This document shows, one piece after another, positions 1 to 64,000 of a DNA stretch of 64,000 bases (positions are counted from its first letter, which is position 1; each line of letters begins with the position of its first letter). The position numbers were made by a program, and so were the translations under genes. The notes under the pieces are model-generated. The model was not told where the DNA came from, did no database searches, and saw only the letters and a program-made list of their open reading frames with translations. Origin of the DNA: Oricola cellulosilytica (GTDB taxonomy: Bacteria; Pseudomonadota; Alphaproteobacteria; Rhizobiales; Rhizobiaceae); contig NZ_JAINFK010000005.1 of the NCBI RefSeq assembly GCF_019966575.1, forward strand, positions 62,001 through 126,000, written 5' to 3'.

Positions 1-931
1 GGGCTAGAGCGTTTTTTCTGCCGAGCAGACCCCGGGGAAAAGTTGCGGTAATCACGCCCACCGTCACCAGTGCGATTCCGGCGGCGTGAAAGGGTTCGAA
101 AGCCTCACCGAGAAAAACAATTGCCATCAGCACGCCGTAGGGCGGAAGCAGATACATGAACACCCCGGCAACGGCGGCGCCGAGTCGGCGAACGCCAAAC
201 TGATAGGACGAAAACGCCAGCAGAGAGGAGATCAGAATGATCCCGGCTATGGCTGCCCAGCTTTCCCGGCTCTGCGGCATAGCACTTCCCGAAACGAGCT
301 CCAGCGCTGCGATCGGGAGGTTTGCCAGCGCACCGAAAATCGCAACCAGTCCGAAAAGTGGAAGATTGCCGATCCGGCGTAACGGTTCGGAGCGGTAGAG
401 GATCGAATAGCCGGCCCAACTCGCCGCGGCCAGCAGCACCAGCAAATCCCCGACATTCAAGGCAAGCGCCATCGCGTTTTCCAGCGACCCGCGCAGAACG
501 ATTGTCGCGACTCCGAAAAAGGCGACCGCGGTTCCGACAATCTCCCGTTTGCTGGTCCTGCGGCCGGCAAAGACCCGCTCAAGTAGCAGGATGAGCACCG
601 GAGAGGTCGTATAGATCAGCGTCGCATTGGTCGCCGTGGTGTGCCGCAAGGCAAGATAGATGCCGCCGCCGCAAACCCCCATTCCCAGAAACCCGAGCAC
701 GCTCAGAAGCCTCCAATGCCGCCGCAGCAACTCGGCGGCCTCGTGTCTGGCAGCCAGGAGGACAGGAAGCAGAATCAGCGCCACTGCACTCCAACGCAGA
801 AACGCCAGCAGGAACGGCGCGACGTCGCCCGTCACATAACGGCCGAAAATCAGGTTCGACGAAAAGAAAAGAGGGGCCACCGTCATGACGAGACCGGCGA
901 CGAGCGGTGAGGATATCTGTTTGGACGACAT
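1..931 (-). CDS. EamA/DMT-family permease, 3' end cut by window edge
   Basis: Reading the minus strand from the ATG at 929-931 gives an open frame of about 310 codons with no stop before the left edge, so the gene is incomplete at its C terminus. It begins [13 protein letters not shown] and is made almost entirely of hydrophobic segments, about ten, in two similar halves. That is the layout of EamA (drug/metabolite transporter) permeases, usually 290-310 residues, so very little is missing. Phrases such as [17 protein letters not shown] and the later [17 protein letters not shown] fit the family's repeat ends. Substrate cannot be inferred. It is divergent from glmU, and the shared upstream region holds a large inverted repeat at 952-977. 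Confidence 0.88.
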
Positions 932-951
932 ACCGCGCCATAGAGCCTTGC

Positions 952-977
952 CGATTCGCGTGCAAGCACGCGAATCG
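952..977. promoter_or_regulatory. 12-bp perfect inverted repeat between eamA and glmU
   Basis: The arms CGATTCGCGTGC (952-963) and GCACGCGAATCG (966-977) are exact reverse complements separated by AA. The repeat lies in the divergent intergenic region, 21 bp from the permease start and about 80 bp from glmU. Each arm carries a GANTC site (GATTC at 953-957, GAATC at 972-976), the motif methylated by CcrM in alphaproteobacteria. It could be a repressor site or a hairpin in the glmU leader; which of these is not shown by the sequence. Confidence 0.55.
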
Positions 978-1058
978 CACGGTCGCTGCGTGTGGCATCC
1001 GGACACGAAACCGGCTATGCGCTCGCTGACACGTGGCGAAGGTTCCGGAGGTTTTTTC

Positions 1059-2411
1059 ATGGCGCGAAGCTGTCTCACCATCATCCTGGCCGCCGGGCAG
1101 GGCACGCGCATGAAGTCGCCCCTGCCGAAAGTGTTGCATCCGCTTGCGGGGAAAGCGCTCGTGCAGCATGTGGCCGATGCTGCGATCTCGGCCGGGACGA
1201 CGAAGATCGCCATGGTGGTCGGCCACGGCGCGGACGAGGTCCGGGAGGCGCTGAACGGGCAATTCGACCAGATGAATTATTTCGTTCAGGATCGGCAACT
1301 GGGAACCGGTCACGCCGTGCTGGCCGCGAGATCCGCGATCGCGGAGGGATACGATGACGTTGTGGTCCTTTTTGGCGACACGCCGCTGGTTCGGCCGATA
1401 GTTCTTGAGGCAGCCCGCCGGCGGCTTGCGGATGGCGCCGACGTTGTCGTCGTCGGCTTCCGGCCGGAGGATCCGACCGGGTACGGACGCCTGATCGAAA
1501 AGGATGGACGCCTCCGCGCAATCCGCGAGGAAAAGGATGCTTCACACGAAGAACGCCTTATAACCTTTTGTAATGGCGGCATAATGGCGTTCTCTGGAAC
1601 AAGAGTCCTGTCGCTTCTCGATGCCATCGGCAACGACAACGCGAAGGGCGAGTTCTACATGACCGATGCCGTTGAGATCGCCGGTGGACGAGACCTCAAA
1701 GTGATGGCGATCGAGGCTTCCGTCGAGGATGTGATGGGGATCAATACGCGCGTCGAACTGGCGGCGGCGGAAGCGGCCTGGCAGCGCCGGCGGCGCGAGG
1801 AACTGCTTCTGGAGGGCGTATCGATGACGGCGCCGGAGACGGTATTCCTTCATCACGATACGCAAATCTCCGCTGATGTGACCGTAGAGCCCAACGTCGT
1901 ATTCGGGCCGGATGTCGAAGTGCGCACCGGTGCGCGCATCCGGTCTTTTTCACATCTGGAGGGCGCGCTGGTGGGCGAGGGCGCCGAAGTCGGGCCCTTT
2001 GCACGACTGCGACCGGGCGCCAGTCTCGGCGCCAGGTCGAAGGTCGGTAATTTCTGTGAAGTCAAGAAGGCCGACGTGGGCGCCGGCGCGAAAATCAATC
2101 ACCTGAGCTACATCGGAGACGCCGTCATCGGCGCTGGCGCCAATATCGGCGCGGGTACGATCACATGCAATTATGACGGCTTCGGCAAGCACCTGACCGA
2201 AATCGGCGAGAACGCCTTTGTCGGTTCCAATTCGGCACTGGTCGCGCCGGTCAGCGTGGGAGCGGGTGCCTACATCGCATCCGGCAGCGTCATTACCGCG
2301 TCGGTGCCGGCCGATGGCGTGGCCTTCGGAAGGGCGCGTCAGGAGAACAAGGAAGGCCGCGCTCCGGAGCTTCGTGCTCGCTTCGCGGCCGCCAAGGAAG
2401 GAAAGAGCTAG
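1059..2411 (+). CDS. glmU: GlmU, bifunctional UDP-N-acetylglucosamine pyrophosphorylase / glucosamine-1-phosphate acetyltransferase
   Basis: GlmU acetylates glucosamine-1-phosphate and then uridylylates it to UDP-GlcNAc, the cytoplasmic precursor of peptidoglycan and lipid A. The N-terminal domain begins [20 protein letters not shown] and continues with [11 protein letters not shown], the nucleotidyltransferase signature. After about residue 245 the protein becomes a left-handed beta-helix of hexapeptide repeats, with the acetyltransferase segment [21 protein letters not shown] and CNYDGFGK. The length of 450 residues is normal. An open frame extends upstream, but the ATG at 1059 has GGAGG at 1046-1050 and matches the family N terminus. 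The stop overlaps that of convergent recG by four bases. In many rhizobia glmS follows glmU; here it does not. Confidence 0.97.
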
Positions 2412-4516
2412 CCGGCGCGCAACAGCCGGATCGCCGCGTCACGCTCGAACAGATAGAGCAGAGTCCGCAGTGCCTGTCCGCGCTCCGACGTCAGTTGCGG
2501 GTCCTTCTCGATGATCAGGCGGGCATCGTCCCGGGCGATCTCCAGCAAATCGGCGTGATCGGCGATCGAGGCGAGCCTGTATCCCGGCGCGCCGGACTGG
2601 CGGGTGCCGAGAATTTCGCCTTCGCCGCGCAGCCTCAGGTCTTCCTCGGCGATACGAAATCCATCCTCCGTCTCTCGCATGATTGCCAGTCGCGCCCGCG
2701 CCGTCTCGGCCAGCGGCTCCTTGTAAAGCAGCAGGCAACTGGAAGCGTCCGTGCCGCGCCCCACACGGCCGCGAAGCTGGTGCAGTTGCGCGAGGCCGAA
2801 CCGTTCGGCGTGTTCGATCACCATGATCGTCGCGTCCGGCACGTCGACCCCCACCTCGATGACCGTCGTGGCGACGAGGATGCGGGTTTCGCCGGATTTG
2901 AAGGCATTCATGGCCGCGTCCTTCTCGGCGCCGCTCATGCGGCCATGCACGAGCCCCAAGGGCGCCGTAATCTTGCGGCGCAGGCTGTCGAACCGTTCCT
3001 CGACCGACGTGACGTCAAGGTCCTCGCTTTCCTCCACCAGCGGGCAGATCCAGTAGACCTTCCGGCCGTCCTCGATCGCATTGCGCATGCGTTCGACGAC
3101 CTCGTCGAGACGGTCGAGCGCGACGGCAACTGTCCTGATCGGCTGACGGCCGGCAGGCTTGGAATCCAGCCTCGAGACATCCATGTCGCCATAGGCGGTC
3201 AGCACGAGCGTCCGCGGGATCGGCGTCGCCGTCATGACCAGCATGTCTGCGGCCTGGCCCTTGGACGAAAGCAGCAGACGCTGATGCACGCCGAAGCGGT
3301 GCTGCTCGTCAACGACAGCGAGGCCGAGATCGCGAAAGGTGACGTTCTCCTGAAACAGCGCGTGCGTGCCGATAAGAACGTCGATTGCACCGCTCCGCAG
3401 GTCTGCGAGAATTGCGTCGCGCGACTTGCCCTTCTCGCGACCTGTGAGAATCTCCACCCGCAGACCGGCCGCCTCGGCCAAAGGCCGTATCGAGGCGAGG
3501 TGCTGGCGCGCAAGGATTTCCGTCGGCGCCATCAAGGCGGCCTGGGTTCCGGCCTCGATTGCAGTTGCGATCGCGGCAAGGCCGACGACCGTTTTCCCGG
3601 ACCCGACGTCACCCTGGAGGAGCCGCAACATCCGCTCGGGCTTGGCCATATCGGCCTTGATCTCGGCGATCGAGCGTTCCTGAGCCTCTGTCAACGGATA
3701 CCCGAACGCATCGCGGATGCGGCTCTCGCGCGCGCCGTCTCCGCGCAGAACCCGGCCGGTCGTCTTCTTCATCTTCCGCCGCATCAGTCCGAGCGCGAGC
3801 TGCCCCGCCAGTAGTTCATCATAGGCGACGCGCCGGCGCGCCGGATTTCGAAGATCCACGTCAGCCGCGTCACGCGGCGAATGCAACTGGCTCAATGCAT
3901 CCTTGAAGGGGAGAAAATTTTCCCGGTCAACGACCTGCGAGTCGATCCACTCCGGCAAGTCCGGGACACGATCCAGCGCTGTGTTTACCGCGCGGCGGAG
4001 CACTTTCGGTGGTACGCCGGCGGTCAGCGGATAGACCGGTTCCACCAGCGGCAAATTGGCTGCGTTCGCCTCGCTGACGATGTGATCGGGATGAACCATC
4101 GTCGGCCGGCCGTTGAACCATTCCACCCTTCCACTGACGATCATGGCCTCACCGACTGGCATCGACTTTTCCAGCCATGCCGGTTTGGCGTGGAAAAAGA
4201 CAAAACCGATTTCGCCGGTCTCGTCGTGAGCGAAGACGCGATAGGGGACGTTGCCGCGCCCGCGTGGCGGAGGCTGATGCCGATCGATGCGAACTTTCAG
4301 TGTAACGATAGAGCCTTCCGGCGCATTTGCGATGCCCGGCTGCTTCCGCCGGTCGATGATTGCGTGCGGCAAATGAAATGCCAGTGCCAGGATCCGCGGT
4401 TCATCAACCTGATCCGGGATTGGAAGCAGGTTGCCCAGTGAAGCGGCGATGCGCGGTCCGATGCCATCCAGCACATCTACCGGCGCGAACAGGGGATCGA
4501 GGATCGTCGGGCGCAT
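2408..4516 (-). CDS. recG: RecG, ATP-dependent branch-migration helicase
   Basis: RecG reverses stalled replication forks and moves Holliday junctions. The 702-residue product has an N-terminal wedge/OB region of about 200 residues (helix-hairpin-helix-like [17 protein letters not shown] near residue 17, then the OB fold with [11 protein letters not shown]). The helicase core follows: Walker [15 protein letters not shown], a DEQH box in [13 protein letters not shown], the SAT-type motif TATPIPRTL, and the late QLRGRVGRG. The C-terminal segment [14 protein letters not shown] is typical. It is divergent from sdhE-mfd, with 102 bp between start codons, a linkage seen in many alphaproteobacteria. 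Confidence 0.97.
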
Positions 4517-4618
4517 GGAGGCATCTTTATGCGGCGCCGACGGCCATTCAAGGCTGACATATACCCCCCTTGGCGCTATATCCGCTTCAATCCTTCACAG
4601 CACGCAAAGAACACCCTC

Positions 4619-4927
4619 ATGACGCTGTCCGCACCGGAGACAGAACTCGATCTGAACGCACGGCGCCGACGTGCGATATTTCGCGCATGGCACCGCGGAA
4701 TGAAAGAAATGGATTTCATTCTCGGCCGCTATGCCGATGCCCATGCCGATTCGATGTCGGTCGAGGAGATTCGGGAATTCGAGAGGCTGATGGACGTACT
4801 CGACCGCGATCTGTTCAAATGGTTTACGGGCGAATGCACGGTGCCAACCGAGGAAGATACACCGCTTTTCCAGTCGATTCTCCGGTTTCACCGCATCGAA
4901 CTCAAGACAGGACATCACGAAGAGTGA
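4619..4927 (+). CDS. sdhE: SdhE, FAD assembly factor for succinate dehydrogenase
   Basis: This 102-residue DUF339/Sdh5 protein helps attach FAD covalently to SdhA. The diagnostic motif is present as WHRGMKEMDFILGRY (RGxxE core), followed by an acidic helix (EEIREFERLMDVLDRDLFKWF). An in-frame extension of 30 codons exists upstream, but the ATG at 4619 gives the usual family start. The gene ends in a GTGA overlap with mfd, so the two are very probably co-transcribed and translationally coupled. The function of SdhE is unrelated to repair, so the link to recG and mfd is one of position only. Confidence 0.93.
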   Translation: MTLSAPETELDLNARRRRAIFRAWHRGMKEMDFILGRYADAHADSMSVEEIREFERLMDVLDRDLFKWFTGECTVPTEEDTPLFQSILRFHRIELKTGHHEE

Positions 4928-7900
4928 GCGCCAAGTCAAATAGCAAGGCGAAGAACGCCTGGCTCGACGTTCCGAACATTCCATCGGATGCGGGCAGGGT
5001 GACGTTTTCAGAAGTTGCCGCGGGATCCGAGCCATTCGTCCTGAACGCCTTGTTCGGAAAGGAGGCAGCCGCCGGACGGCCACTCGTCTATGTCGCGCGC
5101 GACGGCGCGCGCCTCGGTGAACTGGAGCAGGTATTCTCGTTCCTGGCGCCCGATATCCCCGTTCTGACCTTTCCCGCCTGGGACTGCCTTCCCTACGATC
5201 GTGTATCGCCGTCCTCGGATGTTTCCGCGCGGAGGCTTTCGGCACTCTCCCGATTTGCCGAACTTGCAGATCGACCGGAGAGCGTACTGGTTCTCACCAC
5301 CGCCAATGCGGTCTTGCAACGAACGCCGACGCCGGAATCCATAGCGGCGCAGACTCTGCATGTGCGTCCCGGTCATCAGATACGAATGGACGATATCGCC
5401 ATCACGCTGACGACGGCCGGCTTCGAGCGGGTCCCGACCGTCCGCGAGATCGGCGAGTTCGCCGTCCGTGGCGGCATCCTCGACCTGTTCGCACCGGGCG
5501 ACGAGGAAGCCATCCGGCTCGATTTCTTCGGCGACACGCTGGAAAGCATACGCTCGTTCGACCCGGCGACCCAGCGTACCACGGGTCAGCGAAAGGAATT
5601 CACCCTCAAGCCGGCGAGCGAGATCTCTCTGACTGAAGAAAACGTTGCGCGCTTTCGGCAGGGCTATATCTCCACCTTCGGAGCGCCGACGCGCGATGAT
5701 GCGCTGTATTCATCGGTCACCAGTCAGCAGCGCTTTGCCGGAATGGAACACTGGCTGCCATTGTTCCACGACAGACTTTCTTCCCTATTCGAAGCCTTGC
5801 CCGACGCGCCAGTCATCTTTGAAAGCCTGACCGCCGAAGCAATCGCCGAACGGCGCAAGATGATCGAAGATCACTACGAGGCCCGCAAGGAACACTCCAG
5901 CAGCAGCCTCGGGGGGGAGGGCGCGCCGTATAAACCGTTGCCCCCCGACCAACTTTATCTATCTGCCGACGAGGTGATGAATCGCGCATCTACGCGCCTG
6001 ACGATTGACCTGACGCCGTTCGACGTCCCCGAAACCGCGGGAAAACCGGTCTTTGGTCTTGGAATTTCGTCCGGCCGGAATTTCTCCCTCGAACGCGCCG
6101 AGAAGGATGCCAACGTTTTCGAAGCCGCGGCCCGGCACATCGCCGATCTGCGTGCGTCCGAAAAACGTCTGCTCTTGGCCGGTTGGAGCGAAGGATCCCT
6201 GACACGCCTGATCCAGATTCTGGAAGAACACGATCTCGAGGGAATTGAACCGGTCTCGAAGGTCGGTACGGCACTGGCGCTGAACCGGACACGCATTCCC
6301 GCCGCGATCCTCTCGGTCGAGCATGGTTTCTCGACGCCGGAATTCGCGTTGATCGCCGAGCAGGACATTCTGGGCGATCGGCTAGTGCGTCGCCGCAAGC
6401 GCAAGGCTTCGGACTTCATCTCCGAGGCGTCGGCGTTGGCGGCCGGCGACATCGTGGTGCACGTTGATCATGGGATCGGGCAGTTTACCGGTCTGCGCAC
6501 CATCGAAGCGGCCGGCGCGCCGCATGATTGTCTCGAAATTATCTACGCCAGCGATGGACGGCTTTTTCTTCCCGTCGAAAATATCGAGCTTCTGTCGCGC
6601 TATGGCTCCGATTCCAGCACGGCTGTGCTTGACCGCCTCGGCGGCGGCGCCTGGCAGGCCAGAAAGGCGAAGCTCAAGAAACGCCTTCTCGACATGGCTG
6701 GCCAGCTCATCAAGATCGCCGCGGCGCGCGAAACGCGAACCGCGCCGGTACTGCGTCCACCGGAAGGGCTCTACGATGAGTTCGCGGCCCGGTTCCCCTA
6801 TGACGAGACCGAGGATCAGCTGGCGGCGATCGATGCCGCTGTTGACGATCTTCTGGCAGGCAAGCCGATGGACCGTCTGGTCTGCGGCGATGTGGGATTC
6901 GGTAAAACCGAGGTGGCGATGCGAGCAGCTTTCGTGGCGGCGTTAAACGGCTTCCAGGTGGCCGTCGTTGTGCCGACCACTCTTCTTGCACGGCAACATT
7001 TCCGCTCGTTCTCCGAACGTTTTCGCGGACTGCCCGTCAAAATCGCCCACGCCTCGCGATTAGCGGGCACCAAGGCCCTCGCGGAGGCGAAGAAAGGTAT
7101 CGCCGATGGCACCGTCGATATCGTGATCGGAACGCACGCGCTGCTCGGGAAGAATGTCAGCTTCAAGAATCTCGGCTTGCTGATCGTCGATGAGGAGCAG
7201 CATTTCGGCGTCAAGCATAAGGAACGGCTCAAGGAACTCAAATCGGACGTCCATGTTCTGACGCTGTCGGCTACGCCGATCCCGCGGACACTCCAGCTTG
7301 CCCTCACGGGCGTACGTGAATTGTCGCTGATCTCCACCCCGCCGGTCGATCGGCTCGCAATCCGGACATTTGTCTCGCCATTCGACCCCTTGATTATCCG
7401 CGAGACCCTTTTGCGAGAGCGCTATCGCGGTGGCCAGAGCTTCTACGTCTGCCCACGCATTTCGGATCTTGACGACGTCAAGGCGTTCCTGGACGAGCAC
7501 GTCTCCGAGTTGAAGGTGGCGGTCGCGCACGGACAGATGCCGGCCGGCGAACTCGACGACATCATGAACGCCTTCTACGACGGCAGTTACGACGTGCTGT
7601 TGTCCACCACAATCGTCGAGTCCGGCCTCGACGTGCCCTCCGCGAACACCATGATCGTCCATCGGGCCGACATGTTCGGTCTTTCGCAGCTATATCAGAT
7701 CCGGGGGCGCGTAGGGCGTTCCAAAGTGCGCGCCTACGCCCTCCTCACGCTGCCGGCAAACAAGCTGCTTACCAAGACAGCCGAGCGCCGTTTGAAGGTC
7801 TTGCAGTCGCTCGATTCGCTAGGCGCCGGCTTCCAGCTAGCCAGCCATGATCTCGATATCCGCGGCGGCGGCAACCTTCTGGGCGAGGAGCAATCTGGAC

Positions 7901-8460
7901 ATATCAAGGAAGTGGGCTTCGAACTTTATCAGCAGATGCTCGAGGAAGCGGTTCTCGAGATGAAGGGCGAGATTGTGGATGGGCACGGTCAATGGTCGCC
8001 CCAGATCACGGTCGGCACGTCGGTAATGATCCCGGAGGATTACGTCAGCGACCTGCAACTGCGCCTTTCGCTCTACAGGCGACTGGGTGAATTGGAGGAA
8101 ATTTCCGAAATCGATGCTTTTGGTGCTGAATTGACGGACCGCTTCGGACCGCCGCCGGACGAAGTCGGTCATCTTCTGAAGATCGTCTACATAAAAGCAC
8201 TCTGCAGGAAAGCGAATATCGAGAAACTCGATGCGGGACCGAAAGGTGCCGTGATTCAGTTCCGAAACAAGGAATTCTCTGATCCGGCGGGACTGATCGC
8301 TATGATTGGCGAGCAGGGCTCGATGGCAAAGATTCGACCCGACCAGTCCGTGGTATTCTCTCGGGATTGGCCGACACCGGAAAAACGGCTGAGCGGCAGC
8401 GCGGTTCTTGCCACCAAGCTCGCGCGACTGGCAGACGCCGTCACGGCAAAGGCGGCATGA
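4924..8460 (+). CDS. mfd: Mfd, transcription-repair coupling factor
   Basis: Mfd displaces RNA polymerase stalled at DNA damage and recruits UvrA. The GTG start at 4924 overlaps the sdhE stop (GTGA) and gives 1178 residues, the usual length. The N-terminal UvrB-like region contains FPAWDCLPYDRVSPSSD and the GGILDLFAPGD segment. A CarD-like RNA-polymerase-interacting domain follows (VHVDHGIGQFTGL). The RecG-like motor has Walker A GDVGFGKTEVAMRAA, the box [23 protein letters not shown] and QIRGRVGRS. The C-terminal TRCF domain is present (LRLSLYRRLGELEE near residue 1040). A good hairpin lies just after the stop. Confidence 0.97.
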   Translation: MSAKSNSKAKNAWLDVPNIPSDAGRVTFSEVAAGSEPFVLNALFGKEAAAGRPLVYVARDGARLGELEQVFSFLAPDIPVLTFPAWDCLPYDRVSPSSDVSARRLSALSRFAELADRPESVLVLTTANAVLQRTPTPESIAAQTLHVRPGHQIRMDDIAITLTTAGFERVPTVREIGEFAVRGGILDLFAPGDEEAIRLDFFGDTLESIRSFDPATQRTTGQRKEFTLKPASEISLTEENVARFRQGYISTFGAPTRDDALYSSVTSQQRFAGMEHWLPLFHDRLSSLFEALPDAPVIFESLTAEAIAERRKMIEDHYEARKEHSSSSLGGEGAPYKPLPPDQLYLSADEVMNRASTRLTIDLTPFDVPETAGKPVFGLGISSGRNFSLERAEKDANVFEAAARHIADLRASEKRLLLAGWSEGSLTRLIQILEEHDLEGIEPVSKVGTALALNRTRIPAAILSVEHGFSTPEFALIAEQDILGDRLVRRRKRKASDFISEASALAAGDIVVHVDHGIGQFTGLRTIEAAGAPHDCLEIIYASDGRLFLPVENIELLSRYGSDSSTAVLDRLGGGAWQARKAKLKKRLLDMAGQLIKIAAARETRTAPVLRPPEGLYDEFAARFPYDETEDQLAAIDAAVDDLLAGKPMDRLVCGDVGFGKTEVAMRAAFVAALNGFQVAVVVPTTLLARQHFRSFSERFRGLPVKIAHASRLAGTKALAEAKKGIADGTVDIVIGTHALLGKNVSFKNLGLLIVDEEQHFGVKHKERLKELKSDVHVLTLSATPIPRTLQLALTGVRELSLISTPPVDRLAIRTFVSPFDPLIIRETLLRERYRGGQSFYVCPRISDLDDVKAFLDEHVSELKVAVAHGQMPAGELDDIMNAFYDGSYDVLLSTTIVESGLDVPSANTMIVHRADMFGLSQLYQIRGRVGRSKVRAYALLTLPANKLLTKTAERRLKVLQSLDSLGAGFQLASHDLDIRGGGNLLGEEQSGHIKEVGFELYQQMLEEAVLEMKGEIVDGHGQWSPQITVGTSVMIPEDYVSDLQLRLSLYRRLGELEEISEIDAFGAELTDRFGPPPDEVGHLLKIVYIKALCRKANIEKLDAGPKGAVIQFRNKEFSDPAGLIAMIGEQGSMAKIRPDQSVVFSRDWPTPEKRLSGSAVLATKLARLADAVTAKAA

Positions 8461-8463
8461 AAA

Positions 8464-8481
8464 CGGGGCGTCGCCGCCCCG
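8464..8481. terminator. Hairpin between convergent mfd and ialB-like genes
   Basis: CGGGGCG (8464-8470) pairs with CGCCCCG (8475-8481) over the loop TCGC, 4 bp after the mfd stop. The sequence after it on the plus strand (CTTATCTCTT) is T-rich but not a clean run, and AAAA flanks it on the other side. It may therefore terminate transcription in both directions. The ialB-like gene ends 29 bp further on. Confidence 0.6.
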
Positions 8482-8509
8482 CTTATCTCTTGTCAGGTAG
8501 CTGAGGAGC

Positions 8510-9130
8510 CTAGTTGGCCTGCTTGGCCTTTTCCTGCTCTTCCTTCAACTTTTTCTGGAAGTCCGCGCGGCGCTTCTCGATCGCTTCCTGAAGCTGCTGC
8601 TGACGGCTCTCGACCTCAGATTGTTCCAGGGGCTCACCGTCGAAAGCGGCGGTGAAACCATCGAGCGACATGGAAATCGGATTGGGCTGATTCTGAAAGT
8701 TGATCGAGGTCAGCTTCAACTCACCGCCCCGCTTAAGGGAAGCTACAAATTCATCCGCAAGCGGCGCCTCTGCGATACACCGGTCCGGCAGACAGATCGC
8801 GTAGTCGATCTTTCTGGCCTGTCCGTTGTCGATCTGGAGCCCGATACCGGCCGGAATGACCCGTCCGGTCGGAACCGCAATCTGAAAAATGGCGCGATTC
8901 ACCTTGCCGGTAATCTGAATGAGATTGACTGCCGTCAGAAGCTGACCGGTGTTCGCCGTCCGAATGTTCTGCACGTTGCAGATGTCGTTGTCTTCCTGCT
9001 TGGAGCACACCTTGAACCAACCCTGGGGGGGTTGCTGCGCCTGCTGCGCGCTGGCCGGGCTCGCCACAGCCAGGGAGCCGAGGCAAACGCCTGAAACAAG
9101 TGAAATGGATTTCCTGAAACTGGCGAGCAT
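8510..9130 (-). CDS. Invasion-associated locus B (IalB) family secreted protein
   Basis: The 206-residue product has a signal peptide (KSISLVSGVCLGSLAVASPASAQQ, cleavage probably after ASA near residue 28). A domain of about 130 residues follows with four cysteines in pairs (WFKVCSKQEDNDICNVQ and AICLPDRCIAEAPL). This arrangement and the phrase GWFKVCS mark the IalB family, first described in Bartonella but widespread in free-living alphaproteobacteria, where its role is unknown. The last 45 residues are a highly charged helix rich in E, K, R and Q, probably a coiled coil, which may contact the envelope or a partner. No virulence role should be assumed. Confidence 0.85.
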   Translation of the reverse strand: MLASFRKSISLVSGVCLGSLAVASPASAQQAQQPPQGWFKVCSKQEDNDICNVQNIRTANTGQLLTAVNLIQITGKVNRAIFQIAVPTGRVIPAGIGLQIDNGQARKIDYAICLPDRCIAEAPLADEFVASLKRGGELKLTSINFQNQPNPISMSLDGFTAAFDGEPLEQSEVESRQQQLQEAIEKRRADFQKKLKEEQEKAKQAN

Positions 9131-9365
9131 GAAGCTGCATCCTTTTCTTTGGTCTTTCGCGGTTCGGCGGAACCGGTGATGTTGAATTGCGGCCTTACCA
9201 TGGCCACCGGAATGTGCCGCGTTTGATACACATGCTGGTAAGCGAATTCCAGCCCTCCCGCATCACTCATCAAAATGCCGTTGGCGCTGAATCCGCAAGC
9301 GGAGTGTGCTAATGCGTCGACTCGGGACGTGTAACGACTCCATGCGACAGAAAAGGGAGACCCGA

Positions 9366-11180
9366 ATGCGCGACAAACTTGGCAAGGCAGCGCTCGTGGC
9401 GACGATTTTCTTTGCCTGGGCAGCACCCGCGCTTAATGCCGAGCCAATGCACGGGATCGCGATGCACGGCGAACCCGCGCTACCGGCGGACTTCGAGCAT
9501 TTTCCCTATGCCAACCCGGACGCACCGACGAGCGGAGACGTCCGCTACGGCGTGCGTGGCACGTTCGATAGTCTCAACCCGTTTCTTCTGAAAAGCATCC
9601 GTACCACGGCACGCGGGATCATCGATCCCGAGTACGGCAATCTCGTTTTCGAATCCCTTATGCAGCGTTCGCGCGATGAGCCGTTCACCCTTTACGGACT
9701 CATCGCCGAGACGGTGGAAACCGACGACGAACGCACTTGGGCGGAGTTTGCGATTCATCCCGAGGCCAGGTGGTCTGATGGCGTGCCGATAACGCCCGAA
9801 GACGTCATCTTCACCTTCGATATTCTGACCGAGAAGGGCCGCCCCCCCTACAACACGCGAATGGACCGCATCGACGCGATCGAGAAGACCGCCGAGCGCA
9901 AGGTCAAGTTCACTTTCAATGAAAAGGCCGATCGGGAATTCGTGCTGCTGATCGGAATGATGCCCATTTTGCCGAAGCACGCGATCAACGCGGAGACCTT
10001 CGACCAGTCGCCATTAGCGGTGCCGGTCGGCAGCGGACCCTATCTCGTCGACCGGGTCGAGCCGGGTACACGCATCATCTACCGCCGCGATCCCGATTAC
10101 TGGGGTCGCGACCTTCCCTCAAAGCGGGGATTCGACAATTACGAGTCGATCACCGTGGAGTATTTCCGCGACCAGACGGCTTTATTCGAGGCCTTCAAGA
10201 AAGGCATCGTCGACATCTATCCGGAGGGCGACCCGGTAAAGTGGGCGACCGCCTACGATTTTCCCGCAGTCGAGGAAGGTAAAGTCAAGAAGTCGAGCTT
10301 CATCTCGGCACGGCCGGAATCGATGTATGCTTTCTTCTTCAATACCCGCAGGGAAGTTTTCGCCGATCGCGACGTGCGCGAAGCACTCGCCAACTTGTTC
10401 GATTTCGAATGGGCGAACCGCAACCTGTTTCAGGGCCAGTACAGCCGCACTGCCTCCTTCTGGCAAAACTCCGAGGAATTATCGGCAATCGGTCGCGCCG
10501 CCGACGAACGCGAGCGCGCTTTGCTGGCACCTTTTCCAGATGCCGTGCTGCCCGATGTTATGGAAGGAACGTATTTGCCCAACGAGACGGATGGGTCTGG
10601 CCGCGACCGGCGAATGCTTCGCCGAGCATTGAAAAAATTGGGCGACGCCGGTTACGCGATTCAGGACGGAAAGCTGGTCAAGGACGGCAAACAGTTGGCC
10701 TTCGAAATTATGGTTTCCGGATTGGGCGAGGAAAAGATGGCGCTCGCCTACAAGCGCTCCGCGGAGCTCCTCGGCATTGCGGTGACCGTGCGCAGTGTGG
10801 ATGACGCGCAGTTTCAAAAGCGCAGACAGACATGGGACTATGACGTTAGCGTCGGCAGCCTTTCTTCGTCGCTTTCTCCCGGAGCCGAGCAGTATTTCCG
10901 ATGGGGTTCGCAGTCACGCGACGCGGAAGGCACGTTCAACTACTCCGGCGCCTCCGACCCGGCCATCGATGCGATGATCGATGCGATGGTCAACGCGCGC
11001 GAGCGCGAAGATTTCGCTGCCGCGGTGCGCGCTCTCGACCGCATCCTGATCTCCGGGCACTACGTTATTCCGCTCTATCACATCCGCGAGAAGTGGGTGG
11101 CGCACTGGGAGCACATCCAATACCCTGAATATACGCCCCTTTACGGCTATGAACTTCCGGTCTGGTGGTCGACGAAATGA
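9366..11180 (+). CDS. Family 5 extracellular solute-binding protein (oligopeptide/microcin C type)
   Basis: The ATG at 9366 is preceded by AAAAGGGAGA with good spacing, so I prefer it over in-frame upstream starts. The 604-residue protein has a signal peptide (KAALVATIFFAWAAPALNAEP) and the SBP family 5 fold. Typical segments are GTFDSLNPF, WSDGVPITPEDVIFTFD near residue 120, and the long C-terminal lobe ending YGYELPVWWSTK. The tryptophan- and tyrosine-rich C terminus resembles the YejA/long oligopeptide-binding subgroup. No permease or ATPase genes lie next to it, so it is an orphan here and must use components encoded elsewhere. The stop overlaps the FrnE-like gene (ATGA). Confidence 0.88.
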   Translation: MRDKLGKAALVATIFFAWAAPALNAEPMHGIAMHGEPALPADFEHFPYANPDAPTSGDVRYGVRGTFDSLNPFLLKSIRTTARGIIDPEYGNLVFESLMQRSRDEPFTLYGLIAETVETDDERTWAEFAIHPEARWSDGVPITPEDVIFTFDILTEKGRPPYNTRMDRIDAIEKTAERKVKFTFNEKADREFVLLIGMMPILPKHAINAETFDQSPLAVPVGSGPYLVDRVEPGTRIIYRRDPDYWGRDLPSKRGFDNYESITVEYFRDQTALFEAFKKGIVDIYPEGDPVKWATAYDFPAVEEGKVKKSSFISARPESMYAFFFNTRREVFADRDVREALANLFDFEWANRNLFQGQYSRTASFWQNSEELSAIGRAADERERALLAPFPDAVLPDVMEGTYLPNETDGSGRDRRMLRRALKKLGDAGYAIQDGKLVKDGKQLAFEIMVSGLGEEKMALAYKRSAELLGIAVTVRSVDDAQFQKRRQTWDYDVSVGSLSSSLSPGAEQYFRWGSQSRDAEGTFNYSGASDPAIDAMIDAMVNAREREDFAAAVRALDRILISGHYVIPLYHIREKWVAHWEHIQYPEYTPLYGYELPVWWSTK

Positions 11181-11854
11181 ACGAAATTCCAATCGACATT
11201 GTATCGGACGTCATGTGTCCCTGGTGCTTCGTCGGAAAACGCCGGCTGGAAAAGGCCGTGCAAATGGTCGGGACGGATGTCGACGTCCATGTGAACTGGC
11301 GACCATATCAGCTTGACCCCACGCTGCCAAAGGAGGGCAAGGATCGCGCAACTTATCTTGCCGAGAAGTTTGGCGGCGCCGACCGGGCAAGGACGCTTTA
11401 CAGAAACATCGACGAGGCTGGCAAAAAGGACGGCATTTCATTCAGCTTCGATGCGATTACCCTGTCGCCAAACACGCTTGATGCCCATCGCCTCATTCGT
11501 TGGTCGCAAAATGCAGGTGCCGATGTTCAGGATCGAGTGGTCGAAAGGCTATTCGAACTTTATTTCATCGAAGGGAAAAATGTCGGCGACCACGCCGTGC
11601 TCATCGATGTAGCGAAGGAATGCGGAATGGACGCCGCTGTCGTATCGTCACTGCTTGCGACGGATTCCGACAAGGAGGAAGTAAGGAGGGAGATCGCGGT
11701 CGCCCAGTCCATGGGCGTCACGGGAGTCCCATGCTTCATCATCGGACAGAGATATGCTGTGATGGGGGCGCAGGACCCGCAGACGCTGGCGGAAGCGATC
11801 ATGCGGGTGGCCGACGGATCCGGCGCGGCCGATGAGGCAGCCGCACCGCGATAG
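11177..11854 (+). CDS. FrnE-type DsbA-family oxidoreductase
   Basis: The 225-residue product has a thioredoxin fold with an inserted helical domain and the active-site motif CPWC within SDVMCPWCFVGKRRLE (around residues 13-16). The conserved cis-proline segment is GVTGVPCFIIGQRYAVMGAQ near residue 180. There is no signal peptide, so it acts in the cytoplasm, as FrnE/polyketide-synthase-type DsbA proteins do. Substrates of this group are mostly unknown. The ATG overlaps the stop of the preceding solute-binding gene by ATGA, so the two are probably one transcript. Confidence 0.9.
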   Translation: MNEIPIDIVSDVMCPWCFVGKRRLEKAVQMVGTDVDVHVNWRPYQLDPTLPKEGKDRATYLAEKFGGADRARTLYRNIDEAGKKDGISFSFDAITLSPNTLDAHRLIRWSQNAGADVQDRVVERLFELYFIEGKNVGDHAVLIDVAKECGMDAAVVSSLLATDSDKEEVRREIAVAQSMGVTGVPCFIIGQRYAVMGAQDPQTLAEAIMRVADGSGAADEAAAPR

Positions 11855-11865
11855 GATCGGACCTT

Positions 11866-12198
11866 CTAGTGCTCGAGACCCGGGCGGATCGCGTAACGCT
11901 TATTTTCCGGAACCCAGTCGAATACCTCGTCGACCTGCGGATGCCGGATCGGCTCCCCGGACTCGTCGTTGAGCAAATTCTGCTCGGAAACATACGCGAC
12001 GTATTCGGTCTCCGCATTCTCGGCGAACAGATGGTAGAACGGCTGATCCTTGCGAGGACGGATTTCCTCCGGAATCGCTTCGTACCAGTCCTCCGAGTTC
12101 GCAAACTCGGGGTCCACGTCGAAAATCACGCCGCGGAACGGAAACAGACGGTGGCGAACGACCTCGCCAATGGCAAATCTTGCTGTAGCTGTTTTCAT
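11866..12198 (-). CDS. hspQ: HspQ, heat shock protein / hemimethylated-DNA-binding-like protein
   Basis: The 110-residue product begins MKTATARFAIGEVVRHR and contains FPFRGVIFDVDPEF, the YHLFAENAETEYVAYVSEQNL core and the final HPQVDEVF region. This is the YccV/HspQ domain. In enterobacteria HspQ tunes the Lon protease and stress-induced turnover, and that role is taken here from the family, not from the sequence. A short upstream in-frame ATG exists at 12219; the start at 12198 fits the family better. It converges on the FrnE-like gene with 11 bp between stops. Confidence 0.92.
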   Translation of the reverse strand: MKTATARFAIGEVVRHRLFPFRGVIFDVDPEFANSEDWYEAIPEEIRPRKDQPFYHLFAENAETEYVAYVSEQNLLNDESGEPIRHPQVDEVFDWVPENKRYAIRPGLEH

Positions 12199-12326
12199 CT
12201 CTTGTCTTCCCATGCACATGATGTGTGACAGTATGCGATTGATTTCAAGGTCTTGCGCCGCATATTGACCCGCCCGCGCGCCGGCAATAAGCCCGAAGGC
12301 CGGAACTGGACCCGAACGGAGAGAAA

Positions 12327-13295
12327 ATGGGCAACGTCGTCGGGTTGGTTTTGCCGTTTTTCGGGCTGATTCTGCTTGGCTATTTGGTCGCTAAAATAAC
12401 GCGGCAGCCGCTGGAAGCGCTGGGCTGGATGAACACGTTCATCATCTATCTGGCGTTGCCGGCCCTGTTTTTCAATCTTCTGGCAAGAACCCCGGTGGAG
12501 CAACTTACCCAGTGGCGCTTTATCGTGGGGGCGACGTTCGGGACCTACATTGTGTTCTCGCTGATGTTCGTGCTCGCCGTATTGCGCTCAAGAGGGAATA
12601 TCGCCGAGAGTACGATCAAGGGGTTGGCGGCGGCCTATGGCAATATCGGGTATATGGGACCCGGACTTGCACTTCTGGCCTTTGGAGAAGAGGCGGTTGT
12701 GCCCGTCGCACTGATCTTCTGCTTCGACAATACGCTGCACTTCGTGATGGCACCGCTGATGATGGCCTTGTCGGGCAAGGACGGTTCCAGGCAATCGCCG
12801 TTGCAACTGGCCGCCGGCGTTATCCGGCGTGTGTTCCTGCATCCGTTTATCCTGGCGACGATTCTCGGGGTTGCCGCGGCGATATTTTCATTCCAACCCC
12901 CGCCGCCTGCCCAAACGCTGCTGAACTATCTTGCGAATGCCGCTGCGCCGTGCGCCTTGTTCGCGATGGGCGTCACGCTCGCGTTACGGCCGTTGCGCCG
13001 CGTGCCGTCGGACATGATTTTCATCGTCGCGATCAAGCTCTTTGTTCATCCGGTTGTTGTCTATGTCCTGCTGAGTTGGCTCGGCGATTTTCCCGCTGTC
13101 TGGATCTTTTCCGCAGTGTTGCTAGCGGCCCTGCCATCGGCGACGAATGTCTTTGTAATTGCTCAGCAATATGGCGTCTGGGTGGAGCGAGCCTCGGCGT
13201 CGGTGCTGCTCACGACGGCCGCTTCGGTTATCTCCGTTACGGCGCTGCTTTACGCCATGAAGAATGGCTTGCTTTCGCCCGATCTCTTCCCCTGA
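12327..13295 (+). CDS. AEC-family (auxin efflux carrier-like) transporter
   Basis: A 322-residue membrane protein with about ten hydrophobic segments in two halves. It contains GLAAAYGNIGYMGPGLALLAFG near residue 93 and AAPCALFAMGVTLALRP near residue 210, the positions and character of AEC carriers. Bacterial members are linked to malonate or other organic acids, but nothing here identifies the substrate. The ATG follows AACGGAGAGAAA. Its last 59 bases overlap the 3' end of the convergent ubiH-like gene, so no terminator can sit between them. Confidence 0.88.
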   Translation: MGNVVGLVLPFFGLILLGYLVAKITRQPLEALGWMNTFIIYLALPALFFNLLARTPVEQLTQWRFIVGATFGTYIVFSLMFVLAVLRSRGNIAESTIKGLAAAYGNIGYMGPGLALLAFGEEAVVPVALIFCFDNTLHFVMAPLMMALSGKDGSRQSPLQLAAGVIRRVFLHPFILATILGVAAAIFSFQPPPPAQTLLNYLANAAAPCALFAMGVTLALRPLRRVPSDMIFIVAIKLFVHPVVVYVLLSWLGDFPAVWIFSAVLLAALPSATNVFVIAQQYGVWVERASASVLLTTAASVISVTALLYAMKNGLLSPDLFP

Positions 13296-14490
13296 GGCCC
13301 TTCTCGCCAATAAGCGCGCGCAGGCCAGATCCGGGTTCTATGCCCTCGCGCATGACAAGACCACGAAGGGGCGAGACGGCAGCCAGAATGCCAAGACCCG
13401 CTGACCGTCCCAGCTGCACCGGAAGAAAGCCGGTGAGAAGGGAGCGGTTCAAAAGATCGACAATGCCGGTGCGAGTACCGACATCGAGCCGGCGCATGCG
13501 GTTGTAACGGTCGGTGACTCGCGCCGCACCGGGATCGGCACCGGCATCCAACAGACAACGCCCCAAATCCATGATGTCACGCATTCCAAGATTCAGGCCC
13601 TGGGCCCCGATCGGCGGGAACACGTGCGCGGCCTGACCCGCAAGTACGAGACGTCTAGACGCAAAATGGTCAGAGATCATGCCTGACAGCGGCCATTTCT
13701 GTGGCCTTGACACATCACTGACCTCACCAAGGATCGAGTCCAGCCGGTGTTCAATTTCTTCCGCGATTGAAGTCGGGTCGAGCCCCGCGATACGGTCTGC
13801 ATCTTCCGGCTTCACTACCCAGACAAGGCCTGATCGGCGTCCGCGCATCGGGACTTGTGTAAACGGACCGGTACGGGTGTGAAATTCCGTCGAGATGTTC
13901 CGGTGATCGCGCGCATGCGCGAAGGTCAGAACCACAGCGGTTTGCGGATAGGACCATTCGCGCACCGAAATCCCGGCTGCTTGGCGGACGACGGAATGTT
14001 TCCCGTCCGCAGCAATCGCGAGCTTTGCGCGAATGTTTTGGCCGTCGGCCAGCGCCACGGTGGCGGAACCTTCGTCGAAGGATGCCGAACTGGCCATTGC
14101 ATCGATGCGTCGAATAGCGGGCGTTCGTTCAACTGCGGCGGCAAGCGATTGGTTGAGCGCCCCGTTTGGAATGTTGTATCCAAATGCATCGGCATCGATT
14201 TCACGAGCATCGAAAGTAACTGTAGGCGCTCGCAACAGCCGTTCCGAGGCGTCGATTATGCGCATTGTCGAAAGGGCGGTTGCAGAGGTTGAGAGACTTG
14301 GCCAAACCCCGAAATCCTTCAGCATTTCGATGGCGGGCATCATCAGCGCCGTGGTTCGGTGGTCGTCATCGGTGAAGGTTCCGGTTGGCGCAACCAGAAT
14401 CACGTCATATCCGTTAGATGCCGCCTCGAGCGCCGCTGCGAGGGCGGTCGGCCCTGCGCCAGTGACGACAATATCCGTTTCAAGCGACAT
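13237..14490 (-). CDS. UbiH/UbiF/COQ6-family FAD-dependent hydroxylase
   Basis: This 417-residue flavoprotein hydroxylase probably acts in ubiquinone ring hydroxylation. Its dinucleotide-binding start is IVVTGAGPTALAAALEA, the second FAD motif is IAADGKHSVVRQAAGI near residue 165, and the third is LAGQAAHVFPPIGAQGLNLG near residue 290, where Q stands at the position often filled by D or N. Rhizobial genomes annotate such proteins as UbiH/UbiF without proof of ring position. The last part, after EKGLRGRD, is a basic tail that overlaps the AEC gene by 59 bases and may be a late extension of the frame. Confidence 0.9.
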   Translation of the reverse strand: MSLETDIVVTGAGPTALAAALEAASNGYDVILVAPTGTFTDDDHRTTALMMPAIEMLKDFGVWPSLSTSATALSTMRIIDASERLLRAPTVTFDAREIDADAFGYNIPNGALNQSLAAAVERTPAIRRIDAMASSASFDEGSATVALADGQNIRAKLAIAADGKHSVVRQAAGISVREWSYPQTAVVLTFAHARDHRNISTEFHTRTGPFTQVPMRGRRSGLVWVVKPEDADRIAGLDPTSIAEEIEHRLDSILGEVSDVSRPQKWPLSGMISDHFASRRLVLAGQAAHVFPPIGAQGLNLGMRDIMDLGRCLLDAGADPGAARVTDRYNRMRRLDVGTRTGIVDLLNRSLLTGFLPVQLGRSAGLGILAAVSPLRGLVMREGIEPGSGLRALIGEKGLRGRDRAKASHSSWRKAAP

Positions 14491-14714
14491 CGTTTTCGTC
14501 TCCAGTGTTCTCCAAGGACAATTGGTATCAAGATCGCCATCTGTCTAGTGCCGGCATCGGACGGGCGCCACTGAACGGTTCGCGAAACAACGCAGCGCGA
14601 GGACTTGCATCAAATCCAGTGAAAAATGCCGCATTCCCCATTAGCGCGTTTGCGCTTCGGTTTCGAATAAGCTTAGGCTTACGCCGACCTTTCTCAACGC
14701 CGGACAGCCTATTC

Positions 14715-16316
14715 GTGTCGGATACGGACGAGCCCCCAACACTGCAAAACACTCTTCTGAAGGTCGAGGGCATCACCAAGACTTTTGGAACACTCAAGGC
14801 AAACGACCGCGTCGACTTCGATATTGTGCCCGGTGAAATTCACGCCTTGCTCGGTGAGAACGGGGCCGGAAAATCCACGCTTGTGAAGATGCTTTTCGGT
14901 TCCCTGCAGCCGGACTCGGGAACAATCAAGTGGCGTGGCCAGCCGGTAACGATCTCCGATCCAATGGATGCGCGGGCGCTCGGGATCGGTATGGTTTTCC
15001 AACATTTCTCGCTTTTCGAGTCGTTAAGCGCGGCCGAGAACATCGCGCTCTCTCTCGGCGGCGAAGTCTCGCTTTCGCGCACCGCAGCCGAGGCTAAGCG
15101 CGTGTCGGATGAATATGGCCTTCCGATCCATCCCGATCGTCTGGTCGGAGAGTTGTCGGTGGGCGAGCGCCAACGCATCGAAATCGTGCGCTGCCTCCTG
15201 CAGCAGCCGGAGCTGATCATTCTTGACGAGCCGACGTCGGTTCTCACGCCTCAGGAAGCCGAGAAACTTTTCGCAACGCTCGAAAAGGTTCGCCGAGAAG
15301 GAAAGTCCATCCTTTACATCTCGCACCGGCTGGAAGAGGTGCAGCGGCTCTGCGACCGCGCAACGGTGCTGAGGCTCGGACGCGTTGTGGCTCACTGCGA
15401 CCCGCGAGCGGAGACAGCCAAAAGCCTTGCGGCGATGATGGTGGGCGAAGATATCCATGACGTCGATCGCAGGAAGGCGGTCCCTAAGGAACCGGCAAAA
15501 CAGCAGCCGGTTCTTGTGATTGACGATCTCAGTCAACCCCCGACAGGACCATTCGCTGTTGCGTTGAGAAATGTTGCGCTGGAAGTTTTTCCCGGGGAGG
15601 TGGTCGGCATCGCCGGCATTGCCGGAAATGGTCAATCCGAGTTTTTCGAAGCAGTCAGCGGAGAGCGCCTTCAGGACCGGCCCGAGCGCATCCGCATCAG
15701 GGGGAAGAATGCAGGTCATGACGGCCCGAGCGGCCGTCGACGGCTCGGCGCAGCGTTTTCGCCCGAGGAACGGCTGGGCCACGGCGCAGTTCCAGGATTC
15801 AGCCTGTCGGAAAATCTGCTTCTGAGCAGGCATGCGACCGACGGCAAGACGTACGTAGGCGCGCTCGGAACCATAAAGTCCCGCGCGCTCACATCCGCTC
15901 TCGAGCGGATCGTCCAGGCGCTCGACGTTCGGAAGTCAGAAGCAGACCCGCTTGCATCGTCGCTCTCTGGCGGAAACCTCCAGAAGCTCATTCTCGGTCG
16001 CGAGTTCGATCGTGCGCCGGCCTTGCTGATCGCAAATCAGCCGACGTGGGGGGTTGATGCCGGCGCGGCCGCGCACATCCGCCAGGAAGTAATTGATCTC
16101 GCCAGGGCAGGGTCCGGTGTTCTCGTGATCAGTCAGGATCTCGACGAACTGCTGGAGATGGCGGACCGCATCGCGGTCATGTCTGATGGCAGGCTCTCGG
16201 AAACCATCCCGACGGAAACCGTCACTCGTGAAGCACTCGGCCTGATGATGGGTGGTGCTGGGAACGGGGAGGCCAGCGCGAAGAACTCGCCCATGCTGCC
16301 GGAGGGAACGATTTGA
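14715..16316 (+). CDS. BMP-type nucleoside ABC importer, double ATPase subunit
   Basis: Two ABC domains are fused in 533 residues. The first has Walker A GENGAGKSTLV, the Q-loop region GIGMVFQHFSLFES, signature LSVGERQRIEIVR and Walker B LIILDEPTSVL. The second has a degenerate Walker A (GIAGNGQSEFFEAVSGE), the signature LSGGNLQKLILGREFD and the switch-region phrase QPTWGVDAGAAAHIR. This is the YufO/NupA/RbsA-like architecture found with BMP binding proteins. I chose GTG at 14715 because the frame upstream shows no family similarity; the exact start is uncertain. The stop overlaps the first permease (TGATG). It acts in uptake of purine or related nucleosides, judged from the family. Confidence 0.93.
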   Translation: MSDTDEPPTLQNTLLKVEGITKTFGTLKANDRVDFDIVPGEIHALLGENGAGKSTLVKMLFGSLQPDSGTIKWRGQPVTISDPMDARALGIGMVFQHFSLFESLSAAENIALSLGGEVSLSRTAAEAKRVSDEYGLPIHPDRLVGELSVGERQRIEIVRCLLQQPELIILDEPTSVLTPQEAEKLFATLEKVRREGKSILYISHRLEEVQRLCDRATVLRLGRVVAHCDPRAETAKSLAAMMVGEDIHDVDRRKAVPKEPAKQQPVLVIDDLSQPPTGPFAVALRNVALEVFPGEVVGIAGIAGNGQSEFFEAVSGERLQDRPERIRIRGKNAGHDGPSGRRRLGAAFSPEERLGHGAVPGFSLSENLLLSRHATDGKTYVGALGTIKSRALTSALERIVQALDVRKSEADPLASSLSGGNLQKLILGREFDRAPALLIANQPTWGVDAGAAAHIRQEVIDLARAGSGVLVISQDLDELLEMADRIAVMSDGRLSETIPTETVTREALGLMMGGAGNGEASAKNSPMLPEGTI

Positions 16317-17404
16317 TGCGCGTCGAACTCGTCCGCCGCCCCCATCCGTCGGCGCTCTATGGCGCGTTGTCACCGTTCCTGGCGCTGCTGATTACCGCCA
16401 CGCTCGGCGCAATCATGTTCGCAATCCTCGGCAAGGCGCCGCATCTGGCGCTGTATGCCTATTTCATCGAACCGCTGACTGAAGTCTGGTCTCTTCACGA
16501 ACTCCTGGTGAAGGCGGCGCCTCTCATTCTTATCGCCATCGGACTCTCGGTCTGCTTTCTGTCAAACAACTGGAACATCGGAGCGGAAGGCCAGTTCATC
16601 ATCGGTGCAATCTTCGGGTCGGTGTTGCCCGTCATGTTTCCGGAGTTTCGGGGTCCATTCGTCCTGCCGATCATGCTTTTGATGGGTATTCTTGGCGGAA
16701 TGACCTATGCGGCCATCCCGGCGCTTCTAAAGGCGAAGCTCAACACCAACGAGATCCTGTCGAGCCTGATGCTCGTATATGTGGCGCAACTCTTTCTGGA
16801 TTGGCTTGTACGCGGACCGTGGCGAAACCCTCAGGGTTTCAACTTTCCAGAAAGCAGGAATTTTCACGCCGATGCGGTGCTTCCGGAAGTCATCTCGGCG
16901 TCGGGGCGAGCCCACTACGGATTCGTCTTCGCGATCATCGCGGCGGTGGTGATGTGGTACATTCTCAATAGGACGCTCAAGGGCTTCGAGATTCGCGTGA
17001 TGGGCCAAAGCCCTCGCGCAGGGCGTTTCGCCGGGTTCTCGAGAGCGGGCACGATACTGACAACCTTCCTCATCGCCGGCGGGCTGGCCGGGCTCGCCGG
17101 CATCAGCGAAGTCTCGGGTGCCATCGGTCAACTGCGCCCCGTCATTTCACCCGGATACGGCTTCACCGCCATCATCGTCGCGTTTCTTGGACGTTTGAAT
17201 CCGCTTGGAATTGTCGCCGCGGGGCTTGTTCTGGCGTTGTCCTACCTGGGAGGCGAGGCCGCACAGATTTCGCTTGGCGTCTCCAACAAGGTCGCGAACG
17301 TATTCCAGGGGATCCTTTTGTTCAGCGTGCTGGCCTGCGACACGCTCATTCATTACCGCGTACGCATTGCCGGCCGGCCGTCTGCGGAAGGTCAGGGGGT
17401 TTAG
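16316..17404 (+). CDS. BMP-type nucleoside ABC importer, permease 1
   Basis: A 362-residue inner-membrane permease of the BPD_transp_2 family, starting MRVELVRRPHPSALYGALSP. Eight or more hydrophobic segments are visible. Family features include FLSNNWNIGAEGQFIIGAIFG near residue 80 and KLNTNEILSSLMLVYVAQL near residue 143, both typical of the YufP/NupB permease. The gene begins inside the ATPase stop and ends directly before the second permease, so the four transport genes form one operon. With its partner it forms the channel for the nucleoside delivered by the BMP protein. Confidence 0.92.
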   Translation: MRVELVRRPHPSALYGALSPFLALLITATLGAIMFAILGKAPHLALYAYFIEPLTEVWSLHELLVKAAPLILIAIGLSVCFLSNNWNIGAEGQFIIGAIFGSVLPVMFPEFRGPFVLPIMLLMGILGGMTYAAIPALLKAKLNTNEILSSLMLVYVAQLFLDWLVRGPWRNPQGFNFPESRNFHADAVLPEVISASGRAHYGFVFAIIAAVVMWYILNRTLKGFEIRVMGQSPRAGRFAGFSRAGTILTTFLIAGGLAGLAGISEVSGAIGQLRPVISPGYGFTAIIVAFLGRLNPLGIVAAGLVLALSYLGGEAAQISLGVSNKVANVFQGILLFSVLACDTLIHYRVRIAGRPSAEGQGV

Positions 17405-18331
17405 GTGTCATTCGTGATGATAGAAGCGATCCTGCTGACGATCGCGACAGCTGCAACCCCGTTGTTGCTCGCAGCACTGGGTGAACTGGTCGTCGAGCGT
17501 TCAGGTGTCCTCAATCTGGGCGTTGAAGGCATGATGATCATGGGAGCGGTCGCAGGCTTCGGCGCGGCGCAACTGTCCGGCTCGCCATGGGTAGGACTGC
17601 TTGCGGCTGTTTGTGCCGGCGCACTGTTTTCAATGCTTTTCGGGTTTTTGACGCTCACCTTAGCGACCAATCAGGTCGCGACCGGTCTGTCGCTGACGAT
17701 ACTTGGCCTCGGACTTTCCGGGATGTTGGGGGAATCCTTTGTCGGCTTGCCCGGACTCAAGCTTCAAGCCTGGGCCATCCCCGGGCTTTCGGAAATTCCG
17801 TTGATCGGCAAACTTCTGTTCGCACAGGATCCGATCTTCTACATTTCGATCGCGCTAACGGTGGCCGTCTGGTGGTTCGTATTCTTCACGAGAGCCGGAT
17901 TGACACTGCGCGCTGTCGGGGACAGTCACGTCTCCGCTCATGCGCTGGGCCTTCGGGTTATCCGTATACGCTATCTTGCCGTGCTGTTCGGGGGAGCATG
18001 TGCCGGAATGGCTGGCGGACACCTGTCGCTGGTCTACACGCCGCAATGGACGGAGAATATGACGGCAGGTCGCGGATGGATCGCGCTTGCGCTGGTCGTC
18101 TTCGCTTCTTGGCTGCCTTGGCGCCTTGTGGCCGGCGCGTATCTCTTCGGCGCAGTGACCATCGCCCAATTCCACGCCCAGGCCCAGGGAGTTGGCATTC
18201 CGTCTCAATTCCTTTCCGCATTGCCTTATCTTGCAACGATTTTCGTTCTGGTCTTGATTTCCTCAAACAGGCGGATGACGATGCGCAACACCCCGGCATC
18301 GCTCGGAAAACCGTTCGTGCCGGAGCGTTGA
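17405..18331 (+). CDS. BMP-type nucleoside ABC importer, permease 2
   Basis: A 308-residue partner permease (YufQ/NupC-like). It contains LVVERSGVLNLGVEGMMIMGAVAGF near residue 30, the hallmark of the second permease in BMP operons, and TNQVATGLSLTILGLGLSGM. The proposed GTG start at 17405 follows the previous stop with no gap and has AGGGGG upstream; an in-frame ATG lies four codons later. The loop RAVGDSHVSAHALGLRVIRIRY near residue 168 is the cytoplasmic coupling segment. Seventy bases separate it from the binding-protein gene. Confidence 0.92.
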   Translation: MSFVMIEAILLTIATAATPLLLAALGELVVERSGVLNLGVEGMMIMGAVAGFGAAQLSGSPWVGLLAAVCAGALFSMLFGFLTLTLATNQVATGLSLTILGLGLSGMLGESFVGLPGLKLQAWAIPGLSEIPLIGKLLFAQDPIFYISIALTVAVWWFVFFTRAGLTLRAVGDSHVSAHALGLRVIRIRYLAVLFGGACAGMAGGHLSLVYTPQWTENMTAGRGWIALALVVFASWLPWRLVAGAYLFGAVTIAQFHAQAQGVGIPSQFLSALPYLATIFVLVLISSNRRMTMRNTPASLGKPFVPER

Positions 18332-18400
18332 GAGCATTACGGCGTGATCGGCGGCAAAAACCGCGGAAGAGATTGGAACGCGTAAAAGGGAAGGCAACAT

Positions 18401-19471
18401 ATGCGTAACACCACCAAATTTGTGCTTGCCGCCGTGGCGGCATTCGGCCTCGCAGGACAAGCGTCGGCAGCCGAAGTCAAAGCTTGCTTTGTTTATGTCG
18501 GACCGATCGGCGATTTCGGCTGGTCCTATCAGCACGATCAGGGCCGCTTGGCAGTCGAGGAAGAATTCGGCGATAAGGTCGAGACGGCGTATCTGGAAAG
18601 CGTTCCCGAAGGCGCAGATGCCGAGCGCGCAATTGAACGGTTTGCCCGGTCCGGTTGCGACATCATCTTCACGACGTCGTTCGGTTACATGGATCCCACG
18701 AACAAGATCGCGGCGAAGTTCCCGGACGTGAAGTTCGAGCACGCGACCGGATACAAGCGGGAAACGCCGAATGTTTCGGTCTACTCGTCGAAGTTTTATC
18801 AGGGCCGCTACATACAGGGCCAGATCGCGGCGAAGGTGTCAGAGACCGGTGTCGCAGGCTACATTGCGTCGTTTCCGATCCCGGAGGTGGTGCGCGGCAT
18901 AAACTCCTTCATTTTAGGCGCGCAGTCGATCGATCCGGACTTCAAGCTCAAGGTCGTCTGGGTGAACACGTGGTTCGATCCGGGCAAGGAAGCGGATGCT
19001 GCAAAGGCCCTCATCGATCAAGGGGTCGACATCATCACGCAGCATACAGATTCGACGGCTCCGATGCAGGTGGCCGCCGAGCGGGGGATCAAGGCTTTCG
19101 GACAGGCTTCGGACATGGCGAATTTTGGGCCTGAGACGCAGTTGACCTCGATCATCGACGATTGGGCTCCATATTATGTCGAGCGTGTGAAGGCAGTACT
19201 CGACGGAACGTGGGAATCCCAGGATGTCTGGCACGGTATGGCTGAGGGTAATGTGGTGATGGCCCCCTACGCCAACATGCCTGACGACGTGAAGGAGATG
19301 GCGCAAGAGACCGAGGCCAAGATCACCAGCGGCGAATTCGAGCCCTTCACCGGACCGATCAAGAAGCAGGACGGCTCCGAATGGCTCGCCGAAGGTGAGA
19401 AGGCCGATATCGGGACCATGCTCGGTATGAATTTCTACGTCGAGGGAGTCGACGACCAGCTTCCGCAATAA
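18401..19471 (+). CDS. BMP-family nucleoside-binding protein
   Basis: The 356-residue periplasmic protein has a signal peptide (KFVLAAVAAFGLAGQASAAEV, cleavage after ASA) and no lipobox cysteine. The mature part is a BMP/PnrA-type fold: FVYVGPIGDFGWSYQHDQGR near residue 30, the IIFTTSFGYMDP segment near residue 89, and DIITQHTDSTAPMQVAAERGI near residue 210. These proteins bind purine nucleosides in studied cases. The start has AAAAGGGAAGG upstream. Its position last in the operon, followed by a strong terminator, and the 69-bp gap before it would allow a separate expression level from the membrane subunits. Confidence 0.93.
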   Translation: MRNTTKFVLAAVAAFGLAGQASAAEVKACFVYVGPIGDFGWSYQHDQGRLAVEEEFGDKVETAYLESVPEGADAERAIERFARSGCDIIFTTSFGYMDPTNKIAAKFPDVKFEHATGYKRETPNVSVYSSKFYQGRYIQGQIAAKVSETGVAGYIASFPIPEVVRGINSFILGAQSIDPDFKLKVVWVNTWFDPGKEADAAKALIDQGVDIITQHTDSTAPMQVAAERGIKAFGQASDMANFGPETQLTSIIDDWAPYYVERVKAVLDGTWESQDVWHGMAEGNVVMAPYANMPDDVKEMAQETEAKITSGEFEPFTGPIKKQDGSEWLAEGEKADIGTMLGMNFYVEGVDDQLPQ

Positions 19472-19495
19472 GTTAGCTGAAACATGCACTTACGG

Positions 19496-19520
19496 AAGGC
19501 GCCCCTGCGGCGCCTTTCTA
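19496..19520 (+). terminator. Intrinsic terminator after the BMP operon
   Basis: AAGGCGCC (19496-19503) pairs perfectly with GGCGCCTT (19509-19516) over the loop CCTGC. The stem is followed by TTCTATTT. It lies 25 bp after the binding-protein stop and ends almost at the stop of the convergent GT87-like gene (19518). Confidence 0.8.
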
Positions 19521-20735
19521 TTTGGCCGGTGCAGTGCTCTGCGTTGTGCGCACCGCTCTGGTTGACCCCGGGCTGAACGCGACATGGCCGAACAACAGGC
19601 AAAGCACGACCGGAGCGATTGATATTCCCCCGGCCATGAACAACAGAACGACGATCGGGAACAGATACGTCGCTGCCAACAGGGATAGACGGTAGGAAGG
19701 AAAGCCATTTCGAAGGCCATCGGATGCAAGAAACGCAACGGCCGGTGCCAACAGGAACAGGTCGTAATTAAGGCTGAACGGTGTGGCGAGAAGCGATCCG
19801 ATCAGCAGCATGGCGGATCTCTCCTCATGGGAGAAACCCCCGCCGAACCGCCATGCACGAATGACGATCACCGCGACAATCGCACTCACAAGGAGTTGCA
19901 CCGCCATCGCCGGGATGTCGGGCGCACCGGCCACCCGCATCATTGCGTAGACCGACACCATCTTTTCCCATGCGACATGTCCCTCGCGCAGTGTCTCCAT
20001 CGCATAACTTCCCTGCGCGAGAAATGCGGAGAAGGTTTCGACGCCGAACAGGATGACCGAGGAGCCGGTAGCAAGCGCCGTCGTCACGGTGGCCGTTGCA
20101 AAGGCGCGCCAGTTTGTGGATGAGATGAGGGCGAGCGGAATCAACAGTCCGAGTTGCGGCTTGAAGGTCAGCAGGCCGATAAGGATGCCTGCAACGATCG
20201 GTCTCGTTGGCAGAAGCACCAGCGCCCCGCCGAAAAGCGCGGCGGACAGGAATGCGTTTTGCCCGTGCGCGATGGTGAGAAACGTCACCGGAAAGGCAAG
20301 CGCGATCAGGATCACTTCCCACCGGTAGCCGGTGATCCGAACAAGCGTCCAGAGCGCCGTTGCGAAGGTCAGCCCCAACCACAAGAAGAGTGACGGGAAA
20401 TAGCTAAGTGTCCCGAAGGGAACCAGGTAAGCGAGATAAGGCGGGGGATAGAAAAATGCATAGAAGTTCCCGTCGCCGAACACCGCGTTTTGCGCCTGCG
20501 CGAAAAGCGGCATCGAATAAGGTACTTCCGGACGCCCGGCGAGAACCTCGCGCGCGGCGACCCAGAAACTGACGTAGTCCGATCCAAATGGCGACCCATT
20601 CGGCAAGGCTCCATTGTTGGCGAGGATCACGTATCCTGTCGCAAAAAACGTGACCGCCAGCCCGAGTAGCGGATAGGTTACCAACCTGTCCCTATTAACC
20701 CATGCGCCCGATCTGACCGACTCCAGTACCCGCAT
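19518..20735 (-). CDS. GT87-like (DUF2029) polytopic glycosyltransferase
   Basis: A 405-residue membrane protein with about ten hydrophobic segments. After the first helix it has SDYVSFWVAAREVLAGRPEVPY, with the acidic residue that DUF2029/GT87 and related GT-C enzymes keep in the first periplasmic loop. FFYPPPYLAYLVPFG and LLTFKPQLGLLIPLAL are also typical of this family, whose characterised members add mannose or other sugars from polyprenyl-phosphate donors. The acceptor is unknown. It lies 104 bp downstream of the ggpS-like gene on the same strand; a palindrome in that gap suggests it has its own control. Confidence 0.8.
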   Translation of the reverse strand: MRVLESVRSGAWVNRDRLVTYPLLGLAVTFFATGYVILANNGALPNGSPFGSDYVSFWVAAREVLAGRPEVPYSMPLFAQAQNAVFGDGNFYAFFYPPPYLAYLVPFGTLSYFPSLFLWLGLTFATALWTLVRITGYRWEVILIALAFPVTFLTIAHGQNAFLSAALFGGALVLLPTRPIVAGILIGLLTFKPQLGLLIPLALISSTNWRAFATATVTTALATGSSVILFGVETFSAFLAQGSYAMETLREGHVAWEKMVSVYAMMRVAGAPDIPAMAVQLLVSAIVAVIVIRAWRFGGGFSHEERSAMLLIGSLLATPFSLNYDLFLLAPAVAFLASDGLRNGFPSYRLSLLAATYLFPIVVLLFMAGGISIAPVVLCLLFGHVAFSPGSTRAVRTTQSTAPAK

Positions 20736-20782
20736 TGCCCTGCCTGCTGTTTCACACGGATGCTATCCGGTCAGGTTTTAGG

Positions 20783-20796
20783 CCAAGTTAACTTGG
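20783..20796. promoter_or_regulatory. Perfect 14-bp palindrome upstream of the GT87-like gene
   Basis: CCAAGTTAACTTGG is its own reverse complement and sits in the 104-bp gap between the ggpS-like stop and the GT87-like start, 48 bp upstream of the latter. TTGGCC follows a few bases later. It has the size of a dimeric repressor site. No other copy was noticed. Confidence 0.4.
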
Positions 20797-20839
20797 AGGT
20801 TGGCCAATATCGGACCCCATCCTTACCCCTCGGAAGCGG

Positions 20840-22342
20840 TCAGGCGGCAGAGCGTGACTTCTCCGGCCCGCGCACCTCGTCGAACAGACGCTGCTGTTCC
20901 CGCGCCCACGCCCTGAGATCATACTTTGAAATGGTTGAGCGGAGTGCCTTCATTCGCTCCTGTCGCTCTGCTGGCACCATCGCAAGAGCCTGATCGATTG
21001 CCGAGTCCATCGAGCGGGTCGAGAAAGGGTTGGTGATAACCGCCGACGACATCTCGACCGCCGCGCCAGCGAACTCCGACAAAACAAGGATCCCATCCAG
21101 ATCAGTTCGGCTGGCCACATACTCCTTCGCCACCAGATTCATTCCGTCGGCCAACGGCGTAATCCAGGCAATGTCTGCCGCCCGGTAATATGCGACGAGG
21201 TGCTTGAACGGTACGGCCGTCGAGATCAACGCGAGCGGTTGCCATTCAAACGAACCATATCGGCCATTGATCCGACCCGCGGCCTGTTCAATCTCGTTCT
21301 GAATACTCTCATAGGCTGTCATGCTGCGATTTGCGCTGACGGAGACGTGCATGAGCCTGATCTTTCCGTGCAACTCCGGCCGTCTCTCGAGCAGCCGTTC
21401 ATAGGCGAGAAGCTGATCGATCCCGCCTTTGGTGTAGTCGGTCCTCGAGACGGAGAGGATTAAACGGGAGTCACCCAGCTCGCGCCTGATGACATCGACT
21501 TTCTTTTCCGTCTCACGACTGTCGGCCCGCTCGCCGATATAGTCCACATCAACGCCAACCGGGGAGGCGCTGACCGCGATGTGCCTGCCTCGGTGTTCTA
21601 TCTCGGTGGGTATCGAGCGTTCGACCAACGCCGTGCCGTCCGAGATGAGTTCGGGGGCGACTTGCTCACGTTTGGAAACATTCACATCGAACAGGGAACG
21701 GGCCACGGAAACGAAGTTCGCCGCGTAACGCGGTATGTGAAAGCCGACAATGTCTGAAGCAAGAAGGCTTTCGACGATCTCCCGCCGCCAAGGCAACACG
21801 TTGAACATGTCCGCAGCCGGGAAAGGGGTATGGTGGTAAAACGATATCCGAAGGTCCGGCCGCAATTGCCGCAGATAACCCGGCACGAGCCACAGATTGT
21901 AATCGTGCACCCAGACCATCGCCCCGTCAGACGCTTCCGCGGCTGCAGCCTCGGCAAAGGCCCAGTTCACTTCTCTAAATGTTGGCCAATCGACTGGATC
22001 GTAATTGTACTTCTCCTTGAAGGAATGGAGAATCGGCCAAAATGCCTCTTTTGAGGTCACGTGATAAAAACTGGATATTTGTTCGGGAGTTAACGGCAAC
22101 CGCGAGACACTGTAACGTCCGAAACTGTCGTCGATCTCTACCGTTCGCTGAAAGTCCGGATTGGCCGGATCCTTGGCCTCTTTCCACGCGATCCACGCAC
22201 CCTTATCGACATTCCCGAAGAAACTCTTCAGCGTCGGTACGATACCGTTTGGACTCTTATTCTCGTGGAATACGGTCTGGCCATCTTTGACGACTTCCTC
22301 ATAGGGCTGGCGGTGATAGACGATAACGAGATCGGAGGGCAT
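20840..22342 (-). CDS. ggpS: GgpS-like glucosylglycerol-phosphate synthase (OtsA/GT20 family)
   Basis: The GT20 fold is clear: WVHDYNLW (residues 144-151), YHHTPFP near 169-175, and late DGMNLVAKEYV. The N terminus is not that of trehalose-phosphate synthase. Residues 6-17 (VIVYHRQPYEEV) and 30-42 (SPNGIVPTLKSFF), and the SKEAFWPILHSF segment near residue 100, match cyanobacterial GgpS as I know it, which joins ADP-glucose to glycerol-3-phosphate for the osmolyte glucosylglycerol. The ATG at 22342 has AAAGGATAGGA upstream and gives 500 residues, the GgpS length. It follows a HAD phosphatase gene by 4 bp, the expected next enzyme. OtsA remains the alternative name. Regulation by salt is likely from the family only. 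Confidence 0.82.
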   Translation of the reverse strand: MPSDLVIVYHRQPYEEVVKDGQTVFHENKSPNGIVPTLKSFFGNVDKGAWIAWKEAKDPANPDFQRTVEIDDSFGRYSVSRLPLTPEQISSFYHVTSKEAFWPILHSFKEKYNYDPVDWPTFREVNWAFAEAAAAEASDGAMVWVHDYNLWLVPGYLRQLRPDLRISFYHHTPFPAADMFNVLPWRREIVESLLASDIVGFHIPRYAANFVSVARSLFDVNVSKREQVAPELISDGTALVERSIPTEIEHRGRHIAVSASPVGVDVDYIGERADSRETEKKVDVIRRELGDSRLILSVSRTDYTKGGIDQLLAYERLLERRPELHGKIRLMHVSVSANRSMTAYESIQNEIEQAAGRINGRYGSFEWQPLALISTAVPFKHLVAYYRAADIAWITPLADGMNLVAKEYVASRTDLDGILVLSEFAGAAVEMSSAVITNPFSTRSMDSAIDQALAMVPAERQERMKALRSTISKYDLRAWAREQQRLFDEVRGPEKSRSAA

Positions 22343-22346
22343 ATTC

Positions 22347-23129
22347 CTATCCTTTCGGAGTCGAGTGCATGCCGAGGGCAGCAACAGCTTCAAGTATTCC
22401 GGCGGCGCCAATCGCCTCTGCTTTGTAGACGTGGTCGAGATCGGCGATTTCTTTGAGCAGGGCTTGCTCAGCGCCTCCGACCGCCACGGCAGGCAATCCG
22501 CAGGCGAGCATGCTGAGGTCGTTGAGCGTGTCGCCCGCAGCGAGAACCTTTCGCTCATCGATTTCCAGATGGGCGACCAATTTCTTCAGGGAAGGGCCCT
22601 TCGAAATACCTTGCGGCAACACGTCAAAGAACCGGCTGTCGGAGATAATGTGATCAAGGCCGAGTTCCGCAATCAGGGCCCCGGCGCGATTGTCGTATTC
22701 CGGCATATCGAGATCGTAGCTGACCCGGTATCTGAAGTTTGTCGGCTGCAATGACAGTCCCGGATGATCCCGTAGCGTCTTCCGGACGCGGTCCCCACTG
22801 CCGTTCCAAAGGTCGGCAATCTCACGCTCAAGCTCGATGATTGGCTTTATGCCTTCATCAGGGGAGACTTCGGCAATGGTCGTACCAACATCGCCGATCA
22901 CATATTCAGGCCAGGGCACTCCGCCGGCGCATAAGTCCTCGATGAATTCCGGATCGCGGCCGGTGACGAAAATCAGTCCGACACTAAGCCTGTTTTCCTC
23001 GATCCAGTCGTACAGTTCGGCGCGTTCCTTCTCGTTTCCGCCGAGAAATGTTCCGTCGAGGTCGGTCGCGAGCACGAATCGGCGATCCGCTAGCCGTGGC
23101 GCGGTATCAGAAGACCCGGAAATTTTCAC
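22347..23129 (-). CDS. HAD phosphatase paired with GgpS (probable glucosylglycerol-phosphate phosphatase)
   Basis: This 260-residue HAD enzyme starts at GTG (GGGAGA upstream) and has motif I ATDLDGTFLGG (near residue 21), motif II FVTGRD, the lysine in GISKGPSLKKL and motif IV AAGDTLNDLSML. The cap is of the sucrose-phosphatase/MPGP (C2) type. It precedes the GgpS-like gene by only 4 bp. In several gammaproteobacteria a HAD phosphatase is fused to the N terminus of GgpS (GgpPS), so the order here looks like the unfused form of that enzyme. Removing phosphate from glucosylglycerol-phosphate is thus the likely reaction, by inference from position. It is unlike cyanobacterial GgpP in length. Confidence 0.75.
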   Translation of the reverse strand: MKISGSSDTAPRLADRRFVLATDLDGTFLGGNEKERAELYDWIEENRLSVGLIFVTGRDPEFIEDLCAGGVPWPEYVIGDVGTTIAEVSPDEGIKPIIELEREIADLWNGSGDRVRKTLRDHPGLSLQPTNFRYRVSYDLDMPEYDNRAGALIAELGLDHIISDSRFFDVLPQGISKGPSLKKLVAHLEIDERKVLAAGDTLNDLSMLACGLPAVAVGGAEQALLKEIADLDHVYKAEAIGAAGILEAVAALGMHSTPKG

Positions 23130-23562
23130 GTGATTGTCTCCCGAAGCACCGCGACGGGATTTGGGTTCGCCGGACGAAGCGTGATGCCGGAAGGGTATCT
23201 CTGCTGGGGTCTTCGCTTCCGGATCTCACGAACGACACTAGCGTTGCGGCCCCAAATGGGGGGATTATTGAGCCCAGCGTTTGTTGCAGCACAAGCCTGC
23301 GCGGCCCTCACACCTCCAGAACCTAGCGGAGCGACACTGCCACACGCGGAGCTGGAACCAAAATTCCTCTTCAAGTCTTTGATATTGTTCTCCCATTCCG
23401 AACTGAATTTGTCGCGACTGTCCCGCGAGGGTTCTGGCGGTTCTGGCGAAAACCTGCACGCAAGGCCAGCAGAGTCAGTCGCGTCCGCAGGACGTCGGCA
23501 ATTTGCGGTCATTCATTGTGCATTGCAGCATTATCGCCGAATTCCGGGAATTTGTAAAATGC
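23130..23562. other. 433-bp gene-poor gap upstream of the ggp pair
   Basis: No convincing gene was found between the HAD phosphatase start and the hydrolase stop. Open frames on both strands are low-complexity in composition and resemble no family. A short 9-bp tandem repeat (GGTTCTGGC twice) lies near 23430-23450. The right-hand part also takes up the 3' flank of the hydrolase, and the left part should hold the ggp promoter, but I cannot point to clear -35 and -10 boxes. Confidence 0.4.
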
Positions 23563-24633
23563 TCACCCGCACGGCACGCTTACTCGTCCGGGGGCGGGCT
23601 GAAGTGAACGCCCAAGTTGCCCAATCAGATCTGCGATATCCCGCCCCCGCGGATCCAACGGTTCAACTTCGGGCGCATGGCGGTTTATCTCTCCCGATGG
23701 CTGAATCAGGTTCCGCAACAACTCAGGCGTTTCGATCATTGGCAGATGCCCCGCATTGCAGAGGACGGCATTCGCATTCCTGAGTTCCCTAAGAAGCGTC
23801 AACTGATCCTTCGGATCGACGACGCGATCATTCTGCGACACAACAACCGTGACCGGGGTATCGATCCTTGGAAGTTCGGAGGTGACGGAAGTTTTGGAAA
23901 GCCATGCAACGACTTGCCTGAGAGCTTCCGGATCGCTTCTGCGAAGATCCCACATCATCGACCTGTCACGGCCGCTGGCTTCAGATTGCGCATCGGCGGC
24001 CATCGCGGTCGAAAGCCCGTATCGGTAGGTGGATTCGGAATTCAGCCAGATCTTAAACAGCGTGGAGAACAACGGCGCGCCGATGAGGGGAGCGATTACA
24101 CCGCGTGCCATCGGGCTGCGTGCAACCGCATTTCGGCCACATGGAAAGGCACCCAGCAGAGTCAGTCTGGAAACAACCTCCGGATAACGCGCCGCAAGCT
24201 TGAGAGCGGCGATCGCTCCCGTCGAGTGGGCAATGAGATGCACCGAGCCATGGGCGTGCGCCAAGATGGCATCGCGATAGCTCTCGATGAAGCCGAAATC
24301 CTTGAGCAACCGTGCGGTTTCTGTTGCATCTGTCGTCCAGGGATGGTGACCGGGAAGCGGAAGCGCGAGGAAGCGCTCTCGCGGCATGGACCGGATCAGA
24401 GTGCGCCAGAGAGATATCGAAGAGACAACGCCGTGAAGCAGAACCGACCCGACGGGTTTCTCGGAATTACCATAAGACCGAACGGGTACGGCGCTGTTCC
24501 AAACCGGCACGGGAGGACATGTGACGCCGCTTTTTCCCGACATGACACCAGCGGTCACATCGGCATCACGCGGATTGGAACGCCCGTAAGCCTCAGTTAT
24601 ATTTGCGATTTTCGCGTTCTTAATGTCAGGCAT
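23563..24633 (-). CDS. Alpha/beta hydrolase fold protein
   Basis: The 356-residue product has a recognisable alpha/beta hydrolase core: oxyanion segment LLHGVVSS near residue 66, LPLPGHHPW, a nucleophile elbow IAHSTGAIAAL (Ser in A-H-S-T-G, where the family often has G first), the acid region VVSQNDRVVDP near residue 266 and the catalytic histidine NAGHLPMIETP. The substrate cannot be deduced. The first 40-50 residues do not match the fold and the true start may be the internal ATG at 24543. It is divergent from the HAD-SorC operon with a tandem repeat between them. Confidence 0.75.
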   Translation of the reverse strand: MPDIKNAKIANITEAYGRSNPRDADVTAGVMSGKSGVTCPPVPVWNSAVPVRSYGNSEKPVGSVLLHGVVSSISLWRTLIRSMPRERFLALPLPGHHPWTTDATETARLLKDFGFIESYRDAILAHAHGSVHLIAHSTGAIAALKLAARYPEVVSRLTLLGAFPCGRNAVARSPMARGVIAPLIGAPLFSTLFKIWLNSESTYRYGLSTAMAADAQSEASGRDRSMMWDLRRSDPEALRQVVAWLSKTSVTSELPRIDTPVTVVVSQNDRVVDPKDQLTLLRELRNANAVLCNAGHLPMIETPELLRNLIQPSGEINRHAPEVEPLDPRGRDIADLIGQLGRSLQPAPGRVSVPCG

Positions 24634-24692
24634 CGTGTTCTTGCGTTAGTAACGTCTGCAGAAGCAAGGCGTCAGGAAAGAAATGGTTCCCG

Positions 24693-24734
24693 ACGCACAC
24701 GTAGACCGGCTGAACGCACACGTGGACCGGCTGA
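24693..24734. repeat. Two tandem 21-bp repeats in the HAD-SorC promoter region
   Basis: Two abutting 21-bp units (24693-24713 and 24714-24734) begin ACGCACACGT and end GACCGGCTGA, differing at one base (A at 24703, G at 24724). The unit length equals two helical turns, so a protein would bind both on one DNA face. The second copy contains CACGTG. They lie 42 bp upstream of the HAD start and 60 bp from the divergent hydrolase start. Confidence 0.65.
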
Positions 24735-24775
24735 GAACATATTGACGGAAATCAAAGTCACGAGCATATCGGTGC

Positions 24776-25471
24776 ATGAAGAAAAATGACATTCAGCTTG
24801 TGATCTTCGATTGCGATGGGGTTCTCATCGACAGTGAGGCGATCAGCGCAAGAATTCTCATCGAACAGTTGGCGGGCGTCGGCATCGATGTCGATGCGGC
24901 GTATGTGCAGCAGAATTTCCTTGGACGCAGTTGGGCCAAGGTTGCTTCCGAGGTGCGATCTGCTCACCATCTCGATCTTTCTTCCGACTTCGAGGAGCGT
25001 TACCGGCGCGAGCTGATGACCGCGTTTGAGAACGAGTTGCGGAGTGTGGACGGCGTGGAAACGGTTTTGAACGAGCTGGCGGTTTCCTGCTGCGTCGCTA
25101 CCAGCAGCAGTCCAAAGCGCGCATTACGCTCACTCGAAATGACAGGATTACTGCCTTATTTTGGCAAGCGCCTCTTCACCGCCTCGGAGGTAGCCAACGG
25201 AAAGCCCGCGCCGGATCTGTTTCTACTGGCCGCCGCCTCCTTGGGCTTCCAACCGCAGAACTGCCTTGTGATTGAAGACAGTGTTCCTGGCGTCCAGGCG
25301 GCGCGGGCAGCCGGGATGCATGTTTACCGGTTTCTCGGGGGAAGCCATCTGAGAGGCACCGCACCGCCGGTTCGGACGATGCCGGCCGATGTTGTGAATT
25401 TTGACAATTGGCGCGATTTCTACGAAATGGCGCCTCAATTGCGAAAGACTGCGAACGTGATCGCGAACTGA
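24776..25471 (+). CDS. HAD-IA family hydrolase (beta-phosphoglucomutase/sugar-phosphatase type)
   Basis: The 231-residue product has motif I IFDCDGVLIDSEA at residue 10, motif II VATSSSPKR near residue 109, the lysine of motif III in ANGKPAPDLF near residue 143, and motif IV VIEDSVPGVQAA near residue 165. The cap is C1. This is the subfamily of beta-phosphoglucomutase and small sugar-phosphate phosphatases. The stop is one base before the start of a SorC-type regulator, a pairing seen in rhizobial polyol loci, which suggests a sugar- or polyol-phosphate substrate. That link is inference; no polyol transport genes are nearby. Confidence 0.88.
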   Translation: MKKNDIQLVIFDCDGVLIDSEAISARILIEQLAGVGIDVDAAYVQQNFLGRSWAKVASEVRSAHHLDLSSDFEERYRRELMTAFENELRSVDGVETVLNELAVSCCVATSSSPKRALRSLEMTGLLPYFGKRLFTASEVANGKPAPDLFLLAAASLGFQPQNCLVIEDSVPGVQAARAAGMHVYRFLGGSHLRGTAPPVRTMPADVVNFDNWRDFYEMAPQLRKTANVIAN

Positions 25472-25472
25472 C

Positions 25473-26429
25473 ATGGCAAGCCGGACAGAAACCGATATCG
25501 CGAGGCTCGACGACGCGGCGCGGGCAGGCTGGCTGTATTACGTTGCTGGCAACACACAAGATGAGATTGCGAAGAAGCTCGGCGTTTCGCGCCAATCCGC
25601 CCAGCGACTGGTGTCGCTTGCAGTGAGCGAGAAGCTCATCAAGGTGCGGCTTGATCACCCGATCGCCCACTGTATGGAACTCGGCCACCGCTTGAGGGAC
25701 GAATTCGGTCTCGCTCACTGCGAGATTGTGCCAAGCGATCCGGATGCTCCCTCGTCGATTGTGGGGATTGCGCAGGCGGGCGCCGCCGAGATGGAGCGGC
25801 ATCTCAAGTCCAAACACCCGAAGATCATCGCCATCGGCACCGGACGGGCGCTCCGCGCATGCGTGGAACAATTGTCGCCGATGGACTGCCCCCAGCACTC
25901 GATTGTTTCCCTGCTCGGCAACATGATGTCGGACGGCCTCGCCACTGCCTACAACGTGGTCATTCGAATGGCCGAGCGCGTCAATGCGCGACACTATCCT
26001 ATGCCGCTTCCGGTTCACGCACGTTCGATCGAAGAGAAGCGCATTCTCCACAATCAGGAACCTGTCCGCAACATCCTGGAGTTGATCCGGCAGGCCGACG
26101 TCACCTTTGTCGGCATCGGAAATCTGGATCTCAACGCCCCGATCTTCATTGACGGTTTCCTGAAGCGCGACGAGATCCGCGCCTTGAACGAGGCGGGCGC
26201 CGTAGGTGAGATCACGAGTTGGGTTTTCGACAGGGAGGGACACCTGATCGAAGGACTCGCCAACGATCACGTCAACAGCGCGCCGCTTGTGCCGAATTCG
26301 CCCAATCCGGTCTTCGGGATAGCCGCCGGCGAATCGAAAGTTGCGGCCATTCGAGGCGCGCTTGTCGGCAAGCTCATTAACGGGCTCATCACGAACGAGC
26401 ACACGGCGGAGCTTCTGCTGAAAAAGTAG
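25473..26429 (+). CDS. SorC/DeoR-type sugar-binding transcriptional regulator
   Basis: The 318-residue protein begins with a winged or helix-turn-helix domain (AGWLYYVAGNTQDEIAKKLG then VSRQSAQRLVSLAVSEKLI, residues 20-57). A sugar-binding domain of the SorC family follows, with AIGTGRALRACVEQL near residue 111 and VGIGNLDLNAPIF near residue 210. Members sense phosphorylated sugars or polyols and control the neighbouring catabolic operon. Here the gene is second in a two-gene operon with a HAD hydrolase, and the tandem 21-bp repeat upstream is a reasonable autoregulatory site. The operon it would control has not been found in this window. Confidence 0.88.
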   Translation: MASRTETDIARLDDAARAGWLYYVAGNTQDEIAKKLGVSRQSAQRLVSLAVSEKLIKVRLDHPIAHCMELGHRLRDEFGLAHCEIVPSDPDAPSSIVGIAQAGAAEMERHLKSKHPKIIAIGTGRALRACVEQLSPMDCPQHSIVSLLGNMMSDGLATAYNVVIRMAERVNARHYPMPLPVHARSIEEKRILHNQEPVRNILELIRQADVTFVGIGNLDLNAPIFIDGFLKRDEIRALNEAGAVGEITSWVFDREGHLIEGLANDHVNSAPLVPNSPNPVFGIAAGESKVAAIRGALVGKLINGLITNEHTAELLLKK

Positions 26430-26500
26430 CCCTCGTGTCGCAGTCTATCTAGCGCCGTTGGGAGACAGGTGAAGACCTGCATGGCACGGTCGCTGCCGGC

Positions 26501-26905
26501 TCACCGCAACACGTGAACGGAACAATGCGCGTGACGGACGATCCGCGCGGCCGTCGAGCCTAGCAGGAAATCGCGAAGACCCGGCTTGTGGGATCCGATG
26601 ACGATGCAGTCGGCCCCGACATCTTCTGCATATTCCGCCAGCGTCTGACCGGCATGACCTTCGAGCAGAACCGGCGTGACCCCGGGATGGTTTTTCACCC
26701 GCTCCTTCAAGATCGATTCGGTCTTGTTGCGGGCCGTCCGCAGATCGTCTTCCGAAAGGTGGAAACGGACAGAGCCCTGCAGGGGCTCGTAGATGTGGAC
26801 GGCGAGGATCTCGGCTCCGTCATCGGCGAGAACGCTGGCCGCCTCGAGCGCCCGCTCCGAAATTCCATGCTCGAGCGAAAGGGCCACGATTATTTTCTTG
26901 TACAT
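26501..26905 (-). CDS. UspA-family universal stress protein
   Basis: A single Usp domain of 134 residues starting MYKKIIVALSLEHG. It carries the ATP-binding signature in CIVIGSHKPGLRDFLLGSTAARIVRHAHCSV (G-2x-G-9x-G-S/T form, near residues 105-125), so it probably binds ATP. The start has AAAGGA upstream. It is 62 bp downstream of the LacI-type hpsR-like gene on the same strand and might be cotranscribed. In Halomonas a UspA protein (TeaD) lies beside, and modulates, a TRAP osmolyte transporter; a similar role toward the nearby TRAP system is only a hypothesis. Confidence 0.9.
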   Translation of the reverse strand: MYKKIIVALSLEHGISERALEAASVLADDGAEILAVHIYEPLQGSVRFHLSEDDLRTARNKTESILKERVKNHPGVTPVLLEGHAGQTLAEYAEDVGADCIVIGSHKPGLRDFLLGSTAARIVRHAHCSVHVLR

Positions 26906-26967
26906 CGTCTTTTCCTTTTTGGAGGGTGCGGTTTACGGGACAGCCTGTCGCCCTCCGCCCTTGAATC

Positions 26968-27993
26968 TCATGGCGTTGTGCCGGGCGGCGGGCCAAGCGA
27001 GCCGCGCATGACGATCTCGACGCCGATTTCAACGCGCGGTTCGACGGGTTCGTTCGCGATCAGCCGAAGCAGCACCTGCGCCGCCGCGCTTCCCATGCGC
27101 CGGTGCGGTACATGAACTGTCGTCAGCGCAGGCTCCACGAAACTCGCGATATCGATGTCGTCGAAGCCCGTAATCGAGATGTCGCCGGGAACGCCGAGCC
27201 CGAGCGCCTTTGCCCGGCTGATCGCGCCGACCGCCAGCACGTCATTGCCGCAAATCACCGCGGTCGGACGCGGGGTTCGTCTTACGAGCCTGTCGAAAGC
27301 GGTCGCTCCGTCTTCAAACGTGTAGGGCGCCTCGATGACATCGAACGACTTCACCTCCGATATAGCGCGGCGCATGGCGGATCTAACGCCCTCGACGCGA
27401 TCGGCGGCCCTGTCGTTCATCGAGGTGACGCCGGCGATCATGGCGATATCGCGGTGTCCCAGTTCGATCACCTTCGATGCTATTTCGGCCGCCGCCCTGA
27501 GGTTGTCGAAACCGATGAAATGGTCGGACGTATCGCCCAAATTCCACGCCAGCACATAGGGCGTGCCGCGCTGGCGCAGATAATCGTAGGTTGCCTGGGG
27601 GCGGGCCAAACCGATCAGCAGGAGGCCGTCGGCGCCGCGGCCGACAAGCGCCCGGACCTGTTCGGCCTCGCGTTCCGAATCGTAACCCGACCCGGCGACG
27701 AGCAGCGTCACGCCGGCTTCCGAGAGCGTTTCCTGGAAAGCCTGCAATCCGCGCGCGAAGATGGCGTTCTCCATCGTCGGAATGACAGCGCCGACTGTCT
27801 TGGTGCGCCGGGACGCCAGCGCGCGACCGCCGAAGTCCGGCGTGTAGCCGAGGTCCTTGACAGCACGCATGACCCGTTCGCGGGTGGCGGGGACCACGCG
27901 ATCCGGCTCGTTCAGGCATCGCGAGACCGTGGCGGTCGAGACGCCAGCGGCCCGGGCGACATCGTTGAGCGTCGGTCGAAAGGTCTCGTTCAT
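26968..27993 (-). CDS. hpsR: LacI-family regulator, HpsR-like
   Basis: The ATG at 27993 gives 341 residues starting MNETFRPTLNDVARAAGVST; a TTG nine codons upstream is less likely. The helix-turn-helix is residues 8-28 (TLNDVARAAGV, STATVSRCLN). The periplasmic-binding-protein-like sensor follows, with VGAVIPTMENAIFARGLQAF near residue 60 and AVICGNDVLAVGAISRAKALG near residue 245. It is divergent from the DHPS operon. In Cupriavidus pinatubonensis the DHPS cluster is controlled by a LacI-type protein named HpsR, which supports the call. Two operator-like palindromes lie between its start and the operon. The inducer is likely DHPS or a derivative, by inference. Confidence 0.82.
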   Translation of the reverse strand: MNETFRPTLNDVARAAGVSTATVSRCLNEPDRVVPATRERVMRAVKDLGYTPDFGGRALASRRTKTVGAVIPTMENAIFARGLQAFQETLSEAGVTLLVAGSGYDSEREAEQVRALVGRGADGLLLIGLARPQATYDYLRQRGTPYVLAWNLGDTSDHFIGFDNLRAAAEIASKVIELGHRDIAMIAGVTSMNDRAADRVEGVRSAMRRAISEVKSFDVIEAPYTFEDGATAFDRLVRRTPRPTAVICGNDVLAVGAISRAKALGLGVPGDISITGFDDIDIASFVEPALTTVHVPHRRMGSAAAQVLLRLIANEPVEPRVEIGVEIVMRGSLGPPPGTTP

Positions 27994-28048
27994 TGTCGGA
28001 AATCTGCCCTCTTTCGACAATCATGCCGAAAATCTGCCTTTTCACAAA

Positions 28049-28062
28049 TGTAATCGCTTGCA
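28049..28062. promoter_or_regulatory. Imperfect second HpsR operator candidate
   Basis: TGTAATCGCTTGCA matches the perfect palindrome at 28071-28084 at 12 of 14 positions. The two centres are 22 bp apart, about two helical turns, so two regulator dimers could sit on the same DNA face. It overlaps the proposed -35 box of the hps operon. Confidence 0.6.
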
Positions 28063-28086
28063 TCCTGTCATGTAAGCGCTTACAAA
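28058..28086 (+). promoter_or_regulatory. Candidate sigma-70 promoter of the hps operon
   Basis: TTGCAT (28058-28063) and TACAAA (28081-28086) are separated by exactly 17 bp, and the translation start is at 28113. The perfect palindrome occupies the spacer and the -10 box, which suits simple repression by the LacI-type protein. Transcript mapping would be needed to settle this. Confidence 0.45.
28071..28084. promoter_or_regulatory. Perfect LacI-type operator palindrome
   Basis: TGTAAGCGCTTACA is its own reverse complement with the central CG typical of LacI-family sites. It lies 78 bp upstream of the regulator start and 28 bp before the first gene of the divergent operon, so one site could control both. 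Confidence 0.75.
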
Positions 28087-28112
28087 AAGTTTGTCACGTA
28101 TGGGAGGAACAT

Positions 28113-28340
28113 ATGAAGCTTGGAGAAAAGCTGGCGTTCGTCGTGGCCAGCATTCTGTTCGCGATCTTCCTTACCAATGTCATCCTTGGTGCCGCGCGCT
28201 TTGGTGTGGTCCTAAGCGATGTGGGCGAAATGCTGGCGCTCTTCGGCGCCTGCATCTTTTTCGTGATCGCCGTGCTTGGGCTGGAGCGCAGGCAGCGTGA
28301 ATCCGGTCGGACCATTTCCAACCAGGGAGGAGATACCTGA
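28113..28340 (+). CDS. Small two-helix membrane protein at the head of the hps operon
   Basis: An ATG at 28113 with GGGAGG at 28102-28107 opens a 75-residue frame. It has two predicted membrane helices (FVVASILFAIFLTNVIL, residues about 8-24, and MLALFGACIFFVIAVLGLE, residues about 38-56) and a charged, basic C terminus. The stop overlaps the start of the TRAP binding protein by one base, so translation is probably coupled. I do not recognise a family. Its position suggests an accessory part of the transporter. A longer frame upstream of 28113 runs through the operators and is not coding. Confidence 0.72.
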   Translation: MKLGEKLAFVVASILFAIFLTNVILGAARFGVVLSDVGEMLALFGACIFFVIAVLGLERRQRESGRTISNQGGDT

Positions 28341-29491
28341 TGACTGACAAGAACCCGCGCGAGGCGCTGAAGTCCGCCGAGCGCCGCAACTTTCTCAAGC
28401 TCACAGGGCAGGGCGCCTTTACAGCCGCGCTCGTCGCCGGCGCCGCTGGGACGCTGTGGTCGGACGAGGCTGTGGCCCAGACCGCCAAAGAAGAAAAGGA
28501 GCGCGAGGCGGCGGCAGCGCACACGATGACGATCGCGACGGCATATGTGCTTGGCGCGTCGCGCAGCTACCCCATCATGCAGCTCGACTTCAAGGAGAAC
28601 ATCCAGAACGCCACTAGCGGTAAGGTCTACGTCAAGCTTGCGCCGGGCGGTCAACTCGGTGCCGGTGGCGCGCTCGCCCAAAAGGTGCAGGGCGGCACGA
28701 TCCAGGTGGCGCAGCATTCCCTATCGAACTTTGCTCCATTCGCGAGCGCTGTCGATCTTATCAATATGCCGTATTTCTGCGGCTCCAATCAGAGATTTAC
28801 CAACCTCGTGACCTCCGGCGCCTGGAAGAGTGAGGTACACCCTAAGATCGAGGCCTCTGGTTTCAAGGCGCTGTTCTACGTTGTCATCGATCCGCGGGTC
28901 GTCGCTGTTCGCCGAGGCGGCAACAAGGTGCTCACCCCGGGTGACCTCGCGGGGGTCAAGTTCCGCGTTCCGGGGTCCAAGATGCTGCAGCAGTATTACC
29001 GGATGGTCGGCGCCAACCCGACGCCAGTCGCGTGGGGCGAAACGCCATCGGCCATCAAGCAGGGCGTCGCCGATGCGCTCGATCCGTCGGTCGGTGCGCT
29101 TTACGTGTTCGGGTTCAAGGACATTCTGAGCCATGTGACCTTCACGCAGGCCGTACCCGACAGTCAGGTCTATTCGTGCAATCTCGAATGGTTCAATTCG
29201 CTTCCCGGCGACGTGCAGGAAGGGATCGAGTTCGCAAGCGCCATCACGGCCCAGCAGAACCTCGCAAAGGTTCCGGCGGCACGCGCCTATGCGATGGCTG
29301 AACTGAGAAAGTCGGGCGTGGAATTCCATACTCTGTCGGACGACCAGCTTGCTGAATGGCAGGAGGCCGGTGGTTATCAGCGCACCGAGTGGGACGAGTT
29401 CAAGGTCGAACTGGCCGGGTCTATGGATACTTTTGCCAAGCTCGAGGAAGCGGCCGGCACAATGGGCCGCTACTACGTTCACGACGCCTGA
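28340..29491 (+). CDS. dctP: TRAP transporter solute-binding subunit (DctP family), Tat-exported
   Basis: The 383-residue product has a twin-arginine signal (SAERRNFLK at residues 12-20, then a weakly hydrophobic stretch GAFTAALVAGAAGTLW). The mature domain is a DctP fold with a binding-site region GDLAGVKFRVPGSKMLQQYYR, where the arginine in FRVPGS usually holds the substrate's carboxylate or sulfonate. PTPVAWGETPSAIKQGVADA follows. In the DHPS cluster of Ruegeria-type bacteria a TRAP system (HpsKLM) imports DHPS; this is the likely binding protein. Tat export implies folding in the cytoplasm. A hairpin downstream may raise its mRNA level relative to the membrane subunits. Confidence 0.88.
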   Translation: MTDKNPREALKSAERRNFLKLTGQGAFTAALVAGAAGTLWSDEAVAQTAKEEKEREAAAAHTMTIATAYVLGASRSYPIMQLDFKENIQNATSGKVYVKLAPGGQLGAGGALAQKVQGGTIQVAQHSLSNFAPFASAVDLINMPYFCGSNQRFTNLVTSGAWKSEVHPKIEASGFKALFYVVIDPRVVAVRRGGNKVLTPGDLAGVKFRVPGSKMLQQYYRMVGANPTPVAWGETPSAIKQGVADALDPSVGALYVFGFKDILSHVTFTQAVPDSQVYSCNLEWFNSLPGDVQEGIEFASAITAQQNLAKVPAARAYAMAELRKSGVEFHTLSDDQLAEWQEAGGYQRTEWDEFKVELAGSMDTFAKLEEAAGTMGRYYVHDA

Positions 29492-29500
29492 CCCACGCCG

Positions 29501-29521
29501 GGGCCGGCATTGGGCCGGCCC
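29501..29521 (+). promoter_or_regulatory. Stem-loop between TRAP binding protein and membrane subunits
   Basis: GGGCCGGC (29501-29508) pairs with GCCGGCCC (29514-29521) over ATTGG. No U-run follows, so it is more likely an mRNA-stabilising or attenuating hairpin than a full terminator. Such elements are common after binding-protein genes, which need more copies than the membrane subunits. Confidence 0.6.
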
Positions 29522-29597
29522 GCAATTTGGACGGATTAAACCCATCGGCCTCAGACCGGCCGGCGCCTGACCGCCCATAGCGGGGGAGGAAGCAGCC

Positions 29598-30113
29598 ATG
29601 CCTGGAATTCTCGACGCACTGAACCGAAATGCCGAGCGCTGGGCGCTTCTGGTGTTCTACGTGATGCTGGTGGTGACCATGTTCATCGAGGTCGTTCGCC
29701 GGGAGGTGTTCGCCTACTCGTCGATTTGGGGCGAAGAGATCGTCCGCTACTCGTTCATCTACCTCGCGTGGATCGGCGCAGCCGCAGCGGTGAAGGAAAG
29801 AGGCCATATCCGGATCGACGTGCTCATGCATTATGTCGGCCCGCGCATCAAGGCTACGCTCTACATCTTTGGCGACCTTGTGATGATGGGCGTCGCCTTG
29901 GTCGCGCTCTACTGGTCGTTCGAGACGGTGATGGTCTCGGCCAAGTTCGGCTCGGTCAGCCACGGGCTCCGGGTTTCGATGGTCTGGTTCCTGGCGGCGG
30001 TGCCGATTGGATTCGCCCTCGTGATCTTCCGGCTCCTCCAGTCGCTCTTCCGCGACATAAACGATCTTCGTTTCGGCCGCCCCGCGTTCGAAGGCGACAA
30101 GCTTTTCGACTGA
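29598..30113 (+). CDS. dctQ: TRAP transporter small membrane subunit (DctQ family)
   Basis: A 171-residue protein with four hydrophobic segments, starting MPGILDALNRNAERWALLVFYVML. The family-typical region FAYSSIWGEEIVRYSFIYLAWIGAAAAVKERGHIRIDVL is seen across residues 37-75. Its ATG follows GGGGGAGGAAGCAGCC. It pairs with the DctM subunit 10 bp downstream to form the sodium-driven permease complex of the proposed DHPS importer. Confidence 0.9.
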   Translation: MPGILDALNRNAERWALLVFYVMLVVTMFIEVVRREVFAYSSIWGEEIVRYSFIYLAWIGAAAAVKERGHIRIDVLMHYVGPRIKATLYIFGDLVMMGVALVALYWSFETVMVSAKFGSVSHGLRVSMVWFLAAVPIGFALVIFRLLQSLFRDINDLRFGRPAFEGDKLFD

Positions 30114-30123
30114 GGAGACAGGC

Positions 30124-31455
30124 ATGCTCTGGAACCAACTTCAGAACCAGGGCGTCGACCTCGGCTGGGACTTCTACGGCCCCGTCCTGATTTTCGTTGC
30201 CCTCGTCGCCTTGGCCGTTCCCGTCTGGGCTGCGATCGGCGCTGCGGCGATCGCGATGCTGGTCTTCTCGCAGGCGCTGCCGCTCAGCCTGGTCGGCGAA
30301 AGCCTGTTCGACGGAATCGACGCCTTCGCGCTAACTGCGGTGCCCCTGTTCATCCTCACCGGCGACGTTCTGGTCCGGACCGGCCTGTCGCGGAAGTTCC
30401 TCGACGTGGCCGAGGCGCTGACGTGCTGGACCAAAGGCGGCTTCGGATCGGCTACGGTGCTTGTCTGCGGCATGTTCTCTGCAATCTCGGGCTCCGATGC
30501 TGCCGGCGCCGCCGCTGTGGGTAGGATGACCATCGACCGGCTGGTCGAGTCGGGCTATCCGCGGCCCTACGCCTGTGCGCTGGTCGCCGCCGGAGCCTGC
30601 ACCGGCATCCTGATTCCGCCGTCGATCGCCTACATCATCATCGGACTCGTTCTCGGCATCTCGGCGTCGACCCTCTTCCTGGCAGCGCTGATTCCCGGCC
30701 TCGCAATCCTCGTCTCGATCCTCGTGACCAACCTCATCATGAACCGGATCTATGCTTGGGAGGGCGGGGGCCAGATGACGTTATCGGAATGGCTTGCCCA
30801 ATTGGGTCGGGCGCTGAAATCCGGCTGGTACGCGTTCATCGTTCCGGGGATCATTTTCTACGGCATCTTCTCCGGTCGGCTGACGCCCACCGAAGCTGGT
30901 GCGACGGCCGTGGTGGTCACCATTATCATGGGGTTCATCCTCAAGACGCTGAAGCTCTCGGACTTCCCGTCTATGCTCGTCAGTTCGGCGAAGGTGAATG
31001 GGGTTATCTTGCCCATCATCGCGTTCTCGCTGCCGCTTGCCCAGGCGCTTGCGATCCTTGGTGTGCCGCAGGGCTTCGTCTACTCGGTTACCTCGATAAC
31101 CGAGAACCCGGCGATCTTGATACTGCTGATGATCTTGATCTTGATCGCGGCGGGCTGCGTGATGGAGACGACACCCAATATCGTGATCCTCGCCCCGATC
31201 CTGAAGCCCCTGGCCGATAACATCGGCATGAACGAGATTCAGTTCTGCATTATGATGATCACCGCGCTCGGTGTTGGGTTCATCACGCCGCCTCTGGGCC
31301 TCAATCTCTTCGTGGTCTCCGGCCTGACCGGGGAATCGATCCTGAAAATAGCCTACCGCGCCTTTCCCTTCGTCATCTTCATGCTCTGCGTGACGCTGCT
31401 GATCGCCTACATCCCGGCGATTTCGACCACGCTCCTGCCTGACATCTACCGCTAG
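30124..31455 (+). CDS. dctM: TRAP transporter large membrane subunit (DctM family)
   Basis: A 443-residue polytopic protein with about twelve membrane segments. Family landmarks are TAVPLFILTGDVLVRTGLSRK near residue 73, SAISGSDAAGAAAVGRMTIDRL near residue 120 and GACTGILIPPSIAYIIIGLVLG near residue 160; the C-terminal ITPPLGLNLFVVSGLTGESI is also standard. The N-terminal tail of about 20 residues is longer than in many members. It lies between the small subunit and hpsN with 9-10 bp gaps, so all belong to one operon. Confidence 0.92.
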   Translation: MLWNQLQNQGVDLGWDFYGPVLIFVALVALAVPVWAAIGAAAIAMLVFSQALPLSLVGESLFDGIDAFALTAVPLFILTGDVLVRTGLSRKFLDVAEALTCWTKGGFGSATVLVCGMFSAISGSDAAGAAAVGRMTIDRLVESGYPRPYACALVAAGACTGILIPPSIAYIIIGLVLGISASTLFLAALIPGLAILVSILVTNLIMNRIYAWEGGGQMTLSEWLAQLGRALKSGWYAFIVPGIIFYGIFSGRLTPTEAGATAVVVTIIMGFILKTLKLSDFPSMLVSSAKVNGVILPIIAFSLPLAQALAILGVPQGFVYSVTSITENPAILILLMILILIAAGCVMETTPNIVILAPILKPLADNIGMNEIQFCIMMITALGVGFITPPLGLNLFVVSGLTGESILKIAYRAFPFVIFMLCVTLLIAYIPAISTTLLPDIYR

Positions 31456-31464
31456 GAGAATTTC

Positions 31465-32772
31465 ATGTCCCGCACCTACCTCAAGAAGGCCGAAAAGACA
31501 TCGACAAGCGATGCGAGCTCCGTAACCGAGATCGTTCAGAACATTCTGAACGAGATCGAAGCGGGCGGCGAGGACGCGGCCACGCGGTTCGCTGAGAAAT
31601 TCGATCGCTATACCGGGAACCTGGTCGTGACCCGCGACGAGATCGACGCCGCGTCATCTCAACTGTCGCAAAAGCTGAAGGACGACATCCGCTTCGCGCA
31701 CGACAATGTACGCAAATTTGCGGAGGCGCAGAAAAAGACGCTCGGCGACGTCGAAGTCGAGATCGTTCCGGGCCTCGTTGCCGGGCAGAAGACGATTCCC
31801 TGTCAGGCGGCCGGCTGCTATGTGCCCGGCGGACGCTATAGCCATGTCGCTTCTGCGATCATGACCGTGACGACGGCCAAGGTCGCTGGATGCGATCATA
31901 TCGCGGTCTGTTCGCCGCCTCGTCCGGATGTAGGCGTTAACCCGGCAATTCTCTATACCGCTGACCTTTGCGGGGCAGACGCGATCCTCGCGATGGGCGG
32001 CGTGCAAGGGGTCGCATCCATGGCTTGCGGTCTGTTCGGCTTACCCTCGGCTGACATTCTCGTCGGGCCAGGCAATCAGTTCGTTGCCGAGGCAAAACGG
32101 ATACTCTTTGGCCGCGTCGGGATCGATATGTTCGCGGGACCGACTGACAGCTTGATCCTTGCGGATGCAACCGCAGACGCGGAGATCGTCGCGGCTGATC
32201 TCGTGGGGCAGGCGGAACACGGCTATAACTCCCCCGTCTGGCTCGTGACCGACAACGCCGATCTCGCAAATGCTGTGTCGCTGGCCGTACCGCGCCTGAT
32301 CTCGACCCTGCCGGATCTCAACCGCGAGAACGCCGAGGCTGCATGGCGCGATTACGCCGAGGTGATCCTTTGCGGTAACCGCGAGGAAATGGCGGCCACC
32401 GCCGACGAATACGCGCCCGAGCACTTGAGCGTTCAGGCCGACGATCTCGACTGGTGGCTCGACCGCCTGCAGTGCTATGGCTCGCTGTTTCTCGGTGAAC
32501 AAACCACGGTCGCGTTCGGTGACAAGGCGTCGGGCACCAACCACGTCCTGCCCACGTCGGGCGCGGCGCGGTACACCGGCGGCCTTTCGGTGCACAAATT
32601 CATGAAGATCGTCACATGGCAGCGCGCTACTGCCGACGGTGCGAGACCGGTCGCCGAGGCAACCGCCCGCATCTCCCGCCTCGAGGGAATGGAGGGCCAC
32701 GCCCGTACGGCAGACATCCGTCTGCACAAATACTTCCCTGGTGAAGTCTTCGACCTGACGGCGACGGAGTAA
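31465..32772 (+). CDS. hpsN: HpsN, sulfopropanediol (DHPS) 3-dehydrogenase, HisD superfamily
   Basis: HpsN oxidises (R)-DHPS with NAD to (R)-sulfolactate, a four-electron step like that of histidinol dehydrogenase. The 435-residue product shows the HisD fold: YVPGGRYSHVASAIMT near residue 119, DILVGPGNQFVAEAKR, FAGPTDSLILAD near residue 223, GQAEHGYNSPVWLVTD, the EHL segment in YAPEHLSVQADD near residue 315, and GTNHVLPTSG near residue 356. Position between a TRAP system and suyAB, with no other his gene near, excludes histidine synthesis as the main role. GGAGAA is found ahead of the ATG. Confidence 0.9.
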   Translation: MSRTYLKKAEKTSTSDASSVTEIVQNILNEIEAGGEDAATRFAEKFDRYTGNLVVTRDEIDAASSQLSQKLKDDIRFAHDNVRKFAEAQKKTLGDVEVEIVPGLVAGQKTIPCQAAGCYVPGGRYSHVASAIMTVTTAKVAGCDHIAVCSPPRPDVGVNPAILYTADLCGADAILAMGGVQGVASMACGLFGLPSADILVGPGNQFVAEAKRILFGRVGIDMFAGPTDSLILADATADAEIVAADLVGQAEHGYNSPVWLVTDNADLANAVSLAVPRLISTLPDLNRENAEAAWRDYAEVILCGNREEMAATADEYAPEHLSVQADDLDWWLDRLQCYGSLFLGEQTTVAFGDKASGTNHVLPTSGAARYTGGLSVHKFMKIVTWQRATADGARPVAEATARISRLEGMEGHARTADIRLHKYFPGEVFDLTATE

Positions 32773-32782
32773 GGATCCGATC

Positions 32783-33541
32783 GTGCCAACTCCCTCACTC
32801 TTCGATCTGGACGGTCGCGTCGCGTGCGTGACGGGAGCAAGCAGTGGCCTCGGGCGAGCCGCTGCAGCGATGCTCGCGGCAGCCGGTGCGAAAGTGGTCG
32901 GCGTTGCGCGCCGGCAGGATGCGCTCCACGAATGGCGGCACGAGACCCATGGTGAAACTGCCGCGTTGGCTGCCGATCTTGGTGACCGGGCCGGTCTGGA
33001 TAGGATCGCGCAGAGTGTGACCGTACTTTTCGGTCCTCCGGACATCCTAATCAACGCTGCGGGAATAAACATGCGCCAGGCTGCGGACGCCGTGACACCC
33101 GACGGGTGGGATTTGACGCTGCATCTCAATTTGACCGTGCCGTTTTTTCTCGCACAGGCCTTCGCCGGCGCGATGAAGGATAAGGGGTGGGGACGGATCG
33201 TCAATTTCGCCTCCCTGCAATCGCGCCGGGCGTTTCCCGGAGGGATCGCTTACGGGGCGTCCAAAGGCGGGATAGAGCAACTGACGCGCGCCATGGCGGA
33301 GGCGTGGTCGCCGCACGGCATTAACGCCAATGCGCTCGCGCCGGGCTTCTTTCCCACTGAACTTACGGGGCCGGTATTTTCCGATCCCGACCTTGCAGAT
33401 CGTAATGCGCGTCAAACCTGCATCGGACGCAATGGCGAACTCTCTGATCTCGAGGGACCCTTGCTGTTCCTGTGTTCGAAGGCGTCGGATTACGTCACTG
33501 GCCAGGTGTTGTTTGTCGACGGGGGGTTCACGGCCAAATGA
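32783..33541 (+). CDS. hpsO: Short-chain dehydrogenase, HpsO-like (DHPS 2-dehydrogenase)
   Basis: A 252-residue classical SDR starting at GTG (AAGGATCCGATC upstream). It has the cofactor motif VTGASSGLGRAAA near residue 17, NAAG at about residue 91, catalytic Ser in NFASLQS, and YGASKGG (YxxxK) near residue 155. In the Cupriavidus cluster, HpsO and HpsP together interconvert DHPS enantiomers through the 2-ketone, feeding the R form to HpsN. I assign the O name by gene order; whether this or the next gene is O or P is uncertain. Its stop overlaps the next start (ATGA). Confidence 0.75.
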   Translation: MPTPSLFDLDGRVACVTGASSGLGRAAAAMLAAAGAKVVGVARRQDALHEWRHETHGETAALAADLGDRAGLDRIAQSVTVLFGPPDILINAAGINMRQAADAVTPDGWDLTLHLNLTVPFFLAQAFAGAMKDKGWGRIVNFASLQSRRAFPGGIAYGASKGGIEQLTRAMAEAWSPHGINANALAPGFFPTELTGPVFSDPDLADRNARQTCIGRNGELSDLEGPLLFLCSKASDYVTGQVLFVDGGFTAK

Positions 33542-34533
33542 AAGCACTCGTCTACACAGGGCCGGAGCAACTCGAATATCGCGACGAACCCGAGGCGTCT
33601 CCGGGCGATGGGGAAGTGATGGTGCAGGTCGATGCGGTTGGAATCTGTGGGTCCGACATGCATGCCTATCTCGGGCATGACGATCGCCGTCCGGCGCCTC
33701 TGATCCTCGGGCACGAAGCAGCGGGTGTCGTCGTCTCCGGTCCCGATACGGGGCGGCGCGTCACGATCAATCCGTTGGTGACCTGCGGCCAATGTCAGGC
33801 GTGCCGGTCGCGGCGCAACAACCTCTGCCCCGATCGCCAGATCATTTCCATGCCACCGCGCCCGGGGGCATTCGCGCAGTTTGTCTCGATGCCCGCTCAA
33901 AATCTGGTGACCGTTCCGGACGGTTATTCGTTGGAAACCGCGTCCATGGCGGAGCCGCTGGCATGCGGCTGGCATGCGGTGCGCATGGCGGAATCGGCGT
34001 CGGTTATCCCCCTGGCGGAAGCGAAATGCCAGGTGATCGGAGGCGGAGCGATCGGGCTCGGCGCAGCCTTGGCGCTTGTTGCGATGGGTGCAACCGATGT
34101 CGCCATCGGCGAGACCAACACGCTCAGGCATCCTGCACTCGAAAACGCGGGGCCCGTCAAGATCTACAATCCACGGAGCGAAGCGGCGGTCGGCGATGGC
34201 GAAGCGGATATCGTCATCGACGGCGTCGGTTTCGCCGCGACCCGCGAGGCAGCTTGCCGGTTGGTTCGCGGGGGAGGCGTCATCGTCCATATCGGGCTCG
34301 GCGAAAGCACGGGCGGCCTGGATATCCGGCGGGTGACTCTGCAGGAAGTCACATTCATCGGTACTTACACCTACACGCCGGACGATTTCCGCGAAACGAC
34401 CGACGCCATGTTCGACGGTCTTCTCGGAAAACTGGATTGGGCCGAGACGCGTGCCCTTGCCGACGGCGTGGGCGCTTTCGCCGACATCCGCAGCGGACGC
34501 GCCGCGGCGCCGAAAATCATTCTGAAACCCTAA
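33538..34533 (+). CDS. hpsP: Zinc alcohol dehydrogenase, HpsP-like (DHPS 2-dehydrogenase)
   Basis: The start ATG at 33538 overlaps the SDR stop and gives MKALVYTGPEQLEYRDEP and 331 residues of medium-chain dehydrogenase. The catalytic zinc ligands are in GICGSDMHAYLG and LGHEAAG; structural zinc ligands are in CGQCQACRSRRNNLC, near residues 84-98. The Rossmann motif is VIGGGAIGLGAALAL near residue 165. Together with the SDR it would epimerise DHPS, as HpsOP activity is described. An open frame upstream overlaps the SDR and is ignored. Substrate assignment rests on context. Confidence 0.77.
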   Translation: MKALVYTGPEQLEYRDEPEASPGDGEVMVQVDAVGICGSDMHAYLGHDDRRPAPLILGHEAAGVVVSGPDTGRRVTINPLVTCGQCQACRSRRNNLCPDRQIISMPPRPGAFAQFVSMPAQNLVTVPDGYSLETASMAEPLACGWHAVRMAESASVIPLAEAKCQVIGGGAIGLGAALALVAMGATDVAIGETNTLRHPALENAGPVKIYNPRSEAAVGDGEADIVIDGVGFAATREAACRLVRGGGVIVHIGLGESTGGLDIRRVTLQEVTFIGTYTYTPDDFRETTDAMFDGLLGKLDWAETRALADGVGAFADIRSGRAAAPKIILKP

Positions 34534-34549
34534 TCGAAAAGGAAGAAAA

Positions 34550-34840
34550 ATGGCTGAAATACCGCAGCTGCTGGTTCACGACCACGACGATAATGTCGGC
34601 GTCGTGGTCATCGAAGACCTGAAGGCGGGTACGGACATGCTGGTTTGCGTCACCCATGACAATTCCACCTTCCGCCTGACGTCCAACATGGATGTGCCCA
34701 TCGGCCACAAGGTCGCCCTGAAAGATCTGAAAACCGGTGATACGGCCATGAAGTATGGCGAGGATATCGGCAAGATCATCGCAGATATCAAAAAGGGTGA
34801 TCACGTTCACACCCACAACTGCAAAACGAAACGCTGGTAA
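34550..34840 (+). CDS. suyA: SuyA, (2R)-sulfolactate sulfo-lyase small subunit
   Basis: A 96-residue SAF-domain protein that resembles the N-terminal domain of altronate dehydratase (UxaA). It starts MAEIPQLLVHDHDDNVGVVV and contains PIGHKVALKDLKTGD near residue 50 and the final HVHTHNCKTKRW. Separation from the large domain as its own short gene, directly before the 393-residue partner and within the DHPS cluster, is the SuyA pattern. With SuyB it splits (R)-sulfolactate into pyruvate and sulfite. AAGGAAGAAAA precedes the start. Confidence 0.9.
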   Translation: MAEIPQLLVHDHDDNVGVVVIEDLKAGTDMLVCVTHDNSTFRLTSNMDVPIGHKVALKDLKTGDTAMKYGEDIGKIIADIKKGDHVHTHNCKTKRW

Positions 34841-34852
34841 GGAAACTCGACC

Positions 34853-36034
34853 ATGACATCCGATCCATCAACCCGGACCATCAACGCCTGGCGCCGTGAA
34901 AACGGCCGCGTCGGCGTCCGCAATCATGTCCTGATCCTTCCGGTAGACGACATCTCCAACGCCGCCTGTGAGGCGGTGGCCAACAACGTGAAGGGCACGA
35001 TGGCGATCCCTCACGCTTATGGCCGTCTGCAATTCGGCGAAGACCTTGAATTGCATTTCCGCACCATCATCGGCATCGGCGCCAACCCGAACGTCGCCGC
35101 GGTCGTCGTGATCGGCATCGAGCCGGAATGGACGAAGGTCATCGTCGACGGAATCGCGAAAACCGGAAAGCCGGTCGAGGGTTTCTCGATTGAGCAGAAG
35201 GGCGACTTCGAGACCATTCGCCAGGCGGGCTGGACAGCCAAGGAATACGTGCATTGGGCCACCGAGTTGCAGAAAGAGGAATGTGGCCTCACCGAGCTGT
35301 GGGTCTCGACCAAATGCGGTGAAAGCGACACCACCACCGGCCTGTCATCCTGCCCGACCGTCGGCAACATGTATGACAAGCTGCTGCCGCACGGCCTCTA
35401 CGGATGTTTCGGCGAAACCTCGGAGATAACCGGCGCCGAGCACATCTGCGAGAAACGCGCCGCCAATCCGGAAGCGGCCGAAAAGTTCATGAAGATATGG
35501 AAGGCTTATTCCGAGGACGTGATCTTCGCGCACCAGACCGACGATCTGTCGGACAGCCAGCCGACCAAGGGTAATATTTTGGGTGGGCTGACAACGATCG
35601 AGGAAAAGGCACTCGGTAACTTGGAGAAAATCGGCCGGACCTCGCAATACATCGACGCCATCGGCCCAGCGGAAACGCCGTCCAAGGGTCCCGGCCTGTA
35701 CTTCATGGACAGTTCGTCGGCAGCGGCGGAATGCGTCACCCTGATGGCGGCGGGTGGCTACGTCGTCCATACATTCCCGACCGGACAGGGCAACGTTGTC
35801 GGCAATCCGATCGTTCCGGTGATCAAGATTTCCGGCAACCCCCGCACGTTGCGAACCATGTCGGAACATATCGACGTAGATGTGACCGGTGTCCTGACCC
35901 GCGAGATGACGATAGACCAGGCCGGCAACGCGCTGATCGAGATGATCGCTCGCACCGCCAACGGTCGCTTCACCGCAGCAGAGGCCCTCGGTCACCGCGA
36001 ATTTTCGATGACAAAACTATACCGGAGCGCCTGA
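34853..36034 (+). CDS. suyB: SuyB, (2R)-sulfolactate sulfo-lyase large subunit
   Basis: A 393-residue protein homologous to the C-terminal part of altronate dehydratase, a metal-dependent lyase. It has [21 protein letters not shown] near residue 13, [20 protein letters not shown] near residue 152 with cysteines suited to metal binding, and [22 protein letters not shown] near residue 281. The substrate is sulfolactate rather than altronate, because of suyA upstream and HpsN in the same operon. The product sulfite is toxic and must be oxidised; no sulfite dehydrogenase gene is in the window. Stem-loop DNA follows. Confidence 0.9.
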
Positions 36035-36050
36035 TCGAGGGCTCTACCCG

Positions 36051-36075
36051 CCGCCCGGCATCCCTCGCCGGGCGG
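36051..36075 (+). terminator. Stem-loop between suyB and the exporter gene
   Basis: CCGCCCGGC (36051-36059) pairs exactly with GCCGGGCGG (36067-36075) over a 7-base loop. It lies 16 bp after the suyB stop and 21 bp before the exporter ATG. There is no U-run, so partial termination or mRNA processing is more likely than a full stop. Confidence 0.55.
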
Positions 36076-36096
36076 TCTCGCCTTACCGGAAACTTG

Positions 36097-37104
36097 ATGC
36101 CAAATCTCTCCGTAAAATCAATCGGTTCACGCATGTCCGAGCTGTTTCCCGGGCTGTTGCTGGCGTTGACGGTGGCCACTGCAGCCAAGTTCCTGTCCGA
36201 GCATTACGGCGCGCCGGTCATGCTTTTCGCGCTGCTGATCGGAATGGCTTTCAATTTTCTCGCGCTGGATTCGCGTACGAAGCCGGGCATTGATTTCGCA
36301 TCCAGAACGCTCTTGCGCACAGGTATCGTGCTTTTGGGTACGCGCATCACTTTCGGTGACATCGCCTCCATCGGCCTGACCAGCTTTCTTACCGTGATCG
36401 CCCTGATCGGGCTGACGATCGGCAGTGGTTTCGTTTGCGCCCGATTGTTCAATCGCGGCTGGCGTTTCGCGTTGCTGACAGGCGGTTCGGTGGCCATCTG
36501 CGGTGCCTCGGCCGCGTTGGCGATAGCATCGGTCATTCCCCACAATGACAAGACCGAACGAAATCTGCTGTTCACGGTGGTTTCCGTCACCACGCTCTCT
36601 ACGATTGCGATGATCTTCTATCCGATCATTTTCCAGTTGATCGGACTTTCCGACAGCCAGAACGGCTTCCTTATTGGCGCGACCATTCACGATGTCGCCC
36701 AGGTCGTCGGCGCCGGTTATTCCATTTCGACGAAGGCGGGGGATGTGGCGACGATCGTCAAGCTGTTGCGCGTTTCCATGCTCCCGGTCGTGCTGATCGC
36801 CATCGTTTTCACCATGGCGAGCGCGCAGGGCAGCGGAAGCAAGGTGCGCTTGCCCCTGTTTGTGATCGGGTTCGCCGCGTTGACGGCAGCCAACAGTGTC
36901 GGCCTCTTTCCGGGGCCGGTTGCCGCCGGCGCGGTCAGCCTCTCGTCCTGGCTGCTGGTGGTCGCGATATCGGCGCTCGGCGTGAAGACCAACATGAAGG
37001 CAATGCTGGAATTGGGCTGGCGACATGTTGCAGTGGTGGTCGTTGAAACTCTTCTTCTTCTTGCGCTAGCCTTCGCCGCGCTCAAGACCGGCCTCCTACT
37101 TTGA
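36097..37104 (+). CDS. suyZ: SuyZ/YeiH-type putative sulfate exporter (PSE family)
   Basis: The ATG at 36097 gives 335 residues (MPNLSVKSIGSRMSELFPG); an upstream extension overlaps suyB and is not coding. About ten hydrophobic segments are seen. Family landmarks are FASRTLLRTGIVLLGTRITFGD near residue 66, LTGGSVAICGASAALAIASV near residue 128 and GATIHDVAQVVGAGYSIS near residue 194. This is the YeiH/Cons_hypoth698 group, whose member SuyZ lies beside suyAB in Paracoccus and is proposed to export sulfate formed from sulfonates. The position right after suyAB supports that role. The stem-loop upstream may reduce its expression relative to suyB. Confidence 0.87.
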   Translation: MPNLSVKSIGSRMSELFPGLLLALTVATAAKFLSEHYGAPVMLFALLIGMAFNFLALDSRTKPGIDFASRTLLRTGIVLLGTRITFGDIASIGLTSFLTVIALIGLTIGSGFVCARLFNRGWRFALLTGGSVAICGASAALAIASVIPHNDKTERNLLFTVVSVTTLSTIAMIFYPIIFQLIGLSDSQNGFLIGATIHDVAQVVGAGYSISTKAGDVATIVKLLRVSMLPVVLIAIVFTMASAQGSGSKVRLPLFVIGFAALTAANSVGLFPGPVAAGAVSLSSWLLVVAISALGVKTNMKAMLELGWRHVAVVVVETLLLLALAFAALKTGLLL

Positions 37105-37512
37105 TCGAATTCGCGCTTCGGTCTGCCGGAATCTTCAAATCTCCTCGCCAGAGCATCGCGATACTTCTGCACGCGGGCACATGACGGCGGGACATCGACG
37201 CTGCAGGGACTCGTGACTTGTTCACGCTGCGCTGAGGCAATCGAGTTCTTGCGCGAAGAGTGCAGGCTCGGCGGCCGGGGCTCTGCTGGCCGCGGATGCG
37301 GGGTTGAAACGGCGTCCTTACTGGCCGAGCGACGGCATTCGAGGGTTATCTCCGCTGCGTACGGACCGAAGACAGCAGGGCTGTGTAGGCTCGTGACAAA
37401 TATAGTTAAGAAATGGTTAATATTGTGATAGGGAAACGATGAGGTGGATTTGCAAGCACCAAGTATATTTATTAAATATCAATGACTTATTGTAATGAAA
37501 ATCAAATCTCTG
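37105..37512. other. 408-bp gap between suyZ and tRNA-Ser
   Basis: I see no convincing gene. The first 290 bp are GC-rich without a clear terminator; a 71-codon plus-strand frame (from GTG at 37213) resembles nothing. From about 37400 the sequence is markedly AT-rich, which is expected beside the tRNA 3' flank or at an island edge. Confidence 0.4.
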
Positions 37513-37602
<90 letters not shown>

Positions 37603-37958
37603 GGAAGCGCCTCTCTTGACATAAAATTCTCGCGACGCGCAACCAATTTCCAGTTTTTCGTGTGCCACACAGAAACCGGCAAAAGAGGGGTACGTTTTCC
37701 TAATAGGACGTTCTGACATGTTATCCATTCATAAGGTCAGAAATTTTCAATCTGGTACAAAGGCATGGCAAGCTGCTTCAAGCTCGAACCGACAAGTGAA
37801 AGGACCTTGAAATGAAGTCGCGATGAAGGACACCAAGGGACAGCACGGATCGAATGTTGATCCGCGTGCGATGAGGCGGCGCGATTAACACAAACCTAAC
37901 AGATTGCGGGCAAGTTCGAACGGCGGTCCCAAGAACGGGATTAGCCTCGAGCGGGATT
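37603..37958. other. 356-bp gap between tRNA-Ser and rlpA
   Basis: No gene is supported. Both the tRNA promoter (reading left) and the rlpA promoter (reading right) must lie here. AT-rich stretches near 37620 and 37730-37760 are candidates, but I cannot define boxes with confidence. Confidence 0.4.
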
Positions 37959-38948
37959 ATGTGTAACTCGTCTTCCGTCATGTCCATCGTCACAAGCAAA
38001 ACCAGTCCTTCAACCATGGTACTCTGTGCCATCGCACTTCTTGTCGCAGGTTGCTCCGCGTCGACACCGAAGGTGGGTTTGAAGTCCCCCAAAGGTATCT
38101 ATGCCGCAAACGGGGCCACCGCAGGGCCTGAGTATTTTTCGGCCGCGACTTACGGTGTCGCGGCCAGCCCGCGTGTCGCGACAGGGAAACGGCTGCCGCG
38201 CGGAGGCGGACGCGACCAGATCGGCAAGCCTTATACAGTGCGCGGTAAGACCTACCGTCCGACCGCCACGCCGAAGGAACAGGAAATCGGCAAGGCGTCA
38301 TGGTACGGCGCCGCATTTCACGGCCGATTGACTGCGAACGGCGAAGTCTACGACATGGATCACTTGACGGCCGCGCACAAGACGATGCCGCTACCAAGTT
38401 ATGCGCGGGTCACGAATATGGACAATGGCCGGTCGGTTATCGTTCGCGTAAACGATCGCGGCCCCTTCGCCGATGACCGGATTATCGATCTTTCGAAACG
38501 CGCCGCCGAGATTCTCGATTACACCAGCCGCGGCACCGCCCGGGTGAAGGTCGAATATGCGGGGCGTGCGCCTCTCCACGGCCGCGACGACGCCTTTCTT
38601 CTTGCCTCGATTCGGGGGGGCGACGGTGGACCAGCCTCGGACCGGTTTGGCGACCCTGCTTCCGATGTCCTGGTGGCCATGAGCGGGCCTTCGCCGAATC
38701 TGCGGCCCGCACCTCCGCAACCATTGCACCCATTGGGCGCCAACGCATTGACGACCGGCGGACCGGTGATGGCAAATGCAACGAACAAAAATGCATTCGT
38801 CGCGCCCGCGAACATTCCTGTTCCGGACAACCGCCCTTCGGTCTCTCTGGCCGGCGTCGCCATATCTGCCTATGCTGACATGCGGGTTGCGAGATCGTTT
38901 CGGTTCCTCGAGCCCGTCACGGCATCTACCGGTTGGAAGACCCGCTAA
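37959..38948 (+). CDS. rlpA: RlpA-family septal ring lytic transglycosylase lipoprotein
   Basis: The N terminus has a lipoprotein signal: VLCAIALLVAGCSAS with the lipobox cysteine near residue 32. The double-psi beta-barrel domain follows: IGKASWYGAAFHGRLTANGE near residue 110, LPSYARVTNMDNGRSVIVRVNDRGPF, and RIIDLSKRAAEILDY. RlpA proteins cleave naked glycan strands at division sites in studied cases. The C-terminal 120 residues are proline-rich and show no clear SPOR domain, so septal targeting may differ. The start could instead be the ATG seven codons later. dacC follows on the same strand. Confidence 0.88.
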   Translation: MCNSSSVMSIVTSKTSPSTMVLCAIALLVAGCSASTPKVGLKSPKGIYAANGATAGPEYFSAATYGVAASPRVATGKRLPRGGGRDQIGKPYTVRGKTYRPTATPKEQEIGKASWYGAAFHGRLTANGEVYDMDHLTAAHKTMPLPSYARVTNMDNGRSVIVRVNDRGPFADDRIIDLSKRAAEILDYTSRGTARVKVEYAGRAPLHGRDDAFLLASIRGGDGGPASDRFGDPASDVLVAMSGPSPNLRPAPPQPLHPLGANALTTGGPVMANATNKNAFVAPANIPVPDNRPSVSLAGVAISAYADMRVARSFRFLEPVTASTGWKTR

Positions 38949-39044
38949 TTTTCACGGCAGTGATACCGGATTTACGACCTGTTCGTTGCCTCGGCGTCCA
39001 AAAGTTTTATATCCGTGATGCATGAAAATTAGGTGGTGGAGCCG

Positions 39045-40214
39045 ATGACGACGCGTATTCTTGCACAGATAGTATTGCCCGCTCTGTTCGGCTTGGTGAG
39101 TCTGCTCGCCGCATCTGGTCAGTCAAATGCGCAACTGTTTGAAACGCGAGCGCAACAGGCGGTACTGCTAGACGCCAACACAGGAACAGTTCTGTATACG
39201 AAGAACGCTGACGACACCGTCCCGCCCGCGTCACTCGCAAAAATGATGACAATGGAGGTTGTGTTCAACGCGCTCAAGAGCGGTCGCCTCAACATGGATG
39301 ACGAGTTTCTGGTAAGCGAGTACGCGTGGCGGACCGGCGGAGCGGTTTCCGGCGGCTCGACCATGTTTGCCGAATTGAACTCCTCGATACGGCTGGAGGA
39401 TTTGATCAAGGGCGTCATTGTCCAATCAGCAAATGACGGTTGCATAATCATCGCCGAAGGGATGGCCGGGTCGGAGGATAACTTTGCACGCCTCATGACA
39501 GAACGAGCGCGCAACATTGGTTTGGAAAAATCGGTGTTCAAGAATTCAACGGGCCTGCCGGCCGAGGGCCAGGTCGTGACGATGCGGGAACTTGCCAAGC
39601 TCGCGAACTACCTTCAGCGCGAATACCCCGATCTGTATAAGCTCTATTCTTTGCGAGAATTCACCTGGAACAAGATCACTCAGCGAAACCGCAATCCGCT
39701 ATTGGCCATGGGGATTGGCGCGGATGGGGTAAAGACGGGCTTTACAGAGGAATCAGGCTACGCGATTGTCGGCTCGGTCAAGCGCGATGGAAGGCGGCTG
39801 ATAGCTGCTTTGAGTGGTATGACGGATGAACGCACACGAGCCGAAGAAGCGCGCAAGATTCTCGACTGGGGCGTCCGAGCATTTGAGTCCTACGAATTGT
39901 TCAAGAAGGATGAGCTGATCGGCAATGTTCGCCTCTATGGCGGCGAAATGCTTACGGTTCCCGTAACGGTGAGGGAAGATCTCGAGATTCTGCTGCCGAT
40001 CACGGAGCGGGACCGAATGAAAGCGCGTGTCGTGTATCAGGGGCCCGTGAAGGCGCCTGTACGCGCGGGCGATCAGATTGCGGCCCTCAAAATATGGATC
40101 GGGGACGATCTATCGCAAGAAACCCCGCTTTATGCAGCAGAAAGTGTGGGCAAGGGGCCAATTCACCGCCAGGCGCTGGACGCGATGTCGGAGCTGGTTC
40201 TTGGTTGGTTCTAG
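39045..40214 (+). CDS. dacC: D-alanyl-D-alanine carboxypeptidase (DacC/PBP5-6 family)
   Basis: This periplasmic class C penicillin-binding protein trims the terminal D-alanine from peptidoglycan pentapeptides. It has a signal peptide ([25 protein letters not shown]), then the active-site motifs SLAK (PPASLAKMM near residue 65), SAN (VQSANDGC near residue 128) and KTG ([13 protein letters not shown] near residue 230). A C-terminal beta domain and a membrane-contacting helix end ([11 protein letters not shown]) follow. An in-frame GTG lies at 39033, but ATG 39045 is preceded by AGGTGGTGGA. The 3' end overlaps the probable start of tmk. Confidence 0.92.
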
Positions 40215-40968
40215 CGCGCGACCGGAAACTGGAAGGTCGTCTGGGTTCTTCATCACTTTCGAGGGCGGCGACGGCTCCGGCAAGTCGACACAGATTCGAC
40301 GGCTCGCCAGAAGGATTCGAAAGTCAGGCCTCGAGGTGACCGTTTCACGGGAGCCGGGTGGTACTCCTGGCGCTGAAGCCGTGCGGCACGTTGTTCTGGA
40401 TACCGGTGCGGCAGAGCCATTCGGTCCGTATCTCGAGGCCATTCTTTTCGCTTCGGCACGCAATGATCACGTAGAGCAACTGATCCGCCCGGCACTCAAA
40501 CAGGGGAGGGTGGTGTTGGTCGACCGCTTCATGGATTCAACGCGGGTTTATCAGGGTGCAGGGGAGAACCTCGATCCGGATTTCGTGGAAACCCTGGAGC
40601 GGGTTGCCGTTGCCGGCCTTGTGCCGGATCTCACCCTGATTCTCGATCTCGATCCGGAAGAGGGCTTGAAGCGTGCCCACGCACGGCGCGACGAAACGGT
40701 TCCCGCCGACAGGTTCGAGAAGGAGGATGTCGCCGCGCATCTTGCTCGCCGTCAGGCGTTCCTCGCGATAGCGGCTGCCGAACCGGAACGATGCAGGGTG
40801 ATAGACGCCTCAGGCGACGCCGAGCGGGTTGAAAAGCGGATTTGGGACACGGTTCGTTGGGTCATGGAAGAGCGCGCAATGCCAACGCAGAAACCCGCGA
40901 GAAATGGCGACAGATCCCCGTCAGAGGTACCCTCGGCCCACGATCGCCTGCTGGGATTCCGGGAGTAG
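40201..40968 (+). CDS. tmk: Thymidylate kinase
   Basis: Tmk makes dTDP from dTMP. The P-loop is [12 protein letters not shown], the DR motif is [15 protein letters not shown] near residue 105, and the lid region is [10 protein letters not shown]. No ATG lies between the dacC end and the P-loop in this frame. A TTG at 40201, with GGAG eight bases upstream and 14 bases overlapping dacC, would give a tail [12 protein letters not shown] ahead of the conserved core; the start is thus uncertain. The C terminus, with [18 protein letters not shown], is an extra disordered tail. Confidence 0.9.
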
Positions 40969-40972
40969 GGAT

Positions 40973-42031
40973 ATGAGTGACCTCGAAGCGCCTGAAACGC
41001 ATGACTCTCTTGAAGGGATCACCCCGCCGGTGATGACGCTTCGCGTGGAGGGGCACCTCGAGGAGCGGAAATTCCTGGCCAATGCGGTGCGTGAGAAACA
41101 ACTCCACCACGGCCTGATTTTCGAAGGCGAACGCGGCGTCGGCAAGGCGACGATCGCGTTTCATCTCGCCAATCTACTCTTGACCGGGGATGGCGGTTCG
41201 GTGGGTCACGATCTTCCCTCACCCGACGTCAACGCGTCGGGCTTCCGGCAGATCGTCCAAGGGTCACACCCAGGTTTGCTCTATCTTTCGCGTCCGCGGA
41301 ACGAGCAGAAGACGGGGTACAAATCAGCGATTACGATCGACGAAATACGCCGCGTGCAGCGTTTCTTCTCAATGACTGCCGCCCAGAACGATGCGTATCG
41401 GGTGGTCGTCATCGATCCAGTAAATGATCTGAACCGCAACGCGGCAAACGCACTGTTGAAATTGCTGGAGGAACCGCCGGCGCGCGCCGTTTTCATTCTG
41501 ATTGCGCACGGCACGGGCGGTTTGCTGCCGACAATCCGCTCGCGTTGCCAGATATTGAAGTTTGCTCCGTTATCGGACGTCGATGTCGGCACGATCGTCA
41601 GGAGACAGTTGGGCAATGTTGAGAACGCTCAGGCGGACCGCACTGCAGCTCTCGGCGGCGGCAGCGCGAGACGCGCTCTTGTGTTCGCGCGTTTCGGCGG
41701 GCTGGAACTCATGGAGGCATTAAGGACATATCTGGACACTCCGCTCCCCGATCCCCGCAAAGGGCATAAGCTTGCAGAAATAGCTGCAACGCGTGGGAGC
41801 GATATCCATCGCGACATTCTCCGAGAACTCTTGCTTGAGCGACTTCATGCCGAGGCAATGAGCGCGGCTCGACGCGGCAACTTGCCTGCGGCGGAAGCGG
41901 TCGCCGGCGCGGACATCGCTTTTCAGGAACGCATGCGTCTTGCCGATGCCTTCAATCTTGACCGCAAGCAGGAATTTCTGACCCTTCTGTCCGATATCCA
42001 CGATATCCTCCGCAGTGCACGCGCCGCATGA
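40973..42031 (+). CDS. holB: DNA polymerase III delta' subunit
   Basis: HolB is part of the clamp loader. The 352-residue protein has the AAA+ N terminus (FEGERGVGKATIAFHLANLLL near residue 45), a sensor-like region NDLNRNAANALLKLLEEPPARAVFIL near residue 150 and the arginine-finger segment IRSRCQ. The ATG at 40973 is 4 bp after the tmk stop and is preceded by GGGAGTAGGG. The tmk-holB-metG-tatD order is widely conserved in alphaproteobacteria. Confidence 0.93.
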   Translation: MSDLEAPETHDSLEGITPPVMTLRVEGHLEERKFLANAVREKQLHHGLIFEGERGVGKATIAFHLANLLLTGDGGSVGHDLPSPDVNASGFRQIVQGSHPGLLYLSRPRNEQKTGYKSAITIDEIRRVQRFFSMTAAQNDAYRVVVIDPVNDLNRNAANALLKLLEEPPARAVFILIAHGTGGLLPTIRSRCQILKFAPLSDVDVGTIVRRQLGNVENAQADRTAALGGGSARRALVFARFGGLELMEALRTYLDTPLPDPRKGHKLAEIAATRGSDIHRDILRELLLERLHAEAMSAARRGNLPAAEAVAGADIAFQERMRLADAFNLDRKQEFLTLLSDIHDILRSARAA

Positions 42032-42112
42032 TTTTTGTCCGGTGCGGCTTTTCTTTGCGGCGCGAAATCGGATAGAGCAGGGCACCGCTCGAACCACTTC
42101 AAACGAGACTTC

Positions 42113-43657
42113 ATGTCCGCGAAAGAACGCTTCTATATCACGACGCCGATTTTTTATCCCAACGGCGTTCCGCATATCGGGCACGCCTACACGGCGATAG
42201 CAACCGACGTGCTCGCCCGCTTTGCGCGCCATGACGGCAAGGACGTGCTTTTCCTGACCGGAACTGACGAACATGGCCAGAAAATGCAGCAGACAGCGGA
42301 GAAGGAAGGCATCAAGCCGATCGAACTTGCCGACCGCAACGCGGCGGTCTTTCAGTGCATGGTTGAGGCGCTGGGCTGCTCAAACGACGATTTCATCCGC
42401 ACCACGGAAGAGCGCCACAAGCGGTCCGTCCAGGAACTCTGGCGGCGCATGGAGGCGAACGGCGACATCTATCTGGGCAAGTATGGCGGCTGGTACTCGG
42501 TGCGCCAGGAAGCATATTTCGACGAGAGCGAAACGACAGTCGGTGAAGACGGGGTGCGCCGTGAGCCGCTCGGCTCCGAGGTCGAATGGGTGGAGGAGGA
42601 GAGCTACTATTTCCGCCTCTCCGCCTATGGCGACAGGCTACTCGAACTCTACGACAAGAACCCGGATTTCGTGTTGCCCGCCGAACGGCGCAACGAGGTA
42701 GCGAGTTTCGTCAAGAGCGGTCTGAAGGATCTGTCGATCTCACGCACGACCTTCGACTGGGGCATCCCCGTTCCCGGAAACGACGCGCATGTGATGTATG
42801 TCTGGGTCGATGCGCTCACGAACTACATCACCGCCGCAGGTTTTCCTGACGAGAACGCGGAGCGGTGGGCCTACTGGCCGGCCACGCACATCATCGGCAA
42901 GGACATCGTGCGCTTCCACGCCGTCTACTGGCCGGCCTTCCTGATGAGCGCCGGGGTCGAACTGCCGAAACGCGTCTTCGCGCACGGCTTCCTGTTCAAC
43001 AAGGGCGAGAAGATGTCGAAGTCGGTCGGAAACGTGGTCGACCCGTTTGCGCTTATCGACGCCTACGGCCTCGATCCGGTGCGCTACTTCTTCATGCGCG
43101 AGGTGCCGTTCGGCAATGACGGCTCTTACAGCCACGAGGCGATCGTTAACCGCATCAACGCCGATCTTGCCAACGGTCTTGGCAATCTTGCCCAGCGCTC
43201 GCTGTCGATGATCGCCAAGCACTGCGACGGTAAGGTGCCCGACAATTCGCGCCTGACGGAGGACGACCGCGCACTGTTCGGGAAGACCGAGGGGATTCTG
43301 AAAGACGCGCGCGACGCGATGGGGAGGCAGGCGATCCACCGGGCGCTCGAATCGATCTTCACGCTCGTCGCCGACGCCGACCGTTACATCGACGCTCAGG
43401 CGCCTTGGGCGCTACGAAAGACCGACCCCGAGCGCATGGCGACAGTGCTCTACACTGTCGCCGAGACGGTCCGCCGTATCGCGATCATGGTGCAGCCGTT
43501 CATGCCGGCCTCCGGCGAACGATTGCTCAATCTTCTTGCGGTAGGCGAGGGTGCCCGGGATTTCGCAAGCATTGACCGGATGCTTGTTTCGGGTACCGAG
43601 CTACCGGCGCCCGTCGGCGTATTCCCGCGATATGTCGAGAAAACTGACGCGGCATGA
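42113..43657 (+). CDS. metG: Methionyl-tRNA synthetase
   Basis: The 514-residue class I synthetase attaches methionine to tRNA-Met. The HIGH motif is in [19 protein letters not shown] near residue 11, and the KMSKS loop is [13 protein letters not shown] near residue 300. It is the shorter form without the C-terminal dimerising tRNA-binding domain, and the zinc-knuckle cysteines of the long form are missing, as is usual in this class. The stop overlaps tatD by ATGA. An 81-bp gap separates it from holB. Confidence 0.97.
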
Positions 43658-44457
43658 ATTCGATGCCGGTACTGATCGACAGCCACTGTCACCTCGACTT
43701 CCCCGATTTTGAGGAAGAGCGCGATCAGATCGTGCAGCGTGCGCGCGCGGCAGGGCTCGTGCGGATGGTCACGATTTCGACGAAAGTGCAGGAATTTTCA
43801 CGCATTCAAAAAATTACGGCTGCCTATGACGATGTTTATTGTTCCATCGGAACTCATCCGCACCACGCCGATAAGGAACTCGACGTCAGCGCCGATGATC
43901 TGGTCCGAATAGCTGAAGGCAAGAAGGTTGTGGCGATCGGTGAAGCCGGTCTCGATTATTTCTACGATAATGCGCCACGCGAGGCACAGGCAGAAGGGTT
44001 CCGCCGCCATATCGATGCCGCTCGTCGAACAGGGCTGCCACTCATAATCCACGCACGCGACGCAGATGAAGATGTTGCTGGCATATTGAGGGAGGAAGTC
44101 GAAGGAAAGGGGACGTTCCCCTTTGTCCTGCACTGCTTCTCCTCAGGACGGGCACTCGCGGAAGTCGGGATTGCGCTCGGTGGGTACGTATCCTTTTCCG
44201 GAATCCTGACTTTCAAGAAGTCTGAGAAACTTCGCGCAATTGCACGCGATCTACCGTCGGAACGTATTCTTGTGGAAACCGACGCTCCTTATCTCGCGCC
44301 GCAGCCGTACCGCGGAAAAAGGAACGAACCGGCCATGGTCGAACACACCGCCGCGACCCTAGCTGACGTGAGAGGGGTCGATCTCAGGGAGATCGCCCAG
44401 ATGACGACCGAGAATTTTTATAGTCTGTTCTCCAAGGTGCCACGCCACGATGCCTGA
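43654..44457 (+). CDS. tatD: TatD-family metal-dependent hydrolase
   Basis: A 267-residue TIM-barrel amidohydrolase-like protein, possibly a DNase or a quality-control enzyme. Metal-ligand motifs are [14 protein letters not shown] near residue 9, the [10 protein letters not shown] segment near residue 95, [11 protein letters not shown] near residue 130, HCFSSG, and the [19 protein letters not shown] region near residue 208. The ATG overlaps the metG stop; a second ATG three codons later is possible. The stop is overlapped by 8 bases by the MBL-fold gene, so the three are coupled. Confidence 0.93.
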
Positions 44458-45283
44458 AAGCTCATCGGCAATGATGAGATATACCGTGCTGGGATGCGGT
44501 TCATCGCCGGGAACACCACGCCTGAATGGTGATTGGGGAAACTGTGATCCTACCAATCCGAAAAACCAGAGGTCGCGCGCCTCGCTTCTGATCGAGCGCG
44601 TTCGTCCGGGGGGAGAAAGAACTTGCGTGGTCGTCGACACTGGTCCGGATTTCCGCCAGCAGATGCTATCCGCGAAGGTTAGGCAGTTGGATGGCGTCGT
44701 CTACACCCACGCCCACGCAGACCACATCCACGGTATCGACGATCTCCGGACGTTCGTCTTATGGCAGAAGCGGCTCATGGATATCTGGGCGGATGTGCCC
44801 ACTCACGACCGCCTCGTGGAAGGGTTCGGGTACTGCTTCGAGACACCGCCGGGCAGTTCATATCCACCGATACTTCGTACCAACTTGATCAGCCACGACA
44901 CCCCAATCGAGGTCCCTGGACCTGCAGGACCGGTCCGGTTCGAGCCGCTCGTCCAAATTCACGGCTCGATCCTCTCGCTCGGCTTCAGAATTGGCGATTT
45001 TGCGTACTGCTCGGATGTCAGCGAATTTCCCCAATCGACGCTCGAACGAATGCACGGGCTGGATATTTTAATCGTGGATGCGCTCCAGTACCGTCGGCAC
45101 CCAAGCCATCTGTCGCTTGAGGAAACTTTGGAAATCATTGCGACGTTGAGACCCAAACGCTCATTTCTGACGCACATGCACATACCGCTCGACTACGAAA
45201 CCGTGATGCGTGAGACGCCCGAAAACGTGGAACCGTGCTACGACGGGCTGGTTCTAGAGCTTCCGGATACATTCCCGGGATGA
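44450..45283 (+). CDS. MBL-fold metallo-hydrolase (PhnP-like)
   Basis: The 277-residue product has the metallo-beta-lactamase motif HAHADHIHGID (HxHxDH, near residues 86-91), GCGSSPGTPRLNGDWGNCDP near the N terminus and LTHMHIPLDYE near residue 240. These segments resemble PhnP-type cyclic phosphodiesterases, but rhizobial genomes carry this gene beside tatD rather than with phn genes, so a phosphonate role is not implied. It starts within tatD. A 264-bp intergenic stretch follows. Confidence 0.87.
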   Translation: MPESSSAMMRYTVLGCGSSPGTPRLNGDWGNCDPTNPKNQRSRASLLIERVRPGGERTCVVVDTGPDFRQQMLSAKVRQLDGVVYTHAHADHIHGIDDLRTFVLWQKRLMDIWADVPTHDRLVEGFGYCFETPPGSSYPPILRTNLISHDTPIEVPGPAGPVRFEPLVQIHGSILSLGFRIGDFAYCSDVSEFPQSTLERMHGLDILIVDALQYRRHPSHLSLEETLEIIATLRPKRSFLTHMHIPLDYETVMRETPENVEPCYDGLVLELPDTFPG

Positions 45284-45460
45284 CGGAGATTGTTCCGAGG
45301 CCCGGTTCGCTCATAGCGCGCGCGACCAAGCATGCATGCAATTCCAGATGCAGACACCGGCGCGCTCGCGCCGCTGTCGGATTTAGGCGCACATGAGCCG
45401 ATATCGTATAGATCTTAAAGACTTGCGGGCGGCGCGTCGCATCCACCTGCACACGTTATC

Positions 45461-45488
45461 CAGTTCCATAATCTATCTTATGCAACAA
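45461..45488. other. Weak dif-like 28-bp site
   Basis: The arms CAGTTCCATAA (45461-45471) and TTATGCAACAA (45478-45488) flank a 6-base centre TCTATC. The inner CATAA-N6-TTATG matches the core of XerC/XerD dif sites, including that of E. coli. The outer halves fit poorly. It lies in a gene-free stretch between an MBL hydrolase and mazG. A regulatory palindrome is an equally good reading. Confidence 0.3.
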
Positions 45489-45547
45489 TCGCTCGTAACG
45501 AAACAAGCGGCGTTCGAAGTGCCCAAAGCTCAAAGGATACCGAGATC

Positions 45548-46381
45548 ATGACACCCTCACGCGATATTTCGCGCCTGTTGGAAATCATGGCTGCATTGCG
45601 CGATCCAGAGTCAGGGTGTCCGTGGGACGTCGAACAGACATTCGCAACCATCGCGCCCTACACAATCGAAGAAGCTTACGAGGTCGCCGACGCGATCGAG
45701 CGCAACGACATGGTCGATCTTGCCGACGAACTTGGCGACCTCCTCCTGCAGGTGGTTTTTCACGCGCGGATGGCAGAAGAAGCTGGCGAGTTCTCGTTCG
45801 GAGATGTTGTCGAAGCAATCACGCGCAAAATGGTTCGTCGTCATCCTCATGTTTTTGGCGACGAAACGGTTCATGGCCACAAACTGGCGAAAGGGATGTG
45901 GGAGAAGATCAAGACGGAAGAAAAGGACGAGAAGGCTGCACTGCGCGCCGGCAGCGGCCCATCGAACGGAGGAGAGACCCGCGTCCCTTCCCTGCTTGAC
46001 GAGGTGCCACGCGCCCTACCCGCTTTGATGCGTGCTATCAAGCTTCAGAAACGTGCGGCGCGCGTCGGCTTCGATTGGGACACTGCGCCGCCGATTCTTG
46101 AAAAGATCGAGGAAGAGATAGGCGAACTCAAGGAGGCCATGGACGCCTCCGCAGTTGAGAGGATCAAGGAAGAATACGGAGACCTGCTCTTTTCTATCGT
46201 CAATCTCGGCCGTCATCTGGATCTCGAGCCCGAGGCGGCCTTAGAGTCGGCCAATCTGAAATTTCTGACTCGTTTCAAATTCATAGAAACACGGCTTGCG
46301 GCGACCGGACGGACTACGGAAGACGCAACGCTCAGTGAGATGGAAGCGCTCTGGCAGCAGGCGAAAACCGCCACAAACTGA
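45548..46381 (+). CDS. mazG: MazG, nucleoside triphosphate pyrophosphohydrolase
   Basis: The 277-residue housekeeping enzyme hydrolyses NTPs and dNTPs to monophosphates. It has two MazG domains: the first begins LEIMAALRDPESGCPWDVEQTF, with EEAYEVADAI and DELGDLLLQVVFHA as metal-binding motifs (EExxE and ExxD), and the second contains EEIGELKEAMD and EYGDLLFSIVNLGRH. A charged linker lies between them. The ATG follows AAAGGATACCGAGATC. Its stop is 4 bp from that of convergent hflX, leaving no room for a terminator. Confidence 0.95.
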   Translation: MTPSRDISRLLEIMAALRDPESGCPWDVEQTFATIAPYTIEEAYEVADAIERNDMVDLADELGDLLLQVVFHARMAEEAGEFSFGDVVEAITRKMVRRHPHVFGDETVHGHKLAKGMWEKIKTEEKDEKAALRAGSGPSNGGETRVPSLLDEVPRALPALMRAIKLQKRAARVGFDWDTAPPILEKIEEEIGELKEAMDASAVERIKEEYGDLLFSIVNLGRHLDLEPEAALESANLKFLTRFKFIETRLAATGRTTEDATLSEMEALWQQAKTATN

Positions 46382-46385
46382 CCGA

Positions 46386-47756
46386 TCAGTCCGAACGCTT
46401 TTCGAACTCCAGGGCAGCATCCGCGGTCATTTCGACATCGACGAAGATCGTGCCGTCATCGGCCGTTTCGCGGTTACGAACGGAGGCGTGGTCGTAAAGC
46501 CATGCGATATCGGCATAACGGTCGGGCGCAATTGTGTACCGTCGCTCGACCATGGCGCCCATTATCCGCTTCTCGATCTCCCGCAGCAATTCGTCGGTCC
46601 CCTCACCCGTCAGCGCGGAAACCGGAACAGCGACAGGACTCTCATCACTGGTCCGCCCCATCGGCGGGCCATCGCGATCAGGTCGGAGAAGATCTACCTT
46701 GTTCCACACTTCGATGATGCGCCGGTTGTCTTCCGGGTCGATGCCTAGCTCGCGAAGTATCTCAGTAACATCGGAGGCCTCTTCGCGAGACGCTTCGCTG
46801 GAAATGTCGCGCACATGCAAGATGACGTCGGCCTCCTGAACCTCCTCCAGCGTGGCGCGAAATGCAGCAACGAGATGGGTCGGAAGATCGGAGATAAAGC
46901 CAACCGTGTCGGACAGGATAACCCATGACCCGCCCGGCAGTTCCAGCCGTCTCAACGTAGGATCAAGTGTCGCAAACAACATATCCTCGGCGACCACCTC
47001 AGCGCCGGTCAGGCGGTTGAACAAGGTGGACTTCCCAGCGTTCGTGTAACCGACCAGCGAAACAATTGGCAACGGCACCTTTCTTCGCTGCGAACGATGG
47101 AGGGTGCGTGTGCGACGAACCGCCTCAAGTTCTCGCTCCAAGCGCTTGATCTTACTTTGTAAAATTCTTCGGTCTGCCTCGATCTGTGTTTCACCGGGCC
47201 CGCCCAGGAACCCGGCACCGCCTCGCTGCCGCTCGAGGTGCGTCCAACTGCGCACAAGGCGTCCTCGCTGAAAGTTCAGATGCGCAAGCTCAACTTGCAA
47301 CGAGCCTTCTTTAGTCTGAGCCCTTCGACCGAATATCTCCAGAATTAGGCCGGTTCGATCCAGAACCTTCGCGTTCCAGGCCCGTTCCAGATTCCGCTGT
47401 TGCACGGGCGTGAGCGCGTAATCGACGACCACGAGCGCTGCCTCGCTGTCTTTGACAATCGCGGAGATTTCCTCGACGGTTCCGGAGCCCAGAAGCGTCG
47501 CCGGCTGTGGCTTTGAGACCGGCAAGATCGCCCCATGGACAATCTCGAGGTCGATAGCACGCGCGAGTCCCTCTGCTTCGGCAAGCCTGTCGCCGGCGGA
47601 GCGCCTCGCATGCCCGTCGCGAGGCGCTCTTTCAACACCGCGTGCCTTGAGTTCGGGCTCCAGGACAACGGCGCGCGTCGGCGTCGCAATTTGCTCTGCA
47701 GCAGAGGTCTTGCGCGCGCGGTGCGCTTCGCGATGTGTCTCCAGATTTTCGGTCAA
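46386..47756 (-). CDS. hflX: HflX, ribosome-splitting GTPase
   Basis: The G domain is clear: G1 [13 protein letters not shown]2/G3 region [26 protein letters not shown], and NKVDLL (G4). The N-terminal part contains [20 protein letters not shown], and [13 protein letters not shown]. HflX rescues stalled ribosomes, especially under heat stress. I place the start at TTG 47756, which overlaps the hfq stop (TTGA) with GAAGG upstream, giving 456 residues; the longer open frame that continues through hfq is not credible. A basic N-terminal tail precedes the core. Confidence 0.92.
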
Positions 47757-48004
47757 TCGGCCTTCGCAACCGCTTCTTCGTTTTCGAACATGTTCACAGG
47801 TTGACTGGGCATGATCGTGGATATTGCATGCTTGTAGACCAGCTGGGCGTGACCATCTCGGCGAAGCAGAACACAAAAATTATCGAAGGACGTCACTACC
47901 CCTGTCAGTTTCACGCCGTTGACCAGAAATATGGTCAGAGGAATTTTCTGCTTGCGGACGGCGTTAAGGAACTGGTCTTGCAAGTTCTGGGAGCGTTCTG
48001 CCAT
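47753..48004 (-). CDS. hfq: Hfq, RNA chaperone
   Basis: The 83-residue product carries the Sm fold: Sm1 [27 protein letters not shown] and Sm2 [12 protein letters not shown]. Hfq hexamers match small RNAs with mRNAs; in rhizobia they control nitrogen and transport genes. The stop TGA is shared with the TTG start of hflX, the order also found in most proteobacteria. The start has CGGAA upstream and a 95-bp gap from dat. Confidence 0.97.
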
Positions 48005-48099
48005 GTTATTTCCGTTTTTTCTTGCCGCTTACCAGATAATCAGCTTCGGCTTTCGCTGCAATGCATCTAGCGGAAAAACCTCCGACATCTCACGGGCGC

Positions 48100-48969
48100 T
48101 TAAGCAAATGTCTTCTCGGCCTCATCAAAAAACCCTTCGCGCAAGGCGAGTGCGGTTGACCCGGGGTGACCATTTGCGACAGGCGTCCCGTCTATTGCGA
48201 TCACAGGCATGACGACGGTGGTGGCGGCGGTGATAAACGCTTCGCGGGCGCGCTTGGCTTCGTCAACCGAAAAGCTGCGCTCTTCGACCTTCAAGCCCTG
48301 CCGCTTCGCCACCTCCATGACCACGGCGCGCGTTATCCCACGTAAAATGCCGAATTCGGCCGGACGCGTTACCAGTGTTCCCTCAGCCGTCACGATCCAG
48401 GCATTGGTGGCCGCGCCCTCCTTGACGTGACCATCGTCATCGACGAACCAAGCCTCCGCTGCGCCCGCCAGCCTGGCAGCCTGGCGCGCCATGACATTCG
48501 GAAGTAACCCGACCGTCTTTATGTCGACGCGCTCCCATCGGTTCTCCCGCACTGTGATTACGGAAATTCCCTTCTCTGAATTCGTCTGGGCGGCAGTGGG
48601 GTTGTTGCGGCGAGCGGTTACCACCAGCGACGATTTGGTGTCCGGTGGCGGAAACACGTGATCGCGGCGCGCCACCCCGCGCGTCACCTGCAGATATACG
48701 AGCCCGTTGTGGACGCGATTGCGCCGCACAACTTCCTGGACAATCAGTTGCAACGCCCGCCGCTCCGTTGGCCAACTCATCTGAAGCTCGCGCAAAGACC
48801 GGTCGAGCCGGTCGAGATGGCGGCGCAAGTCCATGATGTGTCCTCGCGCAACCTCGCAGACCTCGTAGACGCCGTCAGCGAATTGATACCCGCGATCCTC
48901 CACATGGACAGATGCATCACGATGCGGCAGGTAACGTCCGTTGACGAAGGCAATGCGGCTCACGTCCAA
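48100..48969 (-). CDS. dat: D-amino acid aminotransferase (fold-type IV PLP enzyme)
   Basis: A 289-residue class IV aminotransferase beginning MDVSRIAFVNGRYLPHRDASV. The PLP-binding lysine is in DIKTVGLLPNVMARQAA near residue 150, with KEGAATNAWIV and RGITRAVVMEVAKRQG behind. The subgroup is D-alanine/D-amino acid transaminase, which supplies D-glutamate or D-alanine; branched-chain aminotransferase is a less likely alternative. It begins 4 bp after trkH. In rhizobia this gene sits between trkH and hfq. Confidence 0.87.
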   Translation of the reverse strand: MDVSRIAFVNGRYLPHRDASVHVEDRGYQFADGVYEVCEVARGHIMDLRRHLDRLDRSLRELQMSWPTERRALQLIVQEVVRRNRVHNGLVYLQVTRGVARRDHVFPPPDTKSSLVVTARRNNPTAAQTNSEKGISVITVRENRWERVDIKTVGLLPNVMARQAARLAGAAEAWFVDDDGHVKEGAATNAWIVTAEGTLVTRPAEFGILRGITRAVVMEVAKRQGLKVEERSFSVDEAKRAREAFITAATTVVMPVIAIDGTPVANGHPGSTALALREGFFDEAEKTFA

Positions 48970-48973
48970 CCCC

Positions 48974-50455
48974 CTAGCGACTCACCCAATACTTTAGGTT
49001 GAGAATTGCAAATACGGCGACGAATTCCAGTCTGCCGAGGATCATGATTACACAACTGACGCCTTGCTCGAATGCGGTAAATTCGCGAAACGACGGCCAC
49101 GTTTCTCCAGTTGCGGCGACAGGCGCGTAAGCCTCGTAAAGTGGCCCGGCGTTCAACAACAGGGCCATGGCCGAGAGCATGGATGCCTCAAATCCGCCTG
49201 CCCCTCCAGAAAGGGCAAAGAGGGCAACCGCCATGACCGCGAGTAGCAACACTAGGACTGGCCAGGATTCGATAATTATCCGTTCGTCATAGCGCGCCTT
49301 TGCGATGCGCGTCGGGATCACGGAACTGGGATAGATCAGCAGGCTCAATTCGCGATAGCATTGAACGAGCATTGCTCCCAGTCGGTGGACCTTGAGGCCG
49401 GAGGCAGTGGAAAACACCCCGGCACCAACAAATGCGAGCGAAAAGACGAAGACCTCTGGAAGCAGTTCGATCACGCCTGGCCGTGGTTCATGACCGGAAG
49501 TAGAGATAACCGACGCGGCGGCGAGAAAACTGTCAGTGATCGAAGTGGTCGTGAGCCAGGATCGAGCACCACTCACCGAACCAAACGCTACGATATAGCA
49601 GCCTGTCAGGATTGCTATGAACAGGAAGACCCACCATGCTTCTCTATTTTGCATCACGCGTCTGAATGGATTCGACAGTTCGTAGCGTTGCCAGAGAAGG
49701 CTGGTAGCTGAAACCGCGAGCACGCATGCCATTACCACGAGTGTTGCGCGCCCATATCGAGCTTCGAATTCGGTTTCATACGGGTTGAACCCTCCCGTCG
49801 AAATACCCGTCATCGTCAAATACGCGGAATCAAGGCTATCGGCTCCACTGGCCACAAAGGCAAAATATACCAGCACCGATGCCGCGCAATAATAGGTTAG
49901 AAGCGGAAAATAACGTTTCAGATGCTCCATCCCGGCGTCGCGGTCGCCGGTCAGTTCCATTTGCCACTCTGCGGCGCTCGTTCTTCTCGGAACTCCGCCA
50001 ATCGCCATTGGTGACAGCACCAGAAACAGCGTTGCCAATGTCAGAAATCCGCCTATCCATTCCAACTGTAGGCGCCAGAACAAGATCGCGCGTGGAAGTG
50101 ATTCGCGTCCGCTCAGGACCGAAGCTCCGGTCGTAGTCAAGCCAGAGACACTCTCGAAATAAGCTGCTCCGAAAGGCATTTCCCCCGCCACTGAAAGCGG
50201 TATTGCCCCCAGAATGGTCATGCCGAGCCAGACGAGTACCATGGTCAATATGAGCCGTGTGTGTGTCAGGCCGTGCCGATACCCCATCGTTGCGGCAATG
50301 CAGACGCCGGCGATGAACACCCCCACGGAGCCGATGACCGTCAGACGAACCACTTGCTCTGTTTCGCCATAAGCGAGCCCGATTAAGATGGGAGCTACCA
50401 GCGAAGCCAGAAACATCGCGGAAGCAAAGGCAAGCAGTAGAATTACAGTCCGCAT
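48974..50455 (-). CDS. trkH: TrkH-family potassium uptake channel
   Basis: A 493-residue membrane protein with four pore-like repeats. FESVSGLTTTGASVLSG, LTMTGISTGGFNPYE, SVISTSGHEPRPG and the late SAMALLLNAGPL region contain the filter segments (TTGA, STGG, TSG, NAG). It works with the regulator TrkA, encoded 31 bp upstream. In salt-exposed bacteria this system is part of the first osmotic response, a natural companion of the ggp pair. Confidence 0.93.
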   Translation of the reverse strand: MRTVILLLAFASAMFLASLVAPILIGLAYGETEQVVRLTVIGSVGVFIAGVCIAATMGYRHGLTHTRLILTMVLVWLGMTILGAIPLSVAGEMPFGAAYFESVSGLTTTGASVLSGRESLPRAILFWRLQLEWIGGFLTLATLFLVLSPMAIGGVPRRTSAAEWQMELTGDRDAGMEHLKRYFPLLTYYCAASVLVYFAFVASGADSLDSAYLTMTGISTGGFNPYETEFEARYGRATLVVMACVLAVSATSLLWQRYELSNPFRRVMQNREAWWVFLFIAILTGCYIVAFGSVSGARSWLTTTSITDSFLAAASVISTSGHEPRPGVIELLPEVFVFSLAFVGAGVFSTASGLKVHRLGAMLVQCYRELSLLIYPSSVIPTRIAKARYDERIIIESWPVLVLLLAVMAVALFALSGGAGGFEASMLSAMALLLNAGPLYEAYAPVAATGETWPSFREFTAFEQGVSCVIMILGRLEFVAVFAILNLKYWVSR

Positions 50456-50486
50456 GACATGCCCCTGTGGGGAGGTCCGTAAGACA

Positions 50487-51863
50487 TTAAAAGAATTCGA
50501 GGCTTACACGGAACATCTGCTCTACCTGCCGGACCGCGGACGACATGGCGAAGATAACCACGCGGTCCTTCGCCTTGATGACGGTCGTGCCATCCGGCTT
50601 AATCACCTTTCCATCGCGAAACACTGCCCCAATACGGATGTCCTCAGGGAGATCGAGTTGTTTTAAGGGGGAACCGACGAGCGGCGATGTTTCCAGGGCT
50701 TCAGCCTCGATGACCTCCGCTGAGCCCTTCTGGACGCTGTGAACCTGGCGAATCCGGCCGCGACGCACGTGTTGAAGCACCCGGGAGATCGTCACTGCGC
50801 GTGGGTTCAGCTGAGCGTCGATTCCAAGGGTATTCGTAAAGCCTTGGTAAACCGGATCGTTTATGAGAACGAGCGTCGAGTTACAGCCAAGGCGCTTCGC
50901 CATGACCGACGACAATATATTCACCTGATCATCGTTGGTTAGCGCGACCATGAGATCGCTTTCTTCGATGTCGGCCTCAATGAGTACCTGCTGATCCAGC
51001 GCACTACCGTTCAACACCACTGTTCTGTGCAACTGGTCGGCCACCGCCACTGCGCGCGAATGATCCGCCTCAACGATCTTCACCTTGGAACGCGATCCTC
51101 GGGCTTCAAGTTGTGACGCGACATAGAGACCGATATTACCGCCGCCAGCGATGATAATGCGCCGCGCCTCCGTCTCGTCGTGCCCGAAAAGACTGAGTGT
51201 CCGCTTCACCTGATCGCGATGCGCTATGACATAAACCAGATCCCTTGCGAGAAGTTGGTCGGCTGAGTGAGGAACAAAGAGATTCTCGTTTCGCCAAACT
51301 CCCACGACCGTTGCCGAGAGATCGGGAAAAAGTTCTGTCAACTGACTGAGCGGCGTATTGATGACGGGGCAATCGTCGCGGCACTCGATCGCCATCATCG
51401 TGACCTTGCCCTCGGCGAACTGCACGATGTCCGTTGCCCCGGGAGACGCGATACGACGCAGCACCACGTCGCCGACTTCGCGCTCCGGCGAGATGATGAC
51501 ATCGATCGGGAGGTGATCGCGCGAGAATAGGTTGTTGTAGTGAGCAGCCAGATAACTTTGGGCCCGAATCCTCGCGATCTTGGTCGGCACATCGAAAAGC
51601 GAATGCGCCACTTGGCAGGCCGTCATGTTCACCTCGTCATACAAGGTGACCGCAATAATCATGTCAGCCTGCTCCGCTCCCGCCGCGGCCAGAACGTCCG
51701 GATGACTGCCGTGGCCGACAAACCCACGCACATCCAACGTATCGCGAACCCGCTGGATCAGCGTTGCTGACGTGTCAATTACCGAGACATCGTTCGCCTC
51801 CGCCGCAAGTCGCTCAGCAATGCCGTATCCGACCTGCCCTGCCCCGCAAATGATGACTCGCAT
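50487..51863 (-). CDS. trkA: TrkA, NAD-binding potassium uptake regulator
   Basis: The 458-residue cytosolic protein has two RCK units. The first starts MRVIICGAGQVGYGIAERLA with the NAD-binding GxGxxG and has the acidic residue in SVIDTSATL; the second starts IIIAGGGNIGLYVASQL near residue 232. Each is followed by a TrkA-C domain. TrkA gates TrkH according to NADH/NAD or ATP. The stop lies 31 bp before trkH, and ntrX ends 26 bp upstream. Confidence 0.95.
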   Translation of the reverse strand: MRVIICGAGQVGYGIAERLAAEANDVSVIDTSATLIQRVRDTLDVRGFVGHGSHPDVLAAAGAEQADMIIAVTLYDEVNMTACQVAHSLFDVPTKIARIRAQSYLAAHYNNLFSRDHLPIDVIISPEREVGDVVLRRIASPGATDIVQFAEGKVTMMAIECRDDCPVINTPLSQLTELFPDLSATVVGVWRNENLFVPHSADQLLARDLVYVIAHRDQVKRTLSLFGHDETEARRIIIAGGGNIGLYVASQLEARGSRSKVKIVEADHSRAVAVADQLHRTVVLNGSALDQQVLIEADIEESDLMVALTNDDQVNILSSVMAKRLGCNSTLVLINDPVYQGFTNTLGIDAQLNPRAVTISRVLQHVRRGRIRQVHSVQKGSAEVIEAEALETSPLVGSPLKQLDLPEDIRIGAVFRDGKVIKPDGTTVIKAKDRVVIFAMSSAVRQVEQMFRVSLEFF

Positions 51864-51889
51864 TCAGTTTCCTGTTCGTCCCATCTGGT

Positions 51890-53251
51890 TCAGACCCCAA
51901 GCGACTTCAGCTTGCGGTGCAATGCGGAGCGCTCCATACCAACGAATTCGGCAGTACGCGAGATGTTTCCGCCGAAACGTGAGATCTGGGCCAATAGATA
52001 GTCACGCTCAAAACGCTCCCTCGCCTCCCGCAGTGGCAGTGCCATGATATGCGAATCGTCGGCGGTCGGCGCCCGCGGCAGATTTTCGCCGATCTCCGCC
52101 GGAAGCATATCCACACTGATGGTAAGGTCGTCAGGCTCGTCGCGCGTGAGGATCATCAATCGCTCGATATTGTTCCGCAATTGGCGGATATTTCCCGGCC
52201 AGTCGTGAGTCTGCAAGACCGCCATGGCATCCTCGCCTATCATCTTTGGCTTGATCCCGGTCTGATCACTGATCTGTGTCGTAAACGTCTGTACGAGTAG
52301 AGGGATATCTTCCCGTCGTTCGGCAAGAGGCGGGACGGCGATTGGTACCACAGCAAGCCGATTCATGAGATCGCGTCGAAAGCGGTTTGCCTCAATAAGT
52401 TCCTCCAGATCGAATGCGGTGGAGGAAATGATGCGCACGTCAACCTTGACCCGGCGAACACCACCAACGCGCTCGAATTCCTGATCAACTAGGACGCGCA
52501 AGATCTTCATCTGAGTTTCAAGAGGCATATCTGCAACCTCATCAAGATAGAGAATGCCGCCATGTGCCTGTTCAAGCGCGCCTACTTTACGTTCACCGCC
52601 ATTCGGCTCTGTGCCGAACAATTCCGTCTCCATCCTGTTCGGAGTGATTGCGGCCGCATTGATCACGACGAACGGCCCCTTTGCCCGGGACGATTCCGCA
52701 TGGATGGCGCGCGCGACCAACTCCTTGCCCGATCCGGACGGGCCGGTTATCAAGATCCGGCTATTGGTCGGCGCTACTCGTGAGATCGTCTGGCGTAGTC
52801 CATTGATTGAGCTAGAACTTCCGATCAATTCCGTGCTCTCATTCGAGCGTTTCTTGAGATCCTGGACCTGCATCTTGAGTGTCGACATCTCCAATGCACG
52901 CTCGGCAACCAGAACAAGGCGGTCAGCCTTGAAGGGCTTCTCGATATAATCGTAGGCGCCGCGCTTGATCGCTGATACGGCAGTTTCGATATTGCCGTGT
53001 CCCGAAATCATCACGACCGGCATACCGGGGTGAATCGTTTGAATTTCGTCCAGCAGCGCCAAGCCATCGAGTTTGCTGCCCTGCAGCCAGATATCGAGAA
53101 ACACCAGCCTCGGAACCCGGTCGGCAATAGCAGCAAGCGCGCTCTCGCTATCTTGTGCGGTTCGCGTCTCGTACCCCTCATCTTCCAGGATCCCGGCAAC
53201 GATCTCGCGGATGTCCTGTTCATCATCGACGATCAGAATATCAGCCTTCAT
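51890..53251 (-). CDS. ntrX: NtrX, nitrogen-related response regulator
   Basis: The receiver domain has D53 in FLDIWLQGS with acidic D9-D10; the central AAA+ domain has [15 protein letters not shown] (Walker A near residue 168) and LDEVADMPLETQ. A Fis-type HTH ends the protein (NISRTAEFVGMERSALHRKL). The sigma-54 contact loop GAFTGA is replaced by NGGERKVGAL, so it may not activate sigma-54 polymerase; this is a known trait of alphaproteobacterial NtrX. It pairs with NtrY, overlapping it by four bases. Confidence 0.96.
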   Translation of the reverse strand: MKADILIVDDEQDIREIVAGILEDEGYETRTAQDSESALAAIADRVPRLVFLDIWLQGSKLDGLALLDEIQTIHPGMPVVMISGHGNIETAVSAIKRGAYDYIEKPFKADRLVLVAERALEMSTLKMQVQDLKKRSNESTELIGSSSSINGLRQTISRVAPTNSRILITGPSGSGKELVARAIHAESSRAKGPFVVINAAAITPNRMETELFGTEPNGGERKVGALEQAHGGILYLDEVADMPLETQMKILRVLVDQEFERVGGVRRVKVDVRIISSTAFDLEELIEANRFRRDLMNRLAVVPIAVPPLAERREDIPLLVQTFTTQISDQTGIKPKMIGEDAMAVLQTHDWPGNIRQLRNNIERLMILTRDEPDDLTISVDMLPAEIGENLPRAPTADDSHIMALPLREARERFERDYLLAQISRFGGNISRTAEFVGMERSALHRKLKSLGV

Positions 53252-55554
53252 GCCGTTTGCTCCGTTTCAGAGTAGTGCTCGACAGCCGTAGTTTCGGCAA
53301 CATTGGGCGCTTCGGAATTAGCGGTCGACGCCGGGAAGACTAGGCGAACAAGCGCACCGCGCCCCCCATGGATATCCGCCGGCGCATCGTGGAGCTCGAG
53401 ATTTCCGTCATGGTCTTCCATAATTTTCTTGACGATAGCTAGACCGAGGCCGGTACCCTTTTCGCGCGTCGTCATGTAGGGCTCGAGAAGTTTTGCCCGG
53501 TTCTGCCGCGGCAATCCCCGTCCGTTGTCGATCACATCAACTGAGATTTGTCCGTCTGCATTCCGGTAAGCGCGCACGAGTATATGTCCTTCCTCGCGCT
53601 CCTCGGGATCATCCGACGCCTGAAACGCCTCCACCGCTTCGGAGGCGTTTTTTACAATATTTCCAACAGCTTGGCCAACTAGTCTGTCATCGTATCTGCA
53701 GATGAGTGGCTCGTCGCCAAAATCGCGCTCGAACCGGATATCGTTCCGGCTGACTTCGACCAGAAACGTAGCTTCCTGTAACGTTTGCCGAAGATCGCGT
53801 CGCGCCATCACCGGCTTGGGCATGCGGGCGAACGAAGAGAACTCGTCAACCATACGGCCGATATCTCCTACTTGTCGTATGATGGTTTCGGTACACTGGT
53901 CGAAAACTTGCCGATCGTCGTCGATCACATTTCGATAGCGCCTCCGCAACCGCTCGGCGGAAAGTTGGATCGGTGTAAGCGGGTTCTTGATCTCGTGCGC
54001 AATCCGCCGCGCCACATCGGCCCAAGCCGTAGAGCGCTGCGCTTCGACGAGATCCGATATGTCGTCGATGGTAATCACATGCGTATGCGGAGCGTGGCCC
54101 GTGTCATCCATCCCGAGTTCGTGACCTTCTCTCTCCATGTCGCGATCCATCGTAACCTGGATATTCAGCACTCTTTCCCGTCCACCGCGATCAAGGAATG
54201 TAATCTGCTTCCGCGCGTCGGGCCGATCACTGCCCTTGACCTCGGCAAGCGCGGTGGCGACATGCGGCGACACATCTCGAAGTGGGGTTCCCGGCTCGAT
54301 TGAGCCGTTTGCACCGAGAATGACTGCAGCTGACCGGTTGGCGACTGTGACACGACCTTCATCGTCCACGCCCATCACCCCCGCGGAGACGCCTGACAGA
54401 ACCGCCTCCGAAAAGCGGCGCCGTTGGTCGATCAGGTCGGTTGCAGCAAGAATCTCGTCACGCTGCGCCTTGAGCTGTCCAAGCATCGCATTGAAAGTTT
54501 GACCCAAGTGTCCGACATCCCCATCGGAGGCCCGAACCGGCACACGCACGTCCAGATTACCTCCGGAGACCTCGTCGGCGGCGTTAATCAACTGGCGGAT
54601 CGGTCTTACCAGCCTGTTGGCGACTGCAAGACCGGTCCAGATCGCCGATAACAGCATGATCAGCGCGAGGCCGAAATAGAGGATTGCGAAAGCCAGCTGC
54701 ACGTTAAAGCGATTGTCTTCCAATCCCGTATATTCGGCCCGGTTCTGTTGCATCAGTCCGACGGCGTCCAGCACATCGGCATCGACAGTACGGACCGTGT
54801 AAAGAAGCACGTTCGGAATCTCGCGGAGTTCCATCACGCCGCCCACAAGGTTGGTAACGCCCGGCGGAATGATAACGGGCCGCCCGTCGGCAGCGGACGC
54901 CAATGCATCGTTCGGTGGCAGCGGAAGGGGCCGCTCGACCTCGATATCTGCACTATGAACGACATCGCCATTCGGGCGGATTACGAACGCCCCCAACATG
55001 CCGCGCGCACGCGCTTGCTGCGTCAGGAACTGACGAAAGCCGCCAGCATCGAGACTATAGAGACGGCGCTGGCTATCGAGCGCAAAGGCCATGTTGATGG
55101 TGGCATCGCGAAGATTGAGTGCGTTCTCGTTGATGTAAGATTCGGCAATCTGCAACGAGGAGTCGACGATGGTCTTCGTTCTAATCTCGAACCACCGGTC
55201 CAAGCCAAGATCGAGCGTTATACTGGCGACGATCGCGATCGCAATCGCAGGGACTGCTGCAATCAGAGAAAACAGGCTGACGATGCGGACATGCAGACGC
55301 GAGGCCGCCTTTCCGGACTTCCGCGCCTGATATATCCGGCGGAGCTCGATCCCGATCAGCAACAGGATCGCAAATACGAAAAACCCGTTTATCGCAATTG
55401 CTGCGAGAGTCACTCGGCTATCCGGCTGAATAGGCGTCAGCCCGATCAGGACGGTGAAAGAAACACCAGCCGTCACGAGAGCGCACACGACGACAAGGAT
55501 ACCGCGTATCTGCATGGCGCGGGCGCTTCGCCGGTCTCGCAAACCGAGATCCAT
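53248..55554 (-). CDS. ntrY: NtrY, membrane sensor histidine kinase
   Basis: About 768 residues. Three hydrophobic segments near the N terminus and another near residue 290 frame a periplasmic domain; then HAMP (NRLVRPIRQLINAADEVSGGN), a PAS region, HisKA with RRIAHEIKNPLTPIQLSAERLRR, and the ATPase domain with GNIVKNASEAVEA and KGTGLGLAIVKKIMEDH. NtrY phosphorylates NtrX in response to nitrogen or redox state. I chose ATG 55554 with GAGGG upstream; ATGs at 55575 and 55584 are possible. An 88-bp gap separates it from ntrC. Confidence 0.94.
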   Translation of the reverse strand: MDLGLRDRRSARAMQIRGILVVVCALVTAGVSFTVLIGLTPIQPDSRVTLAAIAINGFFVFAILLLIGIELRRIYQARKSGKAASRLHVRIVSLFSLIAAVPAIAIAIVASITLDLGLDRWFEIRTKTIVDSSLQIAESYINENALNLRDATINMAFALDSQRRLYSLDAGGFRQFLTQQARARGMLGAFVIRPNGDVVHSADIEVERPLPLPPNDALASAADGRPVIIPPGVTNLVGGVMELREIPNVLLYTVRTVDADVLDAVGLMQQNRAEYTGLEDNRFNVQLAFAILYFGLALIMLLSAIWTGLAVANRLVRPIRQLINAADEVSGGNLDVRVPVRASDGDVGHLGQTFNAMLGQLKAQRDEILAATDLIDQRRRFSEAVLSGVSAGVMGVDDEGRVTVANRSAAVILGANGSIEPGTPLRDVSPHVATALAEVKGSDRPDARKQITFLDRGGRERVLNIQVTMDRDMEREGHELGMDDTGHAPHTHVITIDDISDLVEAQRSTAWADVARRIAHEIKNPLTPIQLSAERLRRRYRNVIDDDRQVFDQCTETIIRQVGDIGRMVDEFSSFARMPKPVMARRDLRQTLQEATFLVEVSRNDIRFERDFGDEPLICRYDDRLVGQAVGNIVKNASEAVEAFQASDDPEEREEGHILVRAYRNADGQISVDVIDNGRGLPRQNRAKLLEPYMTTREKGTGLGLAIVKKIMEDHDGNLELHDAPADIHGGRGALVRLVFPASTANSEAPNVAETTAVEHYSETEQTA

Positions 55555-55672
55555 AGCGCCCTCGCCTCTCTGCATCGCCGTCATGTGAGAAAACGTCCCA
55601 GATTGAGATCAGCAGTCACAAACATGCAACAGAATGTGGCGATTTTGCAACAGCCACTCCGCATCATCAATG

Positions 55673-57127
55673 CTATGGCGGTCCTTTGAAGACGTTGAGG
55701 TCGTGCTCTTTGATCTTCTTTCTCAAGGTGTTCCTGTTCAATCCGAGAACTTCCGCCGCCTTGATCTGATTGCCGCGCGTCGCCGCCAAGGTTGCCAGGA
55801 TCAGTGGCGGCTCCAGTTCGGCTAACATACGATGGTAAAGGCCGGATGGCGGAAGGTGTTCGCCAAATGACCTGAAATATTGCTGCATGTTCTGCTCGAC
55901 CGCCTGCGAAACGGTAATTTCCCCGGCAAGTATGTCGCTCGCCGTGGTCTTGCCTCCGTCGCCCGAATCGAGTTCGGCCGCCACGATTTCGGCGGTAATT
56001 TCCTCTTGCGGATAAAGTGCGCTCAAACGGCGTATTAAATTTTCAAGTTCACGCACGTTGCCGGGCCACTGATAGCGCGTCATCAATTGCAGCGCGTCGG
56101 GCAGTACGCGTTTTGCTTCGAGCCCTTCGCGCTGGACCATCGCCAGGAAATGGGTGACAAGATCACCGACGTCTTCGAGCCGCTCGCGCAGTGGCGGCAT
56201 ACGCAGCGGAACAACATTAAGACGATAATAGAGGTCCTCGCGAAAGAGGCCTTGGTTGATCAGTGATCGAAGGTCTTTATTCGTCGCGGCAACAATCCGC
56301 ACATTCGTCTTGATCGGTGTGCGACCGCCTACGGTCATGTACTCGCCCTGCTGAAGGACCCGTAGCAATCGGGTCTGGGCCTCCATCGGCATGTCGCCAA
56401 TCTCGTCAAGAAACAACGTGCCACCTTCCGCCTGCTCGAAACGCCCACTCGATCTTGCCTGCGCGCCGGTAAAGGCGCCCTTCTCATGACCGAACAACTC
56501 CGACTCGATCAGGTCCCGCGGAATAGCGGCCATGTTGATGGCGACGAAAGGCCCACTCTTGCGCTTGCCGTATTCGTGCAGCGCACGTGCGACTAATTCC
56601 TTTCCCGTACCGGATTCTCCGTTGATCAGAACCGTCAAGTCAGATTGCATCATCCGCGCAAGCACGCGGTAGATGTCCTGCATGCTTGCGGAACGGCCGA
56701 CCAGCGGCATTCCTTCCGGTTCAGATTGTGCGGGTGCGCTCTTGCCATCCTCGGACTTGCGCCGCGTCTCGGTCAACGCGCGCCCGACGATCGTCGTCAA
56801 TTCGATCAGATCGAACGGTTTTGGCAGGTACTCGTAGGCACCCTTCTCCGACGCGCGGATGGCGGTCATGAACGTGTTCTGTGCGCTCATCACAATAACC
56901 GGAAGTTCCGGCCGCACCTTCTTCAAGCGAGGTAGGATATCAAAAAGGTTATCGTCCGGCATGACGACATCGCTCACCACGACATCGCCCTCGCCGGCGG
57001 CGATCCATCGCCAGAGTGTCGAAGCGTTCGACGTGAGCCGGACCTCGTAGCCAGCGCGTGAGAGCGCTTGGCTCAGCACCGTGCGAATGGCTGCGTCGTC
57101 GTCGGCGACGAGTACGGTTCCTTTCAT
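55673..57127 (-). CDS. ntrC: NtrC, nitrogen regulation response regulator
   Basis: The start [11 protein letters not shown] at 57127 is preceded by GAGGGAG, and D53 ([11 protein letters not shown]) is the phosphoacceptor. The AAA+ domain has [19 protein letters not shown] (Walker A) and the intact sigma-54 loop GAFTGA in [19 protein letters not shown]. The C-terminal Fis HTH is [20 protein letters not shown]. NtrC activates sigma-54 promoters for nitrogen scavenging. NtrB is encoded 7 bp upstream. Confidence 0.97.
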
Positions 57128-57134
57128 GACTCCC

Positions 57135-58268
57135 TCACTCCGGCGGATATAATTCACCGGCAACATGCGATCGAGGAGCCGCCGGCATAAGGATTCGGAA
57201 GATCGTCTTGTTGGTCTGCGAGTCGCATTCGATCACTCCGCCGTGGTCGCCGACCGTCTTCGCGACGAGCGCGAGGCCCAGACCCGATCCATTTTGCTTC
57301 GTGGTGATGAAGGGATCGAACATGTGCATCTGAATGTCTTCGGGAACGCCTGGCCCATTGTCCTCGATGCAGAATTCGAGCGGCAACGCGACGCGCTCGT
57401 TGGCCCCCGGAATCGACAACCGGACTCCTGGACGAAACGCAGTGCGAAGCTTGATCTGAGCGTTTTCGCGGCTCCGGCATGCTTCACTCGCGTTTTTGAC
57501 TAGGTTCAGGAAGACCTGGATTAACTGGTCCTTGTTGCCGAGGACTGAGGGAAGCGAGGGGTCGTACTGCTTGACGAATTCGATGCCCCGCGCAAAGCCT
57601 GAAGTAGCGATCGTATGCACACGGTCGAGAACGACGTGGATGTTGACGGCCTCACGTTCGATCGGCCGCTCGTCGGAAAACACTTCCATGCGCTCAACAA
57701 GCGATACGATCCGATCGGTTTCATCACGAATTAAACCGGTCAGGGCACGGTCCTCATCGCTCACGACCGCTTCGAGCAATTGCGCCGCACCGCGAATACC
57801 CGAGAGCGGGTTCTTGATCTCATGACCGAGCATCGAAGCAAGGCCGGTCACCGAACGCGCCGCGCCGCGATGGGTCATCTGCCGATCGAACTTTTCGGCC
57901 ATTGAGCGTTCGCGGAAAACGATGACCATCGCTCCCGGCTCCTCCGATACCGGCGTGACGTGGACGTCCACAATACGATCTGCCCCCAATCGCGGAGACG
58001 ACAGGTCTACGCGATATTCGTTGATCGGCGACTGATCCCCGCGAACCTGGGCGATCAACGCCAGGAACGGACTGGAAAACGGAACGAAGTCCTGGATCTT
58101 CGATTTGGCGAGTTGGCCCTGCGATGAAGAGAAGAAGTATTCCGCCTCAAGATTGGCGAAGGCAATCATATCGTTGTTGTCGATCATAACGACAGGATCG
58201 CGCAGCGTATCAAGCACCTGGAGTGCTCTGGAACTATTGTTGGAATTCTTCCGCGCCTCAAGCGACAT
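57135..58268 (-). CDS. ntrB: NtrB, nitrogen regulation histidine kinase
   Basis: A cytoplasmic kinase of 377 residues: PAS domain near the N terminus ([22 protein letters not shown]), HisKA with [24 protein letters not shown] near residue 136, and an ATPase domain with [13 protein letters not shown] and [18 protein letters not shown]. It phosphorylates NtrC when PII protein signals nitrogen limitation. The ATG at 58268 overlaps the dusB stop by one base; a GTG one codon earlier is possible. The dusB-ntrBC order is ancient in alphaproteobacteria, where dusB was called nifR3. Confidence 0.96.
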
Positions 58269-59293
58269 CACGCTGCTTTCGCATTCAATGCCGGCCTGAA
58301 GGGTTCAGCGAATGCGTCCGCTATGAGGTCAAGCACGTTCCGCGGGTCCGTTCCGGTCATGATACCACGCCGCAGCCGCTCGAAGTCCGGATGGTCAGCT
58401 GTGTGTTTATCAAGATACCAATTAAGGTGCTTGCGGGCGTGGCGCAGGCCGGGTTCAACGCCATAGTGGGCCAACATGTCCTCATAATGGGCTGCAACAT
58501 AGCCGCCGAGTTCCGCTCTCTCTGGTACTGCCTCGGCACACGAGTCACAAAAGCCGGATTCCCTCGCGATCTGGCCGGCGACCCATGGCGCGCCGTAGCT
58601 TGCTCGTCCGATCATCACTGCATCGGCACCTGATTGTATAAGTGCCAAGTCCGCGGTCTCACGCGATTTAATGTCACCGTTGATGACCAACGGAATTGAG
58701 ACGGCTGCCCGCACCTCCGCAACGCGCGCCCAATCCGCCGTTCCGCGATACAGTTGCTCGCGTGTACGACCGTGAACCGTGATCATCTGAACGCCCGCAT
58801 CAGCCGCTCTGCGCGCGAGTTCCGGCGCGTTGATGGAGTTGTGATCCCATCCGAGCCGCATCTTCAGCGTCACTGGCACCCTCACGGCGGCGAGTGTGGA
58901 CTTAATAAGCGACATTGCATGGTCGAGATTTCGCATGAGCGCTGAGCCCGAGAGGCCGCCCGTCACCTTCTTGGCGGGACATCCCATGTTGATGTCGATG
59001 ATGTCGACACCCTCGTCTTCGGCGATACGCGCTGCTTCCGCCATCCACTGGGCCTCGCGGCCGGCGAGCTGTAACATTCGCACCGGAATTGTACCGGACT
59101 CGGCTCGCTTGCGGCTCTCCCGGCGCGCGCGGCAATACTCTTGGCTTGCGATCATTTCCGAAACCACCAACCCAGCACCATGACCATATGCGCGTTCGCG
59201 GAAGGGCAAATCGGTGACCCCCGACATGGGCGCGACAAACACGCGATTGCGCAATTTGACCGGTCCGACCGTTAGCGGCTGCGTGATGTTCAT
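58268..59293 (-). CDS. dusB: tRNA-dihydrouridine synthase (NifR3/DusB)
   Basis: A 341-residue flavoenzyme that reduces uridine in the tRNA D-loop. It starts [19 protein letters not shown] and has [13 protein letters not shown], the catalytic-cysteine segment [22 protein letters not shown] near residue 95, and [10 protein letters not shown]. An ATG nine codons upstream is also open. The gene leads the ntr operon; it is divergent from ispDF with a gap of about 150 bp that holds the promoters. Confidence 0.95.
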
Positions 59294-59443
59294 ATTACTT
59301 TGTGAACGTTTGTTATGCATCTGGCCATTCTGCCCAAATGTTAGCCACGGTTCATCGGTTGTGCAATCGCCGCAGTGTGTTAAAGGAGCGCCACTATCAC
59401 GAAATTTGGCATTTTAAAGCTATTGCCGCTCCCGTTGTCCAAA

Positions 59444-60715
59444 ATGCAGCAAAGAGAATCGCCGCAAGTCACATTTGGTGTGGTAATTGTCGCAGCGGGT
59501 CGCGGTGAACGGGCGGGTCTGTCTGATCTTGGCCCAAAGCAGTATCGATATCTGGCTTCAATCCCGGTCATCGCCCGAACGTTGGAAGCGATCCGCGCCT
59601 GGAGCGCCACCTGTCCAATCATCATCGTGCGACACGCAGACGATGGCGACCTTCTCGAACGAGCAATCGGCACCCTACTAGCGGAAACGCATGTAGTAGT
59701 CGGAGGCGTCACCCGGCAAGCTTCTGTTCGCGAAGGTCTTCTCGCGCTGACCTCCCTACCCTCGCCGCCAACCCACGTTTTCATCCATGACGCCGCACGG
59801 CCCTTTGTATCGCAAAGAATGTTGACCGACATGGTTGCTGCGATTTCGAAGGCTCCGAGCCATGGGGTCGTTCCCGCCCTCCCTATTGCGGAGACTATCA
59901 AACATGTCGATAGTAACGGACGCGTCCTCAAAACCGTCACCCGAGACGGCCTGTTTACGGCGCAAACGCCGCAAGGTTTCCATCTCGATGCGATTGTGGA
60001 CGTACATCGCCGCGCTGCGCAGATATCCGATGAGCGTTTCACCGACGATGCCTCACTATTCGAGTGGGCCGATTTGCCGGTAACCATCGTCGTCGGCGAT
60101 AGCCGCAATGTTAAGCTGACTTATCAGCAGGACTTCGAGGACGCTGAACGCATGTTGCTCGCCGATAAGCAACCGAAATTTCCGGACATTCGCGTTGGGC
60201 ATGGTTACGACACCCACCAACTCGTGGGTGGCACTCATATCACCCTATGCGGCGTCAGTATTCCGCATCACAGGACGCTGGCCGGCCATTCCGACGCCGA
60301 TGTTGGATTGCACGCGCTGACTGATGCGCTGCTTGCGAGTGTCGCCGCGGGCGATATTGGCACCCACTTCCCCCCATCCGATCCTCAATGGAGAAACGCG
60401 GCATCGCATGTTTTTCTGACCCGCGCAGCCGAACTCGTATCGGAACGTGGCGGCTGCATCACCCATTGTGACGTAACGCTCCTTTGCGAGACACCGAAAA
60501 TCGGCCCGTATCGGGATGCCATGCGAACGGCGATCAGCAAGATTTTGGAGCTTGAAACCAACCGCATCTCCGTAAAAGCAACGACCAACGAAAAGATCGG
60601 TTTCGTCGGACGAGAGGAGGGTATTGCCGCGATGGCAACGGCGACCGTTGCGTTCGCAGGCTCGATAAACGCGCGGGAGGAGCAGCAAATAACGGATGAC
60701 CGCCGTGGACATTGA
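59444..60715 (+). CDS. ispDF: IspDF, bifunctional isoprenoid enzyme
   Basis: IspD (CDP-methylerythritol formation) and IspF (cyclodiphosphate synthesis) are fused, as is usual in rhizobia, for the MEP pathway. The N-terminal half has GVVIVAAGRGERAGLSDLGP and the HDAARPFVSQRML segment; the IspF half starts around RVGHGYDTHQLVGG with the metal-binding DTH and HSDADVGLHALTDALL. The start ATG 59444 has no clear Shine-Dalgarno; a TTG at 59423 is an alternative. The 3' end overlaps pncC by 20 bases, so the two genes are coupled. Confidence 0.95.
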   Translation: MQQRESPQVTFGVVIVAAGRGERAGLSDLGPKQYRYLASIPVIARTLEAIRAWSATCPIIIVRHADDGDLLERAIGTLLAETHVVVGGVTRQASVREGLLALTSLPSPPTHVFIHDAARPFVSQRMLTDMVAAISKAPSHGVVPALPIAETIKHVDSNGRVLKTVTRDGLFTAQTPQGFHLDAIVDVHRRAAQISDERFTDDASLFEWADLPVTIVVGDSRNVKLTYQQDFEDAERMLLADKQPKFPDIRVGHGYDTHQLVGGTHITLCGVSIPHHRTLAGHSDADVGLHALTDALLASVAAGDIGTHFPPSDPQWRNAASHVFLTRAAELVSERGGCITHCDVTLLCETPKIGPYRDAMRTAISKILELETNRISVKATTNEKIGFVGREEGIAAMATATVAFAGSINAREEQQITDDRRGH

Positions 60716-61214
60716 AGCCAGATTGGAAGCCTTGCTTGCGCTTTGCAATGAGAAAGCGGTTGTGATTGCGACAGCCGAGTCGTGCACCGGCGGTCTCGTA
60801 GCCGCCACCCTGACCGATATCGCGGGGTCGTCGGCCATGGTCGATCGCGGTTTTGTTACCTACTCCAATCCTGCCAAGACGGAGATGCTTGGCGTCCCAG
60901 GGGAATTGCTCGATCGGCATGGGGCCGTTTCTGGCGAGGTTGCGAGCGCAATGGCAGAAGGCGCCCTCGCCCGCTCCAACGCCGATGTCACCATATCTGT
61001 GACGGGTATTGCTGGCCCGGATGGAGGAACAGATCTGAAGCCGGTCGGCCTTGTCTGGTTTGGCTGCGCTGCCGCGTGGGCGCCCACCTTTGTCCATAAG
61101 ACGGTCTTTCCGAACAACGGCCGCGGATTCGTACGGGAGGCTGCGGTGATGGCGGCTGTGGAGATCCTGACTGAAACGATCCGGCTCGCGCCAAACGTCG
61201 AGTCCTCAGCTTAA
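60696..61214 (+). CDS. pncC: PncC/CinA-C nicotinamide-nucleotide amidase
   Basis: A 172-residue stand-alone CinA C-terminal domain that hydrolyses NMN to NaMN in pyridine nucleotide salvage. It carries TAESCTGGLVAATLTDIAGSS near residue 27, FVTYSNPAKTEMLGV, and VTGIAGPDGGTDLKPVGLVWFG near residue 103. The N-terminal competence-damage domain of full CinA is missing. The start lies inside ispDF and the last 9 bases overlap the convergent Coq10-like gene. Confidence 0.92.
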   Translation: MTAVDIEARLEALLALCNEKAVVIATAESCTGGLVAATLTDIAGSSAMVDRGFVTYSNPAKTEMLGVPGELLDRHGAVSGEVASAMAEGALARSNADVTISVTGIAGPDGGTDLKPVGLVWFGCAAAWAPTFVHKTVFPNNGRGFVREAAVMAAVEILTETIRLAPNVESSA

Positions 61215-61673
61215 TACAGCCGGGACCTCGCCATAGATTGCATCGGCACGCTTTTGAAAGGCGTTCGAAAACATTCGAAATGCTCTCTCGAACATCGCCC
61301 CCATCAACAGGCTTAACGCACGACTCTTGAATTCATACTCGATGTAGAACAGGACATCCGACCCGCCGTCCGCCCGGTCCTCGAAACGCCATCGATTGTC
61401 CATGAACCTGAAAGGGCCCTCGACGTAGGTAACGTCGATCGCTTTTTCCTCGGGCTTCAAAAGAACCTGGCTGGTAAACGTCTCACGGATCATCTTGTAG
61501 CCAACAGTCATGTCGGCGATGAGCATAGTCTTGCCGTTGCGCTGACGCCGGTCCCGCACCTTCAGCGCCTCGCACATCGGCAGAAACTCCGGATACCGCT
61601 CGACATCCGCCACGAGGGCGAACATTTCCTCGGCAGTGTGGGGAACAGCGGTTCTGTCCTCGAATTTTGGCAT
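61206..61673 (-). CDS. Coq10/RatA-family START-domain protein
   Basis: The 155-residue polyketide-cyclase/START-domain protein begins MPKFEDRTAVPHTAEEMFALVADVERYPEFLPMCE, with the later FRFMDNRWRF and FEFKSR-like YEFKSRALSLLMG. Members bind ubiquinone and deliver it to the respiratory chain (Coq10). The E. coli homologue RatA was called a ribosome-binding toxin, but the lipA-linked alphaproteobacterial gene is better read as Coq10-like. It is 14 bp downstream of lipA. Confidence 0.87.
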   Translation of the reverse strand: MPKFEDRTAVPHTAEEMFALVADVERYPEFLPMCEALKVRDRRQRNGKTMLIADMTVGYKMIRETFTSQVLLKPEEKAIDVTYVEGPFRFMDNRWRFEDRADGGSDVLFYIEYEFKSRALSLLMGAMFERAFRMFSNAFQKRADAIYGEVPAVLS

Positions 61674-61687
61674 ACTGACGAGCGGAC

Positions 61688-62650
61688 CTAAGCTGCCCGC
61701 AGTTTCGCGGCTCGGGCCTCTCGAAGGCGCGCAAAATCATCGCCGGCATGATGCGAAGATCGGGTCAACGGGCTTGCCGATACCATAAGAAAGCCCTTCG
61801 AGTAGGCGATTGTCTCCAGTGACTTGAACTCCTCCGGCGGCACAAAACGCAGAACTGCATGGTGCTTCTTCGTCGGCTGTAGATACTGCCCAATTGTAAG
61901 AAAGTCGACATCCGCAGACCGAAGGTCATCCATAAGCTGAAGGATCTCGTTGCGCTCCTCGCCCAAGCCGACCATGATCCCCGATTTGGTGAAAATCGTT
62001 GGGTCGATCTCCTTCACTTGCTGCAGCAGGCGGATCGAATGGAAATAGCGCGCTCCTGGCCGTACGGTCAGATAGTTGGAGGGAACCGTTTCCAGATTGT
62101 GGTTAAAAACGTCGGGCTTCGCCGTAACGACCGTCTCCAACGCATTTTCCTTGCGCAGAAAATCAGGCGTCAGGATTTCGATGGTCGTTCCCGGCGACTC
62201 GCTGCGGATTGCCTTGATCACCTCCACGAAATGTTGTGCACCGCCGTCATCGAGATCATCTCGATCGACTGAGGTGATAACGACATGTTTCAACCCCATC
62301 TGCCGGACCGCGAGCGCGACATTTTGCGGTTCGTCCGCATCGAGAGCTGACGGCCTGCCGGTCGCCACGTTGCAGAAAGCGCAAGCCCGTGTGCAAATCT
62401 CGCCCATGATCATGAATGTTGCGTGCTTCTTCTCCCAACATTCGCCGATATTGGGGCAGCCCGCCTCTTCGCAGACCGTCACAAGGTTATGCGATTTGAC
62501 GATTGCTTGGGTTTCCGAATAGCCGCGGGAGGTCGGAGCCTTCACGCGAATCCAGTCCGGCTTCTTATGTACTGGCTGATCGGGCCGATGCGCCTTTTCC
62601 GGATGGCGCGTCTTCCTCGTCGTTTGTACAGTGTCCAGTATCGTGACCAT
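61688..62650 (-). CDS. lipA: Lipoyl synthase
   Basis: LipA inserts two sulfurs into octanoyl groups of the lipoyl domains of pyruvate dehydrogenase and other complexes. The radical-SAM cluster motif is [15 protein letters not shown] (CxxxCxxC), and the auxiliary cluster ligands are in [16 protein letters not shown] 62650 gives 320 residues starting [20 protein letters not shown] longer open frame is unlikely to be used. A large hairpin lies 69 bp upstream. The gene is close to lpdA, whose complexes use lipoate. Confidence 0.96.
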
Positions 62651-62718
62651 CTTAATTGTCCGCGTATCGGCCCCACCGGCCGCGATCAACAGTTGAGACT
62701 CGCATGCTACATAGCAAC

Positions 62719-62750
62719 GGCCAGGCGGAAATGCGAATTTCCACCTGGCC
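62719..62750 (-). terminator. 14-bp stem-loop between glsB-like gene and lipA
   Basis: Minus-strand RNA folds GGCCAGGUGGAAAU over the loop UCGC to AUUUCCGCCUGGCC, with one G-U pair. The opposite strand would have a C-A mismatch there. The stem is 26 bp after the glsB-like stop and 69 bp before lipA. No U-run follows, so it may stabilise or attenuate rather than strictly terminate. Confidence 0.6.
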
Positions 62751-62775
62751 AATCATGTCAGTCAGGTTTCGGCAG

Positions 62776-63039
62776 TCAGGTGCGCCCGCGCACGAGCCGA
62801 ACAACAAAAATCAGAAGGCAGGCACCGATAAAGCCGGTGATCAGATAAGCGATCCAGCCGGTGCCGAGAATTCCGATACCTAGAAGAGCAAGCAGCGCGT
62901 TCAGCACAACCGCTCCGGCAATGCCGAGCAGAATGTTCATGAGCAAGCCCATGTCGCTCTTCATGACTTTTTCCGCAAGCCACCCGGCAAGACCGCCGAT
63001 TATGATGGCCGCAAGCCAACCCACTCCATTCAATTCCAT
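62776..63039 (-). CDS. GlsB/YeaQ/YmgE-family small membrane protein
   Basis: An 87-residue protein with three hydrophobic segments. MELNGVGWLAAIIIGGLAGW and the glycine-rich MGLLMNILLGIAGAVVLN fit the GlsB/YeaQ/YmgE (transglycosylase-associated) family, linked to envelope or acid stress. The start ATG 63039 has GGAGA upstream; an ATG nine codons earlier is weaker. It lies between lpdA and lipA on the same strand. Confidence 0.9.
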   Translation of the reverse strand: MELNGVGWLAAIIIGGLAGWLAEKVMKSDMGLLMNILLGIAGAVVLNALLALLGIGILGTGWIAYLITGFIGACLLIFVVRLVRGRT

Positions 63040-63176
63040 GTCCGAGTCTCCAAAGTCTCTTTTCACGCTTCATGACGCAGAACGAAAAAGCGTCATCGAG
63101 TGAAAGCGCAGAGTTGTTTAAAGGTTCCAGCGCCAAGATACCAATTAACTTGCTACGGCGTGGCATAGCAAATCGA

Positions 63177-64000
63177 TCAAGCATTCAAGACACGCCCATA
63201 GGCATCCAGAACACTCTCTTTCATCATTTCAGAGAGAGTAGGATGCGGGAAGACGGTGTGCATCAACTCTTCCTCGGTTGTCTCAAGGTTCATGGCCACC
63301 ACAAAGCCCTGGATCAATTCCGTGACTTCGGCCCCCACCATGTGCGCGCCCAGCAATTGGCCCGTCTTCTTGTCGAAAATTGTCTTGATCAGGCCCTGAT
63401 CCTCGCCAAGCGCAATTGCCTTGCCATTGGCGCCGAACTGAAAACGACCCACACGCACGTCATATCCCGAGTCCTTCGCCTTCGCTTCCGTTAGACCAAC
63501 AGACGCGACTTGCGGATGACAATAGGTACAGCCCGGAATCTTGTCTTTTTCTATCGGATGCACCCCCGGCACGCCTGCAATTTTCTCGACGCAGATCACC
63601 CCTTCATGCTCAGCCTTGTGGGCGAGCATCGGCGGTCCGGCAACATCGCCTATGGCGTAGATGCCATCCACATTTGTTCGGCCGTACCCGTCGATCACTA
63701 TGCAGCCACGGTCGGTCTTGACGCCAGTATCCTCGAGGCCGAGATCTTCGATATTGCCCTGCACCCCCACCGCAGATATCAGCCGGTCGGCCTCTATCGT
63801 TTCGGTCTTGCCGCCCTTCATCTCGATCGTCGCCCTGACCGAGTTGGAACCTTTTTCGACTTTGGTCACCTTGGCATCGGTGTGTATTTTCAATCCGTGT
63901 TTTTCAAGGCGTTTGCGGGCGAATGCGGAAATCTCCGCATCCTCGACCGGCATGACGGTCGGCATCAGTTCGACGACGGTGACGTCGCAGCCCATGGAAT
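63177..64000 (-). CDS. lpdA: Dihydrolipoyl dehydrogenase, N-terminal part cut by window edge
   Basis: The visible 274 codons are the C-terminal part of the E3 subunit; the FAD-binding N terminus lies outside. VTVVELMPTVMPVED is the NAD-binding region, AIGDVAGPPMLAHKAEHEG the second FAD motif, and GQLLGAHMVGAEVTELIQG and VFPHPTLSEMM belong to the interface domain with the catalytic His. It reoxidises lipoamide for pyruvate or 2-oxoglutarate dehydrogenase; closeness to lipA suggests the pyruvate complex. Confidence 0.94.
   Translation of the reverse strand, partial: SMGCDVTVVELMPTVMPVEDAEISAFARKRLEKHGLKIHTDAKVTKVEKGSNSVRATIEMKGGKTETIEADRLISAVGVQGNIEDLGLEDTGVKTDRGCIVIDGYGRTNVDGIYAIGDVAGPPMLAHKAEHEGVICVEKIAGVPGVHPIEKDKIPGCTYCHPQVASVGLTEAKAKDSGYDVRVGRFQFGANGKAIALGEDQGLIKTIFDKKTGQLLGAHMVGAEVTELIQGFVVAMNLETTEEELMHTVFPHPTLSEMMKESVLDAYGRVLNA

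Follow-up and report, generated by a model that had tools for sequence, protein, structure and literature searches.

A predicted DHPS-catabolic operon in Oricola cellulosilytica with a small membrane protein gene beside hpsK and signs of mosaic ancestry

Introduction

DHPS is an algal sulfur compound and an abundant carbon and sulfur currency between algae and bacteria, and genes for its transporters are read as markers of this flow. In a window of 64,000 nucleotides from Oricola cellulosilytica (the whole stretch of DNA analysed here), a run of transporter, dehydrogenase, dehydratase-like and exporter genes raises the question of whether it serves DHPS uptake and breakdown, and what the short gene at its head may do. 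With a probability of roughly 90%, we read the locus as an operon for DHPS catabolism in which suyAB and suyZ are attached to a cluster of the roseobacter TRAP type (hpsR-hpsKLM-hpsNOP-hpsQ), with the small protein as an accessory importer subunit and a mosaic origin. This reading is built on features taken from the sequence, namely gene identities, motifs, gene order, paired operators and the link between the small gene and hpsK. Marine bacteria are already known to have gene sets of this kind.

Results and discussion

Organization of the locus

All genes listed in an earlier, sequence-only reading of the DNA were recovered on the strands it had given, with only the LacI gene among them on the reverse strand (Table 1). 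Its description of the run as joined by overlaps or short gaps applies to most junctions (from the small gene to suyZ: -1, 106, 10, 9, 10, -4, 16, 12 and 62 bases), and fails at hpsK-hpsL and at suyB-suyZ. The hpsK-hpsL gap folds at -44 kcal/mol, and 33 relatives are listed with gaps of 24-277 bases there, counting only gaps of 20-400 bases.

Table 1 Features of the hps-suy locus and its flanks, in window coordinates
Feature	Position	Strand	Basis or remark
UspA-family gene (HpsQ/TeaD-like universal stress protein)	26501..26905	-	UspF/UspG models below cut-offs; Zhengella homologue
LacI-family regulator HpsR	26968..28020	-	Pfam LacI and Peripla_BP_3
Operator 1, TGTAATCGCTTGCA, proposed HpsR site	28049..28062	.	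Pattern in hpsK upstream regions
Operator 2, TGTAAGCGCTTACA, proposed HpsR site	28071..28084	.	22 bp from operator 1
Small gene, 75-aa two-helix membrane protein	28113..28340	+	Unnamed family
HpsK, DctP-type DHPS-binding protein, twin-arginine signal	28340..29491	+	PDB 24gc
Structured hpsK-hpsL gap	29492..29597	+	Predicted fold
HpsL, DctQ small permease	29598..30113	+	Pfam DctQ 3.3e-33
HpsM, DctM large permease	30124..31455	+	Pfam DctM 2.6e-89
HpsN, predicted (R)-DHPS 3-dehydrogenase	31465..32772	+	PDB 8wwe/8v35, motif, catalytic residues
HpsO, SDR, predicted R-DHPS-acting	32783..33541	+	PDB 8wwf
HpsP, zinc dehydrogenase, predicted S-DHPS-acting	33538..34533	+	PDB 8wwd
SuyA, predicted (R)-sulfolactate sulfo-lyase small subunit	34550..34840	+	SAF domain; adjoins SuyB; Cupriavidus match
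SuyB, predicted (R)-sulfolactate sulfo-lyase large subunit	34853..36034	+	GD_AH_second and GD_AH_C; Cupriavidus match
GC-rich hairpin, suyB-suyZ gap	36050..36076 (limits approximate)	+	No T run
SuyZ, predicted YeiH-type sulfite/sulfate exporter	36097..37104	+	TIGR00698 below cut-off; Zhengella match
tRNA-Ser(TGA)	37513..37602	-	Conserved landmark; cluster on its 3' side

The range first assigned to the cluster (26968..37104) was too narrow. A UspA-family gene lies 62 bases beyond the LacI stop and very probably belongs to it; its product matched the UspF/UspG models below their cut-offs and is 71-72% identical to a Zhengella protein that also stands beside LacI. The sequence-only reading had missed three things: the UspA gene, the pair of operators, and the constant presence of the unnamed small gene with the TRAP importer.

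In the available text of PMC4334477, the Ruegeria pomeroyi DSS-3 cluster is hpsR-hpsKLM-hpsNOP-hpsQ-slcD (SPO0590-SPO0598), with the UspA gene as hpsQ. The LacI regulator, TRAP importer, HpsNOP and UspA are common to both, whereas Ruegeria continues with slcD and the window has suyAB and suyZ instead, with UspA behind LacI; the comparison is with that text rather than with Ruegeria DNA, and neither SPO0590a nor SPO0591a stands in it. The Cupriavidus pinatubonensis cluster, given as hpsRNOUPsuyAB in the accessible part of PMC11382572, was compared through plasmid NZ_CP080769 (LacI 41%, HpsN 55%, HpsO 52%, HpsP 43%, SuyA 44% and SuyB about 65% identical). It has an MFS importer in place of TRAP, lacks the small gene, and has neither a UspA gene nor a YeiH exporter in its surroundings, which cover 18 annotated features. 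The whole layout (UspA, LacI, small gene, hpsKLM, hpsNOP, suyAB, suyZ) recurs in Zhengella mangrovi of the Hyphomicrobiales (loci L058/L135), and 24 of the 297 genomes from the window's order, its own among them, carry the small gene; the suggestion that the arrangement may be new for this order was thus not upheld.

DHPS oxidation and desulfonation

HpsN matched PDB entries 8wwe (E 1e-201) and 8v35 (2.8e-158) far better than HisD (1.7e-73), scoring 673 bits to (R)-DHPS dehydrogenase versus 251 bits to HisD. According to the part of PMC11382572 available, the DHPS-dehydrogenase motif is G-R-Y-A/S-H and its HisD counterpart G-S-A-P-L; the latter is absent from the window HpsN, which reads G123-R-Y-S-H127 there, the DHPS type including the HpsN-only histidine. 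Residues Q249, H252, E319, H320, D353, K354 and H412 are all present and align with the CpHpsN residues given in that text. SuyA (96 aa) and SuyB (393 aa) form split small and large subunits. SuyB shares 65.7% identity with the protein that occupies the SuyB position in the C. pinatubonensis hps cluster, and no more than 37.7% with the UxaA-family proteins of the next group (E limit 1e-60); of 27 plasmid records matched at E 1e-60, 13 are at least 57% identical to it and the remaining 14 at most 38%, with none between. SuyAB is thus well supported as a predicted (R)-sulfolactate sulfo-lyase.

Database names would suggest something else, namely a histidinol dehydrogenase with an altronate/galactarate-type dehydratase in a sugar-acid cluster. 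NCBIfam calls HpsN "hisD" (446.5 bits, cut-off 243.8), the SuyB domains are GD_AH, and most plasmid records among the matches listed name the two proteins hisD and UxaA family. We consider this extremely improbable, as both parts are refuted by the HpsN scores and motif and by the SuyB identity split, and two further HisD-family genes in the genome (47% and 35% identical to HpsN) mean that HpsN need not be its HisD. The two checks proposed with the sequence-only reading, against true histidinol dehydrogenases and against altronate dehydratases, both came out for the DHPS pathway.

HpsO and HpsP adjoin HpsN, as expected for a TRAP-type hps cluster. The best PDB match of HpsP was 8wwd (E 2.5e-124; next best 2.4e-28), an entry named "zinc-containing alcohol dehydrogenase" that neighbours the HpsO and HpsN structures in the same PDB series, and the key residues H59, E60 and E139 are kept. 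HpsO matched 8wwf best ("(R)-DHPS dehydrogenase HpsO", E 8.7e-116), and its Q146 would correspond to Q147 of RpHpsO by an offset of one. HpsO is nearly as close to a gluconate 5-dehydrogenase entry (6le3, 7.5e-107). Together, the matches of HpsN, HpsO, HpsP, SuyB and HpsK support the hps assignment well.

In the part of PMC11131964 available, HpsO and HpsP are both described as acting on C3, so two further activities would be needed for S-DHPS, a sulfolactaldehyde dehydrogenase and a conversion of S- to R-sulfolactate. The operon encodes neither, and the genome's sole Ldh_2 gene reaches 177.5 bits versus a sulfolactate dehydrogenase cut-off of 500. The route, earlier called complete from DHPS to pyruvate, is therefore secure for R-DHPS and not for S-DHPS.

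Sulfur export

SuyZ scored 142.5 bits (E 1.7e-41) with the curated YeiH model TIGR00698, below its cut-off of 232.6, and is 77% identical to its Zhengella counterpart. A YeiH-type exporter, SuyZ, reportedly also stands beside SuyAB in Paracoccus pantotrophus. Whether suyZ forms a separate transcript, contrary to the sequence-only reading, and exports sulfate rather than sulfite is a closer matter, and we place this possibility somewhat short of even odds. The suyB-suyZ gap (36035-36096) folds at -27.5 kcal/mol, though its hairpin is without a T run, and the Zhengella suyZ likewise follows shortly 3' of suyB on the same strand. The genome encodes a Soe-like set of molybdo-enzyme, FeS and DmsC proteins that could oxidise sulfite internally; on the other hand, Sox can use sulfite outside the cell, and SoxC was found (645 bits, cut-off 420). 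The title of the Paracoccus SuyZ paper, as it appears in the reference list of PMC12421959, contains "...a sulfate exporter".

A small membrane protein gene adjoining hpsK

HpsK matched PDB entry 24gc ("DHPS TRAP transporter") over residues 47-383 with E 6.5e-205 (next best 7.3e-19). The gene in front of it is the single undescribed piece of the operon and, in the genomes sampled, was seen only next to hpsK. Among the best 80 loci of a longer list, it was present in all 32 with an hpsK start and in none of the 47 without an hpsK match (hpsK is cut in the remaining one). Of 385 genomes sampled from the class, 15 have hpsK and 17 the small family, the 15 all being among the 17; all 17 loci adjoin hpsK, which is cut by a contig end in two. 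In the phylum sample, which shares some genomes with the class sample, the family occurs in 10 of 398 genomes, always adjoining hpsK. The family profile was trained on ORFs already known to precede hpsK, and the independent checks of the link are the whole-genome searches and the loci without hpsK. As a single query, the window sequence matched one of 72,556 plasmid records, and the profile found two more: the family diverges fast.

The AlphaFold model has helices at 3-27 and 36-69 (mean pLDDT 82.8). Across 52 of 54 distinct rows (L039 and L123 left out), F50 and E58 are invariant and N22, V23, G26, L43 and L55 exceed 90%, with the signature F..F..NV..GA ... fLxDV.EML.L ... FV..IL..E. No Pfam or NCBIfam family was assigned (matches were scattered, each confined to one or two members, with best E values of 0.0025 and 0.0028), and the best PDB match had E 0.1. 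A DctQ or DctM fragment was rejected, with profile hhalign probabilities of 0.1% and 0.2%. Broken copies were also considered and dismissed: an internal stop was counted in 3 of 17 class and 1 of 10 phylum matches, but in L146, L152 and L193 it sits past the conserved glutamate, the natural end of the protein, and L147 has an open family match.

Because the gene is so tightly linked to hpsK, we infer from gene linkage that its product serves the DHPS TRAP importer as an accessory membrane subunit. The stronger version, in which a 60-75-aa two-helix protein encoded at the operon head is an obligatory fourth TRAP component of DHPS importers, needed for high-affinity uptake, seems to us only slightly better than an even bet. 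The one-base overlap of its stop with the hpsK start could instead mean that the gene yields no working protein and acts as a leader ORF or couples translation to hpsK. This is unlikely given the conservation at the protein level, the variation concentrated at third codon positions (0.654 vs 0.507 and 0.362) and the variable distance from the gene end to the aligned hpsK start in relatives (-17 to +82 bases). The median pairwise dN/dS was 0.44 (456 of 1431 pairs with dS <2), a value near saturation, with some pairs >1. A role in the export or folding of Tat-exported HpsK is rather less doubtful, though still improbable: hpsK is directly next in 56 examined loci, and its twin-arginine motif (RRxF[LIVM]) occurs in 71 of 73 distinct hpsK loci. 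However, neither Pfam nor NCBIfam connects the family to Tat proteins or chaperones, and its conserved pair of membrane helices, with a short loop between them, would suit a membrane subunit equally well or better.

For extra TRAP subunits, a literature search found only a report bearing on TeaD. In the available part of PMC9006882, the ectoine system TeaABCD of Halomonas likewise links a UspA-family protein to a TRAP importer; its substrate differs, and that part makes no mention of a small two-helix subunit. The UspA protein of the window is likely a cytoplasmic partner of the importer.

Regulation

The LacI gene lies on the strand opposite hpsK in 31 of the 32 loci with an hpsK start among the best 80. 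At least one copy of the operator pattern was found in 62 of 73 distinct hpsK upstream regions and was missing from 11, and the 498,854 bases that lie downstream of the hpsK start in these loci contain none. Where a region has two sites, their spacing is 22 bp in 30 of 33 cases. The conserved pair is proposed as the binding sites of HpsR.

Proposed mechanism

HpsR would occupy the two operators, about two helical turns apart, and come off in the presence of DHPS or a product. HpsK, exported by the Tat route, would pass DHPS to HpsLM, which the small protein may assemble with or stabilise, and HpsQ may modulate the importer as TeaD does TeaABC. HpsN would convert R-DHPS with NAD+ to R-sulfolactate, HpsP and HpsO would bring in S-DHPS, and SuyAB would split R-sulfolactate into pyruvate and sulfite. 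The sulfur would exit via SuyZ, either as sulfite, for use by Sox outside, or, once oxidised by the Soe-like complex inside, as sulfate. As an extra marker, the small family would point precisely to the TRAP-type DHPS importer, and it offers a simple way to ask whether additional membrane subunits can occur in TRAP transporters.

Ancestry

Judged from gene trees, the operon has a mosaic phylogeny. It lies next to a conserved tRNA-Ser gene, where parts that differ in recent ancestry may have been put together. None of five same-genus genomes gave an HpsN match with E 1e-130 or better. No integration scar was recognised at the tRNA gene, as no exact repeat of at least 12 bases of 37491-37602 occurs elsewhere in the window.

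DctM groups with Zhengella (support 98/95 in the full tree, 88/84 in the reduced tree), whereas HpsN and SuyB of Zhengella fall in other clades than those of the window. A six-row SuyB group had support of 99/99 in the full and 61/57 in the reduced tree. A grouping of HpsN with four Hoeflea rows that left out H. halophila was rejected (p 0.0029), which is what one would expect with H. halophila as the nearest row. The choice of groups to test followed inspection of the first trees. Rows with <85% coverage were dropped, as were rows of 70% identity or less in the full HpsN tree, except Cupriavidus; the reduced trees used rows of >60% identity from a chosen list of 32 loci, and the HpsN tree was read by the sizes of the starred sets and the nearest rows rather than by all members. 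As the mosaic suggests, modules for import, oxidation and desulfonation can come together in one operon even when their recent ancestry differs. Stray long-branch rows in the full trees were L048 and L082 (DctM) and L021 (SuyB).

Gene content of the hps-suy operon

The hps-suy locus is a well-supported operon of a known and ordinary type, and its one undescribed part is the small membrane protein encoded at its head. The genes and strands that the sequence-only reading had listed for a route from DHPS to pyruvate were borne out by the ORF list, Pfam and NCBIfam. The genome spans 3.70 Mb in 12 contigs, with the window on contig 8 (bases 62001-126000); judging by the matches to Hoeflea and Zhengella, it probably belongs to a member of the Hyphomicrobiales close to the Rhizobiaceae. 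The intergenic distances on the + strand, from the small gene through hpsKLM, hpsNOP and suyAB to suyZ, are -1, 106, 10, 9, 10, -4, 16, 12 and 62 bases.

Judged by their protein sequences, the operon genes are DHPS genes. The best structure match of HpsK in the PDB was 24gc, the structure of a binding protein entered as 'DHPS TRAP transporter' (E 6.5e-205; runner-up 7.3e-19). HpsN matched the (R)-DHPS dehydrogenase 8wwe (1e-201) and Cupriavidus HpsN 8v35 (2.8e-158) and HisD far less well (1.7e-73), in line with the earlier assignment. Alignment and residue printing showed G-R-Y-S-H at HpsN positions 123-127, together with Q249, H252, E319, H320, D353, K354 and H412; by alignment, this set corresponds to the CpHpsN residues reported in PMC11382572, where the numbering is one lower. 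HpsO was closest to 8wwf, '(R)-DHPS dehydrogenase HpsO' (8.7e-116), with 6le3, entered as a gluconate 5-dehydrogenase, nearly as good (7.5e-107). The best match of HpsP was 8wwd (2.5e-124; runner-up 2.4e-28), an entry titled just 'zinc-containing alcohol dehydrogenase' that we infer to be the HpsP structure of the same series. HpsP retains H59, E60 and E139, which match the DsHpsP active-site residues reported in PMC11131964. SuyB shares 65.7% identity with the protein in the SuyB position of the Cupriavidus cluster and, as had been proposed, sides with hps-linked SuyB: at E 1e-60 it matched 27 plasmid records, which split into 13 at ≥57% and 14 at ≤38% identity. The gap between hpsK and hpsL is structured and varies in length from 24 to 277 bases among the 33 relatives listed; it may favour hpsK relative to the permease genes.

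The Ruegeria hps cluster also contains a UspA gene, named hpsQ in PMC4334477. In Zhengella, a UspA match (71%) lies 21 bases away from the LacI match; in some other relatives UspA adjoins hpsP, hpsM, hpsO, suyB or suyZ, and many relatives' loci are without it within the sequence stretch examined. Since the UspA protein TeaD is described in PMC9006882 as modulating the TRAP importer TeaABC, a TeaD-like role on the TRAP importer is plausible by analogy for the UspA of the window.

Features of the hps-suy locus and of related loci in the same genome (G000); positions are in the window unless a contig or locus is named
Feature	Location	Content or context	Remark
HAD phosphatase and regulator	24776-26429	HAD phosphatase, then directly a SorC/DeoR-type regulator	adjoins the cluster, no visible link to it
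UspA gene	26501-26905	same strand as the LacI gene, behind it	absent from the sequence-only reading
Palindrome 1	28049	TGTAATCGCTTGCA	between hpsR and the small gene
Palindrome 2	28071	TGTAAGCGCTTACA	between hpsR and the small gene
Small gene	28113-28340 (+)	75-aa two-helix membrane protein	5' of hpsK
hpsK-hpsL gap	29492-29597
tRNA-Ser(TGA)	37513-37602
Further palindrome pair	contig 8, 371410 and 371432	TGCAAACGTTTGCA twice, 22 bp apart	LacI-type
Taurine-type cluster	L133, contig 5, 363000-377000	Tpa-like aminotransferase, TauR-like MocR regulator, acetate kinase, Xsc, Ldh_2
Second HisD-like gene	L134, contig 7, 6943-8349	47% to HpsN	GKFPM where HpsN has GRYSH
Soe-like set	L197, contig 6, 3895-8505	965-aa molybdopterin protein, 263-aa FeS protein, DmsC	architecture only

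A small membrane protein gene linked to hpsK

Sequence comparison points to the small membrane protein as undescribed and tightly linked to hpsK. The best 80 loci among the matches listed comprised 32 with the hpsK start, 47 without hpsK and one with hpsK cut; a relative of the small gene was found 5' of hpsK in 32/32 of the first group, and the family profile found none in the 47 loci without an hpsK match. It was present in 24 of the 297 genomes of the order sample and 10 of the 398 of the phylum sample, every one beside hpsK. In the even class sample of 385 genomes, hpsK (E at most 1e-60) was detected in 15 and the small family in 17, which include all 15; the remaining two have an hpsK fragment interrupted by a contig end. 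These samples overlap in some genomes, including the window's own. The gene is absent from the MFS-type Cupriavidus cluster and therefore tracks the importer rather than the enzymes.

The ORF at 28113 is thus no oddity of this locus. Three plasmid records annotate the ORF at its place as 'hypothetical protein', yet the family profile matches each of them. As a single query, the window sequence matched just 1 of 72,556 plasmid records, so the family is fast-diverging. Divergence at codon positions 1, 2 and 3 (0.507, 0.362 and 0.654) has the pattern expected of a coding gene. Across 52 aligned proteins F50 and E58 are invariant, and N22, V23, G26, L43 and L55 are >90% conserved. Hydropathy shows two peaks, and AlphaFold predicts helices at 3-27 and 36-69 (mean pLDDT 82.8, pTM 0.56). 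Both termini are probably inside, given the short loop and the basic start of the C-terminal tail.

No relative of note was found in Pfam, NCBIfam or the PDB, and profile comparison rejected a piece of DctQ or DctM. In the Ruegeria annotation paper (PMC4334477), SPO0590 and SPO0591 follow in turn with no SPO0590a. No account of the protein was seen among the papers listed for extra TRAP subunits, or for DHPS with TRAP or hpsKLM; this is not proof of novelty, because most subscription papers lie outside that literature.

Ancestry and genomic site of the operon

The suggestion that the layout may be new for the order fails, because Zhengella mangrovi (Hyphomicrobiales) carries all of it. On gene trees, the operon genes are discordant in ancestry. 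DctM places the window with Zhengella (support 98/95, 37 rows). HpsN is closest to Hoeflea (85% to H. halophila), the genus that supplies all five of its nearest rows; the relatives with which SuyB clusters are Paracoccus and Pseudogemmobacter (support 99/99, identity up to 91%). Constraining the window with Zhengella was rejected for both HpsN (p 6.8e-5) and SuyB (p 2.4e-56).

HpsN was detected at E 1e-130 or better in 0/5 same-genus genomes. In all five (loci L184-L188) tRNA-Ser(TGA) adjoins rlpA, as in the window, and its 3' side, likely a variable site, differs from the window. In these genomes, the 15-17 kb examined on the side of the tRNA away from rlpA contained no hps gene, the sole match (33% to HpsO) looking like an ordinary SDR match. 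In the window, no exact-repeat scar was found at the tRNA. The cluster was therefore probably gained, or retained while sisters lost it, at this variable site beside the tRNA.

Putative HpsR operators

Of the 73 distinct regions upstream of hpsK, 62 contain the pattern TGYAANCGNTTRCA, derived from the window's own two palindromes, with a spacing of exactly 22 bp in 30 of the 33 regions with two sites. It did not occur 3' of the hpsK start in 498,854 bases from 93 loci (not de-duplicated), and occurred at six places across the whole own genome. This genome has one further pair, likewise 22 bp apart and with another core, which probably marks a separate LacI regulon. Because the consensus is of the general LacI/cre type, the specificity of the operators for HpsR is putative.

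Predicted DHPS degradation and fate of sulfite

HpsN would oxidise R-DHPS to R-sulfolactate, which SuyAB would convert to pyruvate and sulfite, and the R-DHPS route is most likely closed inside the operon. For S-DHPS, published views of HpsO and HpsP differ. In PMC11382572 they are described as DHPS-2-oxidoreductases, and HpsNOP as epimerising and oxidising DHPS; in PMC11131964 both act on C3, which would require a sulfolactaldehyde dehydrogenase and an S-to-R conversion encoded outside the operon. The genome has one Ldh_2-family gene, which by eye adjoins xsc (921 bits, profile cut-off 676), acetate kinase, a MocR-type regulator and an aminotransferase. It could encode a putative sulfolactate dehydrogenase, with no ComC assignment because its 177.5 bits fall under the cut-off of 500. 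The putative epimerisation by HpsNOP fits the operon content better than action on C3.

Two fates are predicted for the sulfite. One would be the Sox cluster (SoxC at 645 bits, cut-off 420; the rest by eye), and the other the Soe-like set, which may oxidise sulfite in the cytoplasm; its molybdopterin protein is without an evident Tat signal, and no NCBIfam model reached its cut-off in the set. With these two fates, the cargo of SuyZ may be sulfite or sulfate.

The apparent neighbours of the second HisD-like gene are an SDR, SnoaL-like proteins, a LacI regulator and a sugar-type ABC transporter; the locus may encode an HpsN-like oxidation pathway of a new type.
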